Source: a virus | Strand: one strand, 5' to 3' | DNA length: 64,000 bases | Virus record (IMG/VR): IMGVR_UViG_3300033150_001207 | Span: 1-64,000 of that record | In this document: positions 1 to 64,000 of the stretch, one piece after another | How positions within the stretch are numbered: the first letter of the stretch is position 1 | Layout of the letters: each line of letters starts with the position of its first letter | The notes under the pieces: generated by a model | Seen by the model: only the letters and a program-made list of their open reading frames with translations | Told to the model about the DNA's origin: nothing | The model's database searches: none | Made by a program: the position numbers and the translations under genes

Positions 1-363
1 ATCTGTTTCTCCAGATTCTTCAAGTGCTTTGGTAAGGTAACATACACGCTTAGTTCCACTATTTAACCACATTGTTAAATCTGATATGCAACGCTCTGCA
101 TCCCAATCAGTATTGATATAAGCGGATATATTTCTCTCTGTCATACCATTGACTATACTCGATAAAGCACTATCAACCCAGTAATAAATATAGTCATCAG
201 CCAATTTATACCTACCTGCCTCAGATACCATGTTCCGAATCCACTGCGGTGTTATGTCATGGTAATAGATAAATTTAGAACCATTGTACCTTGTTCCTAC
301 TTTAAAATGTCTTTTCGCTTCTTTTGCAATATCTCTAATAGTTAATTCTCTTGTGGCTTTCAC
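1..363 (-). CDS. Hypothetical protein, 3' end cut by the window
   Basis: An open frame of 121 codons runs from a GTG at 361-363 off the left edge without a stop. The GTG is preceded by GGAGGTTATTACA, almost the same leader as the next two upstream genes. The product begins MKATRELTIRDIAKEAK, is rich in aromatic residues, and matches no family I recognise. It is the last visible gene of the leftward operon. Confidence 0.75.
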   Translation of the reverse strand, partial: MKATRELTIRDIAKEAKRHFKVGTRYNGSKFIYYHDITPQWIRNMVSEAGRYKLADDYIYYWVDSALSSIVNGMTERNISAYINTDWDAERCISDLTMWLNSGTKRVCYLTKALEESGETD

Positions 364-378
364 TGTAATAACCTCCAA

Positions 379-825
379 TTATAATTTGATGGTTTGTACT
401 TTCTTCCATTTCTTCGATTCTTCGAGTTCATAATTATCTGTATACGTTGGCTCATAAACAACGATACAGTCAGGTTTAATAGCATAAAAATACTCAATAT
501 CACTATGGAATTGATTGCAAATACCATAACCAAGATAGCGATAATAAGGATTTCTTAAAAGTTTATTTCTTTTATGTGCTTTTTTCATTTCATTATCATG
601 CTCATTCGTTAAGAACTGTATAAGTCTCGCCGCGATGTATTCAGTATCAAAACCTCGTTTGCTTATAAAGTTTTTAACAAATGGTACAATTTCAGATAGT
701 ACGCCGTATTCAGAACCATCAACTTTGCCAGGGTAACCATCAAAGTGGCGATATAATAATGCTACATAATTGTTAAGAGAATCTTCATTAGATTCATAGA
801 TACCGATTTGGCAACGTGTACTCAT
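379..825 (-). CDS. Hypothetical phage protein (148 aa)
   Basis: Start chosen at the ATG preceded by AAGGAGGTTATCACA, giving MSTRCQIGIYES; the frame extends 10 codons upstream without a better site. The opening resembles small phage/host proteins that start STRxxIxI and contain YRHFDGYPG; these have no assigned biochemical role that I know of. Soluble, no membrane segment. It shares its ribosome-site leader with the genes on both sides. Confidence 0.8.
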   Translation of the reverse strand: MSTRCQIGIYESNEDSLNNYVALLYRHFDGYPGKVDGSEYGVLSEIVPFVKNFISKRGFDTEYIAARLIQFLTNEHDNEMKKAHKRNKLLRNPYYRYLGYGICNQFHSDIEYFYAIKPDCIVVYEPTYTDNYELEESKKWKKVQTIKL

Positions 826-851
826 TGTGATAACCTCCTTTTGTAAACTGT

Positions 852-1226
852 TCACATACGATAGTAATATTCAGTACCATCAAAATTGGCACTTGTATAA
901 TCGCCCTTAAGTTCATCAGAAGCATCTTTCCAAGCAATATGATAAACAGGCCAGGAAAGCTCATCTGCAATAGCTCCTATATCAAGAACATATCCTTTTG
1001 CATACTCTTCAAAATAATGCTCACTGATAAGAGATTCATCATTCTCAAAAGCAGATTCGTCTATGTCATCGGCAAAGGCCTTGAGTTTATCGTACTCATC
1101 TTTATAAAGCTCGGTAAACTCGTCATAGCTATTAGGGTCGTCTCGAACTTCTTCAAGTTCTTTTATTCGTTTCGTAATGTCGCTTGCGTAAATAATATCA
1201 TCCGTATTTGTGATTTTAGTTGACAT
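852..1226 (-). CDS. Hypothetical acidic protein (124 aa)
   Basis: Start follows AGGAGGTTATCACA. The product is strongly acidic. Its C-terminus, with WPVYHIAW, a helical stretch, DYTS and FDGTEYYYR, resembles a conserved tail seen in small phage and plasmid proteins sometimes loosely annotated as antirestriction-like. That link is memory-based and weak. No catalytic motif is visible. Confidence 0.75.
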   Translation of the reverse strand: MSTKITNTDDIIYASDITKRIKELEEVRDDPNSYDEFTELYKDEYDKLKAFADDIDESAFENDESLISEHYFEEYAKGYVLDIGAIADELSWPVYHIAWKDASDELKGDYTSANFDGTEYYYRM

Positions 1227-1256
1227 TGTGATAACCTCCTGTTTATTACATCAATA

Positions 1257-1442
1257 TTATTCGTGAGTGTACAGAGTTCCATCGTCTTTTTCAACTACAA
1301 GTAAATTAAGAAGACGGTAAACTCTTGTCCCGCAAATAAATTCCTCGAATTTCATCGCTTCTCTTAAGGGTTTTCCAGATATAGCAAAATTTCCATTTAC
1401 CTTATACGAAAACTGATTTTGAAATTCCTCCTTTGATAACAT
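1257..1442 (-). CDS. Hypothetical small protein (61 aa)
   Basis: ATG preceded by AAGGAGGTCTTAAA. The product MLSKEEFQNQF... matches no known family. Its place between genes with matching ribosome sites supports it being translated. Confidence 0.65.
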   Translation of the reverse strand: MLSKEEFQNQFSYKVNGNFAISGKPLREAMKFEEFICGTRVYRLLNLLVVEKDDGTLYTHE

Positions 1443-1474
1443 TTTAAGACCTCCTTTTTAGTTGTTATAGTACA

Positions 1475-1723
1475 TCAGAAACTTATATTTGTTAAATGCC
1501 CAATACCCGCCGTTGCTCTGAACACATCGGCGTTTATCTTTCTTTTTTCTGGCGTTTCGTGCTTTGCTTCTGGATGAGTACAACTAACAACTGCAAATTC
1601 ACTCCATGCTCTGGCGCCATAATATTGACAAGGTTTAGCATTACGAATACCGCAACATTTTCTCATATCAACTGCCTTGTTATCAATCGGACATTTGTCA
1701 AGTATACAATCGAGCTTAACCAT
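1475..1723 (-). CDS. Cysteine-rich small protein (82 aa)
   Basis: Start taken at ATG 1721-1723 (MVKLDCILDKC), behind GAGGGAAGA; a TTG 39 bases upstream is possible but has no ribosome site. Seven cysteines, grouped as C-x4-C, CC, C and C, suggest metal binding. No named family. Confidence 0.6.
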   Translation of the reverse strand: MVKLDCILDKCPIDNKAVDMRKCCGIRNAKPCQYYGARAWSEFAVVSCTHPEAKHETPEKRKINADVFRATAGIGHLTNISF

Positions 1724-1778
1724 TTTGACATCTTCCCTCTTTATTATTTTTGTTTCAATCAATCTTAAATCATTGTCA

Positions 1779-2012
1779 TTATCTTTTACGAAAGGTCAAT
1801 TTGTTAATTTCGTCATAAGCTTCATGTAAAAACGAATTGAAGTGCATGCTATTTACAATCGTGTCTGTTACAAGTGCAAAAGCATGTTTATAATCCGATA
1901 ATTTTTCGTTCGCCCTTACTTGCATTGCTGTCGTACCATTCAGTCCGACTCTTTTTACCTCTTCCTCGCAATTCATTATTTGAGCAGCGAGTTTGACCAA
2001 ATTGCATTCCAT
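1779..2012 (-). CDS. Hypothetical helical protein (77 aa)
   Basis: ATG behind AGGAGGTTGTTGAA. Predicted helical throughout, no membrane segment, no recognised family. The 18 bases containing its ribosome site (TGTAATAAACAGGAGGTT) are repeated in front of the gene at 852-1226. Confidence 0.7.
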   Translation of the reverse strand: MECNLVKLAAQIMNCEEEVKRVGLNGTTAMQVRANEKLSDYKHAFALVTDTIVNSMHFNSFLHEAYDEINKLTFRKR

Positions 2013-2044
2013 TTCAACAACCTCCTGTTTATTACACTTGATGT

Positions 2045-2251
2045 TTAGTAAAGTGGATGTAAGTATAGCGAGTCAATTTGCTCTCCTTTGTCCCTTTTAT
2101 CGCACAATTCTCTACACTTTTTTAGAGTAAAAGCCCAGTGAAAACCTTCTATCGGTTTCCCGCTTTCATTAACTCTCTGAGCTTCATATCTTTTAACTGT
2201 TATAAATCCGCCCTCTTTAGTTATAACCCACGAATTATATTTACGAATCAT
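2045..2251 (-). CDS. Hypothetical small protein (68 aa)
   Basis: ATG behind AGGAGAAATTATC. Basic N-terminus, no family recognised. Same operon and spacing pattern as its neighbours. Confidence 0.65.
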   Translation of the reverse strand: MIRKYNSWVITKEGGFITVKRYEAQRVNESGKPIEGFHWAFTLKKCRELCDKRDKGEQIDSLYLHPLY

Positions 2252-2265
2252 GATAATTTCTCCTG

Positions 2266-2403
2266 TTATAATACATTAACAATACGGGCTTTGAGTTTCA
2301 TCTTTGCGAGTTTATGTACAATTCTGAATGCGTCAAACAGATTACTGCACAATATAAACTCAATGCGTGTATGATTTTGTGACAGTATTATAATTTTAAA
2401 CAT
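2266..2403 (-). CDS. Hypothetical small basic protein (45 aa)
   Basis: A short frame beginning ATG TTT AAA at 2403 and ending TAA at 2266, with GAGGAGG four bases before the ATG. Product starts MFKIIILSQNHTR and is basic at its C-terminus. It fills the gap between two well-supported genes. Confidence 0.6.
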   Translation of the reverse strand: MFKIIILSQNHTRIEFILCSNLFDAFRIVHKLAKMKLKARIVNVL

Positions 2404-2419
2404 ATGACCTCCTCAAGTG

Positions 2420-2857
2420 TTATTCAATAACATTTTCAAATATCACAATCATAGATGGAAACGGCGCTGGATTTCCGCTATCATCAAAACTTAACCTACC
2501 TTTCAGAAACCTGACTACCGGCTTATTATTATCCGCCCTGTCCCAGATATATTTGTGAAACCATTTCGTATCTGTTCTAGCCGGCAATAGCATAACGACT
2601 GTTCCATTTGTTTCGGATGCTTTTTTAACCCATTTGCCAATCTCACGACCGTAAGGCGGATTACAGTAAACAACTTCACCGTCCCATGATTGTTTCAAAC
2701 CGTCCTCCTGTTCGGTGTAATACTTTTCACACAAAGCATTTTCTGGCGTAGCGCAAGCGTCAAGTGTGAAATGATAAATTTTGTCAAGGCTATTGAATAA
2801 ATCTCTTGGCGTACGCCAGTCTTTACGGTTGCTTGTGAATAAACCTTTTGTTAGCAT
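2420..2857 (-). CDS. Phage N6-adenine DNA methyltransferase (Dam-type)
   Basis: Transfers a methyl group from S-adenosylmethionine to adenine N6 in DNA. The 145-residue product fits the phage Dam family: an N-terminal WRTPRDLF segment, LDACAT around residues 33-38, and the catalytic CNPPYG (DPPY-class motif IV) near residue 65. The length is normal for this compact family. No restriction enzyme lies beside it. It is one of four methyltransferases in the window and likely protects phage DNA or marks it for regulation. Confidence 0.9.
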   Translation of the reverse strand: MLTKGLFTSNRKDWRTPRDLFNSLDKIYHFTLDACATPENALCEKYYTEQEDGLKQSWDGEVVYCNPPYGREIGKWVKKASETNGTVVMLLPARTDTKWFHKYIWDRADNNKPVVRFLKGRLSFDDSGNPAPFPSMIVIFENVIE

Positions 2858-2876
2858 AATATAACCTTAGTTTTCT

Positions 2877-3065
2877 TTATAATAATATAATATCTTGTTT
2901 AAATTGTTCATACAAAGGAAAAACGCAACCATGTATTTCCATAATCTTTGGATTTGCTGTACCTCTAGCGAGTAGCGGTTTTGAAGTGTTATAAAAATAT
3001 TCAAGCAACGCGTCTCTAGTTGCAAACATTTCGTCTTTTGTAAAAGTGTAGTTCTATGTTTTCAT
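2877..3065 (-). pseudogene. Small gene interrupted by an amber codon at codon 4
   Basis: A strong ribosome site (AGGAGGTCTAAA) precedes ATG AAA ACA TAG. The same frame then stays open for 58 more codons (NYTFTKDEMFATRDALLEYF...) to a TAA at 2877-2879. A downstream in-frame ATG (MFATRD...) has no ribosome site. The stop may be a real mutation, a sequencing error or readthrough. TAG ends many intact genes here, so global recoding is unlikely. Confidence 0.5.
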
Positions 3066-3078
3066 TTTAGACCTCCTG

Positions 3079-3519
3079 TTATAGTGTATTAACATCAATA
3101 TGATACTTCTCGATCAAAGTCTTAACAGTGGCAACGGCATCTCGACTTTCAATTGCATTAAAGTAATTATATATCTCATTCTCATACTTTTCTGATATGT
3201 CAGCGAGGCCCCTTTTAATGTCAGCTTTACTTTTGTTATATGCTTTTCCGTACCATTCTTCAAAATCTATATCTGTTTCGTCTCTGGTTGCATCTGTTCT
3301 CAAATAATCAGCATCAAGATCATTTATGAGACGTCGCAAATCTCTGTAGTACCAATGAAAGCCTTGCAGATTGTAATGAGCTATAAAACCATTCAATGAA
3401 TGTAGAAAACTATATGCTGGATTGTTAAGCTTTGTAATGTCCTTTGTCTTGAATACTAAATTGACATTATTAAGTATTGCCTTGACATTATATGGTTTCC
3501 AATTACCCACTTTTTGCAT
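3079..3519 (-). CDS. Hypothetical helical protein (146 aa)
   Basis: ATG behind AGGAGGTAACTACA. Rich in tyrosine, tryptophan and acidic residues, predicted mostly helical, no membrane segment or known motif. Part of the leftward operon of small genes. Confidence 0.75.
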   Translation of the reverse strand: MQKVGNWKPYNVKAILNNVNLVFKTKDITKLNNPAYSFLHSLNGFIAHYNLQGFHWYYRDLRRLINDLDADYLRTDATRDETDIDFEEWYGKAYNKSKADIKRGLADISEKYENEIYNYFNAIESRDAVATVKTLIEKYHIDVNTL

Positions 3520-3544
3520 TGTAGTTACCTCCTGTCAAAGTGTG

Positions 3545-3691
3545 TTACTCCTCATGTACTATTTCTCCTTGAGTATATCCTTGCTTAATCATTTCTGCTA
3601 TATGCTCAAGATCTGCATCATTGGGTTTGATTTCGTTATCGTCATCGTCCCTAATATTAATGTCCACTTTCCAATATCCGCTTACCGACAT
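3545..3691 (-). CDS. Hypothetical acidic small protein (48 aa)
   Basis: ATG behind AAGGAGGTTGAA; ends TAA at 3545. Product begins MSVSGYWKVDINIRDDDD and ends with a helix-turn-like QGYTQGEIVHEE. The strong ribosome site and tight fit between genes support it. Confidence 0.65.
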   Translation of the reverse strand: MSVSGYWKVDINIRDDDDNEIKPNDADLEHIAEMIKQGYTQGEIVHEE

Positions 3692-3712
3692 TTCAACCTC
3701 CTTGTTTGAGTT

Positions 3713-3904
3713 TTAATAAACATGAACACCGTATCCAGGCTTGGCGTTTTCATACTCACGCCTCGAACACCTGTAACCGACCGCTTTGCTTTCACTCTTT
3801 GGATTCAGGCCACATATTTCACGTGCATCATCAATGTTATGTGCGACACAGTAATATGTATCACCGAAGCCTCTGTTACCAATCAGTTTGTAGTAATGTA
3901 ACAT
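3713..3904 (-). CDS. Hypothetical small protein (63 aa)
   Basis: ATG behind AGGGGGGTATTACA. Product MLHYYKLIGNRGFGDTYYC... includes a DDAREICGL helix, a pattern seen in small phage proteins of unknown role. Its start overlaps the end of the upstream gene by 22 bases, which suggests translational coupling. Confidence 0.65.
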   Translation of the reverse strand: MLHYYKLIGNRGFGDTYYCVAHNIDDAREICGLNPKSESKAVGYRCSRREYENAKPGYGVHVY

Positions 3905-4077
3905 TGTAATACCCCCCTGTTGATCTTAGCCTCTTGATCGCAATCGTTAACATAGCTGTGTATTTCAGGTTTGATACGGTCGCTATACCATTCAATGTCA
4001 TTGACTTGAAGCTTCTCAACCACTTTAAAATTTTCATCTCTGACTTCGATAAGGATTCTACATCTTTTGCTTAACAT
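3883..4077 (-). CDS. Hypothetical small protein (64 aa)
   Basis: ATG behind AGGAGGAAAAAACA. The 3' end overlaps the start of the next gene. The N-terminus MLSKRCRILIEVRDENFKVV looks like a beta-hairpin. No family recognised. Confidence 0.65.
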   Translation of the reverse strand: MLSKRCRILIEVRDENFKVVEKLQVNDIEWYSDRIKPEIHSYVNDCDQEAKINRGVLQCYITTN

Positions 4078-4094
4078 TGTTTTTTCCTCCTGTT

Positions 4095-4160
4095 TTAAAT
4101 GATTCTTTTATGATTATCTTTTCCGTCTAAATTGACAGAAGTCAAGCTCACTGCATACAT
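4095..4160 (-). CDS. Possible 21-residue peptide
   Basis: ATG TAT GCA GTG... to TAA, preceded by AAAGGATTAA, between two firmer genes. Only the ribosome site and position support it; it may not be expressed. Confidence 0.35.
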   Translation of the reverse strand: MYAVSLTSVNLDGKDNHKRII

Positions 4161-4179
4161 TTAATCCTTTTATTTGTTA

Positions 4180-4434
4180 TTACAACAACGACCTTTCTAT
4201 TTCAAAGAGTTTTTTCAATATCATATTTCCATCAATAATCTCTTTATCAGCTTCTTCAGCGGTGGTATAAACTGTTGTTTGAGGAGTACAATGGAAACTT
4301 CTCCTGCTAAGGTTTCTCCCAATTATGACCCACCAGTCTTCTGTGATTCCAGCAATCCTTTTAGCTCCAAAGCCGGTTGGCAGAAAGTAATCCTCTGGAT
4401 TGAGTTTTTTCATTTTGATTTCAGCTAATGTCAT
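4180..4434 (-). CDS. Hypothetical protein (84 aa)
   Basis: ATG behind AAGGAGGCAAAGAA. Product begins MTLAEIKMKKLNPEDYF; no recognised family, soluble. Confidence 0.7.
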   Translation of the reverse strand: MTLAEIKMKKLNPEDYFLPTGFGAKRIAGITEDWWVIIGRNLSRRSFHCTPQTTVYTTAEEADKEIIDGNMILKKLFEIERSLL

Positions 4435-4475
4435 TTCTTTGCCTCCTTGTTTTTTTAATATTTCCCTTTTTTTAA

Positions 4476-4679
4476 TTATCGATGTTTTTCTAAAAACCTT
4501 ATTATACTCTTATTGTTCCTCTCCTGTCCAATATGCCTATGGTCATAACAAAAATGGTATTTTCTCCATATCTCATCCATGTCAAACAATAAGAAACTCC
4601 AAACTTTGGCGTATCCGATATTCGGACATTCCTTTCCGCAAATACAGCATTTATGGAATTTGAATTTATCCTTAAGCAT
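4476..4679 (-). CDS. Small zinc-finger-like protein (67 aa)
   Basis: ATG behind AAGGAAGAATA. Four likely zinc ligands are visible as C-x2-C (KCCICGKEC, residues 11-18) followed by FCYDH-R-H around residues 43-48. This resembles a treble-clef or HNH-like zinc knuckle, but no catalytic histidine set is complete enough to call a nuclease. Confidence 0.6.
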   Translation of the reverse strand: MLKDKFKFHKCCICGKECPNIGYAKVWSFLLFDMDEIWRKYHFCYDHRHIGQERNNKSIIRFLEKHR

Positions 4680-4704
4680 TATTCTTCCTTTTTAAATTTG
4701 AAAT

Positions 4705-4857
4705 TTACTTTGTAACCCTATCCCAAACAAAAGCTTTCAAGATGGATATTGACAAAGCATTTGCGATATTGTCTAAGCGCCAATTCCTCTTTCTTAAAAT
4801 TTTGAAAGCACGCAATTTTGTTTTTTCTTCTTCAGTCATTATTATTTCATCTTTCAC
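4705..4857 (-). CDS. Hypothetical helical protein (50 aa)
   Basis: A GTG start at 4855-4857 behind AAGGGGGCG is preferred. A longer ATG start (64 aa, 4899) and a shorter one at MTEEEK exist, but neither has a good ribosome site. The C-terminal half (LDNIANALSISILKA) could be a helix-turn-helix; that is a guess. Confidence 0.5.
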   Translation of the reverse strand: MKDEIIMTEEEKTKLRAFKILRKRNWRLDNIANALSISILKAFVWDRVTK

Positions 4858-4917
4858 AGTTTGACGCCCCCTTTTCAAAAGAGTTATTAATATATCCAAC
4901 TTAGGACAGATACTGTA

Positions 4918-5085
4918 TTACCATTCTCTTACAGACGTTTGGTATCCATATCGCAATAATGTAGTATCACCTTTGTTTATTGTTATTTTGCTATAAGCTT
5001 CTTCCGCATCTTTAACGTCACCCTCAAAGCTTTCGCCAGTCATTAGATTAAGAACATAATAACCTTTTTGCTTATTCTTTTTCAT
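4918..5085 (-). CDS. Hypothetical small protein (55 aa)
   Basis: ATG behind GGGAAGAAGAAAA; ends TAA at 4918. MKKNKQKGYYVLNLMTGESF looks like a small beta-rich phage protein. Its ATG overlaps the TGA of the upstream gene, and a possible promoter lies at 5103-5129. Confidence 0.6.
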   Translation of the reverse strand: MKKNKQKGYYVLNLMTGESFEGDVKDAEEAYSKITINKGDTTLLRYGYQTSVREW

Positions 5086-5252
5086 TTTTCTTCTTCCCTT
5101 AATTTATAGTGCAGATAAGACCTTGTCAAGTGCTTTTTTATAAAATCCTCAAATTTCGTTTTCAATCCACCTTGCAAACCGCCGTATAGCCTTACCACAT
5201 CTACGTTTGCACGGATTCTACGGCGATTTGCAATATTCCTTAAAAAAAACAT
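5082..5252 (-). CDS. Hypothetical arginine-rich protein (56 aa)
   Basis: ATG at 5250-5252 behind TAGGAATTGTG. Product MFFLRNIANRRRIRANVD... is very basic and ends LREEEK. Its TGA overlaps the next ATG (ATGA coupling). A promoter-like sequence lies inside the 3' end. Confidence 0.5.
   Translation of the reverse strand: MFFLRNIANRRRIRANVDVVRLYGGLQGGLKTKFEDFIKKHLTRSYLHYKLREEEK
5103..5129 (-). promoter_or_regulatory. Possible weak promoter
   Basis: TTGACA (5124-5129) and TATAAA (5103-5108) on the minus strand, separated by 15 bases, just upstream of the gene starting at 5085. The short spacing makes it weaker than the N17 promoters elsewhere in the window. Confidence 0.35.
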
Positions 5253-5260
5253 CACAATTC

Positions 5261-5431
5261 CTAGCGGTTTAGTGATAATTCTTCTTCCTTATAATAGAGT
5301 TTATCGTAGCCTTTGCCCTTACAGAATCGGCAGAACCCCCTGTCGTCAAGTTCACCGCATACACTTGTTCCTCGCCCACAATGATGACAACAACCTTGCC
5401 AATCGCCTAGTACGTCTTTCATTTTTTGCAT
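5261..5431 (-). CDS. Zinc-ribbon protein (56 aa), first gene of the leftward operon
   Basis: ATG behind AAAGGAAGTGTA, about 45 bases downstream of the consensus promoter at 5477-5505. Two knuckles, CCHHCG near residue 14 and FCRFCKGKG near residue 35, make a likely four-cysteine zinc ribbon. Such ribbons often bind nucleic acid or a protein partner; the role here is unknown. Confidence 0.65.
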   Translation of the reverse strand: MQKMKDVLGDWQGCCHHCGRGTSVCGELDDRGFCRFCKGKGYDKLYYKEEELSLNR

Positions 5432-5476
5432 TACACTTCCTTTAAAAGTTCATAACAATTTCAACTTGCACAATAC

Positions 5477-5505
5477 AATATAATACCACAAAAAATGCTT
5501 GTCAA
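5477..5505 (-). promoter_or_regulatory. Consensus promoter for the leftward early operon
   Basis: TTGACA at 5500-5505 and TATATT at 5477-5482 on the minus strand with exactly 17 bases between. It sits directly upstream of the first gene (5431). Confidence 0.8.
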
Positions 5506-5753
5506 TAAAAAAGTACAGAAAATCCCGATTTTTTTCATATCATAACATATTGTTTATTATAATACATGCAGTTTTTAGTGGATTAAACACCTATGATTTA
5601 GTGGATTAAACACTACAAGGATTGTATCATGCGAGGGCTGTCGTAAAACTACGAAAGTTGTCGTAGAACTGTGTCTGAAAGTGATTGTGTGAGGGTATAT
5701 AATATATATAATGTATTATAGCAAAAGTCGTGCCAGTGTGTATGCCTAGAGGG

Positions 5754-5994
5754 ATAGTCTACAGTAGAGTATATCTATATCAATGTCGGTTTTGTGTGAA
5801 TAGTCTACAGTAGAATATACTACAGTAGTATTGTTGGTGTATTGGCTGTTTTACTGTTCCCGTTATTGCTATAAGCATTGTCGCAAGTGGAATAGTCTAC
5901 TGTAGACTATCTGTTGTGTATATTAAATATGGTTTGCTCTATTACTGGCGTTGTGAGTATTATTGTAAACGGAATAGTCTACTGTGGAATACTC
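5754..5994. repeat. Cluster of ATAGTCTACTGTAGACTAT-like palindromes
   Basis: Sites lie at 5754-5772, 5799-5832 (a double site), 5892-5910 and 5974-5993. The 5892-5910 copy is a perfect 19-base palindrome with arms ATAGTCTAC and GTAGACTAT. Two further copies, TATTCTACAGTAGTATA and TATTCCACAGTAGTATAT, are at 6522 and 6594. Confidence 0.75.
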
Positions 5995-6013
5995 GCTGTG
6001 TTGATTTGTGTTT

Positions 6014-6060
6014 GTTAGGTTTTATCTAACACAAGACATACCACCACCCCACCCCAATTG
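6014..6060 (+). other. Degenerate copy of the folded leader element
   Basis: Bases 6014-6033 (GTTAGGTTTTATCTAACACA) are identical to the reverse complement of 28509-28528. They are followed by GACATACCACC and a C-rich run ending CCCCAATTGG, as in the other copies. The GTTAG/CTAAC hairpin is intact, but the upstream promoter and the closing GGTGG arm are missing. Confidence 0.6.
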
Positions 6061-6121
6061 GAATGTAATAACACTACGACACTACGAATGCGAGTACTGT
6101 CGTAGCTGGTACACTTGTTGC

Positions 6122-6654
6122 TGTAAATATTTACACTGGCGGGCAGTATTAGGTTGTATTGTTCGTTGTATTCGTTGCATTATATATTGTACTCGTTGTA
6201 TTACATGTTATAGCCAGAGTATTACACATTGTATTATACCAGAGCGACGTATAAATATTTACACACCCCCGTACTGATATGGCCAGAATGCGTATTGGTA
6301 GAAGACGCACAACCATACATTATACCATCAGTACCATTAGTACCATCAATACAATCAGCACCATCAGCACAAACGGCGCTATCAGTACAACCAGAAAACC
6401 AACTATGAGTATAAATATTTACACATCCACAATACCGTATTCCCTATGCTCGCACAACATATTGTACTATGCGCAGTATAAATACTTATATATTTCATAG
6501 TGGTATATTCCCGTACTTGTGTATTCTACAGTAGTATACCCCCTTGTCCGTACAATCTGTTGTACCAGTATAAGCATTTATATACCTTTTCACATATTCC
6601 ACAGTAGTATATCCCATACCCACATAATCCATCATACCAGTATAAGCGTTTACA
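6122..6654. repeat. Six TATAAATATTTACA-type palindromic sites
   Basis: Copies at 6122 (TGTAAATATTTACA, perfect palindrome), 6250, 6410, 6477, 6569 and 6641, mostly 65-160 bases apart. Those from 6410 on sit in diverged repeat units that also carry the CTACAGTAG motif. Look-alikes occur at 9832 and 29027. Confidence 0.7.
6324..6386. repeat. 9-bp minisatellite, seven copies
   Basis: Seven tandem diverged copies of ACCATCAGT fill exactly 63 bases. In one frame they give a repeating Ile-Ser-Thr peptide, which I take as a by-product, not a gene. Confidence 0.8.
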
Positions 6655-7226
6655 CCTATACGAGTACCGTCGCACACATACCCCCGGTGTACAAGGGTCA
6701 CGCACGAGCGGGCAGGTGTATGTATATATAATATAGGGTACTATTCCCACACATGCATTTTCTATTTTATTTTTTTTCACATCCAGAATTGGTATGTTAG
6801 TTTATTATTATATTTTGAATAGCAACATACCATACCAAAACCTAATATATCCCCGAAACGCCAATACCATCTATAGGGTTATGCTCTGGTTGTTTCCCTA
6901 AATATATATCTGCATTATATTTATGCATTATTGTGATTTCGGGCGGTAAATTCTGAGTATTCGTGGGTTCTTAGTTATCGTTGTGCTTCGTATTTTTACA
7001 AAGCTCATTGTGTGTTTTGCTTGGGTGCTATATAATATTGTATTTGTGTATCATTGTAGTCTTGATAGTACGGCAAAAGTGGTTGGTTGGCGGTATACAT
7101 TACAACATATTACTGTATTTACACTTAAGCCCTAGGCGCTATATACAGAGGTATAATTGTAAATTCGAATGTAGCAGGTATGAATTGTTTATGATCTGTA
7201 GTGTAATCTCTATATCCACTTATATT

Positions 7227-7646
7227 TTATCGATTCCTCCAGTGTACATTCCTGACTTTATCCGCCGTCCATTCGTCGGTATATCTCGGTTTTAGTTTTT
7301 TATTATTCAACTCTCTCGCTATTTGCAAATACGATTTACCTTCTTTTCTGAGTTGTTTTATTAACGATATTATTTTTTGTTCTTTCGGTTCGGGTACTAT
7401 CACATTTCTGAGGTCGTATTTGTATCCGTAGCCTGTTCCCCCAGGACGCCTCTTGAATATTATACCTTTCTGATCCCTTTTCTCAAGCCATTCCATGAAC
7501 ACGTTGATATTGTCGAGTGTTTCAGACTCGGTTTTACCGATTAGCCTGTTTGCTATCTGGTGTGGCAGGTCGGTACTTTTTACAAGATTACCGATAGGGG
7601 TATTATCGTCATCCAGATTTGAGTTACATTTACCCATATTTCCCAT
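7227..7646 (-). CDS. DNA-binding protein with resolvase-type helix-turn-helix (139 aa)
   Basis: ATG behind GAGGGGAAATAGCTCA. Residues ~93-135 (LIKQLRKEGKSYLQIAREL ... YTDEWTADKVRNV) match the pattern at the end of large serine recombinases, where a helix-turn-helix contacts DNA. There is no catalytic serine domain, so this is not a recombinase but probably a regulator or DNA-binding accessory. It starts 4 bases after the upstream HExxH gene, so the two are likely co-translated. Confidence 0.65.
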   Translation of the reverse strand: MGNMGKCNSNLDDDNTPIGNLVKSTDLPHQIANRLIGKTESETLDNINVFMEWLEKRDQKGIIFKRRPGGTGYGYKYDLRNVIVPEPKEQKIISLIKQLRKEGKSYLQIARELNNKKLKPRYTDEWTADKVRNVHWRNR

Positions 7647-7650
7647 TGAG

Positions 7651-7971
7651 CTATTTCCCCTCCTCGAAGAAGTTTAATTTATTGTCTGACAATACCTGGA
7701 ACAACGCCCTGGAATGACGTCTTATAAAATCTTCGTTGTCATCCTTGCTGGCAACAATGGTCAAAGCATTGTCTATTGTATGGTCTATTTCGTGTAATAG
7801 CGCACACATTTGTCTTGAAAACGGCATATCTTTTTCTATTTCAATAAGACATTCACTATGCTTTACGGTTGCATGACCGGGTTCATCCCATTTATTCAAC
7901 TGTGGTCTATCTACTAATCTTACTTCATGCACCAAACCTAAAATATTTATTTTTTTGGGTAATTTTTTCAT
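7651..7971 (-). CDS. Putative HExxH metallopeptidase-like phage protein (106 aa)
   Basis: Residues ~59-63 read HEIDH in a helix (ALLHEIDHTID), the zinc-binding HExxH signature. The N-terminal beta segment (INILGLVHEVRLVD) is typical of small phage proteins related to ImmA/SprT-like peptidases. Its substrate is unknown. No partner repressor of the ImmR type is adjacent. Confidence 0.65.
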   Translation of the reverse strand: MKKLPKKINILGLVHEVRLVDRPQLNKWDEPGHATVKHSECLIEIEKDMPFSRQMCALLHEIDHTIDNALTIVASKDDNEDFIRRHSRALFQVLSDNKLNFFEEGK

Positions 7972-8019
7972 GTTTTTCTCCTTAAATTTTATTGTTTAAT
8001 ATTACATAGTAGTATATAC

Positions 8020-8229
8020 TCAGTGACCTTTTGGAACTCTAGTTTGTCTCTGTTTGCTTGTTTTTGCCATTTCTTCGAGCAACACACCGTTATTGTACAA
8101 ATAATTTATTGCAAAACTCATCAATGCATATAGTGTACATTCCCCGTTGTTTTTGTCAAACAATGCGCATTCAGTTTCGCAGTCATAATTAGTATTCTTA
8201 CTGTTAAAAAGTTTAATCGGACATATCAT
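8020..8229 (-). CDS. Cysteine-rich small protein (69 aa)
   Basis: ATG behind AGGAGAACAAAA. Cysteines at C3, CETEC and C31 suggest a small metal site, followed by a hydrophobic helix and a basic tail. No family recognised. Its start overlaps the end of the gene at 8213-8389. Confidence 0.6.
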   Translation of the reverse strand: MICPIKLFNSKNTNYDCETECALFDKNNGECTLYALMSFAINYLYNNGVLLEEMAKTSKQRQTRVPKGH

Positions 8230-8389
8230 TTTTGTTCTCCTGTAGGTTATTGGTGTTTTGTTTTTCTATATTGTATTTCCCGCAATATATGCATTTGTAT
8301 TGATTCCATATAGTACCCCGATGGCTCGTGAATGTTTGTACATATTCCCAGACATGATTACATTTGCTATTTCTATTTTTGTTCCTCAT
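8213..8389 (-). CDS. Zinc-ribbon protein (58 aa)
   Basis: ATG at 8387-8389 to TAA at 8213, overlapping the next start by 17 bases. Metal ligands are visible as C-x-H near residue 10 (CNHVWEYV) and CIYCGK near residue 33, the usual phage mini-ribbon layout. The ribosome site (AAGAGAAC) is modest. Confidence 0.6.
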   Translation of the reverse strand: MRNKNRNSKCNHVWEYVQTFTSHRGTIWNQYKCIYCGKYNIEKQNTNNLQENKNDMSD

Positions 8390-8419
8390 TCAGTTCTCTT
8401 ATTCTTCTGTTTTTGTACT

Positions 8420-8857
8420 TTATTTTATATTTCTTAATTCTATTTTATGTTTACAATTAGGACAGGTTACAAAAGTCGAGTTCGGGTCTCGCCACATTGT
8501 TGTATTATATCCCTCTTTATAAGATTCTTGATACACTGATTTAATGGCTTTCCAGAATAATTCTGCGGATTCTGTTAAATCGACATCATCCCCATAAGTT
8601 ACATCGCCATTCTTTAAATTAATCTTTACTTGATTATTGCCAATAACTATATAATCATTATGACCAATTGTTGTCAATGTTTTTAATTCTTTTTGAGTAT
8701 CAAATATTAAGGGGTTATTATCGGAAGTAAATATATTCTGCTCTGGCTTCATTGTACTCATTCCTTTTGTTGTATTTCGTAATGGTATTACAACTAGTAT
8801 TATATATGATAAAGTTAATAATAGTACCGTTAATATTATTAGAAGTATTATTTTCAT
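8420..8857 (-). CDS. Membrane-anchored protein with C-terminal CxxC (145 aa)
   Basis: Residues ~3-26 form one strong hydrophobic segment (IILLIILTVLLLTLSYIIL), predicting an N-terminal anchor with the remainder on one side of the membrane. The C-terminus carries CPNCKHK, half of a zinc ribbon. Function unknown. Confidence 0.65.
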   Translation of the reverse strand: MKIILLIILTVLLLTLSYIILVVIPLRNTTKGMSTMKPEQNIFTSDNNPLIFDTQKELKTLTTIGHNDYIVIGNNQVKINLKNGDVTYGDDVDLTESAELFWKAIKSVYQESYKEGYNTTMWRDPNSTFVTCPNCKHKIELRNIK

Positions 8858-8861
8858 AATA

Positions 8862-9170
8862 TTATTCCTCCCGTGTATTTAATTCTCTTATTTTCCTTTT
8901 TACACCCTTAATATTCACCAGTCTGTATTCATATTCCTTGCTATATTTGACTGCCCGCACTATCTTATATTTAAACTTCAGCACACATGCCCATTCAGGA
9001 AGTTTCAATTCGTACGCCTGTTCTATTTTATCCTTGCTATACACTATCGTCGGTATATATCCATCCAATAAAGCACTCAAGAACTTCCTGTACTCCAACG
9101 CAGAATATACAATACCTGCATTTCCCATTTGTTCCGTAATACCGTATTCAGTCTTAACATAATCACCTAT
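8862..9170 (-). CDS. Hypothetical protein with apparent ATA start (102 aa)
   Basis: An ATG at 9128 gives 88 residues but lacks a ribosome site. The same frame extends 14 codons upstream with credible coding sequence (GDYVKTEYGITEQ) to an ATA at 9168-9170. That ATA sits seven bases after AGGGA, and a stop is only six codons upstream (TAA ATC AGG GAA GTT TAC ATA) with no ATG, GTG or TTG between. The GDYV-T-YG opening is common in small phage proteins. I favour the ATA, or a mutated ATG, as the true start. Confidence 0.6.
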   Translation of the reverse strand: MGDYVKTEYGITEQMGNAGIVYSALEYRKFLSALLDGYIPTIVYSKDKIEQAYELKLPEWACVLKFKYKIVRAVKYSKEYEYRLVNIKGVKRKIRELNTREE

Positions 9171-9189
9171 GTAAACTTCCCTGATTTAA

Positions 9190-9375
9190 CTACCGATTAT
9201 CAATTTCAAACAACAATTCCCCGCAATTTTTACAATAACCAGCAGAACATTCCATACACCCACAATCAAAGCATACATACCGAAACCGCTTGAAATGTGC
9301 GACAATTGTCAATAATTCTTTGTTTTGTCCAAATCTGCACATTCTATCTACCGTTGTTTTATCTATCTCAGACAT
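9190..9375 (-). CDS. Zinc-ribbon protein (61 aa)
   Basis: ATG at 9373-9375 behind AGGAGGATGCGAACA. The second half holds CFDCGCMEC and CKNCGE, a compact four-to-six-cysteine zinc site. The frame continues upstream through proline-rich nonsense, which is excluded. Confidence 0.65.
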   Translation of the reverse strand: MSEIDKTTVDRMCRFGQNKELLTIVAHFKRFRYVCFDCGCMECSAGYCKNCGELLFEIDNR

Positions 9376-9435
9376 TGTTCGCATCCTCCTGTGTTTGTTA
9401 CCATTCTCCGACTTTACCCAGCACGACCAGAAGCA

Positions 9436-9486
9436 GGGGGTGTGGGGTGTGGGTTGGGTGGGGAGGAAGGGGGTAGGGGATGGGGG
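9436..9486 (+). other. G-quadruplex-prone tract
   Basis: Eight runs of three or more G in 51 bases on the top strand (9436-40, 9444-47, 9451-53, 9456-58, 9460-63, 9469-73, 9476-79, 9482-86). The leftward transcript reads it as a C-rich, G-poor stretch between two genes, which could also act as a Rho loading site. Confidence 0.7.
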
Positions 9487-9494
9487 TATCACCA

Positions 9495-9785
9495 TTACTC
9501 TTTCTCACCCAATCCATCCCTCACATTCTCCACATACCTGCTCAACACACCAATACACATCTTCTCCAACCCCATATTACACGACTCTGCGATCCCCTGC
9601 AAATTATCCCTCAAACTCTTCCTTATATTTAAACAAATTACAGTCTCATTAAACTCATTCTCATAATACTTACTCACAGCTGGCTCTATAAGCGATGTCC
9701 AGCTCTTACGCTTCTTTTTCTTGAGATTGCTTAGCTTTTCATGCAGTTCTTCAGGTAGGATAATATGAAGCTCACGGTTTTTCAC
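9495..9785 (-). CDS. Tandem ribbon-helix-helix DNA-binding protein (96 aa)
   Basis: Start is GTG at 9783-9785 behind GGAGAATTTTT. Residues ~4-33 (ELHIILPEELHEKLSNL ... SWTSLIEPAV) have the strand-helix-helix pattern of CopG/Arc-type RHH proteins. A second such unit follows at ~43-85 (TVICLNIRKSLRDNLQGIA ... GLEKMCIGVLSRYV). RHH proteins normally dimerise to form one DNA-binding unit, so two in one chain could be a pre-built dimer. The long upstream region holds ten 11-bp iterons and a palindrome, so it is likely the DNA partner and autoregulatory site. Repressor and ParR-like centromere binder are both possible. Confidence 0.65.
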   Translation of the reverse strand: MKNRELHIILPEELHEKLSNLKKKKRKSWTSLIEPAVSKYYENEFNETVICLNIRKSLRDNLQGIAESCNMGLEKMCIGVLSRYVENVRDGLGEKE

Positions 9786-9831
9786 AAAAATTCTCCTGTG
9801 GAAATACGATAACAACAATCAGTTGAACCCG

Positions 9832-9845
9832 TGTAAATAATTACA
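9832..9845. promoter_or_regulatory. Operator-like palindrome upstream of the RHH gene
   Basis: GTGTAAATAATTACAC (9831-9846) has 6-base arms and lies about 50 bases before the RHH start. Similar sites occur at 6122 and 29027 (GTGTAATTGTTTACAT). Confidence 0.5.
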
Positions 9846-9884
9846 CATAGCGTCTGGGAAAAACAATAATTACTATCCCGAAAT

Positions 9885-10251
9885 GGACATTTTTTGGATA
9901 TTTTAGAGGTATTTTCCCAATAATAGTAATTAATTGAGTAATAATAACGGTTAATTTAATAATAACAACAATTTAATTTTGGATATTTTTTGGATATTTA
10001 ATATAATAAATCTTAATGTAAATATACTACGCCAGCTTTAATATAATACATACTATATAATATGTCAAGAGTTTTTTCAAAAAAATTTAATTTTGGATAT
10101 TTTTTGGATATTTTTTTCTTATATTATGAAACCACTATAATGACTTAACTATATATATAACAAACATTTACGTTCTGTGAGACTGTGAGATTGTGGTACA
10201 CGTGTTTTTTCTGGACATTTTTTGGATACTTTTTGGATACTTTTTGGACAT
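9885..10251. repeat. Ten 11-bp iterons (GGAYAYTTTTT)
   Basis: GGA(T/C)A(T/C) followed by T-runs occurs at 9885/9896, 9981/9992, 10095/10106 and 10213/10224/10235/10246. Within each cluster the spacing is exactly 11 bases, one helical turn. The clusters flank the leftward promoter at 10040-10068. The gene-free stretch 9846-10422 contains nothing else I would call coding. Confidence 0.8.
10040..10068 (-). promoter_or_regulatory. Consensus promoter between iteron clusters
   Basis: Minus-strand TTGACA at 10063-10068 and TATATT at 10040-10045, 17 bases apart. It reads toward the RHH gene through two iteron pairs. Confidence 0.75.
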
Positions 10252-10273
10252 TTTCTGTACCACAGTCTCACAG
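10183..10273. repeat. 18-base inverted repeat enclosing four iterons
   Basis: CTGTGAGATTGTGGTACA (10183-10200) and TGTACCACAGTCTCACAG (10256-10273) are complementary at 17 of 18 positions. The loop holds the four-copy iteron cluster. Confidence 0.7.
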
Positions 10274-10337
10274 TGAGACAAAAAAATACCAGATACACAT
10301 ATACACATGAATCTGGGTTTCCCGCTATTCCGCTAGT

Positions 10338-10366
10338 AATATAATCGGTATCAATGGATATGTCAA
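10338..10366 (-). promoter_or_regulatory. Consensus promoter upstream of the iteron region
   Basis: Minus-strand TTGACA at 10361-10366 and TATATT at 10338-10343 with 17 bases between. The transcript would cross the inverted repeat and all iterons before the RHH gene, giving a leader of over 500 bases. Confidence 0.75.
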
Positions 10367-10422
10367 GTGTTTCTTTGCTACTTTTTTTGATTCACTGAAC
10401 TTTTTTATATGTTGAGTTGTTT

Positions 10423-11985
10423 TCATGTGAACATTTCCTTTTGCACCTCTGATGTTCGTTTTTTACTCATATCTTCATAACCCAAATCAAATCCGATATA
10501 ATTACGCCCGTATGCAAGCGCTACTTTACCAGTAGTGCCCGATCCCATAAACGGGTCGAGAACAATACCAGGATGGAAACCTGCGGATTCGACTTTGATA
10601 TTTGTTGAATTACATTTGAGGCAAGTTATTTCCGTGAAAGCTTCATACTCGGATTTGGTATAATACGATACATTCCCACATGCAATACAGGTAATTTTTT
10701 TACAACCGCAATCGGTATAACCAGTAAATTCTATACTTTTGTTGAAATTATCAATACCCCAATGTCCTCCACCCATACCTGCTTTTTTAAGATTCTGTCT
10801 GTAATCAGATATTTGAGGATCTCTAATTTTCTCTTTAGTGTATATTTTCTCTCTTGCTTTTCCGCATTTATTGCATATATATTGTGGACAACCGGCGAGA
10901 ATAGGGGTCTCCACGAGTTTCTCTGGGAATACGGCGAAATGGCTGTCATGGAACGGCTGTGTCGGCACATCCCAGACACATCTTTTATTACGACCTTTCT
11001 CTGGATCGAAAGGACTTACAAGATGGTCAGCACCTTCAAATTCGTGCGGTGCTTTGCTTTTATCATATCGCTTATAATCTCTATGGTATCTCGCTCTCGG
11101 ACTACTATAATTTTCAGCTTGCTCTTTCGGGATTTTAGTATTACGATTTGGTCTTGGTTGATTCATTGTATGCCTGGTTTGACCATCAGGACCGTTTACC
11201 CACTTATGTTTATTGCTTACCGCACGGTTTAATCTATCAATACTACACTGCTGGACGGGTTCAAACTGTTGCTCGAAATAATATTTCCTTTGCTTTGTAA
11301 AGAAGAAAACAGGTTCCCAGTCCACTGTAAAACGATCTTTTGCTGATGAAGGAAGAGTATTTCTTTTGTGCCACACTATCTTGTTCCGCGCAAGAAATCC
11401 AAGCTCGTCCACCATCATTATTATGAACCGTTCAGGAATAAGACAGAGGGATTTAGCTTGCAGTCCAGCAGCATTAACCCCCGATTGCTTGACATATCTA
11501 TTATCTTTCCATTGTTTCTTGCCGCCAGGATGCCCACCACTACGACCAGCATTATAAGTATCGCCCAGATTCACAAAACAAGTGCCAGTAGGTTTCAGTA
11601 CACGTTTTACTTCTGCGAATATCTGCTTGAGATGCTGTAAGTACAGATCAAATGTTGGTTCAAGTCCTAACGATCCCCTGAATGCGTTACAATGAATACA
11701 AAAAGCATATTGAGAATCCGGCGTCTTTTGATAATTTTCAACACCTTTTATCTTGAGTTTTTCAGCAAAGGGATTATCTTTGCCACCAGTAATATCCCTT
11801 TTTATACCAGTCTTCCACTCATGCTTGCAGTTCTTATCATTTTCATCCCATATTTGCGGCGGAAGACCGTAATTTCGTAGGCCAAAGTAGGGCGGACTGG
11901 TAACACAGCAGTCTATACTCTCGTCAGGTAACTGCTTTATTAAATCTAAAACATGACCAATATGTGTTTTATTTACCTCAAGCAT
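10423..11985 (-). CDS. SPPY-type DNA methyltransferase (520 aa)
   Basis: Methylates an exocyclic amino group in DNA using S-adenosylmethionine. TSPPYFGLRNYG near residue 30 is the catalytic motif IV (SPPY is commonest in N4-cytosine enzymes, also found in N6-adenine ones). LDPFMGSGTTGKVA near residue 480 is the SAM-binding motif I, so the order is IV then I (beta class). The insert at ~370-455 contains several CxxC pairs (CNKCGK, CIACG, CLKCN), likely a zinc-stabilised target-recognition region. The start abuts the stop of the upstream 34-residue gene (TAAATG). Confidence 0.88.
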   Translation of the reverse strand: MLEVNKTHIGHVLDLIKQLPDESIDCCVTSPPYFGLRNYGLPPQIWDENDKNCKHEWKTGIKRDITGGKDNPFAEKLKIKGVENYQKTPDSQYAFCIHCNAFRGSLGLEPTFDLYLQHLKQIFAEVKRVLKPTGTCFVNLGDTYNAGRSGGHPGGKKQWKDNRYVKQSGVNAAGLQAKSLCLIPERFIIMMVDELGFLARNKIVWHKRNTLPSSAKDRFTVDWEPVFFFTKQRKYYFEQQFEPVQQCSIDRLNRAVSNKHKWVNGPDGQTRHTMNQPRPNRNTKIPKEQAENYSSPRARYHRDYKRYDKSKAPHEFEGADHLVSPFDPEKGRNKRCVWDVPTQPFHDSHFAVFPEKLVETPILAGCPQYICNKCGKAREKIYTKEKIRDPQISDYRQNLKKAGMGGGHWGIDNFNKSIEFTGYTDCGCKKITCIACGNVSYYTKSEYEAFTEITCLKCNSTNIKVESAGFHPGIVLDPFMGSGTTGKVALAYGRNYIGFDLGYEDMSKKRTSEVQKEMFT

Positions 11986-12090
11986 TTATCCTAACACTTC
12001 CATAATCACAATACCCAGGCACAAGCCAAGTATGAACCCGTAAATTGTGAAGAACATATAGGCTACCACGACATAGGATTTATTATCCAT
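11986..12090 (-). CDS. Single-span membrane peptide (34 aa)
   Basis: ATG behind AGAGGGAAATTGTAAA. Almost the whole product (YVVVAYMFFTIYGFILGLCL...) is hydrophobic, giving one membrane helix. Its TAA directly abuts the ATG of the methylase. Function unknown. Confidence 0.55.
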   Translation of the reverse strand: MDNKSYVVVAYMFFTIYGFILGLCLGIVIMEVLG

Positions 12091-12117
12091 TTTACAATTT
12101 CCCTCTTTCTGAAAGTT

Positions 12118-12267
12118 TTACAGTATTTCCCACTTAGGCAGAACAAATCGTGCTATTTCCTTTACTTTCCGCCCACATGATGGACATGAAAAAGTACGAT
12201 AATTAACAGAAAATTAGTGTCCGCAGTAGTAGCATTTGTACATTTTGTACAGTAATTTTTCACTCAT
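12118..12267 (-). pseudogene. Zinc-ribbon gene split by an in-frame TAA
   Basis: From ATG 12265-12267 the frame reads MSEKLLYKMYKCYYCGH, then TAA at 12214-12216. It then stays open in the same frame for FSVNYRTFSCPSCGRKV... to TAA at 12118. The two CxxC knuckles on either side of the stop together form one ordinary zinc ribbon, so the stop interrupts a once-intact gene. The start overlaps the end of the upstream gene (ATGAGTGA). Confidence 0.65.
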
Positions 12268-12499
12268 CTTCAACCCTAGATGTCTTGTGAATTTTGTTCA
12301 CAATTCGTGCCCATTCCGCTTTTTCCAATTTCATTATATACTTCTCAATTGCCATAAGATGTTTCATAAGTGTGTTGAACAACCTATCATAATCGGGTTC
12401 ATTCTTAGAAGTATTGGATATAAATTTTTCTAACTCGAAAGTATCATATATGAACTTTTCCAGCATTCTTATTTCAGAATTTACTTTTGTTTTATGCAC
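12260..12499 (-). CDS. Hypothetical helical protein (79 aa)
   Basis: Predicted all-helical, charged, coiled-coil-like (LEKFIYDTFELEKFI). No known family. The end overlaps the start of the broken zinc-ribbon gene. Confidence 0.6.
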   Translation of the reverse strand: MHKTKVNSEIRMLEKFIYDTFELEKFISNTSKNEPDYDRLFNTLMKHLMAIEKYIMKLEKAEWARIVNKIHKTSRVEDE

Positions 12500-12563
12500 T
12501 GTTTTTAGCCCTAGATAACAGGTTTATTGAACAGATTTATATCGTTGCCTTTTTAAATGGTTT

Positions 12564-13343
12564 CTATTCAAATATTACAGTCTGATCTGGATTTTCATAT
12601 TTTTTCTTAGATTCATAAATCCACCAATGCATAACTTCTTCTGGTGTATTCCAATCTGTGTTTTTGCTTCTGCCAATTCTATTTTCAAGCATATTCTTGA
12701 AAGCCTTCAAATAAAGCTTATAATATCTGGGATAACGTTCAGCATCTCTAAGCATGCTCCGTTTACCTGACATAGGACACATAATGCAGCCAATCCGAGA
12801 ATACCCTTCATCATATAAACAGCAGTAATTTAAATGATATTTCTTAATAAATTCCCATACATCAACAGTTGTCCAATCAATTATTGGATTTAAAAAATGT
12901 TTCATTTTATTCTTAAAACAAGTTTCAAACATTCTTCTTTTGGATCGCTTATAACTTTCTTTTCTACGGATACCAGTTATAACTATTCTTCTATTACCAC
13001 CATGTTCTTTTAAATCTTTACAGCAATAGCGTACTTTTCTTGTGGGAGGTATTGTATTTTCAGATATTATTTTCCACATTGTTTTGGGCGGTTTTTCCAA
13101 AATCACGTCAGGATAATATTTTTTTGTAAATTGTATTACTTCTGGTGGATCAACTGATGTAAGATTGAAATGAGCATCGAATTTCACTCTTGCCATTTTT
13201 GCAAGCTCATATATACACTGACTATCTTTTCCGCCGCTGAAAGCGAGATAATAGCCTTCAGGAGGTTCAAATTCTTTTAAACGTTCGATAGCAATTTGAA
13301 TCTTATCAATTTCACCGAAAAGTGTTAATTCTTTAAGGGGCAT
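12564..13343 (-). CDS. PAPS-reductase-like PP-loop protein (259 aa)
   Basis: SGGKDS near residue 35 is the ATP-binding PP-loop of the PAPS reductase / ATP-sulfurylase / DndC-like family. KVRYCCKDLKEH near residue 103 and CIMCP near residue 198 supply the cysteines typical of the phage and Dnd branches, and VITGIRRKES is the expected mid-motif. Phage members are common and their substrate is mostly unknown; sulphur activation or nucleotide modification has been proposed. A DndC role would need DndA/D/E partners, which are absent here. Confidence 0.8.
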   Translation of the reverse strand: MPLKELTLFGEIDKIQIAIERLKEFEPPEGYYLAFSGGKDSQCIYELAKMARVKFDAHFNLTSVDPPEVIQFTKKYYPDVILEKPPKTMWKIISENTIPPTRKVRYCCKDLKEHGGNRRIVITGIRRKESYKRSKRRMFETCFKNKMKHFLNPIIDWTTVDVWEFIKKYHLNYCCLYDEGYSRIGCIMCPMSGKRSMLRDAERYPRYYKLYLKAFKNMLENRIGRSKNTDWNTPEEVMHWWIYESKKKYENPDQTVIFE

Positions 13344-13351
13344 TTAAAAAC

Positions 13352-13585
13352 TCAAAAATTAAAATGTGGTTTATCATCATAAGACTTCCACTCAATCCAT
13401 AAATAGCGATTTGGTACATATATACATCTACCACGTTTACTAAATACTCTATGCCCACCCGATTCTGAAATGTATAATTTAGACGGTTCATCTATTCTAA
13501 GAATACGATTCGTAAAGTGATATTCTCTAACTTTTTCGTTTGATATATCAATAAACTCATATCCGCTTTCATCCCTAAATTCCAT
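13352..13585 (-). CDS. Hypothetical protein (77 aa)
   Basis: ATG behind AGGAGAATGAA. Contains IDEPSKLYISESGGHRVF, a pattern that recurs in small phage proteins of unknown role. Lies 8 bases upstream of the PP-loop gene and is probably co-expressed with it. Confidence 0.65.
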   Translation of the reverse strand: MEFRDESGYEFIDISNEKVREYHFTNRILRIDEPSKLYISESGGHRVFSKRGRCIYVPNRYLWIEWKSYDDKPHFNF

Positions 13586-13620
13586 TTCATTCTCCTGTAT
13601 CTATGTTATTTGCCTTTTAA

Positions 13621-13649
13621 ACGGCGGAAGAAGGGACTAACACCGCCGT
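13621..13649 (-). terminator. GC-rich hairpin, possible terminator or leader structure
   Basis: ACGGCGG (13621-13627) pairs with CCGCCGT (13643-13649). On the minus strand it follows the methylase gene and is trailed by TTTAAAA, a weak U-run. Confidence 0.4.
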
Positions 13650-13707
13650 CAGTATAACTTATGTTATGGTTAAAGGTGAACATCAACAGACTATCCCTTC
13701 GTTTTTG

Positions 13708-14324
13708 TTACCTAAAGTGTTCATGAAATTGGCTACTATCGTTGTTGTATCTCATTTGCACGTTAAAAAGCTTTTTAATACTTTCATTTATATTCATTCC
13801 GTCAATATCATAACCTACCGAATCCCATCCTTTATGTTTCTCACGTGCAAAAAGCTCTATACGTGGTAAATCACCACACAACTGGACTATTCTATCTCTG
13901 ACTTCATCGGGTTTTTTTTTGAGTGAATAACAGCTTTTTGAGATATAAATTGCCTTACGTTTCCACTTACCCTTTTGGGTTGTCCTTTTGTAAACAACAA
14001 ACAAATCTCAGCACCTTTTCTTGTCCAGTATCCCATACCAAACCTTTGTTTATCCCATACAAATCCAATTGTTTTATAGACAAAGCCCCACTTTTCACCA
14101 ATCATAATTGCGTTCTTTAAATGAGCATCTTGTGTCCACATGAATAAAATACAGTTATTGTCCGCAATTTTATTTACTGGCAACTTGACAATATTTTCTA
14201 TACTCATAAGAGAGTAATGTTTATCCGAAGTCTTTCGCCGACCCTTTTTAGAATATGTATTCCATTGCCAGGGTGGATCTGCATATATGATTTGGTATCT
14301 TTTCATTTCAGTTTCAATCAACAT
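13708..14324 (-). pseudogene. MT-A70 adenine methyltransferase split by a frameshift at an A9 tract
   Basis: The first frame (14324 to ~13912) begins MLIETEMKRYQIIYADPPWQW, with the DPPW catalytic motif near residue 16, and continues with FMWTQDAHL, YWTRKGAEICLLF and KGQPKRV, all MT-A70 hallmarks. It then derails at nine As (13912-13920). The -1 frame carries the expected ending, PDEVRDRIVQLCGDLPRIEL then LFAREKHKGWDSVGYDID, to the stop at 13708. The full product would be about 205 aa. One missing or extra A, or slippage on the A-run, would restore it. It may therefore be active through slippage, truly broken, or a sequencing artefact. Confidence 0.85.
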
Positions 14325-14338
14325 TTACTAAAATTTTC

Positions 14339-14572
14339 TTACAATGATTTATTGTTTAATTCCATTAACCTCTTTACAACTTCATCGAGGTCATCTGGTT
14401 TTATCAATATTTCCGATTCGTATCCTCTGTGGTTACAGCCTTGAATCGCAATGTATTTCGCTTTCTTGTCGATTGTGAAATTATGTATTATAGGTTTTAG
14501 ATATTTCATTTGAATTTGATTATCCTTCTTTGGTTTTTGCCAACCCTTCTGCCAACCCTTCTGCCAACCCAT
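14339..14572 (-). CDS. Hypothetical protein with GWQK tandem repeat (77 aa)
   Basis: The first 13 residues are M then three copies of GWQK, encoded by a 12-bp tandem repeat; the rest (MKYLKPIIHNFTID...) is an ordinary small phage-type domain. The true start could be the internal ATG at residue 22, leaving the repeat in the leader. First gene after the leftward promoter at 14624-14652. Confidence 0.55.
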   Translation of the reverse strand: MGWQKGWQKGWQKPKKDNQIQMKYLKPIIHNFTIDKKAKYIAIQGCNHRGYESEILIKPDDLDEVVKRLMELNNKSL

Positions 14573-14623
14573 CTAGCATAAACATTTTGTATTACTTCTT
14601 GCATTTGAGATTAATTTTTCTAC

Positions 14624-14652
14624 AATATACATCAACACAGTACCTCTGTCAA
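14624..14652 (-). promoter_or_regulatory. Consensus promoter, leftward
   Basis: Minus-strand TTGACA at 14647-14652 and TATATT at 14624-14629, 17 apart. It is back-to-back with the rightward promoter at 14689. Confidence 0.8.
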
Positions 14653-14688
14653 GAAAAATTTATAAACATTCCAAGATAAAAAAAGTTC

Positions 14689-14717
14689 TTGACAATATTA
14701 TCTAATGTTCATATACT
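14689..14717 (+). promoter_or_regulatory. Consensus promoter, rightward
   Basis: TTGACA at 14689-14694 and TATACT at 14712-14717, 17 apart, upstream of the exported 3D-like protein. Confidence 0.8.
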
Positions 14718-14754
14718 AGAACAATTTTTTAACTTAACAAAGGGGAAAAATGTT

Positions 14755-15195
14755 ATGCGATTACGTATCTTGTTATCAGTTTCCACATTACTGTTGGTTT
14801 TATTTATGAATGCGGAAAGCGGTATGGACGCAGAACGTTGGCTTGATTATGAAATCAGAACGGTTACAGTTTGCGACAGTCTCAAAGTTGAATGTACGTG
14901 GTATACGAGTTCAGTGTATGAGTGTGACGAAACGCCCTGGATTACCTCTGACGGCTCAAGGGTACGTCATGGAATTATAGCATTGTCTCATGACTTATTT
15001 GATATATTTTCGTATGGGGATAGCATATATGTAGAAGGTTTAGGCTGGTACGAAATACATGACCTAATGCATGATAGATGGAATAACACGGTAGATATCT
15101 GGTGTGATAACAGGCTATATGCGCTTGAGAACGGCAGACAGAAAAAATGGATATTCTGGAACTTCAGAGAAGAAACACAATATTTTGTAAAATAA
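14755..15195 (+). CDS. Exported 3D-like (double-psi beta-barrel) protein (146 aa)
   Basis: ATG behind AAAGGGGAAAAATGTT. Residues ~1-22 (MRLRILLSVSTLLLVLF...) form a signal peptide. The mature part follows the 3D-domain pattern of RlpA/MltA-like barrels: TWYTSSVYECDETPWITSDG, IALSHDLF, YGDSIYVEGLGWYEIHD and a closing VDIW. In that family the conserved aspartates build a polysaccharide-binding or lytic site, so an action on the envelope is likely. It lies outside the lysis cluster and has its own promoter, which hints at expression at another time. Confidence 0.7.
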   Translation: MRLRILLSVSTLLLVLFMNAESGMDAERWLDYEIRTVTVCDSLKVECTWYTSSVYECDETPWITSDGSRVRHGIIALSHDLFDIFSYGDSIYVEGLGWYEIHDLMHDRWNNTVDIWCDNRLYALENGRQKKWIFWNFREETQYFVK

Positions 15196-15198
15196 AAC

Positions 15199-15227
15199 TT
15201 GACAATTTTGTTTATACTTTGTATATT
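15199..15227 (+). promoter_or_regulatory. Consensus promoter, rightward
   Basis: TTGACA at 15199-15204, 17-base spacer, TATATT at 15222-15227. It lies just after the previous gene and before the small-gene block at 15269-17610. Confidence 0.8.
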
Positions 15228-15268
15228 GTACTATTATCCATATAGATAGAAACAATAGGGCAAACAAG

Positions 15269-15538
15269 ATGAGTATCCTGGCGATAACAATCCTACTGAT
15301 AATAATAGTAGTTTTCAGTATAAGACTCAGGCAAATACGCAAAGAACTCAGAATACTCAATAGTAATTTATATACGTCCCTCGCAACGAACTTTGATATA
15401 ATACGAAGAAATTGCGACGATTTGAAAAATATGCAAAAATCCGCAAAGGCAAAACGCTTGATTAACCAGATAATGGTTGCACTTGATTATATAAAAATCG
15501 ATAGAGAAAAACACAGAAAAGAGGCTAGTAAATTATGA
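15269..15538 (+). CDS. Membrane-anchored coiled-coil protein (89 aa)
   Basis: Residues ~2-17 (SILAITILLIIIVVFSI) form an N-terminal membrane segment, followed by a charged helical region. This is the architecture of many small phage membrane proteins (spanin-like, holin-accessory or exclusion). The TGA overlaps the next ATG. Confidence 0.6.
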   Translation: MSILAITILLIIIVVFSIRLRQIRKELRILNSNLYTSLATNFDIIRRNCDDLKNMQKSAKAKRLINQIMVALDYIKIDREKHRKEASKL

Positions 15539-15720
15539 ACAAACCAACTGCTCCTCAACCCCCTGAGAGATTACGCGGTATTTCAATGTACAATCCCACG
15601 ATTAAAAAGCCACGTATTTCAAAGGGCAAGGCAAGACGTTGGAGGTATGCGATAGTGAAAACGCCAGCCCCGAATGATGCATACAGAACTGGATATGACA
15701 AAATTAAATGGGATGATTAA
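15535..15720 (+). CDS. Basic proline-rich small protein (61 aa)
   Basis: Coupled by ATGA to the previous gene. MNKPTAPQPPERLRG is followed by KKPRISKGKARRWRY, so it is strongly basic. Unknown function. Confidence 0.55.
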   Translation: MNKPTAPQPPERLRGISMYNPTIKKPRISKGKARRWRYAIVKTPAPNDAYRTGYDKIKWDD

Positions 15721-15733
15721 TAAGGTGGTGCAA

Positions 15734-16258
15734 ATGCCAAAGCAAACACGCAAGAATGCCAGTAGCAGGATAGAGCCAGGTGATATAGAAAAATTTAATA
15801 GTAAGCTCAAAGAACTTAAACTAACAAAGAAGAAATTCTGTAAGCAGTATGGTATAAATTATTCTACCCTTCGGACGGGTATATCCATGCTGAAGCTTCC
15901 GCAAAATGTATTTGCAGTTATATCTGATTTTATTAATGACGGACAGCAACAGGTACGAACCACACAATCTACACAAAAAGACGATATATTCGCAATTATC
16001 CAGAGAATGGCTCCTTTACTGTACAAACAAATAACCGACCCAGCCAATATTTTTCTTACATTATCGCATAAGGATAGCGATATGTTATTGGAAATTACCA
16101 ATAAAATTGTTAAAGATGTCAGCAATATAGTATCCACTGTCGGACTTGAAAATGAAGAGACTGGTAAATATACTATAGTAGTCGTGGCAAATGCGAAAAG
16201 TAAGGATGAACTGGTTAAAGCATGTAATAAATATGTGGGGTATATCGAAATTGACTGA
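15734..16258 (+). CDS. Putative HTH protein (174 aa)
   Basis: ATG behind AAGGTGGTGCAA is preferred to an upstream start 60 bases earlier. Residues ~30-55 (KLTKKKFCKQYGINYSTLRT) read as a helix-turn-helix. The rest is helical with a beta-rich C-terminus and no known motif. Possible regulator of this short operon. Confidence 0.5.
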   Translation: MPKQTRKNASSRIEPGDIEKFNSKLKELKLTKKKFCKQYGINYSTLRTGISMLKLPQNVFAVISDFINDGQQQVRTTQSTQKDDIFAIIQRMAPLLYKQITDPANIFLTLSHKDSDMLLEITNKIVKDVSNIVSTVGLENEETGKYTIVVVANAKSKDELVKACNKYVGYIEID

Positions 16259-16303
16259 TGGTAGTCTGAACATGAAATATAAAGACAAACAAAGGATAAT
16301 TAA

Positions 16304-16690
16304 GTGAAGACTGATGAATCGGATTTTTTGCTATTCCAGAAAGAATGCTGGAAATGGATTAACTACTTCGGGCTAAAGAATTGGGAATGGAACTTTACAC
16401 ATGAAGAAAACACGGCATTCGCCACTTATTGGGTAAGTGTAACTGACCGTGCATGCACAATCAATTTGAATACGGAATTTGACGACGAAGGGGTAAAAAT
16501 GCAAAGTGGGAAAGAAGCTGTGATAAAGTCATCCGCATTTCACGAGGTTATGGAAATTTTATTGGCAAAACTCGGTTGTCTTGTATTACCATCCCCAGCC
16601 AATCCCAATCCTCAATCAGATGTCAGGGGGGCTACCCACGAGATTATCCGAATTTTTGAAAATACCATATATAAGGACTTGAAACTATGA
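16304..16690 (+). CDS. Phage protein with FHEVME motif, possible metallohydrolase (128 aa)
   Basis: GTG start behind AAAGGATAATTAA. FHEVMEILLAKL near residue 79 and ATHEIIRIFENTIYK near residue 110 form a pattern I associate with a conserved family of phage proteins. HExxE recalls but does not match the HExxH zinc site. Function unproven; the ATGA overlap couples it to the next gene. Confidence 0.6.
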   Translation: MKTDESDFLLFQKECWKWINYFGLKNWEWNFTHEENTAFATYWVSVTDRACTINLNTEFDDEGVKMQSGKEAVIKSSAFHEVMEILLAKLGCLVLPSPANPNPQSDVRGATHEIIRIFENTIYKDLKL

Positions 16691-17013
16691 AAGGTATAAT
16701 CAAATCACGCTATATCGACGTTGGGGGATTAAAACTTCAACTCGCTCAAGCAATGTCGCATATCGAGAAAGCAGAAAGCATACTACGGGGTATTGATAAA
16801 GAACTTTCGCACATATCATCGCAACGTGAGCAAGCCCGATACGAGGCGCTGAAAATGGCATGCGAGGAATACTACGACTACTGTGGTAGCGGGGAATTCT
16901 CATACGATGGACTAAGAATGTATGAAGATGCAATAATCGAGAAGGCAATGGAACATATATATGACGATAGGGTTTTTGAAGCTATTCGGGAAATGATTGG
17001 AAGTAGATATTAA
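16687..17013 (+). CDS. Hypothetical helical protein (108 aa)
   Basis: ATGA overlap with the previous gene. Predicted long helices (LQLAQAMSHIEKAESILRG...), acidic C-terminus. No family recognised. Confidence 0.6.
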   Translation: MKGIIKSRYIDVGGLKLQLAQAMSHIEKAESILRGIDKELSHISSQREQARYEALKMACEEYYDYCGSGEFSYDGLRMYEDAIIEKAMEHIYDDRVFEAIREMIGSRY

Positions 17014-17037
17014 ACACTTTACAGGAAGGGAACAACA

Positions 17038-17610
17038 ATGAAGCGTAGAGAATTTTTACCAGCAGCAGTTGGGGCCGCATTAGTACCACAGGTCGTTAGC
17101 TCGAAGCTTAATAAAACGACGAGATGTTCTAGTATGTTGCTGAGCGACCATATATGCAATAAATTAATAAATCTTATAAGTCCTAAAACTCCGATTGAGA
17201 AAGTTGTTGATGGCATATTTCTGGACTATGTAAATAATCCCGATAGTTATTACAATAAAAAGTTCAAAGAATTTAAAGAGAAAGACAGAAAAGCTATTCG
17301 GGATAGCATTAACAGGTTTCAGAATGGCGTTGTTGATGCATGCAGAATTTATGTTACATATGATGAAGATTTAAAGGATGATGGTTATACTAATGATAAA
17401 CACATAAATGATGCTCTTGCAAAAGATATGCCAATAATATCAAAACATACATTCAGGAAAAATGATAAAGCGGAAGGAAAAAAATTTCTATTCATTCGAT
17501 ATAAAGAAGGAATTATGACCTCTGAAGATTTTGGAAGTGAGCATAGTAAGTTTAGTTTTGACGAGGTGTTTATACTTTCCGCTCTCAGCGATTGGAGTAA
17601 AAGCGGATGA
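17038..17610 (+). CDS. Protein with twin-arginine-like signal (190 aa)
   Basis: ATG behind AGGAAGGGAACAACA. The N-terminus MKRREFLPAAVGAALVPQVV matches a Tat signal: RR-x-FL, then a mildly hydrophobic alanine/valine stretch. The rest has no recognised domain and many lysines. If exported by Tat it would fold in the cytoplasm first. It is the last gene of this short rightward block and ends opposite a candidate antisense RNA. Confidence 0.6.
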   Translation: MKRREFLPAAVGAALVPQVVSSKLNKTTRCSSMLLSDHICNKLINLISPKTPIEKVVDGIFLDYVNNPDSYYNKKFKEFKEKDRKAIRDSINRFQNGVVDACRIYVTYDEDLKDDGYTNDKHINDALAKDMPIISKHTFRKNDKAEGKKFLFIRYKEGIMTSEDFGSEHSKFSFDEVFILSALSDWSKSG

Positions 17611-17639
17611 GTAATAGAATGTGTAAATCAGTGGGGCTT

Positions 17640-17782
17640 GCAATATTGTACGGAAATAACATGCGGTAAGCACCCATGAATTGAGCGTTCACAAGTGCTT
17701 ACCTTCACACAGGAGAAATCGCTCTATTGTAGCAATAGAGCATTATGAAAATGCAAACCTCGAAACGACAAGGAAGTGCACA
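17640..17782 (-). ncRNA. Candidate small RNA with two strong hairpins
   Basis: Downstream of the leftward promoter at 17789-17817 there is no gene for 180 bases. Instead there are two hairpins: GCTCTATTG/CAATAGAGC (17721-17741, 9 bp, 3-base loop) and GGTAAGCAC/GTGCTTACC (17665-17703, 9 bp). Continued leftward it would be antisense to the end of the gene at 17038-17610. No U-run terminator is evident, so the 3' end is uncertain. Confidence 0.5.
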
Positions 17783-17788
17783 TTACGC

Positions 17789-17817
17789 AATATAACCTAT
17801 TATGGTGTATTTGTCAA
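17789..17817 (-). promoter_or_regulatory. Consensus promoter without a downstream gene
   Basis: Minus-strand TTGACA at 17812-17817 and TATATT at 17789-17794, 17 apart, pointing into the hairpin region and away from any start codon. Confidence 0.7.
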
Positions 17818-17884
17818 GAAAATATACTGTAAATTTTTATATTATCCCACGGTTGATTAATCCTCAGTATATATAACCATTTGA

Positions 17885-18122
17885 TTACGCTGATACCTTT
17901 TTATTTATTAAGTAAGTATATTTCTCATCATCCATTGAATACATTAATGCCGATTCTTCGCTAAATCTTACTCTATCCTCATGTTCCTGGCGTTTACCGA
18001 TATTGAAATTATCTATTGGTCTGAAATACCCCATCACACATTCGATCCCAGATTTCACAACGAGTTCTTTCGTTATCTTCAACAGTTATTATTCTGTTAT
18101 TGCGTGTGGTAATCAAGGGCAT
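17885..18122 (-). pseudogene. NrdD C-terminus-like small gene, frameshifted
   Basis: A strong ribosome site (AAGGAGGTGATGCTCAA) precedes ATG 18120-18122, and the frame reads MPLITTRNNRIITVEDNERT then RCEIWDRM. Near 18031-18041 the match moves to another frame: VMGYFRPIDNFNIGKRQEHE, continuing to the stop at 17885. Joined, CEIWDRV-GYFRP-FN-GK-EH-R resembles the C-terminal glycyl-radical end of anaerobic ribonucleotide reductase, known in phages as short stand-alone proteins. One extra base breaks it. It could complement a damaged host reductase if intact. Confidence 0.6.
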
Positions 18123-18142
18123 TTGAGCATCACCTCCTTATG

Positions 18143-18838
18143 CTATAAATTCAATTTTAATTGTGAGCGTTCGTATTTTATTCTTTTATTTGCAATGTTC
18201 ACATAATCTTGATTAATTTCAAAACCAATAAAATTGCGATTGGTTCTTATACAGGCAACCGCCGTGGTGCCTGAACCCATGAATGGGTCGAGAATTAAAT
18301 CGTTTTCGTTGGATGACTTTACTAATATGTACTGAATTAAATCTACAGGTTTTTCGTTTTGATGACATTGGTTTTTACCTGCAACACGATTATGATACCA
18401 AACATCTGTTTCACGCTTACCATTAATAAAACGCCTACCCTTGTTTAGATATACAATAAGCTCCGTTTGTTTGCCGTATTGTGCATCAAGGTCGCCGGCA
18501 GTCCAATTATTCTTCACCCATGTTATCGTGTTTTTATAAGCAAACACATTATCCAGTAAAGGCTTTATTTTCTCAATAGCATCATGGTTTGTAAACCAGT
18601 ATATTGCCGAATTGTCTTTCAGCACACGGTTTATTTCATTAATAACAGGAACAGCCCATTTGATATTTTTATCATTTGCAATTTCAAAACAAAAATCATG
18701 GTCTTGCTGTATCCTGCGCCCAGTTTTGTATGCAACCCCATACGGTGGGTCGGTCAACACCAAATCTATGCTGTCATTATCAATCTTTTTCATGCCTTCA
18801 AAACAGTCCATATTATATATTTTATTAATTTCAAGCAT
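18143..18838 (-). CDS. DPPY-type DNA methyltransferase (231 aa)
   Basis: SAM-dependent DNA adenine (or N4-cytosine) methylase of the beta class. LTDPPYGV near residue 29 is catalytic motif IV, and LDPFMGSGTTAVAC near residue 183 is motif I, at a family-typical length. HQNEKPVDLIQYI matches the usual stretch before motif I. It has its own promoter at 18925-18953 and is divergent from the late operon. No restriction partner is seen. Confidence 0.9.
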   Translation of the reverse strand: MLEINKIYNMDCFEGMKKIDNDSIDLVLTDPPYGVAYKTGRRIQQDHDFCFEIANDKNIKWAVPVINEINRVLKDNSAIYWFTNHDAIEKIKPLLDNVFAYKNTITWVKNNWTAGDLDAQYGKQTELIVYLNKGRRFINGKRETDVWYHNRVAGKNQCHQNEKPVDLIQYILVKSSNENDLILDPFMGSGTTAVACIRTNRNFIGFEINQDYVNIANKRIKYERSQLKLNL

Positions 18839-18924
18839 TTGTATTTCCTTAACATAGCAGGCAATAAACCTTACTACTGTTGTACTTATTACTTATTTTC
18901 ATGGAAGCAAAACGGGAATGTATC

Positions 18925-18953
18925 AGTATACTAAATATAGCTCAGCATGTCAA
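18925..18953 (-). promoter_or_regulatory. Consensus promoter for the DPPY methylase
   Basis: Minus-strand TTGACA at 18948-18953 and TATACT at 18925-18930, 17 apart, about 90 bases before the start. Confidence 0.8.
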
Positions 18954-19034
18954 TAGAAAATCTTTGCATTTCCCACAATTTCCACTCGCAATCCATCCCG
19001 TAACCCACAAAAACAAAAAAATCAGCATAAATAC

Positions 19035-19063
19035 TTGACATATACAGTGTAATTCTTTATATT
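19035..19063 (+). promoter_or_regulatory. Consensus promoter of the late (structural) operon
   Basis: TTGACA at 19035-19040, 17-base spacer, TATATT at 19058-19063, about 90 bases before the small terminase. It is the only such promoter found between here and 58 kb on this strand. Confidence 0.8.
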
Positions 19064-19153
19064 GTAACACTGTAGCATAATGTACATTTGTACTAATCTA
19101 CAACAACCTGTTTAAACACAATGTATTATATATCACAATAACGATGGTGAAGT

Positions 19154-19651
19154 ATGGGCAAAAAGAAAAAATATGAAATAACTGAAGATAAACAAACAGG
19201 TAAATTTTCTGCTATTGATTACAAACCAGAATATTGCCAGGCAATTATTGACTACTTCAATATCGAACCGTATGAAGAAGTAAGAAACGAGGATGGTTTG
19301 ATAATCGACAGAATTCCAGTTAAAGTTCCTCTTCTTGGGAAATTCGCCGCGAGTATTGGTACAACCAGGTCTACAATACATCGATGGAAAAACAAATATC
19401 CCGAATTTGCCATTGCGTACGAAACAGCTCAAGCATATCAAGAAGATATACTTCTTACCAATGGACTATTGGGACTATATAAAAGTGCAAGTGTTGTAAT
19501 TTTCGCAATGAAAAATATACTTCAGTGGCGTGATAAGATTGAGACGACACATGAAGGTAGTCTGATAAACGACCTTGTGGCTGTTGTTTCAAAACACAAT
19601 CAAAAGAAGGATTTTATACAACAACGCGATGAATTCAGGCTTATCTCTTAA
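19154..19651 (+). CDS. terS: Terminase small subunit (165 aa)
   Basis: Recognises the packaging site and presents DNA to the large subunit. The mid-region (LLGKFAASIGTTRSTIHRWK, residues ~57-76) is the DNA-binding helix-turn-helix of the gp3/TerS family. The following AYETAQAYQEDILLTNGLLG and AMKNILQWRDK are characteristic of DNA-packaging proteins that act with headful terminases. The 3' end overlaps the large subunit start by 23 bases. Confidence 0.85.
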   Translation: MGKKKKYEITEDKQTGKFSAIDYKPEYCQAIIDYFNIEPYEEVRNEDGLIIDRIPVKVPLLGKFAASIGTTRSTIHRWKNKYPEFAIAYETAQAYQEDILLTNGLLGLYKSASVVIFAMKNILQWRDKIETTHEGSLINDLVAVVSKHNQKKDFIQQRDEFRLIS

Positions 19652-21206
19652 GGAACATAGGAAACCGAAACCCAGAAGAACTGGGCATGCTTACGACGAA
19701 GAAAAATGGGGACGCGACAAGAAACTGCTCAGCAATCAATACTGGAGATTGAATAATTTATACTGGATAATCGATAAGAATGGCAATAGGGTTCTTTTCA
19801 GAATGAATAATGTTCAGGACCACCTCTACAAAAATATGTGGTACTGGAACTTGATCTTGAAAAGCCGACAGCATGGTCATTCAACATTTGTGGGTTTACT
19901 GGCTCTTGATTATGCATTATTTAACAATAATGTGACTGTTAATATTATTGCACATAAATTAGATGATGCCGAGACTCTGTTTGCTAAGAAAATAGAATAT
20001 CCGTATTTAAATCTTCCAGAAGAGATACGAGAAGCCAGACCGGCTAAGAGTAAAACTGTTAGAACTCTTAAATTCAGCAATAATAGTGAGATTGCGGTTG
20101 ATACTTCTGCAAGAAGTGACACTTTGAATTTTTTGCATCTTTCTGAGATGGGGAAGATATGCCTTAACCACCCAGACAAAGCAAAAGAGATAGTTAATGG
20201 TTCAATTCCCGCATTACATACTGGTAGTTTATTATTTATAGAATCAACAAGCGAGGGTCCCGGTGGATATTTTGCAGATTGGTGTAAAGAAGCGTATGAC
20301 AGAGAACTTCGAGGTATAAAACCCAACAAGCGTCAGTTCAAACTTAACTTTTACCCATGGCATGAAGCAAAACATAATAGACTCAATCCCGAAGGTATAC
20401 AAATTTACCCCCGGCTGAATGATTATTTTTCTGATTTAAAACACAAACATAACATAGAGCTGGATGATGAACAAAAGGCCTGGTATGCGAATGAAATAAA
20501 CATTTTTGAAGATAACATGAGGCGTGAGCATCCGAGTTACTTCGAGGAAGCTTTTTACGAATCAACAGAGGGGGCATACTATTCGCAACAATTCAGGAAA
20601 ATGCGGGAAGAAGGTAGAATTACTAAAGTGCCCTACGATCCAAGTTTTCTAGTCACAACATCCTGGGATATCGGGGTAGACGATTCGACTGCTATATGGT
20701 TTACCCAGACCTGCGGACGTGAACTACACTGGATTGATTATATAGAGTCCAGCGGTGAGGGAATAGGATATTATGTTGATTTACTGAGAGAAAGGCAGCG
20801 AAAGTTCGGTTATAAATATGGGGCTCACATTGCCCCACCAGATATTATGGTAAGAGAGTTTGGTGCAGTCAACGCAGCGACACGTTGGCAGGCAGCAGCT
20901 AATTTAGGAATTAAGTTCGATATTGCACCAGCAGTAAGTGTTGCTGATGGAATACAGGCATTAAGAACCCTTCTAGATATTTCCTGGTTTGATGAAGAAA
21001 AATGTAGAGACGGTTATACCAAGTTGGAAAAATACCGTAAGGAATATGATGTGAGACTTGACAAATGGAAAGATAAACCGCGGCACGATCTTAATTCCCA
21101 TGCCAGCGACGCCGCACGCTATAGGGCAGTAGCCTGGAAAAGCAATGTACATACAAGCAATTTTAAAGTAGGGGAAAAATCAGTACCAGTGGGTGCATGG
21201 ACATAA
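19629..21206 (+). CDS. terL: Terminase large subunit (525 aa)
   Basis: ATPase/nuclease motor that packages DNA into the prohead. Start taken at ATG 19629 (MNSGLSLKEH), inside the end of terS. SRQHGHST near residue 78 is the Walker A variant of terminases, NFLHLSEMG near residue 171 the Walker B with its catalytic glutamate, and FIESTSEG the coupling motif. The nuclease half starts at TSWDIGVDDSTAIWF, where the Asp binds metal, and closes with SHASDAARYRAVAW. The overall pattern is closest to headful-packaging terminases. Confidence 0.93.
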   Translation: MNSGLSLKEHRKPKPRRTGHAYDEEKWGRDKKLLSNQYWRLNNLYWIIDKNGNRVLFRMNNVQDHLYKNMWYWNLILKSRQHGHSTFVGLLALDYALFNNNVTVNIIAHKLDDAETLFAKKIEYPYLNLPEEIREARPAKSKTVRTLKFSNNSEIAVDTSARSDTLNFLHLSEMGKICLNHPDKAKEIVNGSIPALHTGSLLFIESTSEGPGGYFADWCKEAYDRELRGIKPNKRQFKLNFYPWHEAKHNRLNPEGIQIYPRLNDYFSDLKHKHNIELDDEQKAWYANEINIFEDNMRREHPSYFEEAFYESTEGAYYSQQFRKMREEGRITKVPYDPSFLVTTSWDIGVDDSTAIWFTQTCGRELHWIDYIESSGEGIGYYVDLLRERQRKFGYKYGAHIAPPDIMVREFGAVNAATRWQAAANLGIKFDIAPAVSVADGIQALRTLLDISWFDEEKCRDGYTKLEKYRKEYDVRLDKWKDKPRHDLNSHASDAARYRAVAWKSNVHTSNFKVGEKSVPVGAWT

Positions 21207-21215
21207 GGATAGAGT

Positions 21216-23399
21216 ATGGCTGAGGTAATTAGATTATCACGAGAAGATATGGCAGAAAAACATGAAGAAGCAGTGCGGGAATCATATGCGGAAACCGAAA
21301 AGGCAATTGACCAGATTTCCCAAAGGGTTCAATCCCAGAGACAATTTAGTAATCTGGCAAGTTATATTCGGAGTTGCTGGAACAGTGCTCGTTCTGCCAA
21401 AATGGATATCCAGAAAGAGTTATATGAAAGTGCTTTGCAGCGTCGGGGTGAATACACACCCCAAAAGTTAAACGAGATAAAGCAACTTCCTGGCTCAACT
21501 GTATTCATGAATATAACATCGGTTAAATGCCGTGCTGCCGAGGCGTGGATAGATGATTCTCTTGGACATCAAGATACTCAGATATGGGACATAAAACCGA
21601 CGCCCATTCCAGACTTGCCTCCGCATATAAAAGAATACATTGAAAAGCTCGCTCAGTTTCGGGTCAGTAAAAATCCTCTTTTATTCCAAACAATCGAAAG
21701 TCAAAAAGAGTTTCAGGATTATCTCATATCGAACACTCATATAGAAATGCAGAAACAGGCAGAACTTGCCGCTGAACGTATGAGATTTAAAATTGAAGAC
21801 CAACTTATCGAAGCCAACTGGGTAGATGCACTTAAAGAAGTTATATCTGATGTTATTACATACAAAGCGGGATTTCTGAAAGGTCCAATTGTAAGACGTA
21901 AACTCACGCTCAAATGGGAACATGATGAAAGGACTGGAACATGGAATCCTAAAATAGAACCCAGGCTGGTTGTTAATTACGAACGTATATCCCCTTTTGA
22001 TATATATCCCGCACCTTCTGCTACCGGTATAAATACTGGATTTTTGATTGAGCACCACAGGCTAATCAGGCAGGATTTGGTAGATTTGATAGGCGTCCCC
22101 GGTTATCATACCCCAACCATCAGAAAAGTATTGAAGGAATACGGTAGCGGTGGACTCAGGGATTGGGTAAGAGTACAATCACTTAAAGAAGAAGCTGAGG
22201 GTAGAAAAGATATAGAATCCGCATCGGAAACCCCCTCTCCTGATAAAACAATAGATGCACTCGAATTCTGGGGTGATGCACCCGGTAGACTTCTTCTTGA
22301 ATGGGGACTGAAAACAGATGCCATAGATGATCCTGATAAAGAATATCATATCAGTGCATGGCTGATTGGTGAATATGTCATTAAAGCCACGTTAAATCAA
22401 CATCCTACTGGAAACAAACCGTACTATAAGACTTCATTTGAGAATATACCGGGTTCGTTCTGGGGTCGAGGTGTCCCTGAAATTATGAAAGATATTCAGG
22501 CGGTCTGTAATGCAACCGCAAGAGCGCTTATCAATAATTTGAGCATATCAAGTGCTCCTCAGACGATGGTTGATGTCAATCAGCTCGCATCGGGGCAAAA
22601 TATTGAAGAAATGTATCCTTGGAAACTATGGTATATCGACACCTCTACTGCTGGATTATCTAAAAACAGAGCGATTGAGTTTTTCCAGCCTAATTCCAAT
22701 GCTGACCAATTGCTCAGAGTGTATCAATACTATAAGAAAGAAGCGGATGAACATACTGGTATACCTTCTTATACGTATGGGTCGCCCGATGTTGGTGCTG
22801 GGGCCAGAACAGCGACAGGGCTTTCAATTCTTATGTCTAACGCGGCCAAAGGAATTCGTTTTGCTATATCCAATATTGATTTTAGTATAATCAGACCTTC
22901 TATAGATAATCTATATACGTTTAATATGTTGTATGATGAAGATGCGAGTATCAAGGGTGATTTACAGGTTGTTACGAAGGGCGCTCTTAGTCTTATACAG
23001 AAGGAAACAACTGCCGTACGTCGTGTGGAAATGCTGAATACTCTGGCAACAAACCCTGTTTATTTAGAAGTTATCGGGAAGAGAGGTATCTCTAATTTAC
23101 TTAGAGAAGTTATTGGCACACTTGATATGCCAACTGAGAGTATTGTACCAAGTGAACAAGACATAGAATCTCAAGATATACAAAAACAGATAATATTGCA
23201 ACTGCAACAAGGATTGATGGCAATACAGCAAGGTCAGATAACACCAGATGAATTCGTAGCAACGTTAATTCAATTACTTGGTATACAAGCCCCAGAACAA
23301 TCAACTAAGGGAACGCCGCAAAAGCCAGCTACTCTGATGCCAAGCGGTGAGCGTGCAGGTGGAATTGATACGAGTTTATATGTAAAACAAAAGCAGTAA
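21216..23399 (+). CDS. Portal protein (727 aa)
   Basis: Forms the dodecameric DNA gate at the head vertex. The position right after TerL, the 727-residue length (as in large P22-type portals) and the signature central segment (YERISPFDIYPAP, then FENIPGSFWGRGVPE) support it. The tail end is glutamine-rich and helical (LQLQQGLMAIQQGQ), likely the barrel. Confidence 0.88.
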   Translation: MAEVIRLSREDMAEKHEEAVRESYAETEKAIDQISQRVQSQRQFSNLASYIRSCWNSARSAKMDIQKELYESALQRRGEYTPQKLNEIKQLPGSTVFMNITSVKCRAAEAWIDDSLGHQDTQIWDIKPTPIPDLPPHIKEYIEKLAQFRVSKNPLLFQTIESQKEFQDYLISNTHIEMQKQAELAAERMRFKIEDQLIEANWVDALKEVISDVITYKAGFLKGPIVRRKLTLKWEHDERTGTWNPKIEPRLVVNYERISPFDIYPAPSATGINTGFLIEHHRLIRQDLVDLIGVPGYHTPTIRKVLKEYGSGGLRDWVRVQSLKEEAEGRKDIESASETPSPDKTIDALEFWGDAPGRLLLEWGLKTDAIDDPDKEYHISAWLIGEYVIKATLNQHPTGNKPYYKTSFENIPGSFWGRGVPEIMKDIQAVCNATARALINNLSISSAPQTMVDVNQLASGQNIEEMYPWKLWYIDTSTAGLSKNRAIEFFQPNSNADQLLRVYQYYKKEADEHTGIPSYTYGSPDVGAGARTATGLSILMSNAAKGIRFAISNIDFSIIRPSIDNLYTFNMLYDEDASIKGDLQVVTKGALSLIQKETTAVRRVEMLNTLATNPVYLEVIGKRGISNLLREVIGTLDMPTESIVPSEQDIESQDIQKQIILQLQQGLMAIQQGQITPDEFVATLIQLLGIQAPEQSTKGTPQKPATLMPSGERAGGIDTSLYVKQKQ

Positions 23400-23412
23400 G
23401 CGAGAGGGTATT

Positions 23413-23682
23413 GTGAAACCGCCAGACAAAGATGTGCTTATAGCGATAGAAGGATTGAAAGCCACCAATTTTGCTCAGTTCGAGAAGATTGTCGAGTGGT
23501 TTAGAGAATCGTACGAATCTGACCTTAAAAATGCTCTCAGTCCGATTGTCAGTGATAAAGAACAACACCAAGCAGCGGGTTCGGCAAATACACTCAGTTT
23601 TATACTTAATGTCATAGAAAGCGCTCGTAATAGAATTGAAAGCACGAATTATATTGAGTATGTAACTTCAAAAAAAGGATAG
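23413..23682 (+). CDS. Small head-associated hypothetical protein (89 aa)
   Basis: GTG start behind GAGAGGGTATT. Helical and acidic, with FEKIVEWFRESYESDLKNAL. Sits between portal and decoration protein, where many phages carry a small protein of unknown role. Confidence 0.65.
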   Translation: MKPPDKDVLIAIEGLKATNFAQFEKIVEWFRESYESDLKNALSPIVSDKEQHQAAGSANTLSFILNVIESARNRIESTNYIEYVTSKKG

Positions 23683-23745
23683 AATATAACGATGGTTGGT
23701 AGTTATAGATTGCATGCAAAAGACAATACACACAGGGGAATAGTT

Positions 23746-23778
23746 ATGAATAAGGTTCGGGAACTCCCCGAAGCCTGA
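23746..23778 (+). other. Possible leader peptide and hairpin before the decoration gene
   Basis: ATG behind CACAGGGGAATAGTT encodes only 10 residues (MNKVRELPEA). It overlaps a TTCGGG/CCCGAA hairpin at 23756-23772, and the decoration gene starts 38 bases later. Translation of the peptide could control folding of the leader. Confidence 0.4.
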
Positions 23779-23816
23779 AGAAAGTCGAACTAATTCTTTC
23801 AGAGGAGTTAAAAACA

Positions 23817-24203
23817 ATGGCACGTTATGAGAATTTTACAGTAACAGACCTGTATGTAGATAATATATACGGTTTACACAGCCTATCAAGCGATGTGGTT
23901 GATTTCGGTGAAGATGCTGATGGTGTTGATGTTAAATTCTACGGTGATACGAGTGGGGTTTATGTATTATGGGATGAGTCGGCAGATTCTCTGTGCTTTA
24001 ACAGCGCTGACATAACCGTTAGTAATGCACAGATTCAGTTTTCAAGCGCCGATGGTGCGCCATTTGTATTTGCTAACGACGGGTGTAGTGATTGCGCCGA
24101 TATGGCGTCAGCTGTATCAAGTACCATCAATGCGGTTGTTAAAGTCAAAGTCGGTGCTACAACCACTTATCTGGTTGGATATGACGGGTACACCGCTGCA
24201 TAG
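23817..24203 (+). CDS. Head decoration / fibre-like protein (128 aa)
   Basis: ATG behind AGAGGAGTTAAAAACA. The motif GEDADGVDVKFYGDTSGVYV, followed by WDESADSLCF, is a repeat-like beta unit common in phage head-fibre and decoration proteins. It ends in TAG, showing that this codon works as a stop here. Confidence 0.65.
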   Translation: MARYENFTVTDLYVDNIYGLHSLSSDVVDFGEDADGVDVKFYGDTSGVYVLWDESADSLCFNSADITVSNAQIQFSSADGAPFVFANDGCSDCADMASAVSSTINAVVKVKVGATTTYLVGYDGYTAA

Positions 24204-24236
24204 GTGTAATATAATACAACACAACAGGGGAATATT

Positions 24237-25172
24237 ATGAAATTGAGTTACGATAACTACCTCGTTACCGGGGGTGCAGGATTTATTGGCAGCCATCTTG
24301 GCGAAGCAATAGTTAAACAGGGCAAGAAGCTAGTGATCCTTGATAACTTAATAACGGGAAAGAGAGAAAATTTAGAACCGTGGTGGGATGAACAGCTTTG
24401 TACATTTGTAGAAGCTGATATTAGCGACTATAATTCAATCCACCCATATTTTGATAGTGTTGATATTGTATTCCATAATGCCGCTTCCAAATGTACCGTA
24501 TGCAGAAAAGCCCCAAATACTGATTTAATGGTCAATGCATGGGGTTCGTTAAATGTATTCAGAGCTTCGCAAAGTGCCGGGGTAAAGAAAGTTATTCATG
24601 CCTCCACTGGTTCTACGATGGAAGGTAATCCGAAATCATTCTATGGTGTAAGCAAGCTTGCGGCTGAAAATTACCTTGCTGTTATGCGAGAGTACCATCC
24701 CGAATTTGTTTATTCTATATTGCGATATTACCATGTCTATGGAACTCGTCAGGATAATAGCGACGAAGGCGGCGTGATACCTATATTTATACGCAATGTT
24801 CTCAATAACGAACCTATTGTTATATTTGGCGACGGTAAACAGGTTAGGCATTTTACTACCGTCGAAGATGTTGTGAAAGCCAATTTATATGTATCCGAGG
24901 TAGATGAATTTAGCTGGTATCCAGAATCGCCGCTTACTGTAGTATCAGATGTAAAGATTAGTATTTTAGATTTAGCACATTTAATATGTGAATTGATGGG
25001 TAAGCCAGATCATGAGATTATATTCAGACCAGAAAAACATGGTGATGTAAAAAACTTTGAATTTGTCAGAAGCTATAATCTTGATGAATTGGTACGGTTC
25101 AACAATGACCTCGAAGGCGAGCTTAAAAAAGTGATAAACTGGTATAGAGAAAAATACAAATCAAGGCGATAA
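24237..25172 (+). CDS. NAD-dependent sugar epimerase/dehydratase, extended SDR (311 aa)
   Basis: Converts nucleotide-sugars such as UDP-hexoses. VTGGAGFIGSHL (residues ~10-21) is the NAD-binding glycine motif, HASTGS holds the catalytic Ser/Thr region, YGVSKLAAE is the YxxxK catalytic pair, and GDGKQVRHF is the usual late substrate motif. First gene of a four-gene sugar cassette placed inside the head genes, so the products probably decorate the virion or host envelope. Confidence 0.88.
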   Translation: MKLSYDNYLVTGGAGFIGSHLGEAIVKQGKKLVILDNLITGKRENLEPWWDEQLCTFVEADISDYNSIHPYFDSVDIVFHNAASKCTVCRKAPNTDLMVNAWGSLNVFRASQSAGVKKVIHASTGSTMEGNPKSFYGVSKLAAENYLAVMREYHPEFVYSILRYYHVYGTRQDNSDEGGVIPIFIRNVLNNEPIVIFGDGKQVRHFTTVEDVVKANLYVSEVDEFSWYPESPLTVVSDVKISILDLAHLICELMGKPDHEIIFRPEKHGDVKNFEFVRSYNLDELVRFNNDLEGELKKVINWYREKYKSRR

Positions 25173-25194
25173 AAAAACAATAGCGGGAAAAAGA

Positions 25195-26364
25195 ATGTCC
25201 GACTTTTACTGGCGTAATAAAGTCTTCAAGAGCGAACTTGGAAAATCCGCATGGGTATATAAAATTATACCAAAAGAATTAACCGTGAGGAAAACCATTG
25301 AGCCTGGACTCATAGAACCGCTCACTGAACATTATTTAAAAACACCGTTTTATGAAGTCAATATTGTTCCATACCATGAAGCACAAACGCAAGAAGTGGC
25401 TGATTTTGTTGCCAAAGGTTGCAAATCAAAAAATATAAGTAAACAAAAGTTCTCGAAACTGTACTACGAGACATTAAAAAGAGTTATAAAAGAGAACTGG
25501 GAATCGGATAAGTTTCATGTGCTATTACAGTCATCTGGGTATGATTCACGTCTTATCTCCATGGCAATCAAAGACAATCATAAAGAACTTGGGGATAGAT
25601 GGCTCGGTGATATAATAATAGTTGAGTCTGGTAGTGAATTCAAGCTATTTAAAAAAATAATGAAACATATGGATTGGAAGCCTTATCAGTATACGGTATA
25701 TAACAACGGTGATAATCCAGATTTGAACATAAATGAATATTACTCTGATAATTTCGATTTCAAAAAAGCATGGAAAAGATTGAATGGATACTCAAGCTAT
25801 CCGATGAATCAGTATGATTTGATTGTTGACTGGTTGTACGATACCAACATAATACCAGAAAACAGAGAGTATCAGGGTTGGTCTGGTTATGGTTCAAACG
25901 AGACAACATTAGCAATTGCATGGAATATGGGTATTCCATGGTATTTCAGACATTATTATTATCACGGGTTATCGCATTTTCCGAGAGAGAACTGGGTATT
26001 TCCGTACTTGCATTTTGATATGCTGGATTTATTACAAACTTATGGGCAGAATTACGCAAAAGAAACATTTAGCAAAAGGGCTGGAATACCAGAATTGGTG
26101 CTTAATGAATTATTTCCTGAATTGCAAAAGATACCCAAAATGTATCTTGAAGATTTAGTGAACGCTGGATATAGGACAATTTCGGACAGCCTATTGGAAC
26201 AGGTTAGCAAAGATTACTTTGCATCGTGGTATGGGAAAAACGTAAACCCGAATGTCAAACCACAGAAACAGATTGATTATTTATCATGGTGGGTTTGCTG
26301 GAGCATGGCGAGTTTTTGTGAGTATTTATTGGAAAACAATTACAACATATTAATAGGACAATAA
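25195..26364 (+). CDS. Asparagine-synthase-like PP-loop protein (389 aa)
   Basis: LLQSSGYDSRLISMAI near residue 107 resembles the SGGxDS ATP-pyrophosphatase loop of asparagine-synthase-like enzymes, with Ser for the first Gly. There is no N-terminal glutaminase domain. In polysaccharide loci such proteins amidate or otherwise modify sugars, so amidation of a sugar acid is a reasonable guess. It sits between the epimerase and two glycosyltransferases with short spacers. Confidence 0.6.
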   Translation: MSDFYWRNKVFKSELGKSAWVYKIIPKELTVRKTIEPGLIEPLTEHYLKTPFYEVNIVPYHEAQTQEVADFVAKGCKSKNISKQKFSKLYYETLKRVIKENWESDKFHVLLQSSGYDSRLISMAIKDNHKELGDRWLGDIIIVESGSEFKLFKKIMKHMDWKPYQYTVYNNGDNPDLNINEYYSDNFDFKKAWKRLNGYSSYPMNQYDLIVDWLYDTNIIPENREYQGWSGYGSNETTLAIAWNMGIPWYFRHYYYHGLSHFPRENWVFPYLHFDMLDLLQTYGQNYAKETFSKRAGIPELVLNELFPELQKIPKMYLEDLVNAGYRTISDSLLEQVSKDYFASWYGKNVNPNVKPQKQIDYLSWWVCWSMASFCEYLLENNYNILIGQ

Positions 26365-26379
26365 CGCAGGGGAAAAATT

Positions 26380-27372
26380 ATGTTTGATGTATTAGCACTC
26401 TGTCAATTCGATTGGGCAAACACAGCTTATAAGTTTTGCCAGTGCTTACAAACACTGGGTATTAACGTAATCGGGTATAAGGGGCAACCTCATGAATTTA
26501 ATTATGTCAATCAGTTGCCTATTCATCTGGAACTTAATAAAGGTATAATTGGCAATAAACATCCGCTTGTCGTATTCGCACCCGGCATGAAAGGGCTTGT
26601 TGAAAAGGCCAAAGTTGTACATTTCTTTGCAAGTACATTTATTGAAACGGGTGTTGATTTATCAAATAAGAAAATAATTGCACAACATGGCGGTACAACT
26701 TACAGGCTTGATCCAAAAGCAAGTAACGAGGTGTTCAATCCGATGGTTACTGCTACAATAATACAGTACCCAACGTTACTTAACAAGGGCGCAAAGAATG
26801 AACACTTAATTTATTATCCAGTTGATACCAATTTCATACAGCCAGATTTTGAACGCAAAGGCAAAAGTAAACTCATAGTGGGACATTTTCCGAGTACATG
26901 CGATTCAAAAGGTACTGAAACCATTGTGAATGTAATGGACAAATTGAAGGACAAATTCGAGTATATAGGTGTACGCAAAGATATTCGCATCGATTGGTTG
27001 AACAATCTCGAAAGGGTAAACAAATGCGACATATTAATAGAAACAATTAAGCCAGAGTTGATGGGAAAAGAATTTGGAAGCTGGGGAAATGCCTGCCTGG
27101 AAGCTGCCGCTCTCGGTAAAATAGTGATAACCAATGATAATTATCAAGATATATATAAACGGGAATATGGCAATTGGTTCGAGCCTATGATAGCCAATGA
27201 CGGTGAACAACTCGAACAAAGATTACTCGAATTGTATGATTATATGGATAAAGAAATATTCCATAAGAAACAAGCATCACGGGAATGGGTAGTACAATGC
27301 CATTCAATATCTGTTACTGCCGAACGCCTGTGGGATAAAGCTTATCAATATCTAAACATCGGGAGAAAATAA
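26380..27372 (+). CDS. GT-B type glycosyltransferase (330 aa)
   Basis: Two Rossmann-like halves; the C-terminal half contains FGSWGNACLEAAALGKIVIT (E-x7-E-like donor-binding region) typical of GT4-like enzymes. Transfers a sugar from a nucleotide donor to an unknown acceptor. Immediately abuts the second glycosyltransferase. Confidence 0.78.
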   Translation: MFDVLALCQFDWANTAYKFCQCLQTLGINVIGYKGQPHEFNYVNQLPIHLELNKGIIGNKHPLVVFAPGMKGLVEKAKVVHFFASTFIETGVDLSNKKIIAQHGGTTYRLDPKASNEVFNPMVTATIIQYPTLLNKGAKNEHLIYYPVDTNFIQPDFERKGKSKLIVGHFPSTCDSKGTETIVNVMDKLKDKFEYIGVRKDIRIDWLNNLERVNKCDILIETIKPELMGKEFGSWGNACLEAAALGKIVITNDNYQDIYKREYGNWFEPMIANDGEQLEQRLLELYDYMDKEIFHKKQASREWVVQCHSISVTAERLWDKAYQYLNIGRK

Positions 27373-28437
27373 ATGAATGTAAAACCGAAAGTAACAATGA
27401 TTAGCTTACATTGCTGCATAAGAGTTGTCAAAGAAGCAATAGCACTAAAGAATCATGGGTATGAGGTGCACGGAATACTCGGTGCATTGGCAATGCGTGA
27501 TGTATTCGATACAATCACCATATTTACGGATGGGGATAGTTTACAAAAAGCGGTTAAAGATTCAAATGCTGATATATTTCATGTGCATAATGAACCAGAT
27601 TGGATTGTACCATTAATAAAATACCCAGCGAAGAAAAAACCTATTATCTGGGATATGCACGACCCTGAACATTTACGTGATAACAATCCGAAACCAGAAG
27701 AAACGACATCTGTCATGCTTGCGGATGGTATTGTACACGTAAGTGAACCATGTATGAAAGCACTACATAAAGCGTATGAATATAATAAACCAGAATGCGT
27801 AATACATTCAATGGTAAATGAAAAGTTTATGCCGCCAGATAATGCAATTATTCCAGACCCAAGTTTTAAATCAATTGTATATGAAGGGGGTATAGACGAT
27901 ACCGAAAAACCTGTTATAATCGGCGAAGACCCATCGGGTTCAGATAAAACGCTAGCCAGAGTAAATTTAAGATATATTATTGATATAGTAAAAGCTTTTT
28001 GTGTTTCTGGGTACAATTTTACAATTCTTTGTGCAAAGAATCTTAAAAATAATAATTATCAGAATGCAGGCGCTTTTGTTGTAAAACCAGTGCCATATGG
28101 TCAGATGTTGTTAGGTTTGCGTTCTCATGGATTAGGACTTAACGGTTCCCCATACAATTCAAGACTGTTGCAATATGCTTCACCGAATAAATTATGGGAA
28201 TATATAAGTCAGGGTGTTGTGCCAGTGTGTTTTAATACAGACGAAAGTTTCAGACTTTGTGAACAGTATGATATCGGATTAAAGTTGACTTCACTTAACA
28301 ATATAGAAAGCCAGTTGACTGAAGCGCCGCAAAAACGAAAGAATCTGCTTAAAGTAAGAAAAGAATTCACAATGGAAAGTGAAATACCGAAGCTGATGAG
28401 GCTGTACGAAAAAGTATTGAGTAATGAAAAAACATAA
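27373..28437 (+). CDS. GT-B type glycosyltransferase (354 aa)
   Basis: Starts directly after the stop of the previous gene. DIFHVHNEPDW near residue 70, WDMHDPEHLR and a C-terminal PNKLWEYISQGVVPVCFNT are GT4-family features. Last gene of the sugar cassette. Its 3' end meets a leftward RNA element at 28445-28564. Confidence 0.8.
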   Translation: MNVKPKVTMISLHCCIRVVKEAIALKNHGYEVHGILGALAMRDVFDTITIFTDGDSLQKAVKDSNADIFHVHNEPDWIVPLIKYPAKKKPIIWDMHDPEHLRDNNPKPEETTSVMLADGIVHVSEPCMKALHKAYEYNKPECVIHSMVNEKFMPPDNAIIPDPSFKSIVYEGGIDDTEKPVIIGEDPSGSDKTLARVNLRYIIDIVKAFCVSGYNFTILCAKNLKNNNYQNAGAFVVKPVPYGQMLLGLRSHGLGLNGSPYNSRLLQYASPNKLWEYISQGVVPVCFNTDESFRLCEQYDIGLKLTSLNNIESQLTEAPQKRKNLLKVRKEFTMESEIPKLMRLYEKVLSNEKT

Positions 28438-28444
28438 TCCTTAT

Positions 28445-28534
28445 AGTAAAACCACCCATTCCGTACGTTACGTACTCACCAATTGGGTGGGGAATAGGTG
28501 GCGTCCTGTGTGTTAGATAAAACCTAACGAAAGT
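28445..28534 (-). ncRNA. Folded small RNA or leader element, copy B
   Basis: Transcribed leftward from the promoter at 28536-28564, it would begin within a few bases of the hairpin GTTAG-loop-CTAAC (28512-28528). It then passes ACACAGGACGCC and folds a GC-rich branched stem closed by CCACC (28497-28501 side) and GGTGG (28452-28456 side). That stem holds inner hairpins GTACG/CGTAC and CACC/GGTG, and is followed by TTTTACT as in an intrinsic terminator. It also sits at the end of the rightward sugar operon, so it may terminate both ways. Confidence 0.6.
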
Positions 28535-28535
28535 A

Positions 28536-28564
28536 AATATACACAATGCAAAGCAATAAGTCAA
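28536..28564 (-). promoter_or_regulatory. Promoter of RNA element B
   Basis: Minus-strand TTGACT at 28559-28564 and TATATT at 28536-28541, 17 apart, followed by TACTTTCGTTAGG. The same TATATT-ACTTTCGTT junction occurs at 58248. Confidence 0.65.
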
Positions 28565-28617
28565 TAAAAAATAATATGTTTGTTTTATTTAATTTTTATT
28601 AACACAAGGAGAAGAAA

Positions 28618-28983
28618 ATGTTACTAACAGCGAAAGAGCGTATTATTCTGTTATCTATTTTACCGAACGAAAACACCAACTATATCACACTCAAAGTTGT
28701 GCATGATTTAAAAATGAATGCAGCTCTCAGTGATGAGGAATTTGATAAAGTAGAGACTAATGAACAGAGTACAAGAATTGAAGGTTTGAATAAAATTCCA
28801 GATAAGGAAATCAAGATAGGAAATAAAGCGAAAGAAATAGTTCTTAACAGTCTTGTCAAATTAGATAAAGCGAATAAACTGACATTTGATCATTTCACGT
28901 TATGTGAAAAATTTAATCTGGGTAAAAAATTAGAAGAATTAAAAAGAAAGGAAAATGAAGATCGAAATAACAGTAAGAAATAA
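28618..28983 (+). CDS. Hypothetical protein (121 aa)
   Basis: ATG behind AAGGAGAAGAAA. Helical, lysine-rich C-terminus, no known family. Separates the sugar cassette from the scaffold gene; no promoter for it was found. Confidence 0.65.
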   Translation: MLLTAKERIILLSILPNENTNYITLKVVHDLKMNAALSDEEFDKVETNEQSTRIEGLNKIPDKEIKIGNKAKEIVLNSLVKLDKANKLTFDHFTLCEKFNLGKKLEELKRKENEDRNNSKK

Positions 28984-29026
28984 CAATGTAACTTTTAACC
29001 CAAACGGATACTTAATAGTAAAGCCC

Positions 29027-29042
29027 GTGTAATTGTTTACAT
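29027..29042. promoter_or_regulatory. Operator-like palindrome before the scaffold gene
   Basis: CCC then GTGTAATTGTTTACAT, with arms GTGTAA and TTACAT. The preceding CCC and overall form match the site at 9831-9846. Confidence 0.35.
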
Positions 29043-29076
29043 GGATACTATGCTATTAAACCCAAAGGAGTGAAAA

Positions 29077-30282
29077 ATGAAAGATCCACGGGAAGAACAG
29101 GCAGAAGAAGCGGTAAAAAGAGGGGAAGAAATTCAAGCTAAACTTTATAATGTTAGCAAAGAGGAAACTGTCCCTGTAGAAGCTTCTAAATCTCAGGAAA
29201 TTAAACCTGATGAGAAAAAGCCAGAAAAGCAAGCCGAGAAGTCTGGCAAAAAGAGTAAAGAGGGCATTGAGCCTACTCAGGAATCCAAATCTGGTAGTAA
29301 AAAACCAGAGGAAGAAACCTGGAAAAGCAAGTTTGATACTTTGCAGGGTAAATATAATGCCGAGATTGCTAAACTCAAAGCCAGAGTAGAGGAAGCTGAA
29401 AAGAGAGCAAGTGAGTGGAGAGATACTGTTGCTGAGATAGGGAAGTATAAAGCTACCGAAGCAAAGCAACGGGAAAAACCAGAAAAAGTTCCAGAAATTA
29501 AAGCACCAAAGATTGATTCTGTTGTTGCGCAACCGCAAAAGCACGTTACTGATGAGGACCTAGAAGATTACGGTCCTGAGCAGTATAATTATGTCAAGCG
29601 TGTTGCTCAAGAGGTTGTCGATAACGCATTGTTCAATTTCAATAAGGCTATTGGCGATGTTATTGAGAAACGGTTCAATCAAATCGAGGGAAGAATTGCT
29701 CCTGTCGCTGATGATTTAAAAACCGTTAAAGCGACACAGGTAAAATCAAGGGAAGATAAATTCTGGGAGGATATAGATAGATTGTGTCCTGATTTACAGC
29801 AATATAACTATGATCCTGCTTTTAACGATTGGCTTGACCAACCGTCTGTTGAGGCTGGTTTTAAACGTAGAGAGTTGCTCAATGATGCTTTCTACAATCT
29901 TGACGCTAACCGTGTTGCTCGACTTTTCAATGCATTTTTAAATAGTTCGCAAGTAAATAAACAGGTTACTACTCAGCCTGAAAGTGTTGCGGTGAGCGAA
30001 CCTGTTACAGAGCAATCGGTAGCAGTTCCATCTGAGCCAGAGACACCAGTTGCTGGCAAACAAGTACCTACTGTAGACATTGAGGACTTGATTTCCCCGG
30101 GTGTGTCAAAAGCTGGGCAGTCAGCAATAGCTGTGGCAGAAAGCGATACCCCGCCTTTTAGTATAAAAACGTGGGAAAAAGCTAAGTCAGATTGGAATAA
30201 TAAGAGAATATCTCTCGAAGACTACGAAAAGATTCATGCCGAGTTCGACGCCGCATTAAGGGAAGGAAGGGTAGTACCATAA
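29077..30282 (+). CDS. Scaffolding-like protein (401 aa)
   Basis: ATG behind AAAGGAGTGAAAA. Highly charged Lys/Glu N-terminal third, a coiled coil at ~90-130, disordered Pro/Val-rich linker at ~310-350, and a C-terminal helical tail; this composition and the place just before the capsid gene are those of phage scaffolds. The segment LDQPSVEAGFKRRELLNDAF (residues ~252-271) is typical of this family. It should guide prohead assembly and then leave. Confidence 0.8.
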   Translation: MKDPREEQAEEAVKRGEEIQAKLYNVSKEETVPVEASKSQEIKPDEKKPEKQAEKSGKKSKEGIEPTQESKSGSKKPEEETWKSKFDTLQGKYNAEIAKLKARVEEAEKRASEWRDTVAEIGKYKATEAKQREKPEKVPEIKAPKIDSVVAQPQKHVTDEDLEDYGPEQYNYVKRVAQEVVDNALFNFNKAIGDVIEKRFNQIEGRIAPVADDLKTVKATQVKSREDKFWEDIDRLCPDLQQYNYDPAFNDWLDQPSVEAGFKRRELLNDAFYNLDANRVARLFNAFLNSSQVNKQVTTQPESVAVSEPVTEQSVAVPSEPETPVAGKQVPTVDIEDLISPGVSKAGQSAIAVAESDTPPFSIKTWEKAKSDWNNKRISLEDYEKIHAEFDAALREGRVVP

Positions 30283-30301
30283 GTTTGAAAGAGGTTTAAT
30301 A

Positions 30302-32167
30302 ATGGCTGTTTACAACCGAGCTCAGGGTATGCCAAATTATTCCGCAGATAGCGGTGGAAACTTTATTCCTGAACTGTGGGCGCCCCGTATGCAAATCAGG
30401 TTTTATAAAGCCAATGTATTCAGAGCTATTTCCAATAATAGTTATGAAGGAGAGATTAAGCAATTTGGCGACACGGTTCATATAAACACATATCCTGACA
30501 TCGACATTTTCGATTATGTTAAAGGTCAAAAACTTCCTATTCAAACACCAAGCTCCACTCCTTCAAGTCTTACTATCGATAAGGGTAAGGCTTTCAACTT
30601 TTTAGTTGATGATGTGGACAAGGTACAGTCAAGACCCGATCTCACAAAAGAGTTCGGTGATACTGCCGGGTTACAATTGGCAGAGGAAATAGACAAGGAT
30701 GTTATTCAAGGTGTTTATTCCGATGCTGATTCCGACAATGTTGGTGCGACTGCTGGTGCAGAATCAAATTCCTATGATATGGGTGCTGCGTCTGCATACG
30801 AAAGTCTCACCAAGACCACAATTCTTGACTATATCGTTGACATGGGTTCTATTTTGGATGAACAGAACGTTCCTAATGATGGCAAGCGCTGGGTTGTTTT
30901 TACACCCTGGGCTGCTGGACTCATTAGAAAATCGGATTCAAAAAGGGTCCCCTGCGTTAGTAATATCGCAGTGTAAATCAGGTGAATTGCTGGAATACTG
31001 AAATGTAAATCAGCAGCCAAGCCCTTAAATGGGAAGGTCCAACGACTAATTCCTGAGTCTTAAAAAGTCTAAACTTTTATGTCGGAGACTTAAAATGAAC
31101 AAATATGATAGGGGAGTATTAATTGGTATGGCTCTTGGGGATGGATATATAAAAGTTAAAAGTGATGCTGATAGAATCAAAAAAAGAAACCCTTCGGCAC
31201 AAATGTCTTTTAGTCATAGCATAAAACAAAAAGAATATGCTCAATACAAAGTAGATAGATTGAATAAAATATTTGGTGGAAATGCTACTTTGAGAACTGG
31301 GGTATATAAAAGTACAAACGGCGAAAGCTATAAAATATGTTATGCAAATAAGAGTAATCCATATTTTAAAGTGTTAAGAAGAATGCTTTATAAAAATGGT
31401 CAAAAATATATAACAAGGCATGTACTTAATATGTTAAATCCAGATGGTATTGCAATATGGTTTATGGATGATGGTAGCCGTAGGGCAAACAAGAATCTTG
31501 ATGGTAAAATATCGTCAGTAGCTTTAACAATAAGTACGTGTTGTTCACGAGAAGAAGTTGACTCTATAATTGACTATTTTAATGAAATATATGGAATAGG
31601 GTTTAAACCAGCATTACACAAAAGAACTAGTTTATGGTCTGTAAGAGCCAATACATATGACTCGAAAATGTTGGCAAATCTTATAATGCCATATATGATT
31701 GATTCTATGAAATACAAACTATCATTTGTTACAAAACTCAGGGAACACGAGCTCCTGAAGTCCAATAATCAGTTATATATTGTTGGATTATGAGATAGTC
31801 TAAACTTACGGAAATAGAAACCGTAAGAAGTTTAGGATAAAGAGCCTAAACGGTAATAAAATTGCTGAAAGATGTTTCCATGACTGGTGATACTGTATCA
31901 CCGCTTCGTAATGGTAGAATCGGTATGATTAATAACATGAACATTCATGTTTCCAATAATGTACTTTCTACCACCGACGGTGGAACCACTGTCTGGTATA
32001 TGCTTTTTGGTCATCCATTAGCGATTTCATTCGCAGAACAACTTGTCCAGACCCGTGCAATTCAGGCACCCGACACATTCGGATATTACATCAGTGGTCT
32101 CCATGTTTATGGATACGACGTTGTTAAACCCGAAGCTTTAGGGTATCTGTATGCGGCGAAAGGCTAA
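30302..32167 (+). CDS. Major capsid protein, split by a group I intron (about 312 aa after splicing)
   Basis: Exon 1 is 30302-30937 (MAVYNRAQGMP to ...LIRKSD) and exon 2 is 31865-32167 (LKDVSMTGDTVSPLRNG to ...LYAAKG). Together they form a continuous capsid protein with a FTPWAAGLIRKSDLKDVS junction as in related capsids. Without splicing, exon 1 runs into a stop at 30974. The precise splice sites are inferred from the reading frame, the terminal intron G and a GGAU/GUCC P1 pairing. Confidence 0.85.
30938..31864 (+). ncRNA. Group I self-splicing intron in the capsid gene (927 nt)
   Basis: The core elements are present in order: Q-like AATCAGCAGCCAAGC (31008-31022), R-like GGTCCAACGACTAAT (31036-31050) and S-like AGATAGTC (31793-31800). 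A P9-type hairpin CTTACGG/CCGTAAG (31805-31829) and a second hairpin TTTAGG/CCTAAA follow. The last intron base is G. The homing-endonuclease gene lies between R and S, a common peripheral site. Confidence 0.85.
31095..31793 (+). CDS. LAGLIDADG homing endonuclease inside the intron (232 aa)
   Basis: ATG behind GGAGACTTAAA. Two LAGLIDADG-type helices are visible: GVLIGMALGDGYI near residue 7 and GIAIWFMDDGS near residue 117, each with the acidic metal ligand, so it is a single-chain double-motif enzyme. It should cut intron-less capsid alleles and spread the intron. The body looks intact. Confidence 0.9.
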   Translation: MNKYDRGVLIGMALGDGYIKVKSDADRIKKRNPSAQMSFSHSIKQKEYAQYKVDRLNKIFGGNATLRTGVYKSTNGESYKICYANKSNPYFKVLRRMLYKNGQKYITRHVLNMLNPDGIAIWFMDDGSRRANKNLDGKISSVALTISTCCSREEVDSIIDYFNEIYGIGFKPALHKRTSLWSVRANTYDSKMLANLIMPYMIDSMKYKLSFVTKLREHELLKSNNQLYIVGL

Positions 32168-32207
32168 TAATTGTTAATCTAAATCTTAGAAAGTAAGGGA
32201 TTTTGAA

Positions 32208-32687
32208 ATGTCAACAACTTATGATTATATTGATGAGACTGATAAACAGTTTCATGGTGTTGATTTTCCTGTCGCTGGGTCTGAAAGGTTCACTGTTGTG
32301 GAACGCACGTTCGATGCGGCTGAAGCATTGGACGATCTTGGTGCTTCCGCATGGGTAGCCAATGATGTTGTGAAACTTATTGATGTTCCTGCAAAAACAC
32401 TTATTCTGGGTATTTCTGTCAGGATTACATCTGCCGAGTCCACTGACAATGCTACTCTCGATATCGGAGACGGGGATGACCCGAACGGATGGGAAGATGG
32501 TATTGACGCAACCACAACCACGCATATTTTCACTAAAACATATGCCAATGGTGGAAGTGTGACCGATAAAGATAACGGTTACTATGCTTCTGCGGATACA
32601 ATTGACGCTGTGTTAGGTGATGTTGTGTGGACTGATGGTGTGTTCAATATTAAAGTAGTTATGGTTAATATGGCTGACGTCAATTAA
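32208..32687 (+). CDS. Head protein of unknown role (159 aa)
   Basis: ATG behind AAGTAAGGGATTTTGAA. Beta-rich, acidic, Thr/Asp-rich (TLDIGDGDDPNGWEDGIDAT). Its place after the capsid gene suggests a decoration or head-completion protein. Family not recognised. Confidence 0.7.
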   Translation: MSTTYDYIDETDKQFHGVDFPVAGSERFTVVERTFDAAEALDDLGASAWVANDVVKLIDVPAKTLILGISVRITSAESTDNATLDIGDGDDPNGWEDGIDATTTTHIFTKTYANGGSVTDKDNGYYASADTIDAVLGDVVWTDGVFNIKVVMVNMADVN

Positions 32688-32699
32688 TCAGACATAATG

Positions 32700-32723
32700 T
32701 GGGGGTCTGAAATATGACCCCCA
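32700..32723 (+). terminator. Strong hairpin after the capsid module
   Basis: TGGGGGTC (32700-32707) pairs perfectly with GACCCCCA (32716-32723), loop of 8. There is no U-run, so it may be an RNA-stability or partial-termination element that lowers downstream expression. Confidence 0.5.
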
Positions 32724-32835
32724 TACGAAATATAACATAGCAGGTACAGTTGTACTCATACCAAGCACAAAGTAGATATTAATAAGTATGAGTAATCTTG
32801 CCTAGTAATTCAGAGCATAGGAGAGGAGAACTATA

Positions 32836-33327
32836 ATGACTCGTTACATGAAACGGAAAGATTCGCCGCATGTAATCATATTCGACAAAAATCTTGTTAA
32901 CGATAACAGGTTTGAAATCTTGCCTGAGGATTTTGATATAAAACGTTATCAAGAAGAAATGGTTAAAACAAAAGGTAAACCAATACATACTATTGAATAT
33001 TTTTCTCAGAGTGAGATTGGTAAACTTGTAGATAAAGAGCTTGGTTTTGAAAAAGAGCAATCGCCCGTTTCTGCAATACCAATATCACGGAATTCCAATG
33101 ATATGGATATCGGTATTGCCAGTTCCGATACTGCCGAACCAGAAGCTGTTTCCGAAACCGAGGAAGAATCCGAACAAGAATCGGTAGTTCATATGAAATT
33201 AGAGGAATTAAGGGCGCACATTGCCAACGCATACGGCGTTTCTGTTCCTCACAAAAAAACAAGAGACGAATTGCTCAGAATGGAAAGGGCATTGCGTCTG
33301 GGTTATGAGTATAAAGAAAAAGAGTGA
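32836..33327 (+). CDS. Head-tail region protein (163 aa)
   Basis: ATG behind AGGAGAACTATA. An ordered N-terminal half, an acidic linker (ETEEESEQES), and a C-terminal helical unit MKLEELRAHIANAYGVSVPH with a SAP/Rho-N-like pattern that can bind nucleic acid. Specific function unknown. Confidence 0.65.
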   Translation: MTRYMKRKDSPHVIIFDKNLVNDNRFEILPEDFDIKRYQEEMVKTKGKPIHTIEYFSQSEIGKLVDKELGFEKEQSPVSAIPISRNSNDMDIGIASSDTAEPEAVSETEEESEQESVVHMKLEELRAHIANAYGVSVPHKKTRDELLRMERALRLGYEYKEKE

Positions 33328-33338
33328 GAATATAGATA

Positions 33339-34322
33339 ATGACATATGATGATGTACTTAATAGAGTACGACGCAGAGTACGCGACTTTAAACATTTTAC
33401 ATGGGCAGAGGACGAAGTACGAGACTATATAAATGACGGATATAGAGAATTTGCCATGCTGACTCACTGTCTCAAAAAACATGGACAGATTATAATCTCT
33501 ACCGATACTTCACTTTACGATGTTCCTTCCGATAATCTCATGATTTACCGTGCAGAGTGGGATGGTAAAGTATGTCCGATTCGCACTACGGAAGAAATGG
33601 ACAAGATTTACGGTGGGCATGACTGGAGGAATACCGAAGGTGAGAATATAATGTATGTTATTCAGGATGGCGAGGGTTATCCGCAAATAAGGATATATCC
33701 TATCATAACCGACTCTGACGATATTGGGCATTTGGTTACTGGTACAGATGGTAATACTTATAGATGTATTGTTGATCATACTGCTGATAGTGATAATAAA
33801 CCTATTACTGGTAGCGATTATGCAGATTACTGGGAAGCATATACTGGTAGTGGAACCGCTGATACATGGGTGAGTGGTACTGAGTATTACAAATATTTGG
33901 AATTGGAATTAGATTACGTATATGTACCCACAGAACTACCTGTAGTTGTAAATGGAACTGACAGTAAAAGATATAAATGTATTCTTGACCATACTTCCTC
34001 AGCCGATGACAAACCTGTTACTGGTGATAATTATACTACATACTGGAGCGAATATATAGGTGATAAAAGCGGTGGTACGTGGATTACTAATACAGCATAT
34101 GCAGGATATACGTATGATATTCCCGCAATGTATCATATAGCTCTCGTCGAATACGCAATATCACAATGCCAAAACGCCGAAGTGCAATCACAAAAGAAAG
34201 GCTATTCGAGTAGTGCGCATTATGAAAGGTATATGAGAATGGTAAGAGCATGTAAACTAGAAACGGAAAGAGGATACGCTGTCGATAAATCGACAAAGGT
34301 TTATGCAAGAAATTTCGTGTAG
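33339..34322 (+). CDS. Head-tail adaptor-like protein with a duplicated inserted domain (327 aa)
   Basis: The N-terminus (VLNRVRRRVRDF ... WAEDEVRDYINDGYREFA) and C-terminus (helical, IALVEYAISQCQ) match gp4-like adaptors that extend the portal. Between them are two copies (~130-175 and ~205-250) of a beta module with GTDGNTYRCIVDHTADSD and GTDSKRYKCILDHTSSAD, each ending DYxxYWxxY. These modules resemble carbohydrate-binding repeats. Confidence 0.75.
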   Translation: MTYDDVLNRVRRRVRDFKHFTWAEDEVRDYINDGYREFAMLTHCLKKHGQIIISTDTSLYDVPSDNLMIYRAEWDGKVCPIRTTEEMDKIYGGHDWRNTEGENIMYVIQDGEGYPQIRIYPIITDSDDIGHLVTGTDGNTYRCIVDHTADSDNKPITGSDYADYWEAYTGSGTADTWVSGTEYYKYLELELDYVYVPTELPVVVNGTDSKRYKCILDHTSSADDKPVTGDNYTTYWSEYIGDKSGGTWITNTAYAGYTYDIPAMYHIALVEYAISQCQNAEVQSQKKGYSSSAHYERYMRMVRACKLETERGYAVDKSTKVYARNFV

Positions 34323-34385
34323 ATAATAAGGGCTTTATATAGATTTGGCAGGTGATAATATTAATATTTTTAAGGAGATAATACT

Positions 34386-35075
34386 ATGGCATATACAGAC
34401 AAAGAGGTAGCTGACCTCACTACGGAAGTACGTCGTTTATTTAATGAGCCTGTTCCCATGTCAATCACGGATACTGACATTAATAAATGGCTGGACTTTG
34501 CGGTAAATAAAATGTCGGATGCGGGATTATTAGGTGAAGTTACGGAAGAGTTACAATTTGACGGTTCAACACCGGAACAAAAGCTCGCATATACAATTTT
34601 CCATCCGGTGGCTGTGATTTATGAAGGCGCAAGCACTTCTACTCCAGGCGCTACATCAAGTCCAGTACAAGCGCCTTTTGCATTGACAAAGACAAACTAT
34701 AGGCAAATGGCTCATAATCAAACAGACCCCGGTGCTAGTAGTACGTATCCAACGGAATGGTGGGCTGAAGGTGGGTATATACATTTCTGGCCTCCGCCTG
34801 GTACTGATTTGGCAAATCATTATATAAGAGTCTTTGGTTATACAAGATATGATACTTACGATAAAACTAAAGTTCCGTCATGGTTGCAGGAATATACAAT
34901 CTGGTATGCGCTTTCTATGGCATTTGAGAAGATTGGTAATTATGCGGCAGCGCAGCAATATATGAGTGTGTTTGATAATTTTATATCATTCCATAGACAG
35001 GAAATGATAAGCGACATTATAGATGCTAAAGACGATATGCGACAAAAAGATAGAACTCAGGTGATAGGGGGATAA
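34386..35075 (+). CDS. Adaptor-like protein, second paralogue (229 aa)
   Basis: ATG behind AAGGAGATAATACT. Opens with VADLTTEVRRLFNEPVPMSI and DTDINKWLDFAVNKM, the same layout as the neighbours on both sides, with helical C-terminal QEYTIWYALSMAFEKIG. Probably part of the connector stack. Confidence 0.7.
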   Translation: MAYTDKEVADLTTEVRRLFNEPVPMSITDTDINKWLDFAVNKMSDAGLLGEVTEELQFDGSTPEQKLAYTIFHPVAVIYEGASTSTPGATSSPVQAPFALTKTNYRQMAHNQTDPGASSTYPTEWWAEGGYIHFWPPPGTDLANHYIRVFGYTRYDTYDKTKVPSWLQEYTIWYALSMAFEKIGNYAAAQQYMSVFDNFISFHRQEMISDIIDAKDDMRQKDRTQVIGG

Positions 35076-35078
35076 TAA

Positions 35079-35777
35079 ATGGCTGATTTAGCAATAGCTG
35101 ATGCAATATTAGAAGTTCGGAGAAGGATTAACGAACCTAGCGAAAAAGTAATTCTTGATACAGAAATAACTGAATGGTTACACAGAGGTGCGAGAAATGT
35201 TTCCGCTATTACTCTATGTAATACTGCAACAACTGGCTCTGATTCCACTTTTGTGCAAAATACATTCAGATATCCTATAACATCAGATTTTATAAAACTT
35301 GATACCGCTATACGTATAAAAAGTGATGGCTCTACGGAGCTGGAGGGGTTACAGCGTATTCACCCAAGACACACTGGCCATGTTGGTGGAGGAAGTACAC
35401 CTGGGACACCTAAATTTTGGTTTAACTGGCATGAAGCTGGCCAGCCAACCTATATAAATTATTTGTACACATATCCCACTGCAAGTTCTACCGCCGCTAC
35501 CGGGTCAAGCGGGGTAAGAATTCGTGGATACCTAATCGTAGATGACTATGGCGATGGCGACCAATTACCCGACTGGGCGAACAATCTTGCTATTCTTTAC
35601 GCTGTAGCGTGCGCCCATATTAAAGAAGGTAAACACGCAAAAGCGGCTGTGGAAATACAACGATATATGAATGCGGTAATGAATGCTCGCAGAATATTCT
35701 ACGAAAGTAATCAAGTACCCGATACCGCTGATATGAGAAAATTACCTGACACAAAAATATATCCCGAAAGGCAATAA
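35079..35777 (+). CDS. Adaptor-like protein, third paralogue (232 aa)
   Basis: Starts 3 bases after the previous stop. IADAILEVRRRINEPSEKV and DTEITEWLHRGARNV repeat the adaptor opening, and NNLAILYAVACAHIKEGKHA the closing helix. Three such genes in a row suggest duplication followed by specialisation within the connector. Confidence 0.7.
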   Translation: MADLAIADAILEVRRRINEPSEKVILDTEITEWLHRGARNVSAITLCNTATTGSDSTFVQNTFRYPITSDFIKLDTAIRIKSDGSTELEGLQRIHPRHTGHVGGGSTPGTPKFWFNWHEAGQPTYINYLYTYPTASSTAATGSSGVRIRGYLIVDDYGDGDQLPDWANNLAILYAVACAHIKEGKHAKAAVEIQRYMNAVMNARRIFYESNQVPDTADMRKLPDTKIYPERQ

Positions 35778-35780
35778 CAA

Positions 35781-38700
35781 ATGGCTGAAGAAGATTTAGT
35801 TATACAGCCCGACCAGACACCAGAACTCAGAACCGATATTCCGCAGGCACCGGATACTACTGTTGTAAATGGCGATATAGTGCCAAATTTGAGGACTGAT
35901 ATTCCGCAGGCGCCGGATACCGTGGTTACGGATAGCGACACGAAACCTACTTTGAATATTGATATACCGACAGCGCCAGATACGATAGTTACGGATACCG
36001 CGATAACACCAAAGCTTGATACAGAGTTTCCGACTGCCCCCGATACAGTTGTTACAGTACCAGATTCAGTACCCCAGCTTTCTCAGGAATTTCCAGTCGC
36101 TGACGATATACCATTGGAACGTGCTGAGTTTTCGTTCGCAAGAGGTAGATGGTTACCCAAGGGTGATGCACTGACAATCGGCGAGGAAAATTTCAGTGAG
36201 CTTGAGAACTTCAGGTATACCGATTTTGGACTGGAGGGTGTTGGTGGATTTACGAGGTTAAATGGTAATTACAAAATCGCTACTAGTATAGAAAACGGTA
36301 TACAGCTCACTACCAATTACAGTGCTGCGCCTTCTTATGTAATTGTGCAGTCTGGCGAGAGCCCTAAAAATTATTATTACTATACTGATGCTATTCCCAA
36401 TGCTGTAAGTGGTGCTGCCACTGCATTGCACAGTGGGGTAGCGGGTAACTCTACTGCAAGATTTTCAAAATTGCCCAATGGGCATATTGGAATATGCGAC
36501 GGGAAGGAAAATTTAATATGGGCAGGCGAACAAATGCCTGTTGGAGCATTTTTGGTAGCAGATATCGTTGATGGTACTATAGCCTATTTTCCTCAGATGG
36601 TTGATGATGACCACATACAAGATTTTACAAATATAATCAATAATACGTTGAATGATTCAAATAATTATGTAGACTTAAACTATGTAACAACGGCATTTGG
36701 AGATGATAGTTCTACGGTTACAGTCGCTAATACTTCTGGTAATATTATGAGATATACCGATAATGAAGTTGTTGACCATCATTGTGATTTTGTTACCAAT
36801 GGATTAGCTGTTGGACATGCTATAGTAGTAAAAAAAGGCGGTCCGTTTGGTGGTACAAATGAAGGTATGTTTAAAGTTACTGCAGTTGCGGAAACTTATT
36901 TTGAGGTAGAAAATCCTGATGGTGCTCTTGAGGGACCGGTAACTCTGACTGCTGATGCAATACGAACATGGGGAAAAAGAATATTAATAGGTACTACAAG
37001 AAGAGCAAGGGGATTTACTTTTGATATAGAAACAGCTAATACAAAATCTGCAACTTTAACGGAAATATATGTTATTGCTCCAACGACAGGGGCATTTACA
37101 GGAATAACCACTGGGGCTTCGGTAATTACTGATGGTACTGAAGTTGGCGGGAAAACTATGGCTCAAAGTGGTAGTGTTACGTGGACTGATCCTGAAATAG
37201 ACGAAGTAAAAACATTCTTTAAGGGATATTATTTATACTGGTATTTATTAGGAATAAGCGATTGTAATGCCAATATTGCCAATGTTACGGCAAAATGTGA
37301 TGTTCAAAGCTTATCCGATATATGGGATGGAGTTTATAGAAAACCTATTTTATGTAAATACTATGACGATGATAATACTCCCTCGGTAAGAGATTATACA
37401 CTTGAAATCAACACAAAAACCCCGATTACACAGCAGACAAATACTGACATTGACCCATATACTGTACCGATACAGAATATGGAACCTAAAATTGACTATT
37501 TGACTGTTATGTTTGAAGAACCAATTAGGGCTTCAATTATTAATCTATACACTTATAAAACTGGTAATTCAGCAACACAAGACGGAACTGTAAATGTTAG
37601 ATACAATGTTGGTGATACGTGGTGTAATGTTAGAAGAATAATAAGGGATTCCACCGCGGTTCCCGGCTATAACCAGGGTGGATATGCTATTGGTGATTTC
37701 AGAAATCACACACAATTCCTGCCATTTTATAGAAGTGGTGTAATTCAGTGGCGGATAGACCCTACTCAAGTTGCACCAGAAAGAAGTGTAACTATAGATG
37801 GAATTACAGGTTATGCATACAAATTCGTTACAGAAACTACAAAAATAACTGGCGATGTACAAATAGACACGATAGATGGTATTCCTGATCTACCAGAAAT
37901 AGATACGTTATACATATTCCCATTCCAATACAAGAACCGAGCTATGTGGTGCGGTGCTATATCAGACAATGAGAAGAATCGTGTAGATTATAGTAAAACC
38001 AATACCGTAGATGTATATAATGGTATGGATGCAAGCGGGTTTCATCACGAACGTTCGTTGTATTTTGGCGATCACCGCGCGCTTACAGGTGCTATTGAAC
38101 TGTTTAATCAATATGGTGATACCGTGGAATCGATAGCTTTGTTCTTCAAAGATACCGAAACGTATATGCTTACTGGTTACAATCCAGAAACATTTAAGAT
38201 ACATAGAATATCAAATTCTATTGGTTGCCCAGCGCCTTTGACTATTACTTCTGCCGAGGTATCACTTAAAGTTGAAGATGCGCCCGCTCAGAATATTGCA
38301 TTATGGTTGAGTGATAAAGGACCGAAAATGTATATTAATAATACTATACGTAGTATAAAAGGCGTCGAGAATTATTTCCAGCAAAGCGAAACAGAGGCAA
38401 TAAACACATCGTATTTTAGCATATGCAGGGCATGGTTCAATTCAGACTATCAAGAATGGAACTTGCTTATACCTTCTGGTTCTGGACAAACTACCATAAA
38501 TACATGGTTAGTATACGATTTAATACGCGACAGATGGTATAAAAACACACCGACAGACGATTTTCCAGAAGGTGCATTCCCAGTTGTAGACACTAATGGG
38601 TTATCATATAATTATGGATACACTACCGATAACGGTGGTGTATTATTACGCATGGAAAATGGACTTAAATGGGGCGACACCGATGATATAGAAAACAAAG

Positions 38701-39371
38701 TAACCACATCCGATTTTTTTTTCACAAAGAGTCTCTGGGATATAACAAGACTTAGACGATTATGTTCGATATTCAAGACCAACACTGCCAGTGATATTAC
38801 AGTAGAGTATTATAAAGACACACGTACAACGCCCGAAACTGTGGATGCATTACCGAGCGCCGCTACCATGGCTCTCACGGGACACAGGATAAGACATTTA
38901 ATATCGTATCTGGATTTACGTGCGTGGGTACATAGGTTAGCTTTTATTGTCAAGAATGCAACGAGTGTTAAGCCAGTATTGCTGGGATTCGGTGCATATT
39001 TCCAGAGAGTTTATGAAGAACTTAAAGATAGAGATGATTATGAAACGATAACGATTACCGCTTCGAGTAATGATGTGTTAATATTTACGAGCAGTCAGGG
39101 TGGCTCTGATGTATCAATAACCGTTCCCGCTGGCGTTTACACTTTCGATGCCGCACTTCACGCTCTTGAGGACGCAATGAATGATAACGATGAGTTGGTC
39201 GGTGTATTTACTGTTACCTGCGTGGATAGTAAAACCACCATTTCTATTGACAGTGGTACGATTGCGTATACAAACAATGGTAGCGCTGGCGGTTCGGCGT
39301 TCGGGTTCACAAGTGATAAAGCAGCGGCGTCAAGCATCACGGCTGATAATGCATTAACAGAAGCACCATAA
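35781..39371 (+). CDS. Tail hub / stabilisation protein with N-terminal repeats (1196 aa)
   Basis: Residues ~8-110 hold about five diverged ~23-residue repeats built on LRTDIPQAPDTVVTDSD. A beta-propeller-like body follows, starting FARGRWLPKGDALTIGEENF, the opening of podovirus stabilisation/tail-needle-base proteins. Near residue 1025 is an YYKDTRT...LPSA...TGHRIRHLIS segment. The last ~100 residues form a compact beta domain seen at the end of other phage tail proteins. Likely plugs the connector and anchors fibres. Confidence 0.75.
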   Translation: MAEEDLVIQPDQTPELRTDIPQAPDTTVVNGDIVPNLRTDIPQAPDTVVTDSDTKPTLNIDIPTAPDTIVTDTAITPKLDTEFPTAPDTVVTVPDSVPQLSQEFPVADDIPLERAEFSFARGRWLPKGDALTIGEENFSELENFRYTDFGLEGVGGFTRLNGNYKIATSIENGIQLTTNYSAAPSYVIVQSGESPKNYYYYTDAIPNAVSGAATALHSGVAGNSTARFSKLPNGHIGICDGKENLIWAGEQMPVGAFLVADIVDGTIAYFPQMVDDDHIQDFTNIINNTLNDSNNYVDLNYVTTAFGDDSSTVTVANTSGNIMRYTDNEVVDHHCDFVTNGLAVGHAIVVKKGGPFGGTNEGMFKVTAVAETYFEVENPDGALEGPVTLTADAIRTWGKRILIGTTRRARGFTFDIETANTKSATLTEIYVIAPTTGAFTGITTGASVITDGTEVGGKTMAQSGSVTWTDPEIDEVKTFFKGYYLYWYLLGISDCNANIANVTAKCDVQSLSDIWDGVYRKPILCKYYDDDNTPSVRDYTLEINTKTPITQQTNTDIDPYTVPIQNMEPKIDYLTVMFEEPIRASIINLYTYKTGNSATQDGTVNVRYNVGDTWCNVRRIIRDSTAVPGYNQGGYAIGDFRNHTQFLPFYRSGVIQWRIDPTQVAPERSVTIDGITGYAYKFVTETTKITGDVQIDTIDGIPDLPEIDTLYIFPFQYKNRAMWCGAISDNEKNRVDYSKTNTVDVYNGMDASGFHHERSLYFGDHRALTGAIELFNQYGDTVESIALFFKDTETYMLTGYNPETFKIHRISNSIGCPAPLTITSAEVSLKVEDAPAQNIALWLSDKGPKMYINNTIRSIKGVENYFQQSETEAINTSYFSICRAWFNSDYQEWNLLIPSGSGQTTINTWLVYDLIRDRWYKNTPTDDFPEGAFPVVDTNGLSYNYGYTTDNGGVLLRMENGLKWGDTDDIENKVTTSDFFFTKSLWDITRLRRLCSIFKTNTASDITVEYYKDTRTTPETVDALPSAATMALTGHRIRHLISYLDLRAWVHRLAFIVKNATSVKPVLLGFGAYFQRVYEELKDRDDYETITITASSNDVLIFTSSQGGSDVSITVPAGVYTFDAALHALEDAMNDNDELVGVFTVTCVDSKTTISIDSGTIAYTNNGSAGGSAFGFTSDKAAASSITADNALTEAP

Positions 39372-39380
39372 AGGTATAAT

Positions 39381-39746
39381 ATGTGGAGTATATTACGATA
39401 TTTACAAACTGTGGTTAATTCCGACCCTGATAGTGATATTGCTTACGAATACTACAGGAATACCAGAACTGGAACTACTGCAACTAATTTGCCGAGCGCT
39501 GTAACGACAAGCGGGACTGGGCATCGTAATAGACGCATAATATCGGGCGATAGTCTCAATTGGCGTAATCACAGATTAAGTATTACAACAAAAAGATGGG
39601 ATGGTACACTTACATTTACTCATGATTGGACTTTCGATAATACCACTCTTTGCAGATTTTTGGTCAATGTTTTGATGGATGCAGACGGTGATATCAATAT
39701 AAATGACGCACAACACTTAATTGGAATATATCCAGGGATAGGTTGA
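39381..39746 (+). CDS. Small tail protein related to the hub C-terminus (121 aa)
   Basis: YYRNTRTG...LPSA...TGHRNRRIIS...HRLSITTK follows the same order as a segment of the preceding 1196-residue protein (near residue 1025). It therefore looks like a duplicated, separated module. The end DADGDININDAQHLIGI is dockerin-like in pattern (calcium loop). Confidence 0.6.
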   Translation: MWSILRYLQTVVNSDPDSDIAYEYYRNTRTGTTATNLPSAVTTSGTGHRNRRIISGDSLNWRNHRLSITTKRWDGTLTFTHDWTFDNTTLCRFLVNVLMDADGDININDAQHLIGIYPGIG

Positions 39747-39750
39747 TAAA

Positions 39751-41013
39751 ATGCTAACAGGTGGATTGCTTGAACTTCTCGATAAACTTATGGGTAAAGC
39801 TGTCGGGTCTGGAACATATAATCAGACTACAGATAGTAATGAAGCTATCAGGGAAGCTATTGATGGGTTGAATGATGTTTCTGCTGCAGAGGTTAATGCT
39901 GAATGCGATACCGCTTTATCTGATTATGACCCGCCTACAAGAGCAGAGCTTACGGCTGATAAGGACAGTATTATCACAGAAATAAATGCCAACGAAACAA
40001 AAATCGATGCATTAAATGATATATCTGCTGCAGAGGTTAATGCTGAGGTCGATAATGCACTGAATACTGCAATCCCTACAACTCCGACTACGGATTCAAT
40101 AAATGAGCGTATTAAAGCTATTGATGATAAACTTCCTTCGGGAACAATATCTGATATCACCACAGCTCAAGTCAATACCGAGGTTGATAATGCGATAAAT
40201 ACTGCTGTACCAGAACCACCTACTGCAAAGAGTCTTGCAGATATTTTGCATAAGGACAGTAATTATACTTACGATAATACGACCGATAGCCTTGAAGCTA
40301 TTGCTGATGCTGTGGCAGGAATAAGTGGTGGAGGTGGAGGTTTATCTGCAAAAGAGAAATCGTTGCTTGGTATTGGCGTAGTTCCAGGATTTCAAGACTT
40401 TTTCAATACCGTTGCGAATGGTGCCGCCCCAGACTCAACTTATTGGTCAGTTGTTGAAAATGGTGATGGTGCTGTAACTATACTATCAGTAACACCTTAT
40501 ACTCCAGGATTTCTACAATGTTATACTGTTGTGACTGGTAATGATGCCATCGCTTATACAAAAGATAAGCGTGTTGTTTCGCTTAAAAATGGTGTTACAA
40601 CTGTATGTTTAAAGGCTTACGTGAATTTAAGTTGGGGATGTGCTGGTTATGAGGGAAAATGTGGAATAGGTTTTACAGAGAATGATAATATCCCAGCGGA
40701 TACAGATATTCTTACAGGTGCTGCTCACGAGGTCGCATCAATAGTTGCTGATGCAGGAGTTCCAAAAGCATTTTCTTCTGATGGAAATACGGTCGAGAGC
40801 ACTGATTTATCCTCTTATATAAGTGATGATACATGGTTTGATTTAGAAATTAGAATAACTTCATCTGACGTGAAATTTTATATAGATGGTACTCTTAGAG
40901 CAACACATTCAACAAGTGTTCCTAATAGTGTTTGGCAAGTTGTAGCCAGCGGTACGGGTGAAAATGATACAATTAAAGTAAAAGTGGAAAAAATACAAGT
41001 TTGGGGAGAGTAA
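39751..41013 (+). CDS. Fibre/receptor-binding protein with lectin-like domain (420 aa)
   Basis: The first ~190 residues contain repeats of ISAAEVNAEVDNAL, a stalk motif frequent in phage tail proteins. A glycine hinge (ISGGGGG) leads to a beta-sandwich with TWFDLEIRITSSDVKFYIDG near residue 375, the laminin-G/concanavalin-like pattern. This suggests glycan recognition. Confidence 0.7.
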   Translation: MLTGGLLELLDKLMGKAVGSGTYNQTTDSNEAIREAIDGLNDVSAAEVNAECDTALSDYDPPTRAELTADKDSIITEINANETKIDALNDISAAEVNAEVDNALNTAIPTTPTTDSINERIKAIDDKLPSGTISDITTAQVNTEVDNAINTAVPEPPTAKSLADILHKDSNYTYDNTTDSLEAIADAVAGISGGGGGLSAKEKSLLGIGVVPGFQDFFNTVANGAAPDSTYWSVVENGDGAVTILSVTPYTPGFLQCYTVVTGNDAIAYTKDKRVVSLKNGVTTVCLKAYVNLSWGCAGYEGKCGIGFTENDNIPADTDILTGAAHEVASIVADAGVPKAFSSDGNTVESTDLSSYISDDTWFDLEIRITSSDVKFYIDGTLRATHSTSVPNSVWQVVASGTGENDTIKVKVEKIQVWGE

Positions 41014-41219
41014 TGAATAACTTACAAGAAATACCATGCTCAGTTACACGAGAAATAGATGGCAAGCAATACATAGTACGGAAATTTGGATACAACGGAC
41101 AGGTTTACGAAGAGCATCTTATCCCAGTACCAACTGAGAAAACAATCCGTACTTTTAAAAAAGATGGTACTGAGGATACAACCAAACAGAAAAAAGAACC
41201 GATTAAACTACAGAAGTAA
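41013..41219 (+). CDS. Hypothetical small protein (68 aa)
   Basis: Start ATG 41013 overlaps the previous stop (TAATG). The product is basic, with beta-rich VTREIDGKQYIVRKFGYNGQ. No family recognised. Confidence 0.6.
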   Translation: MNNLQEIPCSVTREIDGKQYIVRKFGYNGQVYEEHLIPVPTEKTIRTFKKDGTEDTTKQKKEPIKLQK

Positions 41220-41315
41220 AAACTTATAACCAATTGCAAAACCATTAACTGGTATTCAAAGAAAATAACGTATAACTATACTAGCGTTTTTAATATTCAG
41301 GGAAAATAACACATA

Positions 41316-42020
41316 ATGCTCGTATCTATACAACCACAAAAAGCGGTATCGTTCACAATAATCACACCTGTATTCGACGCCGAATGGGCTGAGTATATAA
41401 GCGGCGCAGCCAATCTTGATAGCGAAATTTCACAGGACGGCGGTTCTTTCAGTGATTGTACCAACGAGCTTACAGAGATTGGCTCTACTGGTGTTTATTC
41501 TCTCGTTTTAACTGGTACAGAGACAAACTGTTCGCAAGCGCTTATCAAAGCTACTACCACAACTGACGGTGCTAAAATACCGTGCTTTTTCATGAACACG
41601 GAATCGGCTGGCGGCGGTGATGCTACGGCGGCGAATCAGAACACGATAATTGGTTATCTGGATACAGAAATCGCAGATATAAAAGCCAAAACAGATGGAC
41701 TGAATTTCACAGGCAATTATGTTCAAGCGCAGGTCAAGGGTCAGGACGATATTGACTTTGGGGCAACACAAAAATCCAGCATTCAAGATGCGGTAGAAGC
41801 GAAACTTACATCTGCAAATACCGAACTTACAAGTGTACCTGCAGCTACTGCTGGATTGCGAGCAATGATCCAATTTATTTTTGAGAAACTTAAGCACAAG
41901 GGTACGATGAACAAAGACACAGGGGAAGAAAAATTGTATAAAGATGACAATTCTACTGTACTCGGAAGTGCTACCCATAGCGATGACGGGACTACGGTTA
42001 CACGGGGTAAAATGTTATAG
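41316..42020 (+). CDS. Tail/fibre-associated protein (234 aa)
   Basis: ISQDGGSFSDCTNELTEIGS and SGVYSLVLTGTETN match a beta module widespread in phage tail proteins. It is followed by the linker ATAANQNTIIGYLDTEIADI and KAKTDGLN. Ends TAG, directly abutting the next start. Confidence 0.7.
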   Translation: MLVSIQPQKAVSFTIITPVFDAEWAEYISGAANLDSEISQDGGSFSDCTNELTEIGSTGVYSLVLTGTETNCSQALIKATTTTDGAKIPCFFMNTESAGGGDATAANQNTIIGYLDTEIADIKAKTDGLNFTGNYVQAQVKGQDDIDFGATQKSSIQDAVEAKLTSANTELTSVPAATAGLRAMIQFIFEKLKHKGTMNKDTGEEKLYKDDNSTVLGSATHSDDGTTVTRGKML

Positions 42021-42524
42021 ATGTTATCGGGATATTCTTATAGGGAAATTATAACTATAAATTCATCAGAGGTTGATAATGTTCATATCAGTCCTATTGT
42101 TAAAGTAGAGCTATCATCAAGTAATTTTAATTTTAGTTTGACACGTCCCGATGGTTACGATATACGGTTTACAGATTCCAACGAGGACACACTCTTATCA
42201 TATCAGAGATTGTCCTATGATGTTACATTGGAAAGAGGTATATTTCTTGTCAGACTGTTAGAAAATCTCTCGCCAGATTCGGATACGACATTTTATTTAT
42301 ACTATGGGAAATCGGATGCTACCGATGTTTCCGACAGTACCGTTGCTTATGGTACAGCGAAACCGAAACTGTTATTTAATACAATGCGGTACAGGAAATT
42401 CAGAGATGATATGCTTGACAAGGATGATTTACAATACTGGATAGAACAGTATTATTTAAAAATTGATTCAACACATTTATTAGAGATTGACAATGCTGGT
42501 TATACATTGATAATAGGTGGATAG
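42021..42524 (+). CDS. DUF2341-like fibre protein (167 aa)
   Basis: YREIITINSS, VKVELSSSNFNFSLTRPDG, YDIRFTDSNEDTLLSYQ and TTFYLYYGKSDATD are the ordered motifs of the DUF2341 beta domain found in secreted and tail proteins. The last 16 codons and the intergenic region are tandemly duplicated just downstream. Confidence 0.7.
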   Translation: MLSGYSYREIITINSSEVDNVHISPIVKVELSSSNFNFSLTRPDGYDIRFTDSNEDTLLSYQRLSYDVTLERGIFLVRLLENLSPDSDTTFYLYYGKSDATDVSDSTVAYGTAKPKLLFNTMRYRKFRDDMLDKDDLQYWIEQYYLKIDSTHLLEIDNAGYTLIIGG

Positions 42525-42724
42525 AACATAAGCTACAATAAGAATAAACAGATTAACGAATTAGTGCAATTAATAAGTACTACCGATAATAACAAGATAT
42601 TTATCAGAGATTGGTAATACTGAGTATACTTTAGCAATTGGTAGGTAAATTATGAGCTATAGTGAAAATAAGCAGATTGGTGGACTGACACAGTTAACAA
42701 GTGCTGCCGATAATGATAAACTCG
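42477..42724 (+). repeat. Diverged 124-bp tandem duplication across a gene junction
   Basis: Unit 1 (42477-42600) and unit 2 (42601-42724) each contain the end of a gene (LLEIDNAGYTLIIGG-stop versus LSEIGNTEYTLAIGR-stop), a ribosome site, and the start of a fibre gene (SYNKNKQINELVQL versus SYSENKQIGGLTQL). Landmarks are exactly 124 bases apart. In unit 1 the start codon is ATA (42528-42530) and the frame stops at 42615. Confidence 0.8.
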
Positions 42725-44640
42725 CAATCGAAGATGCTGACGAAACGACAATATTAAAATATATCGCAGCATCCAATCTCAAAACGTACATGAACGCTGG
42801 GTTTACCGCATCCCGCGCACTTGAAACAGACGGCAGTGGTAAAATTGTTGTTTCTGCTATTACGGCTACAGAACTTAATCACCTCAGCGGTGTAGCAAGC
42901 AATATCGGTTCACATATGACTGGTAAAGATGGTGTATATCACTTACCAGACCAGGCAGGACACGGTGGTGAATTCCTAACTACGGATGCATCTGTTGCAA
43001 GCTGGACAGCACTTACTGGATTAATAGGTCCCACAGATATCCAGGACTTCGCTGTTACCATGAGCAAATTATTTACAAAAATACCGGTGATTGACAATGA
43101 TTCATGGAGCGATAATACACCGGGTACGGGATACATTCAGTGGAATACGCATAACCTTTGTTACAATGGCGAGTATTATGAAGTTACAAGCGATAGTACA
43201 AATCAAGAATTCGTTTGGTGGACAGTTGGTAACAGTGGCGGTTCAGGAACGGTAGCTGACCCATACATAACAACATACAGTGCTGGTGATACTGCACCCA
43301 CAATGACAGATGATACTTTTATTATTTGTACAAACAAGGATGGGAATGGTACTCATAATCTCGCATGGAATAGCATAGCGAATTCGGTTATCGGGACTGC
43401 GTATATAAAAAGTGGTGCAATAATAAATGCTCATATTGCAGATGCAACAATTGAGCATGCCAAAATTAAAAGTGTGGATGCTGGAACTATTACTGTCGGG
43501 AAACTTGGGGATGATTACATATCAAGTGCATCGACATGGAATGCAAAGGCAAAAGTGTTCAGGCAAGATACAGAACCGAGTTCGGGAATGTCGGCTGGCG
43601 ATATATGGATTGATACCAGTGATGGTGATAAACCTTATACTTATACTGGAAGTGTATGGAATCCAGAATATACCCATATTGATGGGGGAAATATAACTAC
43701 GGGTACGATTACCGCTATTACGCATCAGACAGCATCAAATGGGCAGAGGATTGTAGTAGATGCAAGTGATAATACATTAAGGTTTCATACTGATACAGCA
43801 GAAGATGTTGTTATTATAGATGACTTATTATATGGCAACATTCCAGGCATTCAAATTGGAGAAAGTACACACGGCGGAATTTTTGTGGCAACAAATGGAA
43901 ATGTAGAAACATATATGTCTCATGATACAATTCAGATGGGGGGAAAGGAAGGCAGCCCCGCACAATTTAGGGTATTACATGATAGTGTAACCAAGACTAT
44001 TGTAGATGCTGCTGGAATAAATGTTATGGATGGGATAGTATACGCATCAGATGAAATATCAACTTCGGGGTTTGTACAAGCCAACGCAGGATACAGAATT
44101 GGTGATACAGAAATTATAGATTCAAACAAAAATATCACAACAAATATAGGTACTGTTGATGGTATTAAAATTTCTGATCATGCCGCCAATGCTGATGCAC
44201 ATCACAACGAAGTACACACACTTAACAGCCATTCAGATGTAGATACTACCGGAATATCGGATGGCGAAGTGCTTGAATATGATACTGCTATGGGATGGAT
44301 TGCTGGCAGTACCTATACCCCTGGTTCCCATGTCGGTGCCGGTGGTGCTGCTCATGCAGATGTCACTACTACCGTTGATGGTTTTATGACAGCTACCGAT
44401 AAAGTTAAATTGAATAGTATTGATACTGGTGCTGATGTTACGGCAGATAACTGGCCAAAAGTTCATGGCAACACTTATCATACATCAAATTATCAAACCG
44501 CAGCTAATGTGGATGCTAAAATATTGACTCATAAAAACGATGCCAATGCTCATCATGCAGCACATAGTGGTGTAAGCGGTTGGTTGGGTGGTCAGGATGT
44601 ACGATTTGAAAACGGTCTTGCGGTTGAATTTGGAACTTAG
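42652..44640 (+). CDS. Tail fibre protein (662 aa)
   Basis: ATG behind AGGTAAATT. Residues ~6-35 (ENKQIGGLTQLTSAADNDK) are the usual N-terminal fibre attachment motif. The shaft follows with GDIWIDTSDGDKPYTYTGS and HIDGGNITTGTITA, and the C-terminal part is rich in histidine-containing repeats (HHNEVHTLNSHSDVDTTG). No chaperone or enzymatic domain is visible. Confidence 0.75.
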   Translation: MSYSENKQIGGLTQLTSAADNDKLAIEDADETTILKYIAASNLKTYMNAGFTASRALETDGSGKIVVSAITATELNHLSGVASNIGSHMTGKDGVYHLPDQAGHGGEFLTTDASVASWTALTGLIGPTDIQDFAVTMSKLFTKIPVIDNDSWSDNTPGTGYIQWNTHNLCYNGEYYEVTSDSTNQEFVWWTVGNSGGSGTVADPYITTYSAGDTAPTMTDDTFIICTNKDGNGTHNLAWNSIANSVIGTAYIKSGAIINAHIADATIEHAKIKSVDAGTITVGKLGDDYISSASTWNAKAKVFRQDTEPSSGMSAGDIWIDTSDGDKPYTYTGSVWNPEYTHIDGGNITTGTITAITHQTASNGQRIVVDASDNTLRFHTDTAEDVVIIDDLLYGNIPGIQIGESTHGGIFVATNGNVETYMSHDTIQMGGKEGSPAQFRVLHDSVTKTIVDAAGINVMDGIVYASDEISTSGFVQANAGYRIGDTEIIDSNKNITTNIGTVDGIKISDHAANADAHHNEVHTLNSHSDVDTTGISDGEVLEYDTAMGWIAGSTYTPGSHVGAGGAAHADVTTTVDGFMTATDKVKLNSIDTGADVTADNWPKVHGNTYHTSNYQTAANVDAKILTHKNDANAHHAAHSGVSGWLGGQDVRFENGLAVEFGT

Positions 44641-44689
44641 AAAAAATAATAACAACGAAACTTAAACTTATTATTGAGGTATATAACAG

Positions 44690-45238
44690 ATGAAAAGAAT
44701 TATACTAACATTGCTATTACTATTAACATTGCCGTATACCACTTATAGTAATCCTGTATCAAAACTGTGGGACACTAGCTGGATTTCTCAACAGTGGCTG
44801 AAGTATGGTTTCCTGGGTTCTGCCTGTTTATCTGGTGTACTTGATGGTCTTGTCGAATCACATAAGTTCAACGGCAGATATATAACAAGTAAAAGTGATT
44901 ATCATGCTTACCGATATGCCCAGAACGCAACGATGATAAGCACTGGATGGTTTCTGTCCGCTAATTTAAGAAGTAACAAACTCACATGGAAAACGAAAAT
45001 TATGCGAACAACGTCGCTAATACTTCTAAGACGCAACTGTTTTGAATGGGCATACAAAGCTAATAGATGGGGAAATTGTTTTGATTACAGCGATAAACAT
45101 ACCTGTAATCATAAAGCAATAGTGTATTTCAAGTGGAATGGAAGCGGATTTACGGATGCTTATATATCGGGAACTGGAACTCAAGGGGTGATTATAGATT
45201 TGCTATGTTGGACTCTAGGAATATGGTTGTTTAAATAA
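44690..45238 (+). CDS. Exported or membrane protein (182 aa)
   Basis: A clear signal peptide (MKRIILTLLLLLTLPYTTYS). The rest is rich in Trp, Tyr and Arg, with possible membrane segments near residues 45-55 and at the C-terminus (GVIIDLLCWTLGIWLF). Unusual between a fibre and ejection proteins. No family. Confidence 0.6.
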   Translation: MKRIILTLLLLLTLPYTTYSNPVSKLWDTSWISQQWLKYGFLGSACLSGVLDGLVESHKFNGRYITSKSDYHAYRYAQNATMISTGWFLSANLRSNKLTWKTKIMRTTSLILLRRNCFEWAYKANRWGNCFDYSDKHTCNHKAIVYFKWNGSGFTDAYISGTGTQGVIIDLLCWTLGIWLFK

Positions 45239-45259
45239 TTGTAAATGTTAATAGACTCA

Positions 45260-45292
45260 TCCACCTGTATTATTAATAATATAAGTGGGTAT
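45260..45292. terminator. AT-rich palindrome, possible terminator
   Basis: CCAC, then TATTATTAATAATA (self-complementary), then GTGG, in the gap between 45238 and 45337. No U-run; weak evidence. Confidence 0.3.
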
Positions 45293-45336
45293 ATAGCTCG
45301 AATAGTTACAATGTATTATATAAAAGGATTATTATT

Positions 45337-45783
45337 ATGGCATTGACTAATTATTATTACGATATCGAGAGACAGAAAATTGGCGCAATTCCGCAACAAC
45401 TTCGTGCGATACCACAGGTAGGTTATACAAAACTGTTACAACAAAAAGCGGCTTCTGACGTTGGACGAACGCTACAACAACAGGATATAGCGAGTAGACT
45501 CATGAGACAACAATACCAAACGGCATTACCCGAACAGTTTTTAAAAACAGCAAAGCGTGAATATAAAAAAGCATTGCCAATTACTATTGCTGGTGTCGGA
45601 CTTGCGGGACTAGGTGCATACAGCGATTATCGCGCAGAAAAACAACGCCAGAAAGAACAGGAAGAGCTGGAATTACTATACAAAATGCTTATGAAAATAG
45701 TCGAGGAAAATGCTGGTCGTATAGCAAAAGCGTATTCTATACCATCAGCAGAGTACAGGGCAGCTTTCAGACCAAAACAATGA
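45337..45783 (+). CDS. Putative internal (ejected) virion protein (148 aa)
   Basis: Glutamine-rich N-terminus, a short hydrophobic glycine/alanine helix (ITIAGVGLAGLGAY) near residue 85, then a charged coiled coil. The composition and place before the two larger internal proteins suit an ejection protein. Confidence 0.55.
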   Translation: MALTNYYYDIERQKIGAIPQQLRAIPQVGYTKLLQQKAASDVGRTLQQQDIASRLMRQQYQTALPEQFLKTAKREYKKALPITIAGVGLAGLGAYSDYRAEKQRQKEQEELELLYKMLMKIVEENAGRIAKAYSIPSAEYRAAFRPKQ

Positions 45784-45816
45784 TAAACATCAATAATGAT
45801 ACCAAAGGAGTATATA

Positions 45817-46785
45817 ATGCCATACGGTGATATGACAGGACCTTACGGACAGGGACCATACACAGGAAGAATGGGGGCATACGCAGCGATACCATTTCAC
45901 CCACAGGAAATATACGGTACACCACAGTCGAGAATGTTCGGAAGGGGGCAATATATAAGCCTTGTGCCATATATACAGGAACAAGCGCAATACCTTCCGC
46001 AATGGTATCAGATGCGCAGAGAATATGAACTGGAAAAAGAAAGACAGAGAATTGAGCAGGAAAATCTAAGGGAAATGGAAAAGCAGGCTGAGTACGCGAG
46101 AAGAATTGAACTTGCCAATCTGGGTATTAGGGGTACACAAACCGCTGCTGAGCTTGGTATACCACAGTGGGGATATCGAAAATTGTTTCCAGAATCTTCG
46201 TATTATACACCTGGTTTACAAGATACAGCATTAAGAACAACAACGCAAATCGGATTAAGACCAGAGGTAACTACAAGAGCTTTACCTGAACTTGGACAGT
46301 TTGGCGCTCAAACACCCACTATGCCGCCCGCTCAAACGTTTAGTACAATGCCAACTGGACCGAGGTCGGCTATCCCAATAACGGCTAAAACGGGTACTGC
46401 ACCGTCGGCTATTCCACCAAGAGGATTCCTTGGTAGAGGAAAATTTATGGGTACTGGGATGAGCCCATTAGAATTCGGCACAACTGCTCTTAGTGGATTT
46501 GGATACGGGCAGCAATACGGCGAAAAATTAGATAAGTATTTACCAGGTGGTGGTGATGTAGGAAAATATGTTGGTGGTGCAGCTGCAGGCGCGTTGGGGG
46601 CTGCTGGTATAGGTGGTATAGGTACTGGACTCAGCGCTCTAGGAATAGGTATCGGGACAGGCGGATTGGGATTAATACCAATACTTACAAGTAGCATATT
46701 CGGCGGACTTGGTGCAGCAGCTAAAGAGCATGAGTGGGGTAGAAAAATAAGTAGATGGTGGAAAAAAGCAACTGGGCGTGATTAA
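45817..46785 (+). CDS. Putative DNA-ejection protein, Gly/Pro-rich (322 aa)
   Basis: Start at ATG behind AAAGGAGTATATA (MPYGDMTGPYGQGPYTG). A proline/tyrosine-rich N-terminus, a coiled coil near 70-100, and a long glycine-zipper membrane stretch (GGAAAGALGAAGIGGIGTG, residues ~255-300) that could insert into the host membrane. Function inferred from position and composition. Confidence 0.6.
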   Translation: MPYGDMTGPYGQGPYTGRMGAYAAIPFHPQEIYGTPQSRMFGRGQYISLVPYIQEQAQYLPQWYQMRREYELEKERQRIEQENLREMEKQAEYARRIELANLGIRGTQTAAELGIPQWGYRKLFPESSYYTPGLQDTALRTTTQIGLRPEVTTRALPELGQFGAQTPTMPPAQTFSTMPTGPRSAIPITAKTGTAPSAIPPRGFLGRGKFMGTGMSPLEFGTTALSGFGYGQQYGEKLDKYLPGGGDVGKYVGGAAAGALGAAGIGGIGTGLSALGIGIGTGGLGLIPILTSSIFGGLGAAAKEHEWGRKISRWWKKATGRD

Positions 46786-46804
46786 ATTATAATGAGGTGA
46801 TACA

Positions 46805-48121
46805 ATGGCATATTACACAAATCCATATACAGGACAGGCAAGTGTAATTGGTGCTTTACAAAGTACACAGGATATTATACGTGGACTGTCGGAAGGGTAC
46901 ATACGTAGCAAAGAAGCTGAGCGTGAAGCTGAGCTACGTAGACTTGGAATAGAATTACAGGGCGCACAATTACAAGCACAACAAGAAATTGACCTTGCAA
47001 GAATAGAAGCTGAAAAAGAAAGACGTTTACGTGACCTTGAGCGTGAGGCAGAAGAATCCAGGCGTATGCAAGAATATCGAGAAGGCTTACTTGGATTGCA
47101 AGGGAAAGAACTTGAACTTGAAAGAGAAAGATTTGAAAAGGTTGAAATACCCACAGCGAAGGCAAGAACGCTTGAAACTGTTTTTAACACACCGATGTCG
47201 CCGAATCAAATAGCACAGCAATTCTATGTGCCTGGTTGCGCTGCAGAAAAGAATTTTCTGGAAAAATTTGATCCTGCTACCCTTGATACGCCATATTTAA
47301 TACTCGGAAAGGTGGCTGAAACACTCACAACGGAAGGTCGGAAATCTCCATATACAAAAGCGCTTGAGGCCGCTGAGACTGCAAAAAAAAGAGGACAGGA
47401 CTTGATAAATAGCATGCTCGATCCGTATATACCACCCGACAGCCCTGAGTATGAAAAAACTGTTGAGGCACTATCCAGTATCAATCCGTATATAAAAATA
47501 GACACTGATATATATGTAGAACCATCATGGACACCTGGAGAACCAGTACCTACATCAAAAGAACCAATACCTATATCGCTGGAAGAAGCAAGGCGTATAA
47601 AGAAAGAAGACCCCGAAAGAAGAATCATATATGAATATACAGCTTCTTTAGATGTTCCTGCTATATCGAGAGATTACAAACTTGATATAGATGATACTAC
47701 TTTGAACAAACTTGCCAGAGAGTTGAGTGTACTGGCTGATATACCAATTGAAAATGCTCGCAGTTTTATAGTAAATAATTACACTGGCACTCTTAATATC
47801 TACAAACAAAGTTATGATGAAATGACTGATGATATATACAATCAGTATTTACAGTATATAAGAAATCAATCAAGTACAACGCCATCAAGAACTGCAACCC
47901 CAATGTCTTCCTGGGGATTTGGTCCCGCTTTTACTGAACCATATTATTCACCAGGAAAAGCAATATTTGAAGAGACGCCGAGAACAGCTATGCCGAGATA
48001 TGAAGAGTCAAGAATATCCCAGAAACCACAAGTACCCAAAGGCGCTGTAAACCTTGGTACAAGCAAAATCACAGGGAAAACTTATTACAGGCTTCCCGAT
48101 GGTACATATTGGGAGGAATAA
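46805..48121 (+). CDS. Putative internal virion protein with coiled coil (438 aa)
   Basis: Residues ~30-125 form a long, regular coiled coil of Arg, Glu and Leu (RIEAEKERRLRDLEREAE). The rest is mixed and proline-rich towards the end. It lies between the glycine-zipper protein and the giant polyvalent protein, so it is probably packaged and ejected with them. Confidence 0.6.
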   Translation: MAYYTNPYTGQASVIGALQSTQDIIRGLSEGYIRSKEAEREAELRRLGIELQGAQLQAQQEIDLARIEAEKERRLRDLEREAEESRRMQEYREGLLGLQGKELELERERFEKVEIPTAKARTLETVFNTPMSPNQIAQQFYVPGCAAEKNFLEKFDPATLDTPYLILGKVAETLTTEGRKSPYTKALEAAETAKKRGQDLINSMLDPYIPPDSPEYEKTVEALSSINPYIKIDTDIYVEPSWTPGEPVPTSKEPIPISLEEARRIKKEDPERRIIYEYTASLDVPAISRDYKLDIDDTTLNKLARELSVLADIPIENARSFIVNNYTGTLNIYKQSYDEMTDDIYNQYLQYIRNQSSTTPSRTATPMSSWGFGPAFTEPYYSPGKAIFEETPRTAMPRYEESRISQKPQVPKGAVNLGTSKITGKTYYRLPDGTYWEE

Positions 48122-48124
48122 CAA

Positions 48125-51100
48125 TTGCCAATCATTGATGTAAAAGATATTCCTGATGATATTGTAATTCGTGAAAGAGAAACTGTATCTACTAGAGAAC
48201 CTGTAGCTATTCCTTCAGGTGGCAGGCTAGTGTCGCCAGAGGATATTCCTGAAGATATAGTAATACATGAAAGGGAAATTGCACCTTCTGCAAAACCTGT
48301 AAAGATAGAAGAACCTATTCGTGAGATTCCAGAATCAATACCGGCCCGAATAGAACCTCGTAAAAGGCTTGGGAAAATAACACCGGTAGAACCAGTGTCA
48401 ACCGCTGAAGAAAAGGCACGAAAACCTTTCGTTCCTGTTCCTGCGCCGATTGGATATAAACCACCTTCTATTGAAACAGAAAAGCCCGAACTGTTTGTAC
48501 CGGCAGCAGAGAAACAAATTAAAAAATTACCCACTACTGAGCCAGAAGAAATACCATCCTCTTTGAAGCCCGCAATAGCTGAACCGGTGTCTCTCTACGT
48601 CAAACCAAGATTCAAGCCCGAACCAGAGGAACAAAAATTCAGGGATATAATAAAATCTCACTGGAAAATAGGTTCTCTGGTTATAAAAAGAGGAGAGTTG
48701 GGTGCAAATGCAAGAGATACTGGTCTCTCAGTCGAAGAAACTCTAAAACAGGCTAGAGAAATTGACAAACTGGCAAAATCATACAGAAAAAAAATGCCCG
48801 AATTTAGCATAAAGAAACCCACAACCTGGTTACCCTCTCTCGTAGCGCAAACAACCGAATTAATACCATATATGGGCAGAGGACAAGTTGAGGGTATGAA
48901 AATGGGTATTGCTACTGGTGTTGGATTTGGCACGATGACTGCGCTCTGGGGTCAAGCCGGTCCGCAGGTATTAACCCCTGAAGAAGTATTAACCATTCCA
49001 GGGGCGATGGCTGTAGGCGGAACTGCCGGATGGGTTCTGGGCTCACTTAAAAATTGTATGGATATTGAGGGTGGTAACTTATATATAGACTTACTCGAAC
49101 GTGGTGTAAAACCAAAAGTAGCAAAACAGCTTTCATTGGCGGGAGGGCTTGCAATAGGTGCTATTGAAGTTGCACAGATAGGTAGAATAGCTAGAAACTT
49201 ACCAGGATTCGAGTTATTCTTTAGAAAAGGTGCTAAAAAACTAATTGCAAGCGATACATTCAAGAACATACTTAAAATCTCTGCAAAAGAATACGCAAAA
49301 GATGTTGGCTATGAAATAGGAGAAGAAGAAGCACAGGAAATTGCATCAATGGCATCCGAATTTGTTGGCAGTTCTATATCTCCGGGCGCAGAAAAACTTA
49401 CATTTGGTGAAGCAAAGGATAGATTGAAAGGAGTAATTACACAGTCTGCTCTTGGATTTACGGGACTGTTGTTACCCGGACAGCTTTATAAAACAATTGG
49501 TAGAACCAGAGCTTTGAATATAAAGAAAAGTCTTGACGCTCTTGTGGAAGAAAAAACACCTAAACCGCCCGAAGTTACCAAACCACCGTCTGTCGTTCCT
49601 GAAGTAGAGAAAATCGTTCCCAGGCCGCCTGAAGCAGTCAAAGAAGTATGGGAAATGACAAAAGAAGAATTGAAAAATCTCGAAATTCCAGTTCCTGAAG
49701 GCGGCGCAAGCAAATCCCCTAAAACTGTTTTTAGCTGGAAACCAGGTGAATACGAAACGTTACATGATGTGAGCCAGTCAGAAGATGAATTTAGATTTAA
49801 CGAAATACTTGGCAAAGGGTGGGAAGGTAAAGCATCATTACACTTAAAACCGAAGATAAAAAACAATGAGCCCATAACTGTTTACAGAGCGAGTGATTAC
49901 GAGATTATACCGGGTTCTTACGTTTCCGAAAGTATCGAATATGCAAAAAAACATGGCGAGAATATACTTGATGGTAAATACAAAATACATTCACTGGAAG
50001 TGAAACCGAGCGAACTGTTAGTATACGGAGACCCTCATGAATTTATTTATGTACCAGAATCCATCGAAGTTGGGCATAAACGCATAATAGAAAAAGCTCT
50101 ATCTGAAGGCAAACCAGTTCCTAAAGAGGTATTGGAAGATTACCCCGAACTACAGGAAAAAGCAAAAGAATATGAAAAACCAGAGAAACTCGAAATATCT
50201 GTTTTAGATCCCAAGCCTGGCGATATTACGGGTTCAAAAGATATGTTGCCAAAACTTATAAAACTTAGAGACAAAGGCTCTGAAATGGTTAAACCAGATA
50301 TCGTAAACAAACTCGAAAAATTCTGGAAAGAAAACCCCGAAGCTGAGTACGGTATATGGCAAGAAGATTTATCAATAAAACCTGTAACCAAAGAAACACT
50401 CGAAAAACCGCCTGAAATCACTGAACCCACCATTACTAAAGTAACCAAAGCTATTCCCGAAAAAGCCCCAGCTATCACTGGTAGAAAATCCACGGCAAAA
50501 ACAGAGGCGGGTACAGAAATAGAATTTGACTATGATATTTACGACATTAACGACATTATTGCTTCCCACGATACAAACCTGCGAGCCAATCCACTATATC
50601 CAGCGGAAAAACAACCCCGTGGCAGAGCAAGAATGGCATCCGAAGCTCAAATTAACAAAATTACCCGTGAATTAGCACCTGAACGTCTTGGTGAAAATCC
50701 ACTTGTGTCAGAAGGTGCTCCAATTGTCGACAAATCCGCCATTGTAGAATCAGGTAATGCGAGAATTATTGCACTACAGAGACTTTATGAATCAAAAAGT
50801 GATAAAGCAAAAGAATATAAACAGTTTTTAATAGATAATGCTGAAAAATTCGGGTTGGATGTCGATAAGATTAGGGACATTGCCAATCCTGTACTTGTAA
50901 GAAGAAGATTATCAGATGTTGACATAGATAAGTTTATAAGAGAAGCAAACGTACCTACTGTTGCCGCTATGAGCGCTACCGAACAGGCGTTATCTGACGC
51001 AAAAATGCTTTCCGACGAAACTCTTGCAATGTTCGATGTGGGCGAAACAGGTGAAATAGATACAGCGGCAAATAGAGATTTTGTGCGTAGATTTTTCAAG

Positions 51101-54100
51101 GAAATCGCTACCGAGACTGAGTATGGTAGATACTTTACAAAAGAGGGGCTAACCTCACAGGAAGGTATAAATAGAATAAGAAACGCCATCTTTGCCAAAG
51201 CTTACGAAAATCCCGAAATAGTTGAGAAATTGTCTGAAAGTACAGACGTTAATATAAGAAATATAGTAAATGCCATGGTCAGTATAGCACCACGACTTTC
51301 TATATTGAAAAACGAAATTAAAAAAGGCAACAGACATAAATACGACATTACGAAAGATATTGCTCAAGCTTCCGAAAAGTTATCATTTCTAAGGAATCAG
51401 AATAAAACAGTAGATGAGTATATAAGACAGACGGCATTGTTTGACGATGAAGTAACACCGCTTGCAAAGGACATACTCAAAGTATTTGATAAGTATAAAA
51501 GAAGTCCCAGGAAAATAAGACAAATATTTAACAATTATATAAATCTGGTTGATAAAGTCGGCAATCCGAAGCAGGCGAATTTGTTTGAAGAATATAACAA
51601 ACCCAAACCCGCTGAGCTATTACAGGAAGCAATAAATGAAATGGAGGATAGTTATGTTCCACTTGATATTTTCAAAGCCGAGGCTGAGCGTAGTAAAGAA
51701 ATTAGAGCAGTTACGAGGGAAAAGGGAATCACCAAAATCAAGCCCGAAAAAGAAATTGGGAAAAAAATCAGCATAACCCGCCCATTTGCATACGATAGTG
51801 ATAGTACAGTTAATCAGGGCTGGTTCGCAATCAGACCAGTTGAAGACTTTGACGAAATGGGCATGGGTGAATCTAAATTCAAGACCAGACATGAAGTCAA
51901 TGGACTCAAAGAAAAAGGTATAAGTTTTGTCGTTGGCACCGTTAAGGGCAAAGAACAAATTCAAAGACTCAGCTTTAATAAAGATATATGGACTGAAAAA
52001 GCTGCAAAAGAATGGTGGAATAAAAACTTTGATAGAATTCAAGACATAGCTTCAACTGGTATAAAACCGCCCGCTAAAGTTCCTGAAGCGGGAATTGAAA
52101 AAATAGTCGAACCGAAACTATCAGCCAAAATACCAGAAGATATAAACGACGTTGTTTTTGACAAGTTTAAAGCATGGCCTAAGAAAATAAAAAAGGTTGG
52201 TGAAGATTACTGGACTGAAGTCATGGCTGCGGCAGAAGAACTGTCAACGCCATATCGTTATAAATCTTTGCGACAAACCGTAGTTGGCAAATTTGAAAAA
52301 GAAAAGGGTATTAAACTTCAGGACGTTACGCAAGCACTAACCGCCACACATGAATTAGGGCATAATATAGACTGGCTTTTGAACAACAAAACTTTTCCAG
52401 GATCAATCAAAGCTCGTTTTCCAGATTCGACTATAGGTGAAATGGGATTGAGAAATGAATTAAAAGAGGTTTCTAAAGTTGTCAGACCTGAACTCTGGGA
52501 AGCGTCTTTATCAGAGAAAAACATTAAATCACAACTCAGCCGTCATACAGAACTAATGGCTGATTTTATAACACATTATATTCTTGACCCAGAAAATGTT
52601 AAAGAGCTTGCACCCGATGTAACAGCGTTGTTTGAAGCAAAACTGGCGAACAAACCCGAATTATTTGATATTATCTCAAGACTACAGCAAAACCGTTATA
52701 CGGGACCTGAAAGGCCAGCTGTTGCTGAACACATTGTAAAAGCCCTTCGTTTACCAGAAAAACATGAGCCTCTAAAATTGACTGTCGATCTTTCAGATAA
52801 AGATTATGTAAAAACAGTAGAAAGTCTTGGGGTTCAAACATCACGGAATTATAAAGCCCTAATTCAGGAAGCCAACCTACAGGCAAAAAGAATTGACGAA
52901 CTTGTGCCAGATAAAGATAGACAAACGGATTTGGTCGTTATTGTTGAAAAGGGAAGTAAAAATCCGTGGACTGGAGAAACAAGAGAAGAAATCCTCAAAA
53001 GAGGTATAAATGATAAAGAAAGAAAAGCAATTAACCTCTACAGGGCATATCAGGAACTTGCAAGACAAACGGTTAATGAATATTTAAAGGATTCGGGCGA
53101 ATCGGAATATATCAAGTTTATTGAAGATTATTTTATCCACGCTTACGAAACGCCTATGACAGAAAAATATAAAAACGCAATAAACAAATGGGCTAAAAGC
53201 TCACCACAGGCGAAAAAAAGAATCCTGCCTGACCTTGCAACAGCTGTTGAATTGGAATTAAAGCCAAGAGTCAAAACCCTAAGTGATGGTTTAAAACTCT
53301 GGTCTGGCATAAATTACAGAGTTGCTACAAATAAGGCTTTTCTGGAAAAACTGCCCCAGGTTCTCAATGAAGATGGTATGAGTGTTATTCAAAAACCAAA
53401 AGATTTCCCAGCATGGCCAACGGTTGACTACTGGCCTATCCGACGGACATATAGATTACCGTTAAAGGGTAGAGGTGTTTTGCTATTTCAGGGACAGGTT
53501 GCAGTTGATCCGAAAGTAAAACCGTTTATCGATGCCCTCTTCGGACAGCGCTTTTTCAGTACACCAGCGCGTATTCTTGAAGGATTTAATGCTGTTACCA
53601 AGGCATGTGAATTAACTCTATTATCACTTTTCCATCATCAAGCAGAGTTTTTTAGTGCAGTCGGGGCTGCTGGATGGAGAGCAATGCCTTTTATTGGTGG
53701 TTATTGGGGTAAGAAAGCCGAGCTCTTTGGCAGAACAAAAAAATTCGGTATTATACCAGCGCACATAAAATTCCTGGAAGCTGGTAAAGAACTCGAAAAA
53801 GTTCCCGAATTTATGGATGACTATTTGAAACACGGGGGACAAGTCGGATATATAACAACCGAGGGTATTAACGTAATGGAACGTATGCTACTCGGTATTG
53901 AAGAATTTCTAAAAAATGTCATAGAAGAAAAACCAATTTCTGGTAAAGCGGTATGGGCACCATATATTCCATTAAAGGCAATCAGAAAAATTTACTCGTG
54001 GAATCAACATTTATTGTGGGATAACACCCAGAGAGCAAAATTATTAACATATTATGAAATCGTAAAAGACGGTCTGGCAAACAGCGATTTACCAGTTAAG

Positions 54101-55108
54101 AAAATTAAAGAAACAGCAGCCAAATACACTTCTGATGATTACGGCGGGCAGGAATGGCTCAACACGTGCTTCAGGAATCCTAAGACGAGACAGGTCTTTA
54201 CTCAACTTCTCATGTCTCTTGATTGGACATGGAGTCAAATAAAAATGGGAACTTGGCCTTTTAGATACGGTGGCAAAACAACAGAGCAAAGAGCGAGACT
54301 GAGATTTATACGTAGGATTGGCAGACGTCATTGGTTTCGTTATATGATGGGTATAGCTGGGTTCACAATTGCAGCTAACTATGCTATAAATGGTAAAGGA
54401 CCCTGGGAAAATGAAAAAGGACATAAATTTAACATTGACTGGACAAATATCTGGAGAAGATTACCCTGGAATAAGAATTGGAAAGAAAGAGGTGATTATG
54501 CCAGAAGATACATAAGTCTCGGTAAAGCGGGTCGTGAATTGATTCGCTGGACTACCGATCCTCTGATAGCATTGGGACATAAACTATCGCCTGCTGCAAG
54601 GACAATGTTTGAACAGGCTACTGGATACAATGTTGGAAGCAACTTTTCCGAACCTTGGGCAAGAGATGACCTTGAAGAATATGAAGAAGTTTATGCGAGA
54701 TTTAAAAACGTAATGGAAAAATTTGTACCTTTTGCTCTTAGTGGTAACAATGCTTTTCTGGCTTTTCCAAGCAAAAAGGGAATGACTCAATGGAAAGCCA
54801 TTCGCAGTTTTGAAGATATTTACAAAGCGAGAGCTAGAATTGCAATGGGTGGACCTGCAGGGAAGATTTCCAAACTTTATCGTGTTCTTAATAAAGATGA
54901 AGAAAAATTGATAAAAGATATTACTGAAGCTTGTAAATTGAACGGTGTTGATGCAAAGAAAGCTGCAAGACTTGCCCTTGCAAATATAAGAAGCAACTAC
55001 TATAGAAAGTTCTGGCAGGCTGCAAAAGATCAAGATGTAGATAAATGCAATAAATATGTTAGCGCTTTGGTAGGACTTGGGGTAGAATTACAAGAAATAA
55101 TTAAGTAA
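48125..55108 (+). CDS. Giant polyvalent virion protein with ART-like, ParB-like and HExxH modules (2327 aa)
   Basis: TTG start behind GGAGG. Proline/acidic repeats fill ~1-150; a hydrophobic region lies at ~256-306. An ADP-ribosyltransferase-like fold is suggested at ~580-645 (ITVYRASDYEIIPGSYVS, YAKKHG, GDPHEFIYVPE). A ddrB/ParB-like domain is at ~800-960 (DINDIIASHDTNLRANP, SGNARIIALQRLYE). A zinc peptidase site HELGH is near 1409 in ATHELGHNIDWLL. A long helical C-terminus with hydrophobic parts completes it. Such proteins are injected with phage DNA and act early on host targets or the incoming genome. Which modules are active is unknown. Confidence 0.75.
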   Translation: MPIIDVKDIPDDIVIRERETVSTREPVAIPSGGRLVSPEDIPEDIVIHEREIAPSAKPVKIEEPIREIPESIPARIEPRKRLGKITPVEPVSTAEEKARKPFVPVPAPIGYKPPSIETEKPELFVPAAEKQIKKLPTTEPEEIPSSLKPAIAEPVSLYVKPRFKPEPEEQKFRDIIKSHWKIGSLVIKRGELGANARDTGLSVEETLKQAREIDKLAKSYRKKMPEFSIKKPTTWLPSLVAQTTELIPYMGRGQVEGMKMGIATGVGFGTMTALWGQAGPQVLTPEEVLTIPGAMAVGGTAGWVLGSLKNCMDIEGGNLYIDLLERGVKPKVAKQLSLAGGLAIGAIEVAQIGRIARNLPGFELFFRKGAKKLIASDTFKNILKISAKEYAKDVGYEIGEEEAQEIASMASEFVGSSISPGAEKLTFGEAKDRLKGVITQSALGFTGLLLPGQLYKTIGRTRALNIKKSLDALVEEKTPKPPEVTKPPSVVPEVEKIVPRPPEAVKEVWEMTKEELKNLEIPVPEGGASKSPKTVFSWKPGEYETLHDVSQSEDEFRFNEILGKGWEGKASLHLKPKIKNNEPITVYRASDYEIIPGSYVSESIEYAKKHGENILDGKYKIHSLEVKPSELLVYGDPHEFIYVPESIEVGHKRIIEKALSEGKPVPKEVLEDYPELQEKAKEYEKPEKLEISVLDPKPGDITGSKDMLPKLIKLRDKGSEMVKPDIVNKLEKFWKENPEAEYGIWQEDLSIKPVTKETLEKPPEITEPTITKVTKAIPEKAPAITGRKSTAKTEAGTEIEFDYDIYDINDIIASHDTNLRANPLYPAEKQPRGRARMASEAQINKITRELAPERLGENPLVSEGAPIVDKSAIVESGNARIIALQRLYESKSDKAKEYKQFLIDNAEKFGLDVDKIRDIANPVLVRRRLSDVDIDKFIREANVPTVAAMSATEQALSDAKMLSDETLAMFDVGETGEIDTAANRDFVRRFFKEIATETEYGRYFTKEGLTSQEGINRIRNAIFAKAYENPEIVEKLSESTDVNIRNIVNAMVSIAPRLSILKNEIKKGNRHKYDITKDIAQASEKLSFLRNQNKTVDEYIRQTALFDDEVTPLAKDILKVFDKYKRSPRKIRQIFNNYINLVDKVGNPKQANLFEEYNKPKPAELLQEAINEMEDSYVPLDIFKAEAERSKEIRAVTREKGITKIKPEKEIGKKISITRPFAYDSDSTVNQGWFAIRPVEDFDEMGMGESKFKTRHEVNGLKEKGISFVVGTVKGKEQIQRLSFNKDIWTEKAAKEWWNKNFDRIQDIASTGIKPPAKVPEAGIEKIVEPKLSAKIPEDINDVVFDKFKAWPKKIKKVGEDYWTEVMAAAEELSTPYRYKSLRQTVVGKFEKEKGIKLQDVTQALTATHELGHNIDWLLNNKTFPGSIKARFPDSTIGEMGLRNELKEVSKVVRPELWEASLSEKNIKSQLSRHTELMADFITHYILDPENVKELAPDVTALFEAKLANKPELFDIISRLQQNRYTGPERPAVAEHIVKALRLPEKHEPLKLTVDLSDKDYVKTVESLGVQTSRNYKALIQEANLQAKRIDELVPDKDRQTDLVVIVEKGSKNPWTGETREEILKRGINDKERKAINLYRAYQELARQTVNEYLKDSGESEYIKFIEDYFIHAYETPMTEKYKNAINKWAKSSPQAKKRILPDLATAVELELKPRVKTLSDGLKLWSGINYRVATNKAFLEKLPQVLNEDGMSVIQKPKDFPAWPTVDYWPIRRTYRLPLKGRGVLLFQGQVAVDPKVKPFIDALFGQRFFSTPARILEGFNAVTKACELTLLSLFHHQAEFFSAVGAAGWRAMPFIGGYWGKKAELFGRTKKFGIIPAHIKFLEAGKELEKVPEFMDDYLKHGGQVGYITTEGINVMERMLLGIEEFLKNVIEEKPISGKAVWAPYIPLKAIRKIYSWNQHLLWDNTQRAKLLTYYEIVKDGLANSDLPVKKIKETAAKYTSDDYGGQEWLNTCFRNPKTRQVFTQLLMSLDWTWSQIKMGTWPFRYGGKTTEQRARLRFIRRIGRRHWFRYMMGIAGFTIAANYAINGKGPWENEKGHKFNIDWTNIWRRLPWNKNWKERGDYARRYISLGKAGRELIRWTTDPLIALGHKLSPAARTMFEQATGYNVGSNFSEPWARDDLEEYEEVYARFKNVMEKFVPFALSGNNAFLAFPSKKGMTQWKAIRSFEDIYKARARIAMGGPAGKISKLYRVLNKDEEKLIKDITEACKLNGVDAKKAARLALANIRSNYYRKFWQAAKDQDVDKCNKYVSALVGLGVELQEIIK

Positions 55109-55162
55109 CCTGAAACGGGTAAATGAAAAGGATAAATAAACCAATCCAATAAGGAGTGAAAA

Positions 55163-55585
55163 ATGAGAAAATTATTGGTCGTATTTACGTGCATCATGTT
55201 ATTGCTTGCGGGTGTAAGTACCTACGCACAGAAAGAACTGTCTACAAAAACAGCAATAGCCGTTGGTGTTGTCGATAGTTTCAGAACGGAAGGTTATAAC
55301 ATGATATATGCTATCGTTTGCGTCGGTGATAGCGTAGATACACTCACATTTGCACTTGAGGGTTGCGCTAGGCCGGGTACCGAGAGATGGACAAACATTG
55401 ATACAAACGATGACGATATTTCATTAATTCCAGACGGTACTACGGATAGCTACGCTACTATTGTAAAAGCGAGAGTATACGTACCATGGATAAGGTGGAA
55501 CATTAAGTCGATTGTAAACGAGGACAGTGTATCCGTAGCCGCCGATTCTACTGTAACTTTTTATACATATTTATTTAATGAGTAA
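55163..55585 (+). CDS. Secreted beta-rich protein (140 aa)
   Basis: ATG behind AAGGAGTGAAAA. Signal peptide MRKLLVVFTCIMLLLAGVSTYA with a good AxA-like cut site, then a beta-rich Asp/Thr domain. First of three consecutive genes with signal peptides. Confidence 0.65.
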   Translation: MRKLLVVFTCIMLLLAGVSTYAQKELSTKTAIAVGVVDSFRTEGYNMIYAIVCVGDSVDTLTFALEGCARPGTERWTNIDTNDDDISLIPDGTTDSYATIVKARVYVPWIRWNIKSIVNEDSVSVAADSTVTFYTYLFNE

Positions 55586-55596
55586 GGTGGTACCAC

Positions 55597-56871
55597 ATGA
55601 AAAAGTTTGTAATATTTATGATTGTTGTGTTATGTCTTACGTTGGCAGTATCGGTGTCTGGAAAACTGAATTATATTACCAATAAATTGAGTGATGTTTC
55701 CATTAGTGGGAATCTAACTGTAGACGGCAACGTTGGCATTGGAACAATAAGTCCTGAAGCAAGGTTGCATATTTCGGATGGGGTAGCTTTATATGACACC
55801 GATAGAAACCTGACTTCTCTATACCATTTAGTAGATAAGAGATATGTGGATGAGGCGGTAACTGCGCTGGGAGCGAGATACTATATGCTTGATACTGATT
55901 CTGGGATAGCGAACTATAAAGACTGTTCTCTGATCCCATCTGCTGACTCAGAACAAGACACCAGTATAACGTCAATATCGGATGATGATTACCTTGTTGG
56001 TTGGATTGCTCCAAATGCTAATGAACCAGATAAGCTATTAACTGGTGTTTATAACTGGCGACTTTATGCTGAGAAAACAGGTGGTACAGAAACACTAAGA
56101 TTGTACTGGAAGCTGGTTGAACGGAAAAGCGATACTTCAGAAGAGGTTATTGGAACTTCTGTTGTTAGCAATGAGATAACTTCTGGTAAGAACTCATGTA
56201 TTATTCCTTTAACTCTGTCAGCAGACCACGATATAGCAAGCGATAGCTATGTTGTAGGAAAGATTTATGCTGATGTATCTGGAAGTGGTTCGGCGCCGAG
56301 TATCACTCTATACTACGAAGGGAACTCTGACTCTCATTGGGAAATACCTGTCAATACAGAGATACTTGATGGTAGGTATGTTAATGCTGACGGTGATACA
56401 ATGACTGGAGGGTTAACTACTACTGTCTTGACCGCAGATAGCACCACGATTACTTCTCATGGTACACCCTGGGATTTAGCTGATAGTACATATACAGGGA
56501 CAATCGTTATCGGGCAAGCTGGTGTCAACACATCATTCGGGGATTTGTGTTACTTATATTCATCTGGCAAATATTTAAAAGCTCAAGCTGACAGCACCGC
56601 ATCGATGCCTGCGAGAGTTATGTGTATAGAAAGAAATGGTATTGCAACCGATAGCTATGGCAAGTATTTGCATGAAGGTTATATAAAGCTGTCAACGTGG
56701 AGTACGGTACAGACAATAGGTTCAAACGTTTACGTAGATGATGATACTGCTGGATTGCCTACAACTACGCAACCTCCAGATAGTGGTGACCAGGTACAAA
56801 TAGTAGGATACTGTATTGCTACTGATATAATGTACTTTAATCCAAGTCCAGATGTGGGAGAAGTGCCATGA
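55597..56871 (+). CDS. Fibre-like protein with a signal peptide (424 aa)
   Basis: ATG behind AAGGTGGTACCAC. MKKFVIFMIVVLCLTLAVSV is a signal peptide. The segment NLTVDGNVGIGTISPEARLHIS is a classic phage tail-fibre motif, with a later TMTGGLTTT repeat. A fibre module on an exported chain is odd; it may be shown on the host surface or be a fibre with a coincidental hydrophobic start. Overlaps the next gene by 4 bases. Confidence 0.65.
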   Translation: MKKFVIFMIVVLCLTLAVSVSGKLNYITNKLSDVSISGNLTVDGNVGIGTISPEARLHISDGVALYDTDRNLTSLYHLVDKRYVDEAVTALGARYYMLDTDSGIANYKDCSLIPSADSEQDTSITSISDDDYLVGWIAPNANEPDKLLTGVYNWRLYAEKTGGTETLRLYWKLVERKSDTSEEVIGTSVVSNEITSGKNSCIIPLTLSADHDIASDSYVVGKIYADVSGSGSAPSITLYYEGNSDSHWEIPVNTEILDGRYVNADGDTMTGGLTTTVLTADSTTITSHGTPWDLADSTYTGTIVIGQAGVNTSFGDLCYLYSSGKYLKAQADSTASMPARVMCIERNGIATDSYGKYLHEGYIKLSTWSTVQTIGSNVYVDDDTAGLPTTTQPPDSGDQVQIVGYCIATDIMYFNPSPDVGEVP

Positions 56872-57434
56872 TAAGAGTTATTATCTATTTGTTAATATTT
56901 TTATTTGTGCCTATAAGTGGATTTTCTGCTCCTAACGATGAGTTTGTTACAAACGGTAGCTTTGAGGACGGACCTGGTGATTGGGATAGTTATGGCTCTC
57001 CAGCAGGTTACCCCAGAGTAGATGGAGGACGCACAGGAAGTTATTCAAGAAAAGTAAACTTAGATGGTGATGGAAGTCAAGGGGGTATCCAGCAACTAAT
57101 AACAGGTCTTACCGTTGGAAAAACTTATAGATTTGTCGCATGGGTTAAAGGATGGCAGTTGGCTGCAGAAGACTTTTATCTGTTTTTCATGGAGACAACT
57201 TCTTCTACCGAATACTCGAATGATGCTTGGGTTAGGCTTGAAGGAACGAAAACTGCCACAGCAACTTCTACCTACGTACGTATATATGTCGCTTCAACGA
57301 ATGCAGCAAATGCTAACGCAGCATTCTATATAGACGATGTTTCTGTTAAAGAGATGTGGCAAGGTAAATGGAATGGCGCAACAATAGAAAAATGGAATGG
57401 TATAACTAATCCTATGAAGTGGAATGGTTTCTGA
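56868..57434 (+). CDS. Secreted carbohydrate-binding-module protein (188 aa)
   Basis: Signal peptide MIRVIIYLLIFLFVPISGFS. The mature part begins FVTNGSFEDGPGDWDSYGS and includes GLTVGKTYRFVAWVKG and AAFYIDDVSVKE, the standard CBM4/9-type jelly-roll motifs. The C-terminus repeats KWNG three to four times. Probably binds glycans outside the cell. Confidence 0.75.
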   Translation: MIRVIIYLLIFLFVPISGFSAPNDEFVTNGSFEDGPGDWDSYGSPAGYPRVDGGRTGSYSRKVNLDGDGSQGGIQQLITGLTVGKTYRFVAWVKGWQLAAEDFYLFFMETTSSTEYSNDAWVRLEGTKTATATSTYVRIYVASTNAANANAAFYIDDVSVKEMWQGKWNGATIEKWNGITNPMKWNGF

Positions 57435-57456
57435 TTAGAAAGTAAGGAGGCTAATG

Positions 57457-57576
57457 ATGGGAAGAATTACTCGTGGCAAACGTGATGGTACAGGCTCGTA
57501 CAAGAATAGTTACCAGCAGAAGAAATACGGTAAGGGAAAACGTCAAAGAGAAGGCGTGAAATGTCCTAAAAGATAG
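57457..57576 (+). CDS. Small basic protein (39 aa)
   Basis: Behind AAGGAGGCTA; two adjacent ATGs (57454, 57457) are possible. MGRITRGKRDGTGSYKNSYQ... is almost all Lys, Arg, Gly and Tyr, suggesting nucleic-acid contact in the virion. Confidence 0.6.
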   Translation: MGRITRGKRDGTGSYKNSYQQKKYGKGKRQREGVKCPKR

Positions 57577-57584
57577 AGGTAAAT

Positions 57585-57893
57585 ATGTTATCAATAGGTG
57601 ATGGAATAGCTATAGCATCAATTGCAGTACCCGCGGGAATAGGTTTGATAATAGCCTATATAAGATGGGGACATTCTAGCAAAAGTAACAATCCTGGAAA
57701 TAACTCTAGCATACCAAATAGATGTCCAGCCCATTCGGGTATTGTGGCTAATATTGAGAACTTGCAATCCGACATGACCGAAGTGAAAAACGATGTCAAA
57801 ATCATAAGCAATAAACAAGACCAGCTTCTTTTTCAATCAGGTGAAATTAAGCTGATTATAGATAAATGGGAAGAAAGACGTCGGAATGATTAA
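57585..57893 (+). CDS. Membrane-anchored coiled-coil protein (102 aa)
   Basis: Residues ~8-27 (IAIASIAVPAGIGLIIAYI) span the membrane, then a Ser/Asn linker and a coiled coil. Resembles small holin-accessory or spanin-type proteins placed before lysis genes. No lipobox. Confidence 0.55.
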   Translation: MLSIGDGIAIASIAVPAGIGLIIAYIRWGHSSKSNNPGNNSSIPNRCPAHSGIVANIENLQSDMTEVKNDVKIISNKQDQLLFQSGEIKLIIDKWEERRRND

Positions 57894-57999
57894 CAAAACC
57901 AAATATTCAAGATGTCTGATTGTTTAATCTATATTAATAAACTAATAAACCATGCAAAGATTAAGTTTTTAAATAAAAGCACAGTCGGAAGAATCAAAT

Positions 58000-58200
58000 A
58001 TGTCCAAAGCAATAAAACAACTCTACAGAAATGCGGGATTTAAACCCCCTAAGGGTCGCGGGCTGCACACTATAGCTTTCCATCGCAAGGCTATCCAGAT
58101 TAAGAAAAGTAATCCCTCTTATAGTTGGAGTCAGGCATATGCAACTGCTATGAAAATCCTGGGAAGAAACAAGGCAGTCAAAAAATCGCATAGAAGATAA
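58000..58200 (+). CDS. Small basic phage protein (66 aa)
   Basis: Lys/Arg-rich with KPPKGRGLHTIAFHRKAIQI and NPSYSWSQAYATAMKILG. Basic peptides of this kind occur next to structural genes in many phages. The ribosome site (GGAAGAATCAAAT) is weak. Confidence 0.6.
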   Translation: MSKAIKQLYRNAGFKPPKGRGLHTIAFHRKAIQIKKSNPSYSWSQAYATAMKILGRNKAVKKSHRR

Positions 58201-58224
58201 CATATTTTACAATACGTTTCACTA

Positions 58225-58253
58225 TTGACATATTACAACACTTATAGTATATT
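58225..58253 (+). promoter_or_regulatory. Consensus promoter feeding RNA element C
   Basis: TTGACA at 58225-58230, 17-base spacer, TATATT at 58248-58253. The predicted start falls within a base or two of the hairpin at 58260. It gives the lysis genes their own promoter. Confidence 0.75.
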
Positions 58254-58259
58254 ACTTTC

Positions 58260-58334
58260 GTTGGTCTTCCAACACACGACATGCCACCCACCCCTACCCC
58301 ATTGATTGGTACGTACAATCGGGATGGGTGGCAC
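58260..58334 (+). ncRNA. Folded 5' leader element, copy C
   Basis: GTTGG/CCAAC hairpin at 58260-58273, then ACACGACAT. A long GC-rich stem follows, closed by GCCACCC (58283-58289) and GGGTGGC (58326-58332), with an inner hairpin GATTG/CAATC in reverse orientation. It ends 30 bases before the GTG at 58365, so it should be the 5' leader of the lysis transcript. Confidence 0.65.
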
Positions 58335-58364
58335 AGTAACTTTAGCAGAAAGAGGTGATTTAAA

Positions 58365-58577
58365 GTGGCAAGGAAAAAATTATGGATACAGGACGCTATC
58401 AAAGCAGAAGGTAGTTTAACGAGGTCTGCAAGAGCATCTAACGCATTAAAGAAAGATGGAACTATTAAAGTATCATGGTTACGAGAACAGGCGAAAAAGG
58501 GTAATTCAACCATTGCCAAGCGTGCAAGATTGGCGCTAACCTTGAGAAAAATGCCCAAAAGAGGTAGAAAAAAATAA
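58365..58577 (+). CDS. Small basic phage protein (70 aa)
   Basis: GTG start behind AGAGGTGATTTAAA. Very basic, with SLTRSARASNALKKDGTIKV and WLREQAKKGNSTIAKRARLA. This composition is typical of small DNA-associated virion proteins. It is the first gene after the structured leader. Confidence 0.65.
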   Translation: MARKKLWIQDAIKAEGSLTRSARASNALKKDGTIKVSWLREQAKKGNSTIAKRARLALTLRKMPKRGRKK

Positions 58578-58596
58578 CAGTACAGGGATAATCACA

Positions 58597-58797
58597 ATGA
58601 AAGAGCAATTTTCAGAAGGCGATAAAGTTCACATAACGCTCAAAGGTATAGTTGTAGAACTTGATGAAGGATATTATACCAAGGAATACAGCGAAGATTG
58701 TCAATGGTATAATGTGTATGTACCAGAAATAGATGATGTTGTTACGGTATCAACTTCTAATGACGGCGGAAATATAAAACTTGAAAAAAGAGATTGA
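58597..58797 (+). CDS. Hypothetical small protein (66 aa)
   Basis: ATG behind AGGGATAATCACA. A small beta-barrel-like protein (FSEGDKVHITLKGIVVELDE), SH3-like in pattern. Function unknown. Confidence 0.6.
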   Translation: MKEQFSEGDKVHITLKGIVVELDEGYYTKEYSEDCQWYNVYVPEIDDVVTVSTSNDGGNIKLEKRD

Positions 58798-58820
58798 TAA
58801 ACCAGAGGGAAAACGAAGAA

Positions 58821-59267
58821 ATGAATAATAATCCTGGATTAATATCTCGTGTAGGTTTGGAAATAATAAAAGAACATGAGGGTTTTAGGCAATATCCGTA
58901 TAAATGCAGTGCAAATAAAACTACAATAGGCTACGGGCACAACCTTGATGATAGAGGTATTTCTAAAAAAATAGCAGAGATGATATTCAAAGAAGATATA
59001 AACGTTGCCATCGATGACGTATTTGAAATATTTCCCGATTTCCATAAGTTCACCGAGAACCAGAAAATTGTACTTGTTGACATGATGTTCAATCTCGGTA
59101 TAATTCGCTTCAGAAAATTCAGAAAAATGATAAGAGCAATAAAAAAGGGTGATTGGAAAAAGGCGATTATCGAAATGAGAAATTCACGATGGTATTCTCA
59201 AGTAACAAATCGGGTAGAGGACTTGATTGATTTGCTAGAGGAAGACTTGCAAGAAACGGAGAGTTAA
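58821..59267 (+). CDS. Endolysin, T4-type lysozyme (GH24), 148 aa
   Basis: Cleaves the glycan strands of peptidoglycan. The catalytic triad is laid out as E-x8-C-x5-T: Glu in EHEGF, Cys in YPYKCSANK (many GH24 enzymes have Asp or Cys here) and Thr in TTIGYGHN. Normal length, no signal peptide, so release depends on the holin encoded next. Start chosen at MNNNPGLISRVG. Confidence 0.92.
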   Translation: MNNNPGLISRVGLEIIKEHEGFRQYPYKCSANKTTIGYGHNLDDRGISKKIAEMIFKEDINVAIDDVFEIFPDFHKFTENQKIVLVDMMFNLGIIRFRKFRKMIRAIKKGDWKKAIIEMRNSRWYSQVTNRVEDLIDLLEEDLQETES

Positions 59268-59744
59268 ATGGGTATATTAAATAAAATAGTTAATTTACTT
59301 ACCGGCGATTTCGGGGCAAAAATCGTTGGCGCTATCAGGGATTATTTTCCGCCTTCTCTTTCGGATGCGGAAAAGCGAGATTTTGAATTGAAGATTATGG
59401 AAATCACACAGGCTCATGAGATTGAACTTTTAAAAGAATTGAATGTTGCGGAATCTGAATTCAATCAGAGAATCAAAGAGCTTGAAGGAACAGCATCCGA
59501 TTTGAGGCAAATACCTGTGCTTGGTTCGATTATTTTGTTCATGAGAGGATGCCAGCGCCCGGCGTTTGGATTCTTTACGCTTGCGATGGATTGCCTGGTG
59601 TTCGGCGGATACTGGACAATACAGGAAAATTCACGAATAGAAACTGCATTTCTTGTAATAAATTTGCTGGTCTTAGGTTTTTTGTTCGGGGAACGGGCTA
59701 TCAAAAATGTAATACCATTATTTGAAAAATATATGAAAAAGTAG
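59268..59744 (+). CDS. Holin of the three-TM type (158 aa)
   Basis: Starts one base after the endolysin stop. An N-terminal amphipathic part is followed by hydrophobic segments PVLGSIILFM, AFGFFTLAMDCLVFGGYW and FLVINLLVLGFLFGERAI, as in the Holin_3TMs family. Should form the membrane lesion that frees the lysozyme. Confidence 0.8.
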   Translation: MGILNKIVNLLTGDFGAKIVGAIRDYFPPSLSDAEKRDFELKIMEITQAHEIELLKELNVAESEFNQRIKELEGTASDLRQIPVLGSIILFMRGCQRPAFGFFTLAMDCLVFGGYWTIQENSRIETAFLVINLLVLGFLFGERAIKNVIPLFEKYMKK

Positions 59745-59753
59745 GTGAGAACT

Positions 59754-60185
59754 ATAAAAAAGTTATTGTTAATAATATCACTGTGCTTACTCGTGTGCTG
59801 TGATATATTCAGAGGTCCAACAGGACCGCCGGGTGAACGAGGTCCAGAAGGTCCACCTGGTCCGCAAGGAGAAGTCGGTACGGATGACGATTATTGTGTA
59901 ATGGTTGAAATGTTTCTTACACAAGATAATCATACTGGCGGAAATTGGGTTTATGTAATAGACAGACAGATAATGCCTTTTGTGACTGATGTTGTATTAT
60001 TCTTTGCGTCAATACCCGATTATAACGAGGGGCGATTCTTCAAGCTTGCTTACGGTACATACTGGTTGTTGGATGGCAATCAAATACGGATTGATTACAA
60101 CCCGTACCTGATAAACACAGTTATTATTATAAAGATAAAAATTGAAAAACCTGTTATTATAACGGAAAACGAAGAAGAAAAATGA
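59754..60185 (+). CDS. Collagen-like putative lipoprotein with apparent ATA start (143 aa)
   Basis: The frame opens with GTG at 59745, directly after the holin TAG and with no ribosome site. Three codons later, ATA AAA AAG is perfectly placed five bases after AGGTGA and would give a standard signal (KKLLLIISLCLLVCC). A cysteine at the end of the hydrophobic run suggests lipidation. Gly-x-y repeats (GPTGPPGERGPEGPPGPQGE) then form a short collagen-like stretch before a beta domain. Possibly an outer spanin-like or superinfection protein; unproven. Confidence 0.65.
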   Translation: MKKLLLIISLCLLVCCDIFRGPTGPPGERGPEGPPGPQGEVGTDDDYCVMVEMFLTQDNHTGGNWVYVIDRQIMPFVTDVVLFFASIPDYNEGRFFKLAYGTYWLLDGNQIRIDYNPYLINTVIIIKIKIEKPVIITENEEEK

Positions 60186-60206
60186 TATTGAAATCAGGTG
60201 ATAGTA

Positions 60207-60476
60207 ATGGGTTTGTACGATACGGTCAGCAGACTTAACTTACAAATCAAGTGTATTGCTCACGATGAACCGACAATGAAACATTACAATATTGGCGATG
60301 AAATACCATTACAGGATGGTGTTTGCATTTGTTATGGGGGTTGGTTTACGGTCAATAGTGGAAAAGTTCGTGATGCTGGCAAAGAGATATTCACAAAGTA
60401 TGGCGGTAAACTTGATGGCGATGAAATCATAAGTGCTCTGAATCCTGTGTTTATTGTTTTAAATGGTATAAAATAA
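60207..60476 (+). CDS. Hypothetical protein (89 aa)
   Basis: ATG behind CAGGTGATAGTA. MGLYDTVSRLNLQIKCI... with a beta-rich centre. No family recognised. Last gene of the rightward lysis cluster. Confidence 0.65.
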   Translation: MGLYDTVSRLNLQIKCIAHDEPTMKHYNIGDEIPLQDGVCICYGGWFTVNSGKVRDAGKEIFTKYGGKLDGDEIISALNPVFIVLNGIK

Positions 60477-60477
60477 T

Positions 60478-60551
60478 GGGGGTGACAGAGGTTCAATAAA
60501 ATAAAGGAAATTTCACTTGTTTAAACACGCGTTCGAGTCGCGTCATCCCCA
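60478..60551 (+). tRNA. tRNA-like element with degenerate anticodon and D arms
   Basis: A 7-bp acceptor (GGGGGTG at 60478 with CATCCCC at 60544, one G-U pair), a discriminator A, and a perfect T arm (ACGCG, loop TTCGAGT, CGCGT) fit a 74-base tRNA. The D arm does not pair, and the best anticodon loop lacks the conserved U33. It may be a decayed tRNA, a tRNA-mimicking RNA or an integration-site remnant. Confidence 0.45.
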
Positions 60552-60608
60552 TCGAATGGCTTGTTTGTTGTATGCAGAATGGATTAAGTAAGTGGTAATA
60601 GTAAATTC

Positions 60609-60740
60609 CTGGCTTTTATGGACGCATAAACCAGTGGGAACGATAGGGTTTTGATAGAATACCTACTCGCCCATCAATGCTCATATTACCATTTGGAATA
60701 TTGAGATCGAGAGACGGTATGCCGTGATGTTTGCCGTTTC
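60609..60740 (+). other. Structured non-coding stretch after the tRNA-like element
   Basis: The 220 bases between 60552 and 60772 have no gene. They contain a hairpin CTGG..TTTATG/CATAAA..CCAG (60609-60634) and a second 8-bp stem AGAGACGG/CCGTTTCT near 60711-60742. I cannot say what they do. Confidence 0.35.
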
Positions 60741-60772
60741 TTGCAATTGTATATCACGAAAAGGGAATATAA

Positions 60773-60970
60773 GTGATAAACGTTTACAAAGATGAAAATA
60801 CTACTGCTGACCGCTGGATAGTCGAGTGTACCTCATTGAATCTATTGATAGAAGAAGTCGGCATCGAAAATGCCATAAGCAGATTTTGTGATGTACTCAA
60901 AGGTTTCTTGATTGAAAGCCATCGCAGAGGCAAACTGGCAAAAATATTGGATAATCAGCATGAAAGATAA
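60773..60970 (+). CDS. Hypothetical small protein (65 aa)
   Basis: GTG start behind AAAGGGAATATAA. Helical, acidic N-terminal half, basic end (LIESHRRGKLAKILD). No family recognised. Confidence 0.55.
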   Translation: MINVYKDENTTADRWIVECTSLNLLIEEVGIENAISRFCDVLKGFLIESHRRGKLAKILDNQHER

Positions 60971-61000
60971 TCCTTGGCTCGCTAACGAAAGACAATTACG

Positions 61001-61285
61001 GTGGTAAGGCTGTCATATACAGATACAATTACGGTAATCAAGGAATCGAGTATTCCGCAACGGGATAAGGATGATATGATAAAATCTGTTAATTATTTGC
61101 AAGAGTGTGGGGATGCGCCACTTGGCTACGGTTTTACTGTTGAGATATGCTCCCACTGCGGTTACCAGCAACTTTCTATTCATCCAATTCCCATGAAACA
61201 TCCGAGTGAATGCAATAAGTGTGGCAGGAAGGCCTGTTACGTGGATGAAGATTTTGAGAACGAATTCAAAAGCAAGGAAATGTAA
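61001..61285 (+). CDS. Zinc-ribbon protein (94 aa)
   Basis: GTG start with a poor ribosome site. CSHCGYQQL near residue 50 and CNKCGRKACYV near residue 74 form a four-cysteine ribbon on a helical N-terminal region. Unknown partner. Confidence 0.6.
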   Translation: MVRLSYTDTITVIKESSIPQRDKDDMIKSVNYLQECGDAPLGYGFTVEICSHCGYQQLSIHPIPMKHPSECNKCGRKACYVDEDFENEFKSKEM

Positions 61286-61357
61286 ATGGAATTCACTACA
61301 CAGATACTAATTGTGGCATTATTAATAATCGTACTATTTGTTGCTGTAAATAGATAA
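61286..61357 (+). CDS. Single-span membrane peptide (23 aa)
   Basis: ATG directly after the previous stop (TAAATG), behind AAGGAAATGTAA. MEFTTQILIVALLIIVLFVA is one membrane helix. Tiny, but the ribosome site and composition support it. Confidence 0.5.
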   Translation: MEFTTQILIVALLIIVLFVAVNR

Positions 61358-61421
61358 GAAACCGAAAGTAACCAAGCAATTTCCCAGATAGTACACATAA
61401 ACATTAACACGGGAGAACTAC

Positions 61422-62702
61422 ATGAGTAACCATTATAAATTACCTGATGATATTCTCTTCGAGCAATTCCGCAAAATAATCCTCGAATATCCTGATATAA
61501 GCGCAGATAAATACGACAAACTACAAGTTCCAAATAAGCCGCCACGTACAACATTGCGGCGTCGCTTTGGTGAATGGCAAAATATAAAAGCAATGGCGCT
61601 CGGCGGCGGCGATGTAGAGATTATTGTAGAAAATGTGCGACTGGCTAAACAAAAACAGCGGTTTGAAGACAGAAACAGAATCGAGCGTAAAAGTTTCCGC
61701 CAATATTGCCGTATTGAAAATGCTGTCGTAGAACTTAATAAAAAATTTATTGATCTGCTCGAACACAACAGCCTCAAAAGATTTGTCAAGCACTTTAAAC
61801 CGAGTAAACCAATAGATGAAAATGCTGTCGGTCTTTTGCACTTTACGGATGCTCATTTTAATGAACTTGTTGAACTCGCAAATAATAGGTACGATTTTGT
61901 TATAGCAAGTAAACGCTGTAAAAAGTTGGTTAGAAAAGCAAAGCAATATTTTAAGCTCTTTAATATAAAGAATATTCTGTTTGCAATGACGGGAGATCTG
62001 ATTAACAGCGATCGCCGCTTGGATGAACTGCTCAGCCAGGCGACTAATAGAAGCAAGGCTATGTTTCTTTCTGTGGAAATAATACAACAAATGTTGCTTG
62101 ATTTAAATTCGGATTTCAACGTTACCGTTGCGTGCGTAACGGGTAATGAATCGAGGATACCGAATGATATTGCGTGGACAGATATAGTGGTGACCGATAA
62201 CTATGATTTTAGTATATTTAATATTTTACGATATCTGTTCAAAGACTGTAAGGGTATAGACTTTAATATTGGTGATAGTTACTCAGAACAGGTAATAAGC
62301 GTTGCTGGACAAAATGTGCTTCTCATTCACGGCAACCAGATAAGCACTAAAATTGAAGAATCGATACAGAAAATTAAAGGTAAATGGGCAGCAAAAGGTG
62401 TGATTGTCGATTTCGTGATATGCGGGAACGTGCACAGCTGTCGCATAGGTGATACATATGCAAGGGGAAGCTCTGTCGTGGGGGCTAATGCATATTCAGA
62501 GGAGGGACTTCAACTAACCTCACGTGCCAGTCAAAACATCCATATATTTTTTCCAGATAAAACACGAGACTCAATTCGTATAGATTTACAGGATGTATCA
62601 GGTGAAGAAGGATATGATATCAGCAGGGAATTGGAAGAATATTGCGCAAAAAGCGCCGAGAAACTACACAAACCTATAACCATATTTAAAATACAAATAT
62701 AA
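61422..62702 (+). CDS. Calcineurin-like metallophosphoesterase (426 aa)
   Basis: ATG behind GGGAGAACTAC. A helical, basic N-terminal ~140 residues precede the phosphoesterase core: HFTDAHF (DxH), FAMTGDLIN (GD), VTGNESR (GNxx), LIHGNQ (H) and ICGNVHS (GxxH), in the right order for a two-metal active site. Substrate unknown; DNA repair or nuclease roles are common for phage members. Confidence 0.8.
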   Translation: MSNHYKLPDDILFEQFRKIILEYPDISADKYDKLQVPNKPPRTTLRRRFGEWQNIKAMALGGGDVEIIVENVRLAKQKQRFEDRNRIERKSFRQYCRIENAVVELNKKFIDLLEHNSLKRFVKHFKPSKPIDENAVGLLHFTDAHFNELVELANNRYDFVIASKRCKKLVRKAKQYFKLFNIKNILFAMTGDLINSDRRLDELLSQATNRSKAMFLSVEIIQQMLLDLNSDFNVTVACVTGNESRIPNDIAWTDIVVTDNYDFSIFNILRYLFKDCKGIDFNIGDSYSEQVISVAGQNVLLIHGNQISTKIEESIQKIKGKWAAKGVIVDFVICGNVHSCRIGDTYARGSSVVGANAYSEEGLQLTSRASQNIHIFFPDKTRDSIRIDLQDVSGEEGYDISRELEEYCAKSAEKLHKPITIFKIQI

Positions 62703-62794
62703 ACAGAAATACATATCATTTACAATTGTTATTGTTTAGCTTTACTTGGTACAGCATAAAACATTTATTGCCCTCTACCATGATAATCCTCTTT

Positions 62795-64000
62795 TCACCA
62801 GATAAGACATCTCAAGAAGTAATCACTAAATAGTTCTCTATGTTTCACAATTATATTTTCTATATGTGTATCTAGCAAATAGATAGTACAGTAATCATCC
62901 TGACTTCTGATTCCACGTCCACATTGTTGTTCCAATGTCTGTGCAGCTTCCGCTTTGTACCAATAGTTCCCGATATGCGGGGTGTAGGCTTTTGCAGATA
63001 CCATTTTATCCCCCAAATCAGGATAACTCAGTTTGGTTACGATAATAAATCTTGCCAACTCATCGTCTAACGAAATACCCCTATCGCACGAGGGGGATAC
63101 GAGAACTAACGGTCTATCTGATTCTTTGAATTTGTCTATCTGTTCAATTCTGTTTTCAAGTTCATGTGTTATCAGTCTACCATTATGGTTGCAATGTTCC
63201 ATTATTAAATCTCTTAGCCTGTAGTTAGTAGTATGTATTAATCCTTTTTGTTCAGCATGTTCTTCCAGTATCTTATTTATTTCACTTGCAACCTTATCAA
63301 ACTCTTTATATCCATGTTTGGTCGCCATATTAGCAGTAGACTTAAGGTATATCGGTCTTTTCTTCGGATCGAATAAGCTCGGCACTTCCATATAATCCAT
63401 TTCATTCATCGGTATACCAGTCTCTTGCGACAGTATAGGCAACGGTGGTAGCTTAGCGCTCATTAACACCATTTTCCCCTGTTCATTTTCATTTCCGATA
63501 TGTCTTCTTATAAATTCATCAGTCATTTCTGGCGTTATCCACACGGGTGAAAACGACCATACTCTACCGAATTTACCTATCCATTCCTGAAATATCCAGT
63601 TTTTATCAAGAAATCTCTCAAACATTCCAAGTCTACGCATAAACCCTTCGTACTTCTCAAATATTTTCCTTTCATGGGCTGATTCGTCCAGTTTATCATA
63701 TTCTTTCTTTACTTTTATACGGTTGATATGCGCCCAGTCTTTCCATGATTTAATTCCATTCTCACATGCTGTTTTGTACTTCGGTGGTACTATGTTAAAC
63801 TTAGCAATTTGCCATTCCGAGACCTGAAGTTTGATAAAATTGAGCAACTCATTTTTTAGCGTATCAGCCTCGTCGCAGATCAATAATCTTGAACCCGAAA
63901 ACTCACCCACATAGTTACATTCATTTAGAAAGAGTTGATAATTGAGCAATCTCAGGGGGTGATTAACGACCTTCTTTTTCTGCACTCTATATAAACATTT
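62795..64000 (-). CDS. DinG/XPD-like superfamily 2 helicase, 5' part beyond the window
   Basis: The frame is open through the right edge; a GTG at 63985 is not convincing as a start because codons upstream are also open. LLICDEADTLKNEL is the DEAD-box Walker B. VLVSPSCDRGISLDDELARF and QQCGRGIRSQDDYCTIYLLD are motifs V and VI of the Rad3/DinG group. Only about the C-terminal 400 residues are visible, so Walker A and any iron-sulphur cysteines are off-window. Confidence 0.82.
   Translation of the reverse strand, partial: KCLYRVQKKKVVNHPLRLLNYQLFLNECNYVGEFSGSRLLICDEADTLKNELLNFIKLQVSEWQIAKFNIVPPKYKTACENGIKSWKDWAHINRIKVKKEYDKLDESAHERKIFEKYEGFMRRLGMFERFLDKNWIFQEWIGKFGRVWSFSPVWITPEMTDEFIRRHIGNENEQGKMVLMSAKLPPLPILSQETGIPMNEMDYMEVPSLFDPKKRPIYLKSTANMATKHGYKEFDKVASEINKILEEHAEQKGLIHTTNYRLRDLIMEHCNHNGRLITHELENRIEQIDKFKESDRPLVLVSPSCDRGISLDDELARFIIVTKLSYPDLGDKMVSAKAYTPHIGNYWYKAEAAQTLEQQCGRGIRSQDDYCTIYLLDTHIENIIVKHRELFSDYFLRCLIW

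Follow-up and report, generated by a model that had tools for sequence, protein, structure and literature searches.

An array of 11-bp direct repeats around a promoter, next to a gene for an RHH protein, gives this phage locus the look of a plasmid partition site. Is it part of a segregation system, or is it a switch for the genes behind it? The locus lies in a window of 64 kb (the whole stretch of DNA analyzed) from an IMG/VR phage record of 84,203 bases. As the last 114 bases of the record repeat the first 114, it is apparently complete, and most likely represents a genome of 84,089 bp. Matches to SU10 families were found for the portal and the adaptor protein, and a weak one to the N4-gp56 family for the capsid gene; a portal search of GTDB genomes returned no match. 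Two gene blocks are read leftward, one from about 14.6 kb to the start and the other from the end back to 62.7 kb; the genes between these blocks are read rightward. The genome has 36% G+C. The major capsid gene (30302-32167) is interrupted by an ORF for a LAGLIDADG endonuclease (31095-31793), which splits it in two. The insert is probably an intron, and showed no match to Rfam at threshold.

The iteron array and its two promoters

The features of the locus, in window coordinates and in the direction in which the RHH gene is read, are as follows.

10338-10366, - strand: promoter P1 (TTGACA-17-TATATT), outside the array
10256-10283, no strand: right arm of a 28-bp inverted repeat, containing the palindrome GTCTCACAGTGAGAC
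10212-10255, + strand: iteron cluster 4, units at 10212, 10223, 10234 and 10245
10173-10200, no strand: left arm of the 28-bp inverted repeat (arms 82% complementary; 13/13 core CTGTGAGACTGTG)
10094-10115, + strand: iteron cluster 3, units at 10094 and 10105
10040-10068, - strand: promoter P2 (TTGACA-17-TATATT), between clusters 2 and 3
9980-10001, + strand: iteron cluster 2, units at 9980 and 9991
9884-9916, + strand: iteron cluster 1, units at 9884 and 9895, decayed third at 9906
9495-9785, - strand: gene of the 96-aa RHH protein, GTG start at 9785, stop at 9495-9497
7227-9375, - strand: rest of the leftward gene run, behind the RHH gene
9190-9375, 8862-9128, 8420-8857 and 8020-8229, - strand: small ORFs of this run
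7651-7971, - strand: PHROG 1233 protein, in this run
7227-7646, - strand: stand-alone Recombinase-domain protein, last in this run

The array (9884-10255) is made up of TGGAYAYTTTT-like iterons, all on the + strand and in one orientation, which form four clusters (2+1, 2, 2 and 4 units; unit starts are the first base of this motif). An earlier note on this DNA had described ten GGAYAYTTTTT units at exact 11-base spacing on both sides of a promoter. Ten good units were indeed found, together with one decayed copy; against that consensus seven are exact and three carry 1-3 mismatches at the T tail. The 11-base spacing holds inside each of the four clusters, but not across the array as a whole, and the flanked promoter is P2, one of two, the other (P1) lying outside the array.

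The intergenic stretch 9786-10422 (637 bp) contains nine units matching at 10/11 positions or more and five adjacent pairs, whilst 1000 dinucleotide-preserving shuffles of it gave a mean of 0.17 units, a maximum of 2 and no adjacent pair. A motif-free index of 11-bp tandem repetition reached 41 at the array (shuffle maximum 9; 4 or less in windows away from the locus). The array is thus real, far beyond chance. No further tandem pair of units was found anywhere in the 84 kb, where other matches, such as that at 68962, stand singly, and the whole intergenic stretch, used as a BLAST query, gave nothing beyond a chance match of 30 bp. With 10.5 bp to the turn, the clusters start at 0.00, 0.14, 0.00 and 0.24 turn, all within 0.24 turn, so that all of them may face one side of the DNA; this is a hint only, as four random phases come that close by chance in about 5-10% of cases.

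P1 and P2 both point at the RHH gene, and their regions are 72% alike over 39 bp. Upstream of P1, at a distance of 57 bp, is the end of a methyltransferase gene (10423-11985). Because P1 lies upstream of all clusters, its transcripts cross every one of them. The iterons do not overlap the -35 or -10 boxes. The phage has about a dozen promoters of this class, with iterons at P1 and P2 only. The class (TTGACA-17-TATATT/TATACT) was seen at window positions 5505, 10068, 10366, 14652, 14689, 15199, 17817, 18953, 19035 and 58225 and at genome position 78064, almost always between genes, and 14652/14689 form a divergent pair.

The 28-bp inverted repeat, absent from the earlier note, brackets cluster 4; its arms could pair into a long stem whose loop would hold the four units of that cluster. 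An RNA reading of the leader was rejected, with no Rfam match and folding no better than shuffles (z -1.2).

The RHH protein and the genes behind it

The RHH gene has a Shine-Dalgarno sequence (AGGAGA) just upstream of its GTG start. Its full product matches PHROG 582 (Arc-like repressor; E 5.7e-8), and nothing else in the record gave an Arc/CopG-like match. Judged by sequence, the N-terminal half is an Arc-like RHH domain. The match to PF01402 (RHH) reached 14.5-17 bits, below the Pfam cut-off of 20.5, and the nearest PDB sequence, the RHH protein ORF56 (2k9i), was not significant (E 0.23).

The protein had been described as carrying two RHH domains, a claim on which sequence and structure prediction differ. 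Both halves hit PHROG 582 positions 56-98, at E 9.4e-5 (N-terminal) and 0.067 (C-terminal) in a library of 38,880 families; the latter corresponds to about 2e-6 for one pre-named family. Aligned with each other, the halves stay in register over 44 residues with no gap (score +17; 16 other offsets all negative), and shuffling of their local alignment gave p = 0.04. Single-sequence AlphaFold placed two helices of the N-terminal half in RHH positions, at low confidence, but returned a continuous long helix for the C-terminal half, whose pLDDT was high when that half was folded by itself. In RHH proteins the strands pair only in the dimer, and single-sequence structure runs tend toward long helices; we therefore keep a second RHH domain in the C-terminal half as likely.

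Strand and spacing suggest that the leftward run is probably read together with the RHH gene from P1/P2. Scans of the small downstream genes found nothing. The 139-aa product of 7227-7646 consists only of the Recombinase domain of large serine recombinases, without the catalytic domain, and a 53% relative also stands alone in contig L082. From 9433 to 9490, between the stop of the RHH gene and the next gene, the + strand carries a run of seven G-tracts, each GGG to GGGGG, possibly a G-quadruplex.

Relatives of the RHH protein were found neither by tblastn in INPHARED or PLSDB, nor in IMG/VR or GTDB genomes, nor in 50 related contigs (a search without a positive control), and these collections likewise yielded no relative of the array. 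Both the array and the RHH gene are missing from the two nearest contigs (L030 and L031; terminase 55%), and conservation of the protein-array pair was not seen in any relative. An iteron pair matched 18 IMG/VR contigs, four of them by tyrosine integrases; none of those inspected had an RHH gene of the kind studied beside the pair. In the related phage L096, the homologous DNA methyltransferase (11497-14424) appears to carry an in-frame intein-like insert (CVDIDTEIL...ITGN), and the same region also holds an opposing LAGLIDADG-like ORF.

Proposed autoregulation and the competing readings

We propose that the locus is probably the autoregulatory operator of a leftward phage operon, with the RHH protein as its putative repressor. 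The array is the only one of its kind in the genome and lies directly upstream of the record's only RHH gene. P1 and P2, both of sigma-70 type, would transcribe the RHH gene together with the small genes that follow it. The protein would bind the 11-bp iterons cooperatively, probably with one unit for each turn of the helix and all units on the same face; once bound, it would cover or loop the region around P2 and block RNA polymerase leaving P1, and operon expression would shut down as the protein accumulates. Since the iterons miss the -35 and -10 boxes, repression would need looping, wrapping or a roadblock. Flanking iterons that repress have a precedent in R1 parC, where the promoter loops out of a ParR-bound ring (review PMC5016525). 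Asymmetric repeats that all point one way would be accounted for by the unlike halves of the protein, were it a single-chain RHH pair.

What ties the RHH protein to the repeats is only adjacency and precedent, so the iterons could instead be bound by a different host or phage protein, with the RHH protein acting elsewhere. We regard this as unlikely, given that the only RHH gene found and the genome's only array are neighbors, and that binding to repeats in front of their own gene is common among RHH proteins (PMC5016525).

It is similarly improbable that the array is an iteron replication origin or a copy-control site, with the RHH protein as an initiator helper or a CopG-like control. Directly repeated iterons in a long intergenic stretch of 73% A+T would fit such a site, and two more distant contigs have a possible replication-protein gene next after the same methyltransferase (a DnaA_N-like domain at 7135-8124 of L082; a weak case at 6467-7282 of L076). 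However, RHH proteins are not known to act as initiators, no DnaA box was found in 9786-10422, no Rep gene lies alongside, and Pfam scans detected no Rep family in the record. GC skew turns elsewhere, at 14.7 and 62.6 kb, along with transcription, and is confounded by gene direction. A stronger candidate lies at 5500-7220, about 1.7 kb of non-coding DNA in which no plausible gene is seen and palindromes recur (ATAGTCTACAGTAGA-type, GTATAAATATTTACAC-type, and TTTAGTGGATTAAACAC twice), which could be a replication origin or another cis-acting region.

The likeness to R1 parC drawn in the earlier note is accurate at the level of layout, with 11-bp repeats in two sets, a promoter between them and an RHH protein; R1 ParR needs two such repeats (PMC9426499). 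This layout (PMC5016525; PMC9426499) is what would favor a one-component centromere, in which the RHH-iteron complex segregates an extrachromosomal prophage by way of a host motor or by hitch-hiking on the nucleoid. The note saw no ParM or ParA, in agreement with our scans of the whole record, and suggested that a motor gene might lie outside the window; in the full 84-kb record, apparently complete from its terminal repeats, neither a ParA-type ATPase nor an actin-like family was found. PF13614 (ParA-type ATPase) was absent from the record and positive in 14/14 control genomes, and no actin-like or ParA family was found among the 93 scanned proteins of the record; a StbA/ParM-specific search (PF06406) gave no match, with the controls likewise silent. 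Thus the locus shares with Type II partition (ParMRC) the tandem direct repeats of about 10-20 bp by a promoter, but as no motor was found in the record it lacks the defining component, the actin-like ATPase ParM encoded with its adaptor. It likewise lacks the Walker-type ParA ATPase of Type Ib partition, in which ParA works with the RHH proteins ParG/omega. Nor is there a sign of lysogeny such as an integrase, or a plasmid Rep, and a one-component centromere is in our view very unlikely. Of the two functions that the note had joined as repressor/centromere, repression is the best-supported reading, whilst a centromere is left without a motor in the record, though a host motor might take that part. 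We hold it hardly likely, too, that a motor-less RHH/iteron complex, a single-chain pair coating eleven asymmetric repeats, serves both as repressor and as partition or replication site of a phage replicon.

In unrelated contigs, TGGAYAYTTTTT-type units 11 bp apart form same-direction pairs of this motif next to tyrosine integrase genes or at their ends (L014, L016 and L024 with two pairs each, separated by about 250-280 bp; L008 with one), so that the motif is probably also an integrase arm-type site. That the present array consists of attP arm-type sites of a tyrosine integrase is nonetheless most improbable, as an attP site does not have the layout seen here, ten units in four clusters along with tandem promoters and a neighboring RHH gene, and the record has neither a tyrosine integrase (PF00589; 14/14 controls positive) nor a serine recombinase catalytic domain (controls positive).

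Comparison with known systems

With autoregulation as the preferred reading, a fair analogy is that the locus may work like the repressor side of ParR/parC. R1 also pairs an RHH protein with 11-bp direct repeats, sets of which flank the promoter of its operon, and autorepression by a looped promoter is known there. In contrast to R1, the phage record has no ParM or other motor, its RHH gene heads a run of unrelated small genes, and its locus has four clusters and a second promoter outside them. The ParMRC adaptor joins an N-terminal RHH to a C-terminal tail that binds the motor; the C-terminal half of the phage protein, by its sequence, looks more like a second RHH domain than a ParM-binding tail, but comes out as a helix in single-sequence AlphaFold.

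Arc/Mnt/CopG-type repressors (PHROG 582) offer another parallel: here, too, a small phage RHH protein stands beside its likely operator, the sequence match is significant, and the place of the array relative to P1 and P2 fits a repressor of this type. Theirs are one or a few operator sites, whereas here ten to eleven asymmetric repeats extend over 370 bp. The TraY protein of the F plasmid is a single-chain RHH that sits as a 'train' on its sites (PMC12117103). If the phage C-terminal half is an RHH domain, the two would share two RHH units per chain and adjacent copies on repeated sites, and same-direction asymmetric repeats would suit a single-chain pair of this kind. TraY, however, acts at oriT with a relaxase, and Pfam scans of the phage record found no relaxase family. 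Phage 186 Apl is a second precedent, a phage regulator on direct repeats one helical turn apart, which lie between early promoters (PMC7498355), but Apl is also an excisionase, whereas the phage here has no integrase and its protein is an RHH.

A phage RHH autoregulator acting on repeats is known already. What sets this one apart, in a virus previously unseen, is how many repeats there are, how they are arranged, and that the RHH protein may be single-chain. The putative operon brings together small orphan genes beside several methyltransferases, and could hold host-takeover or anti-defence functions. The locus offers a test case for a plasmid-centromere-like layout, 11-bp iterons around a promoter with an RHH protein, as a pure phage gene switch. 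A further lesson, if the protein is truly a single-chain RHH pair, would be why repeats that are direct and asymmetric suit a protein of this type.
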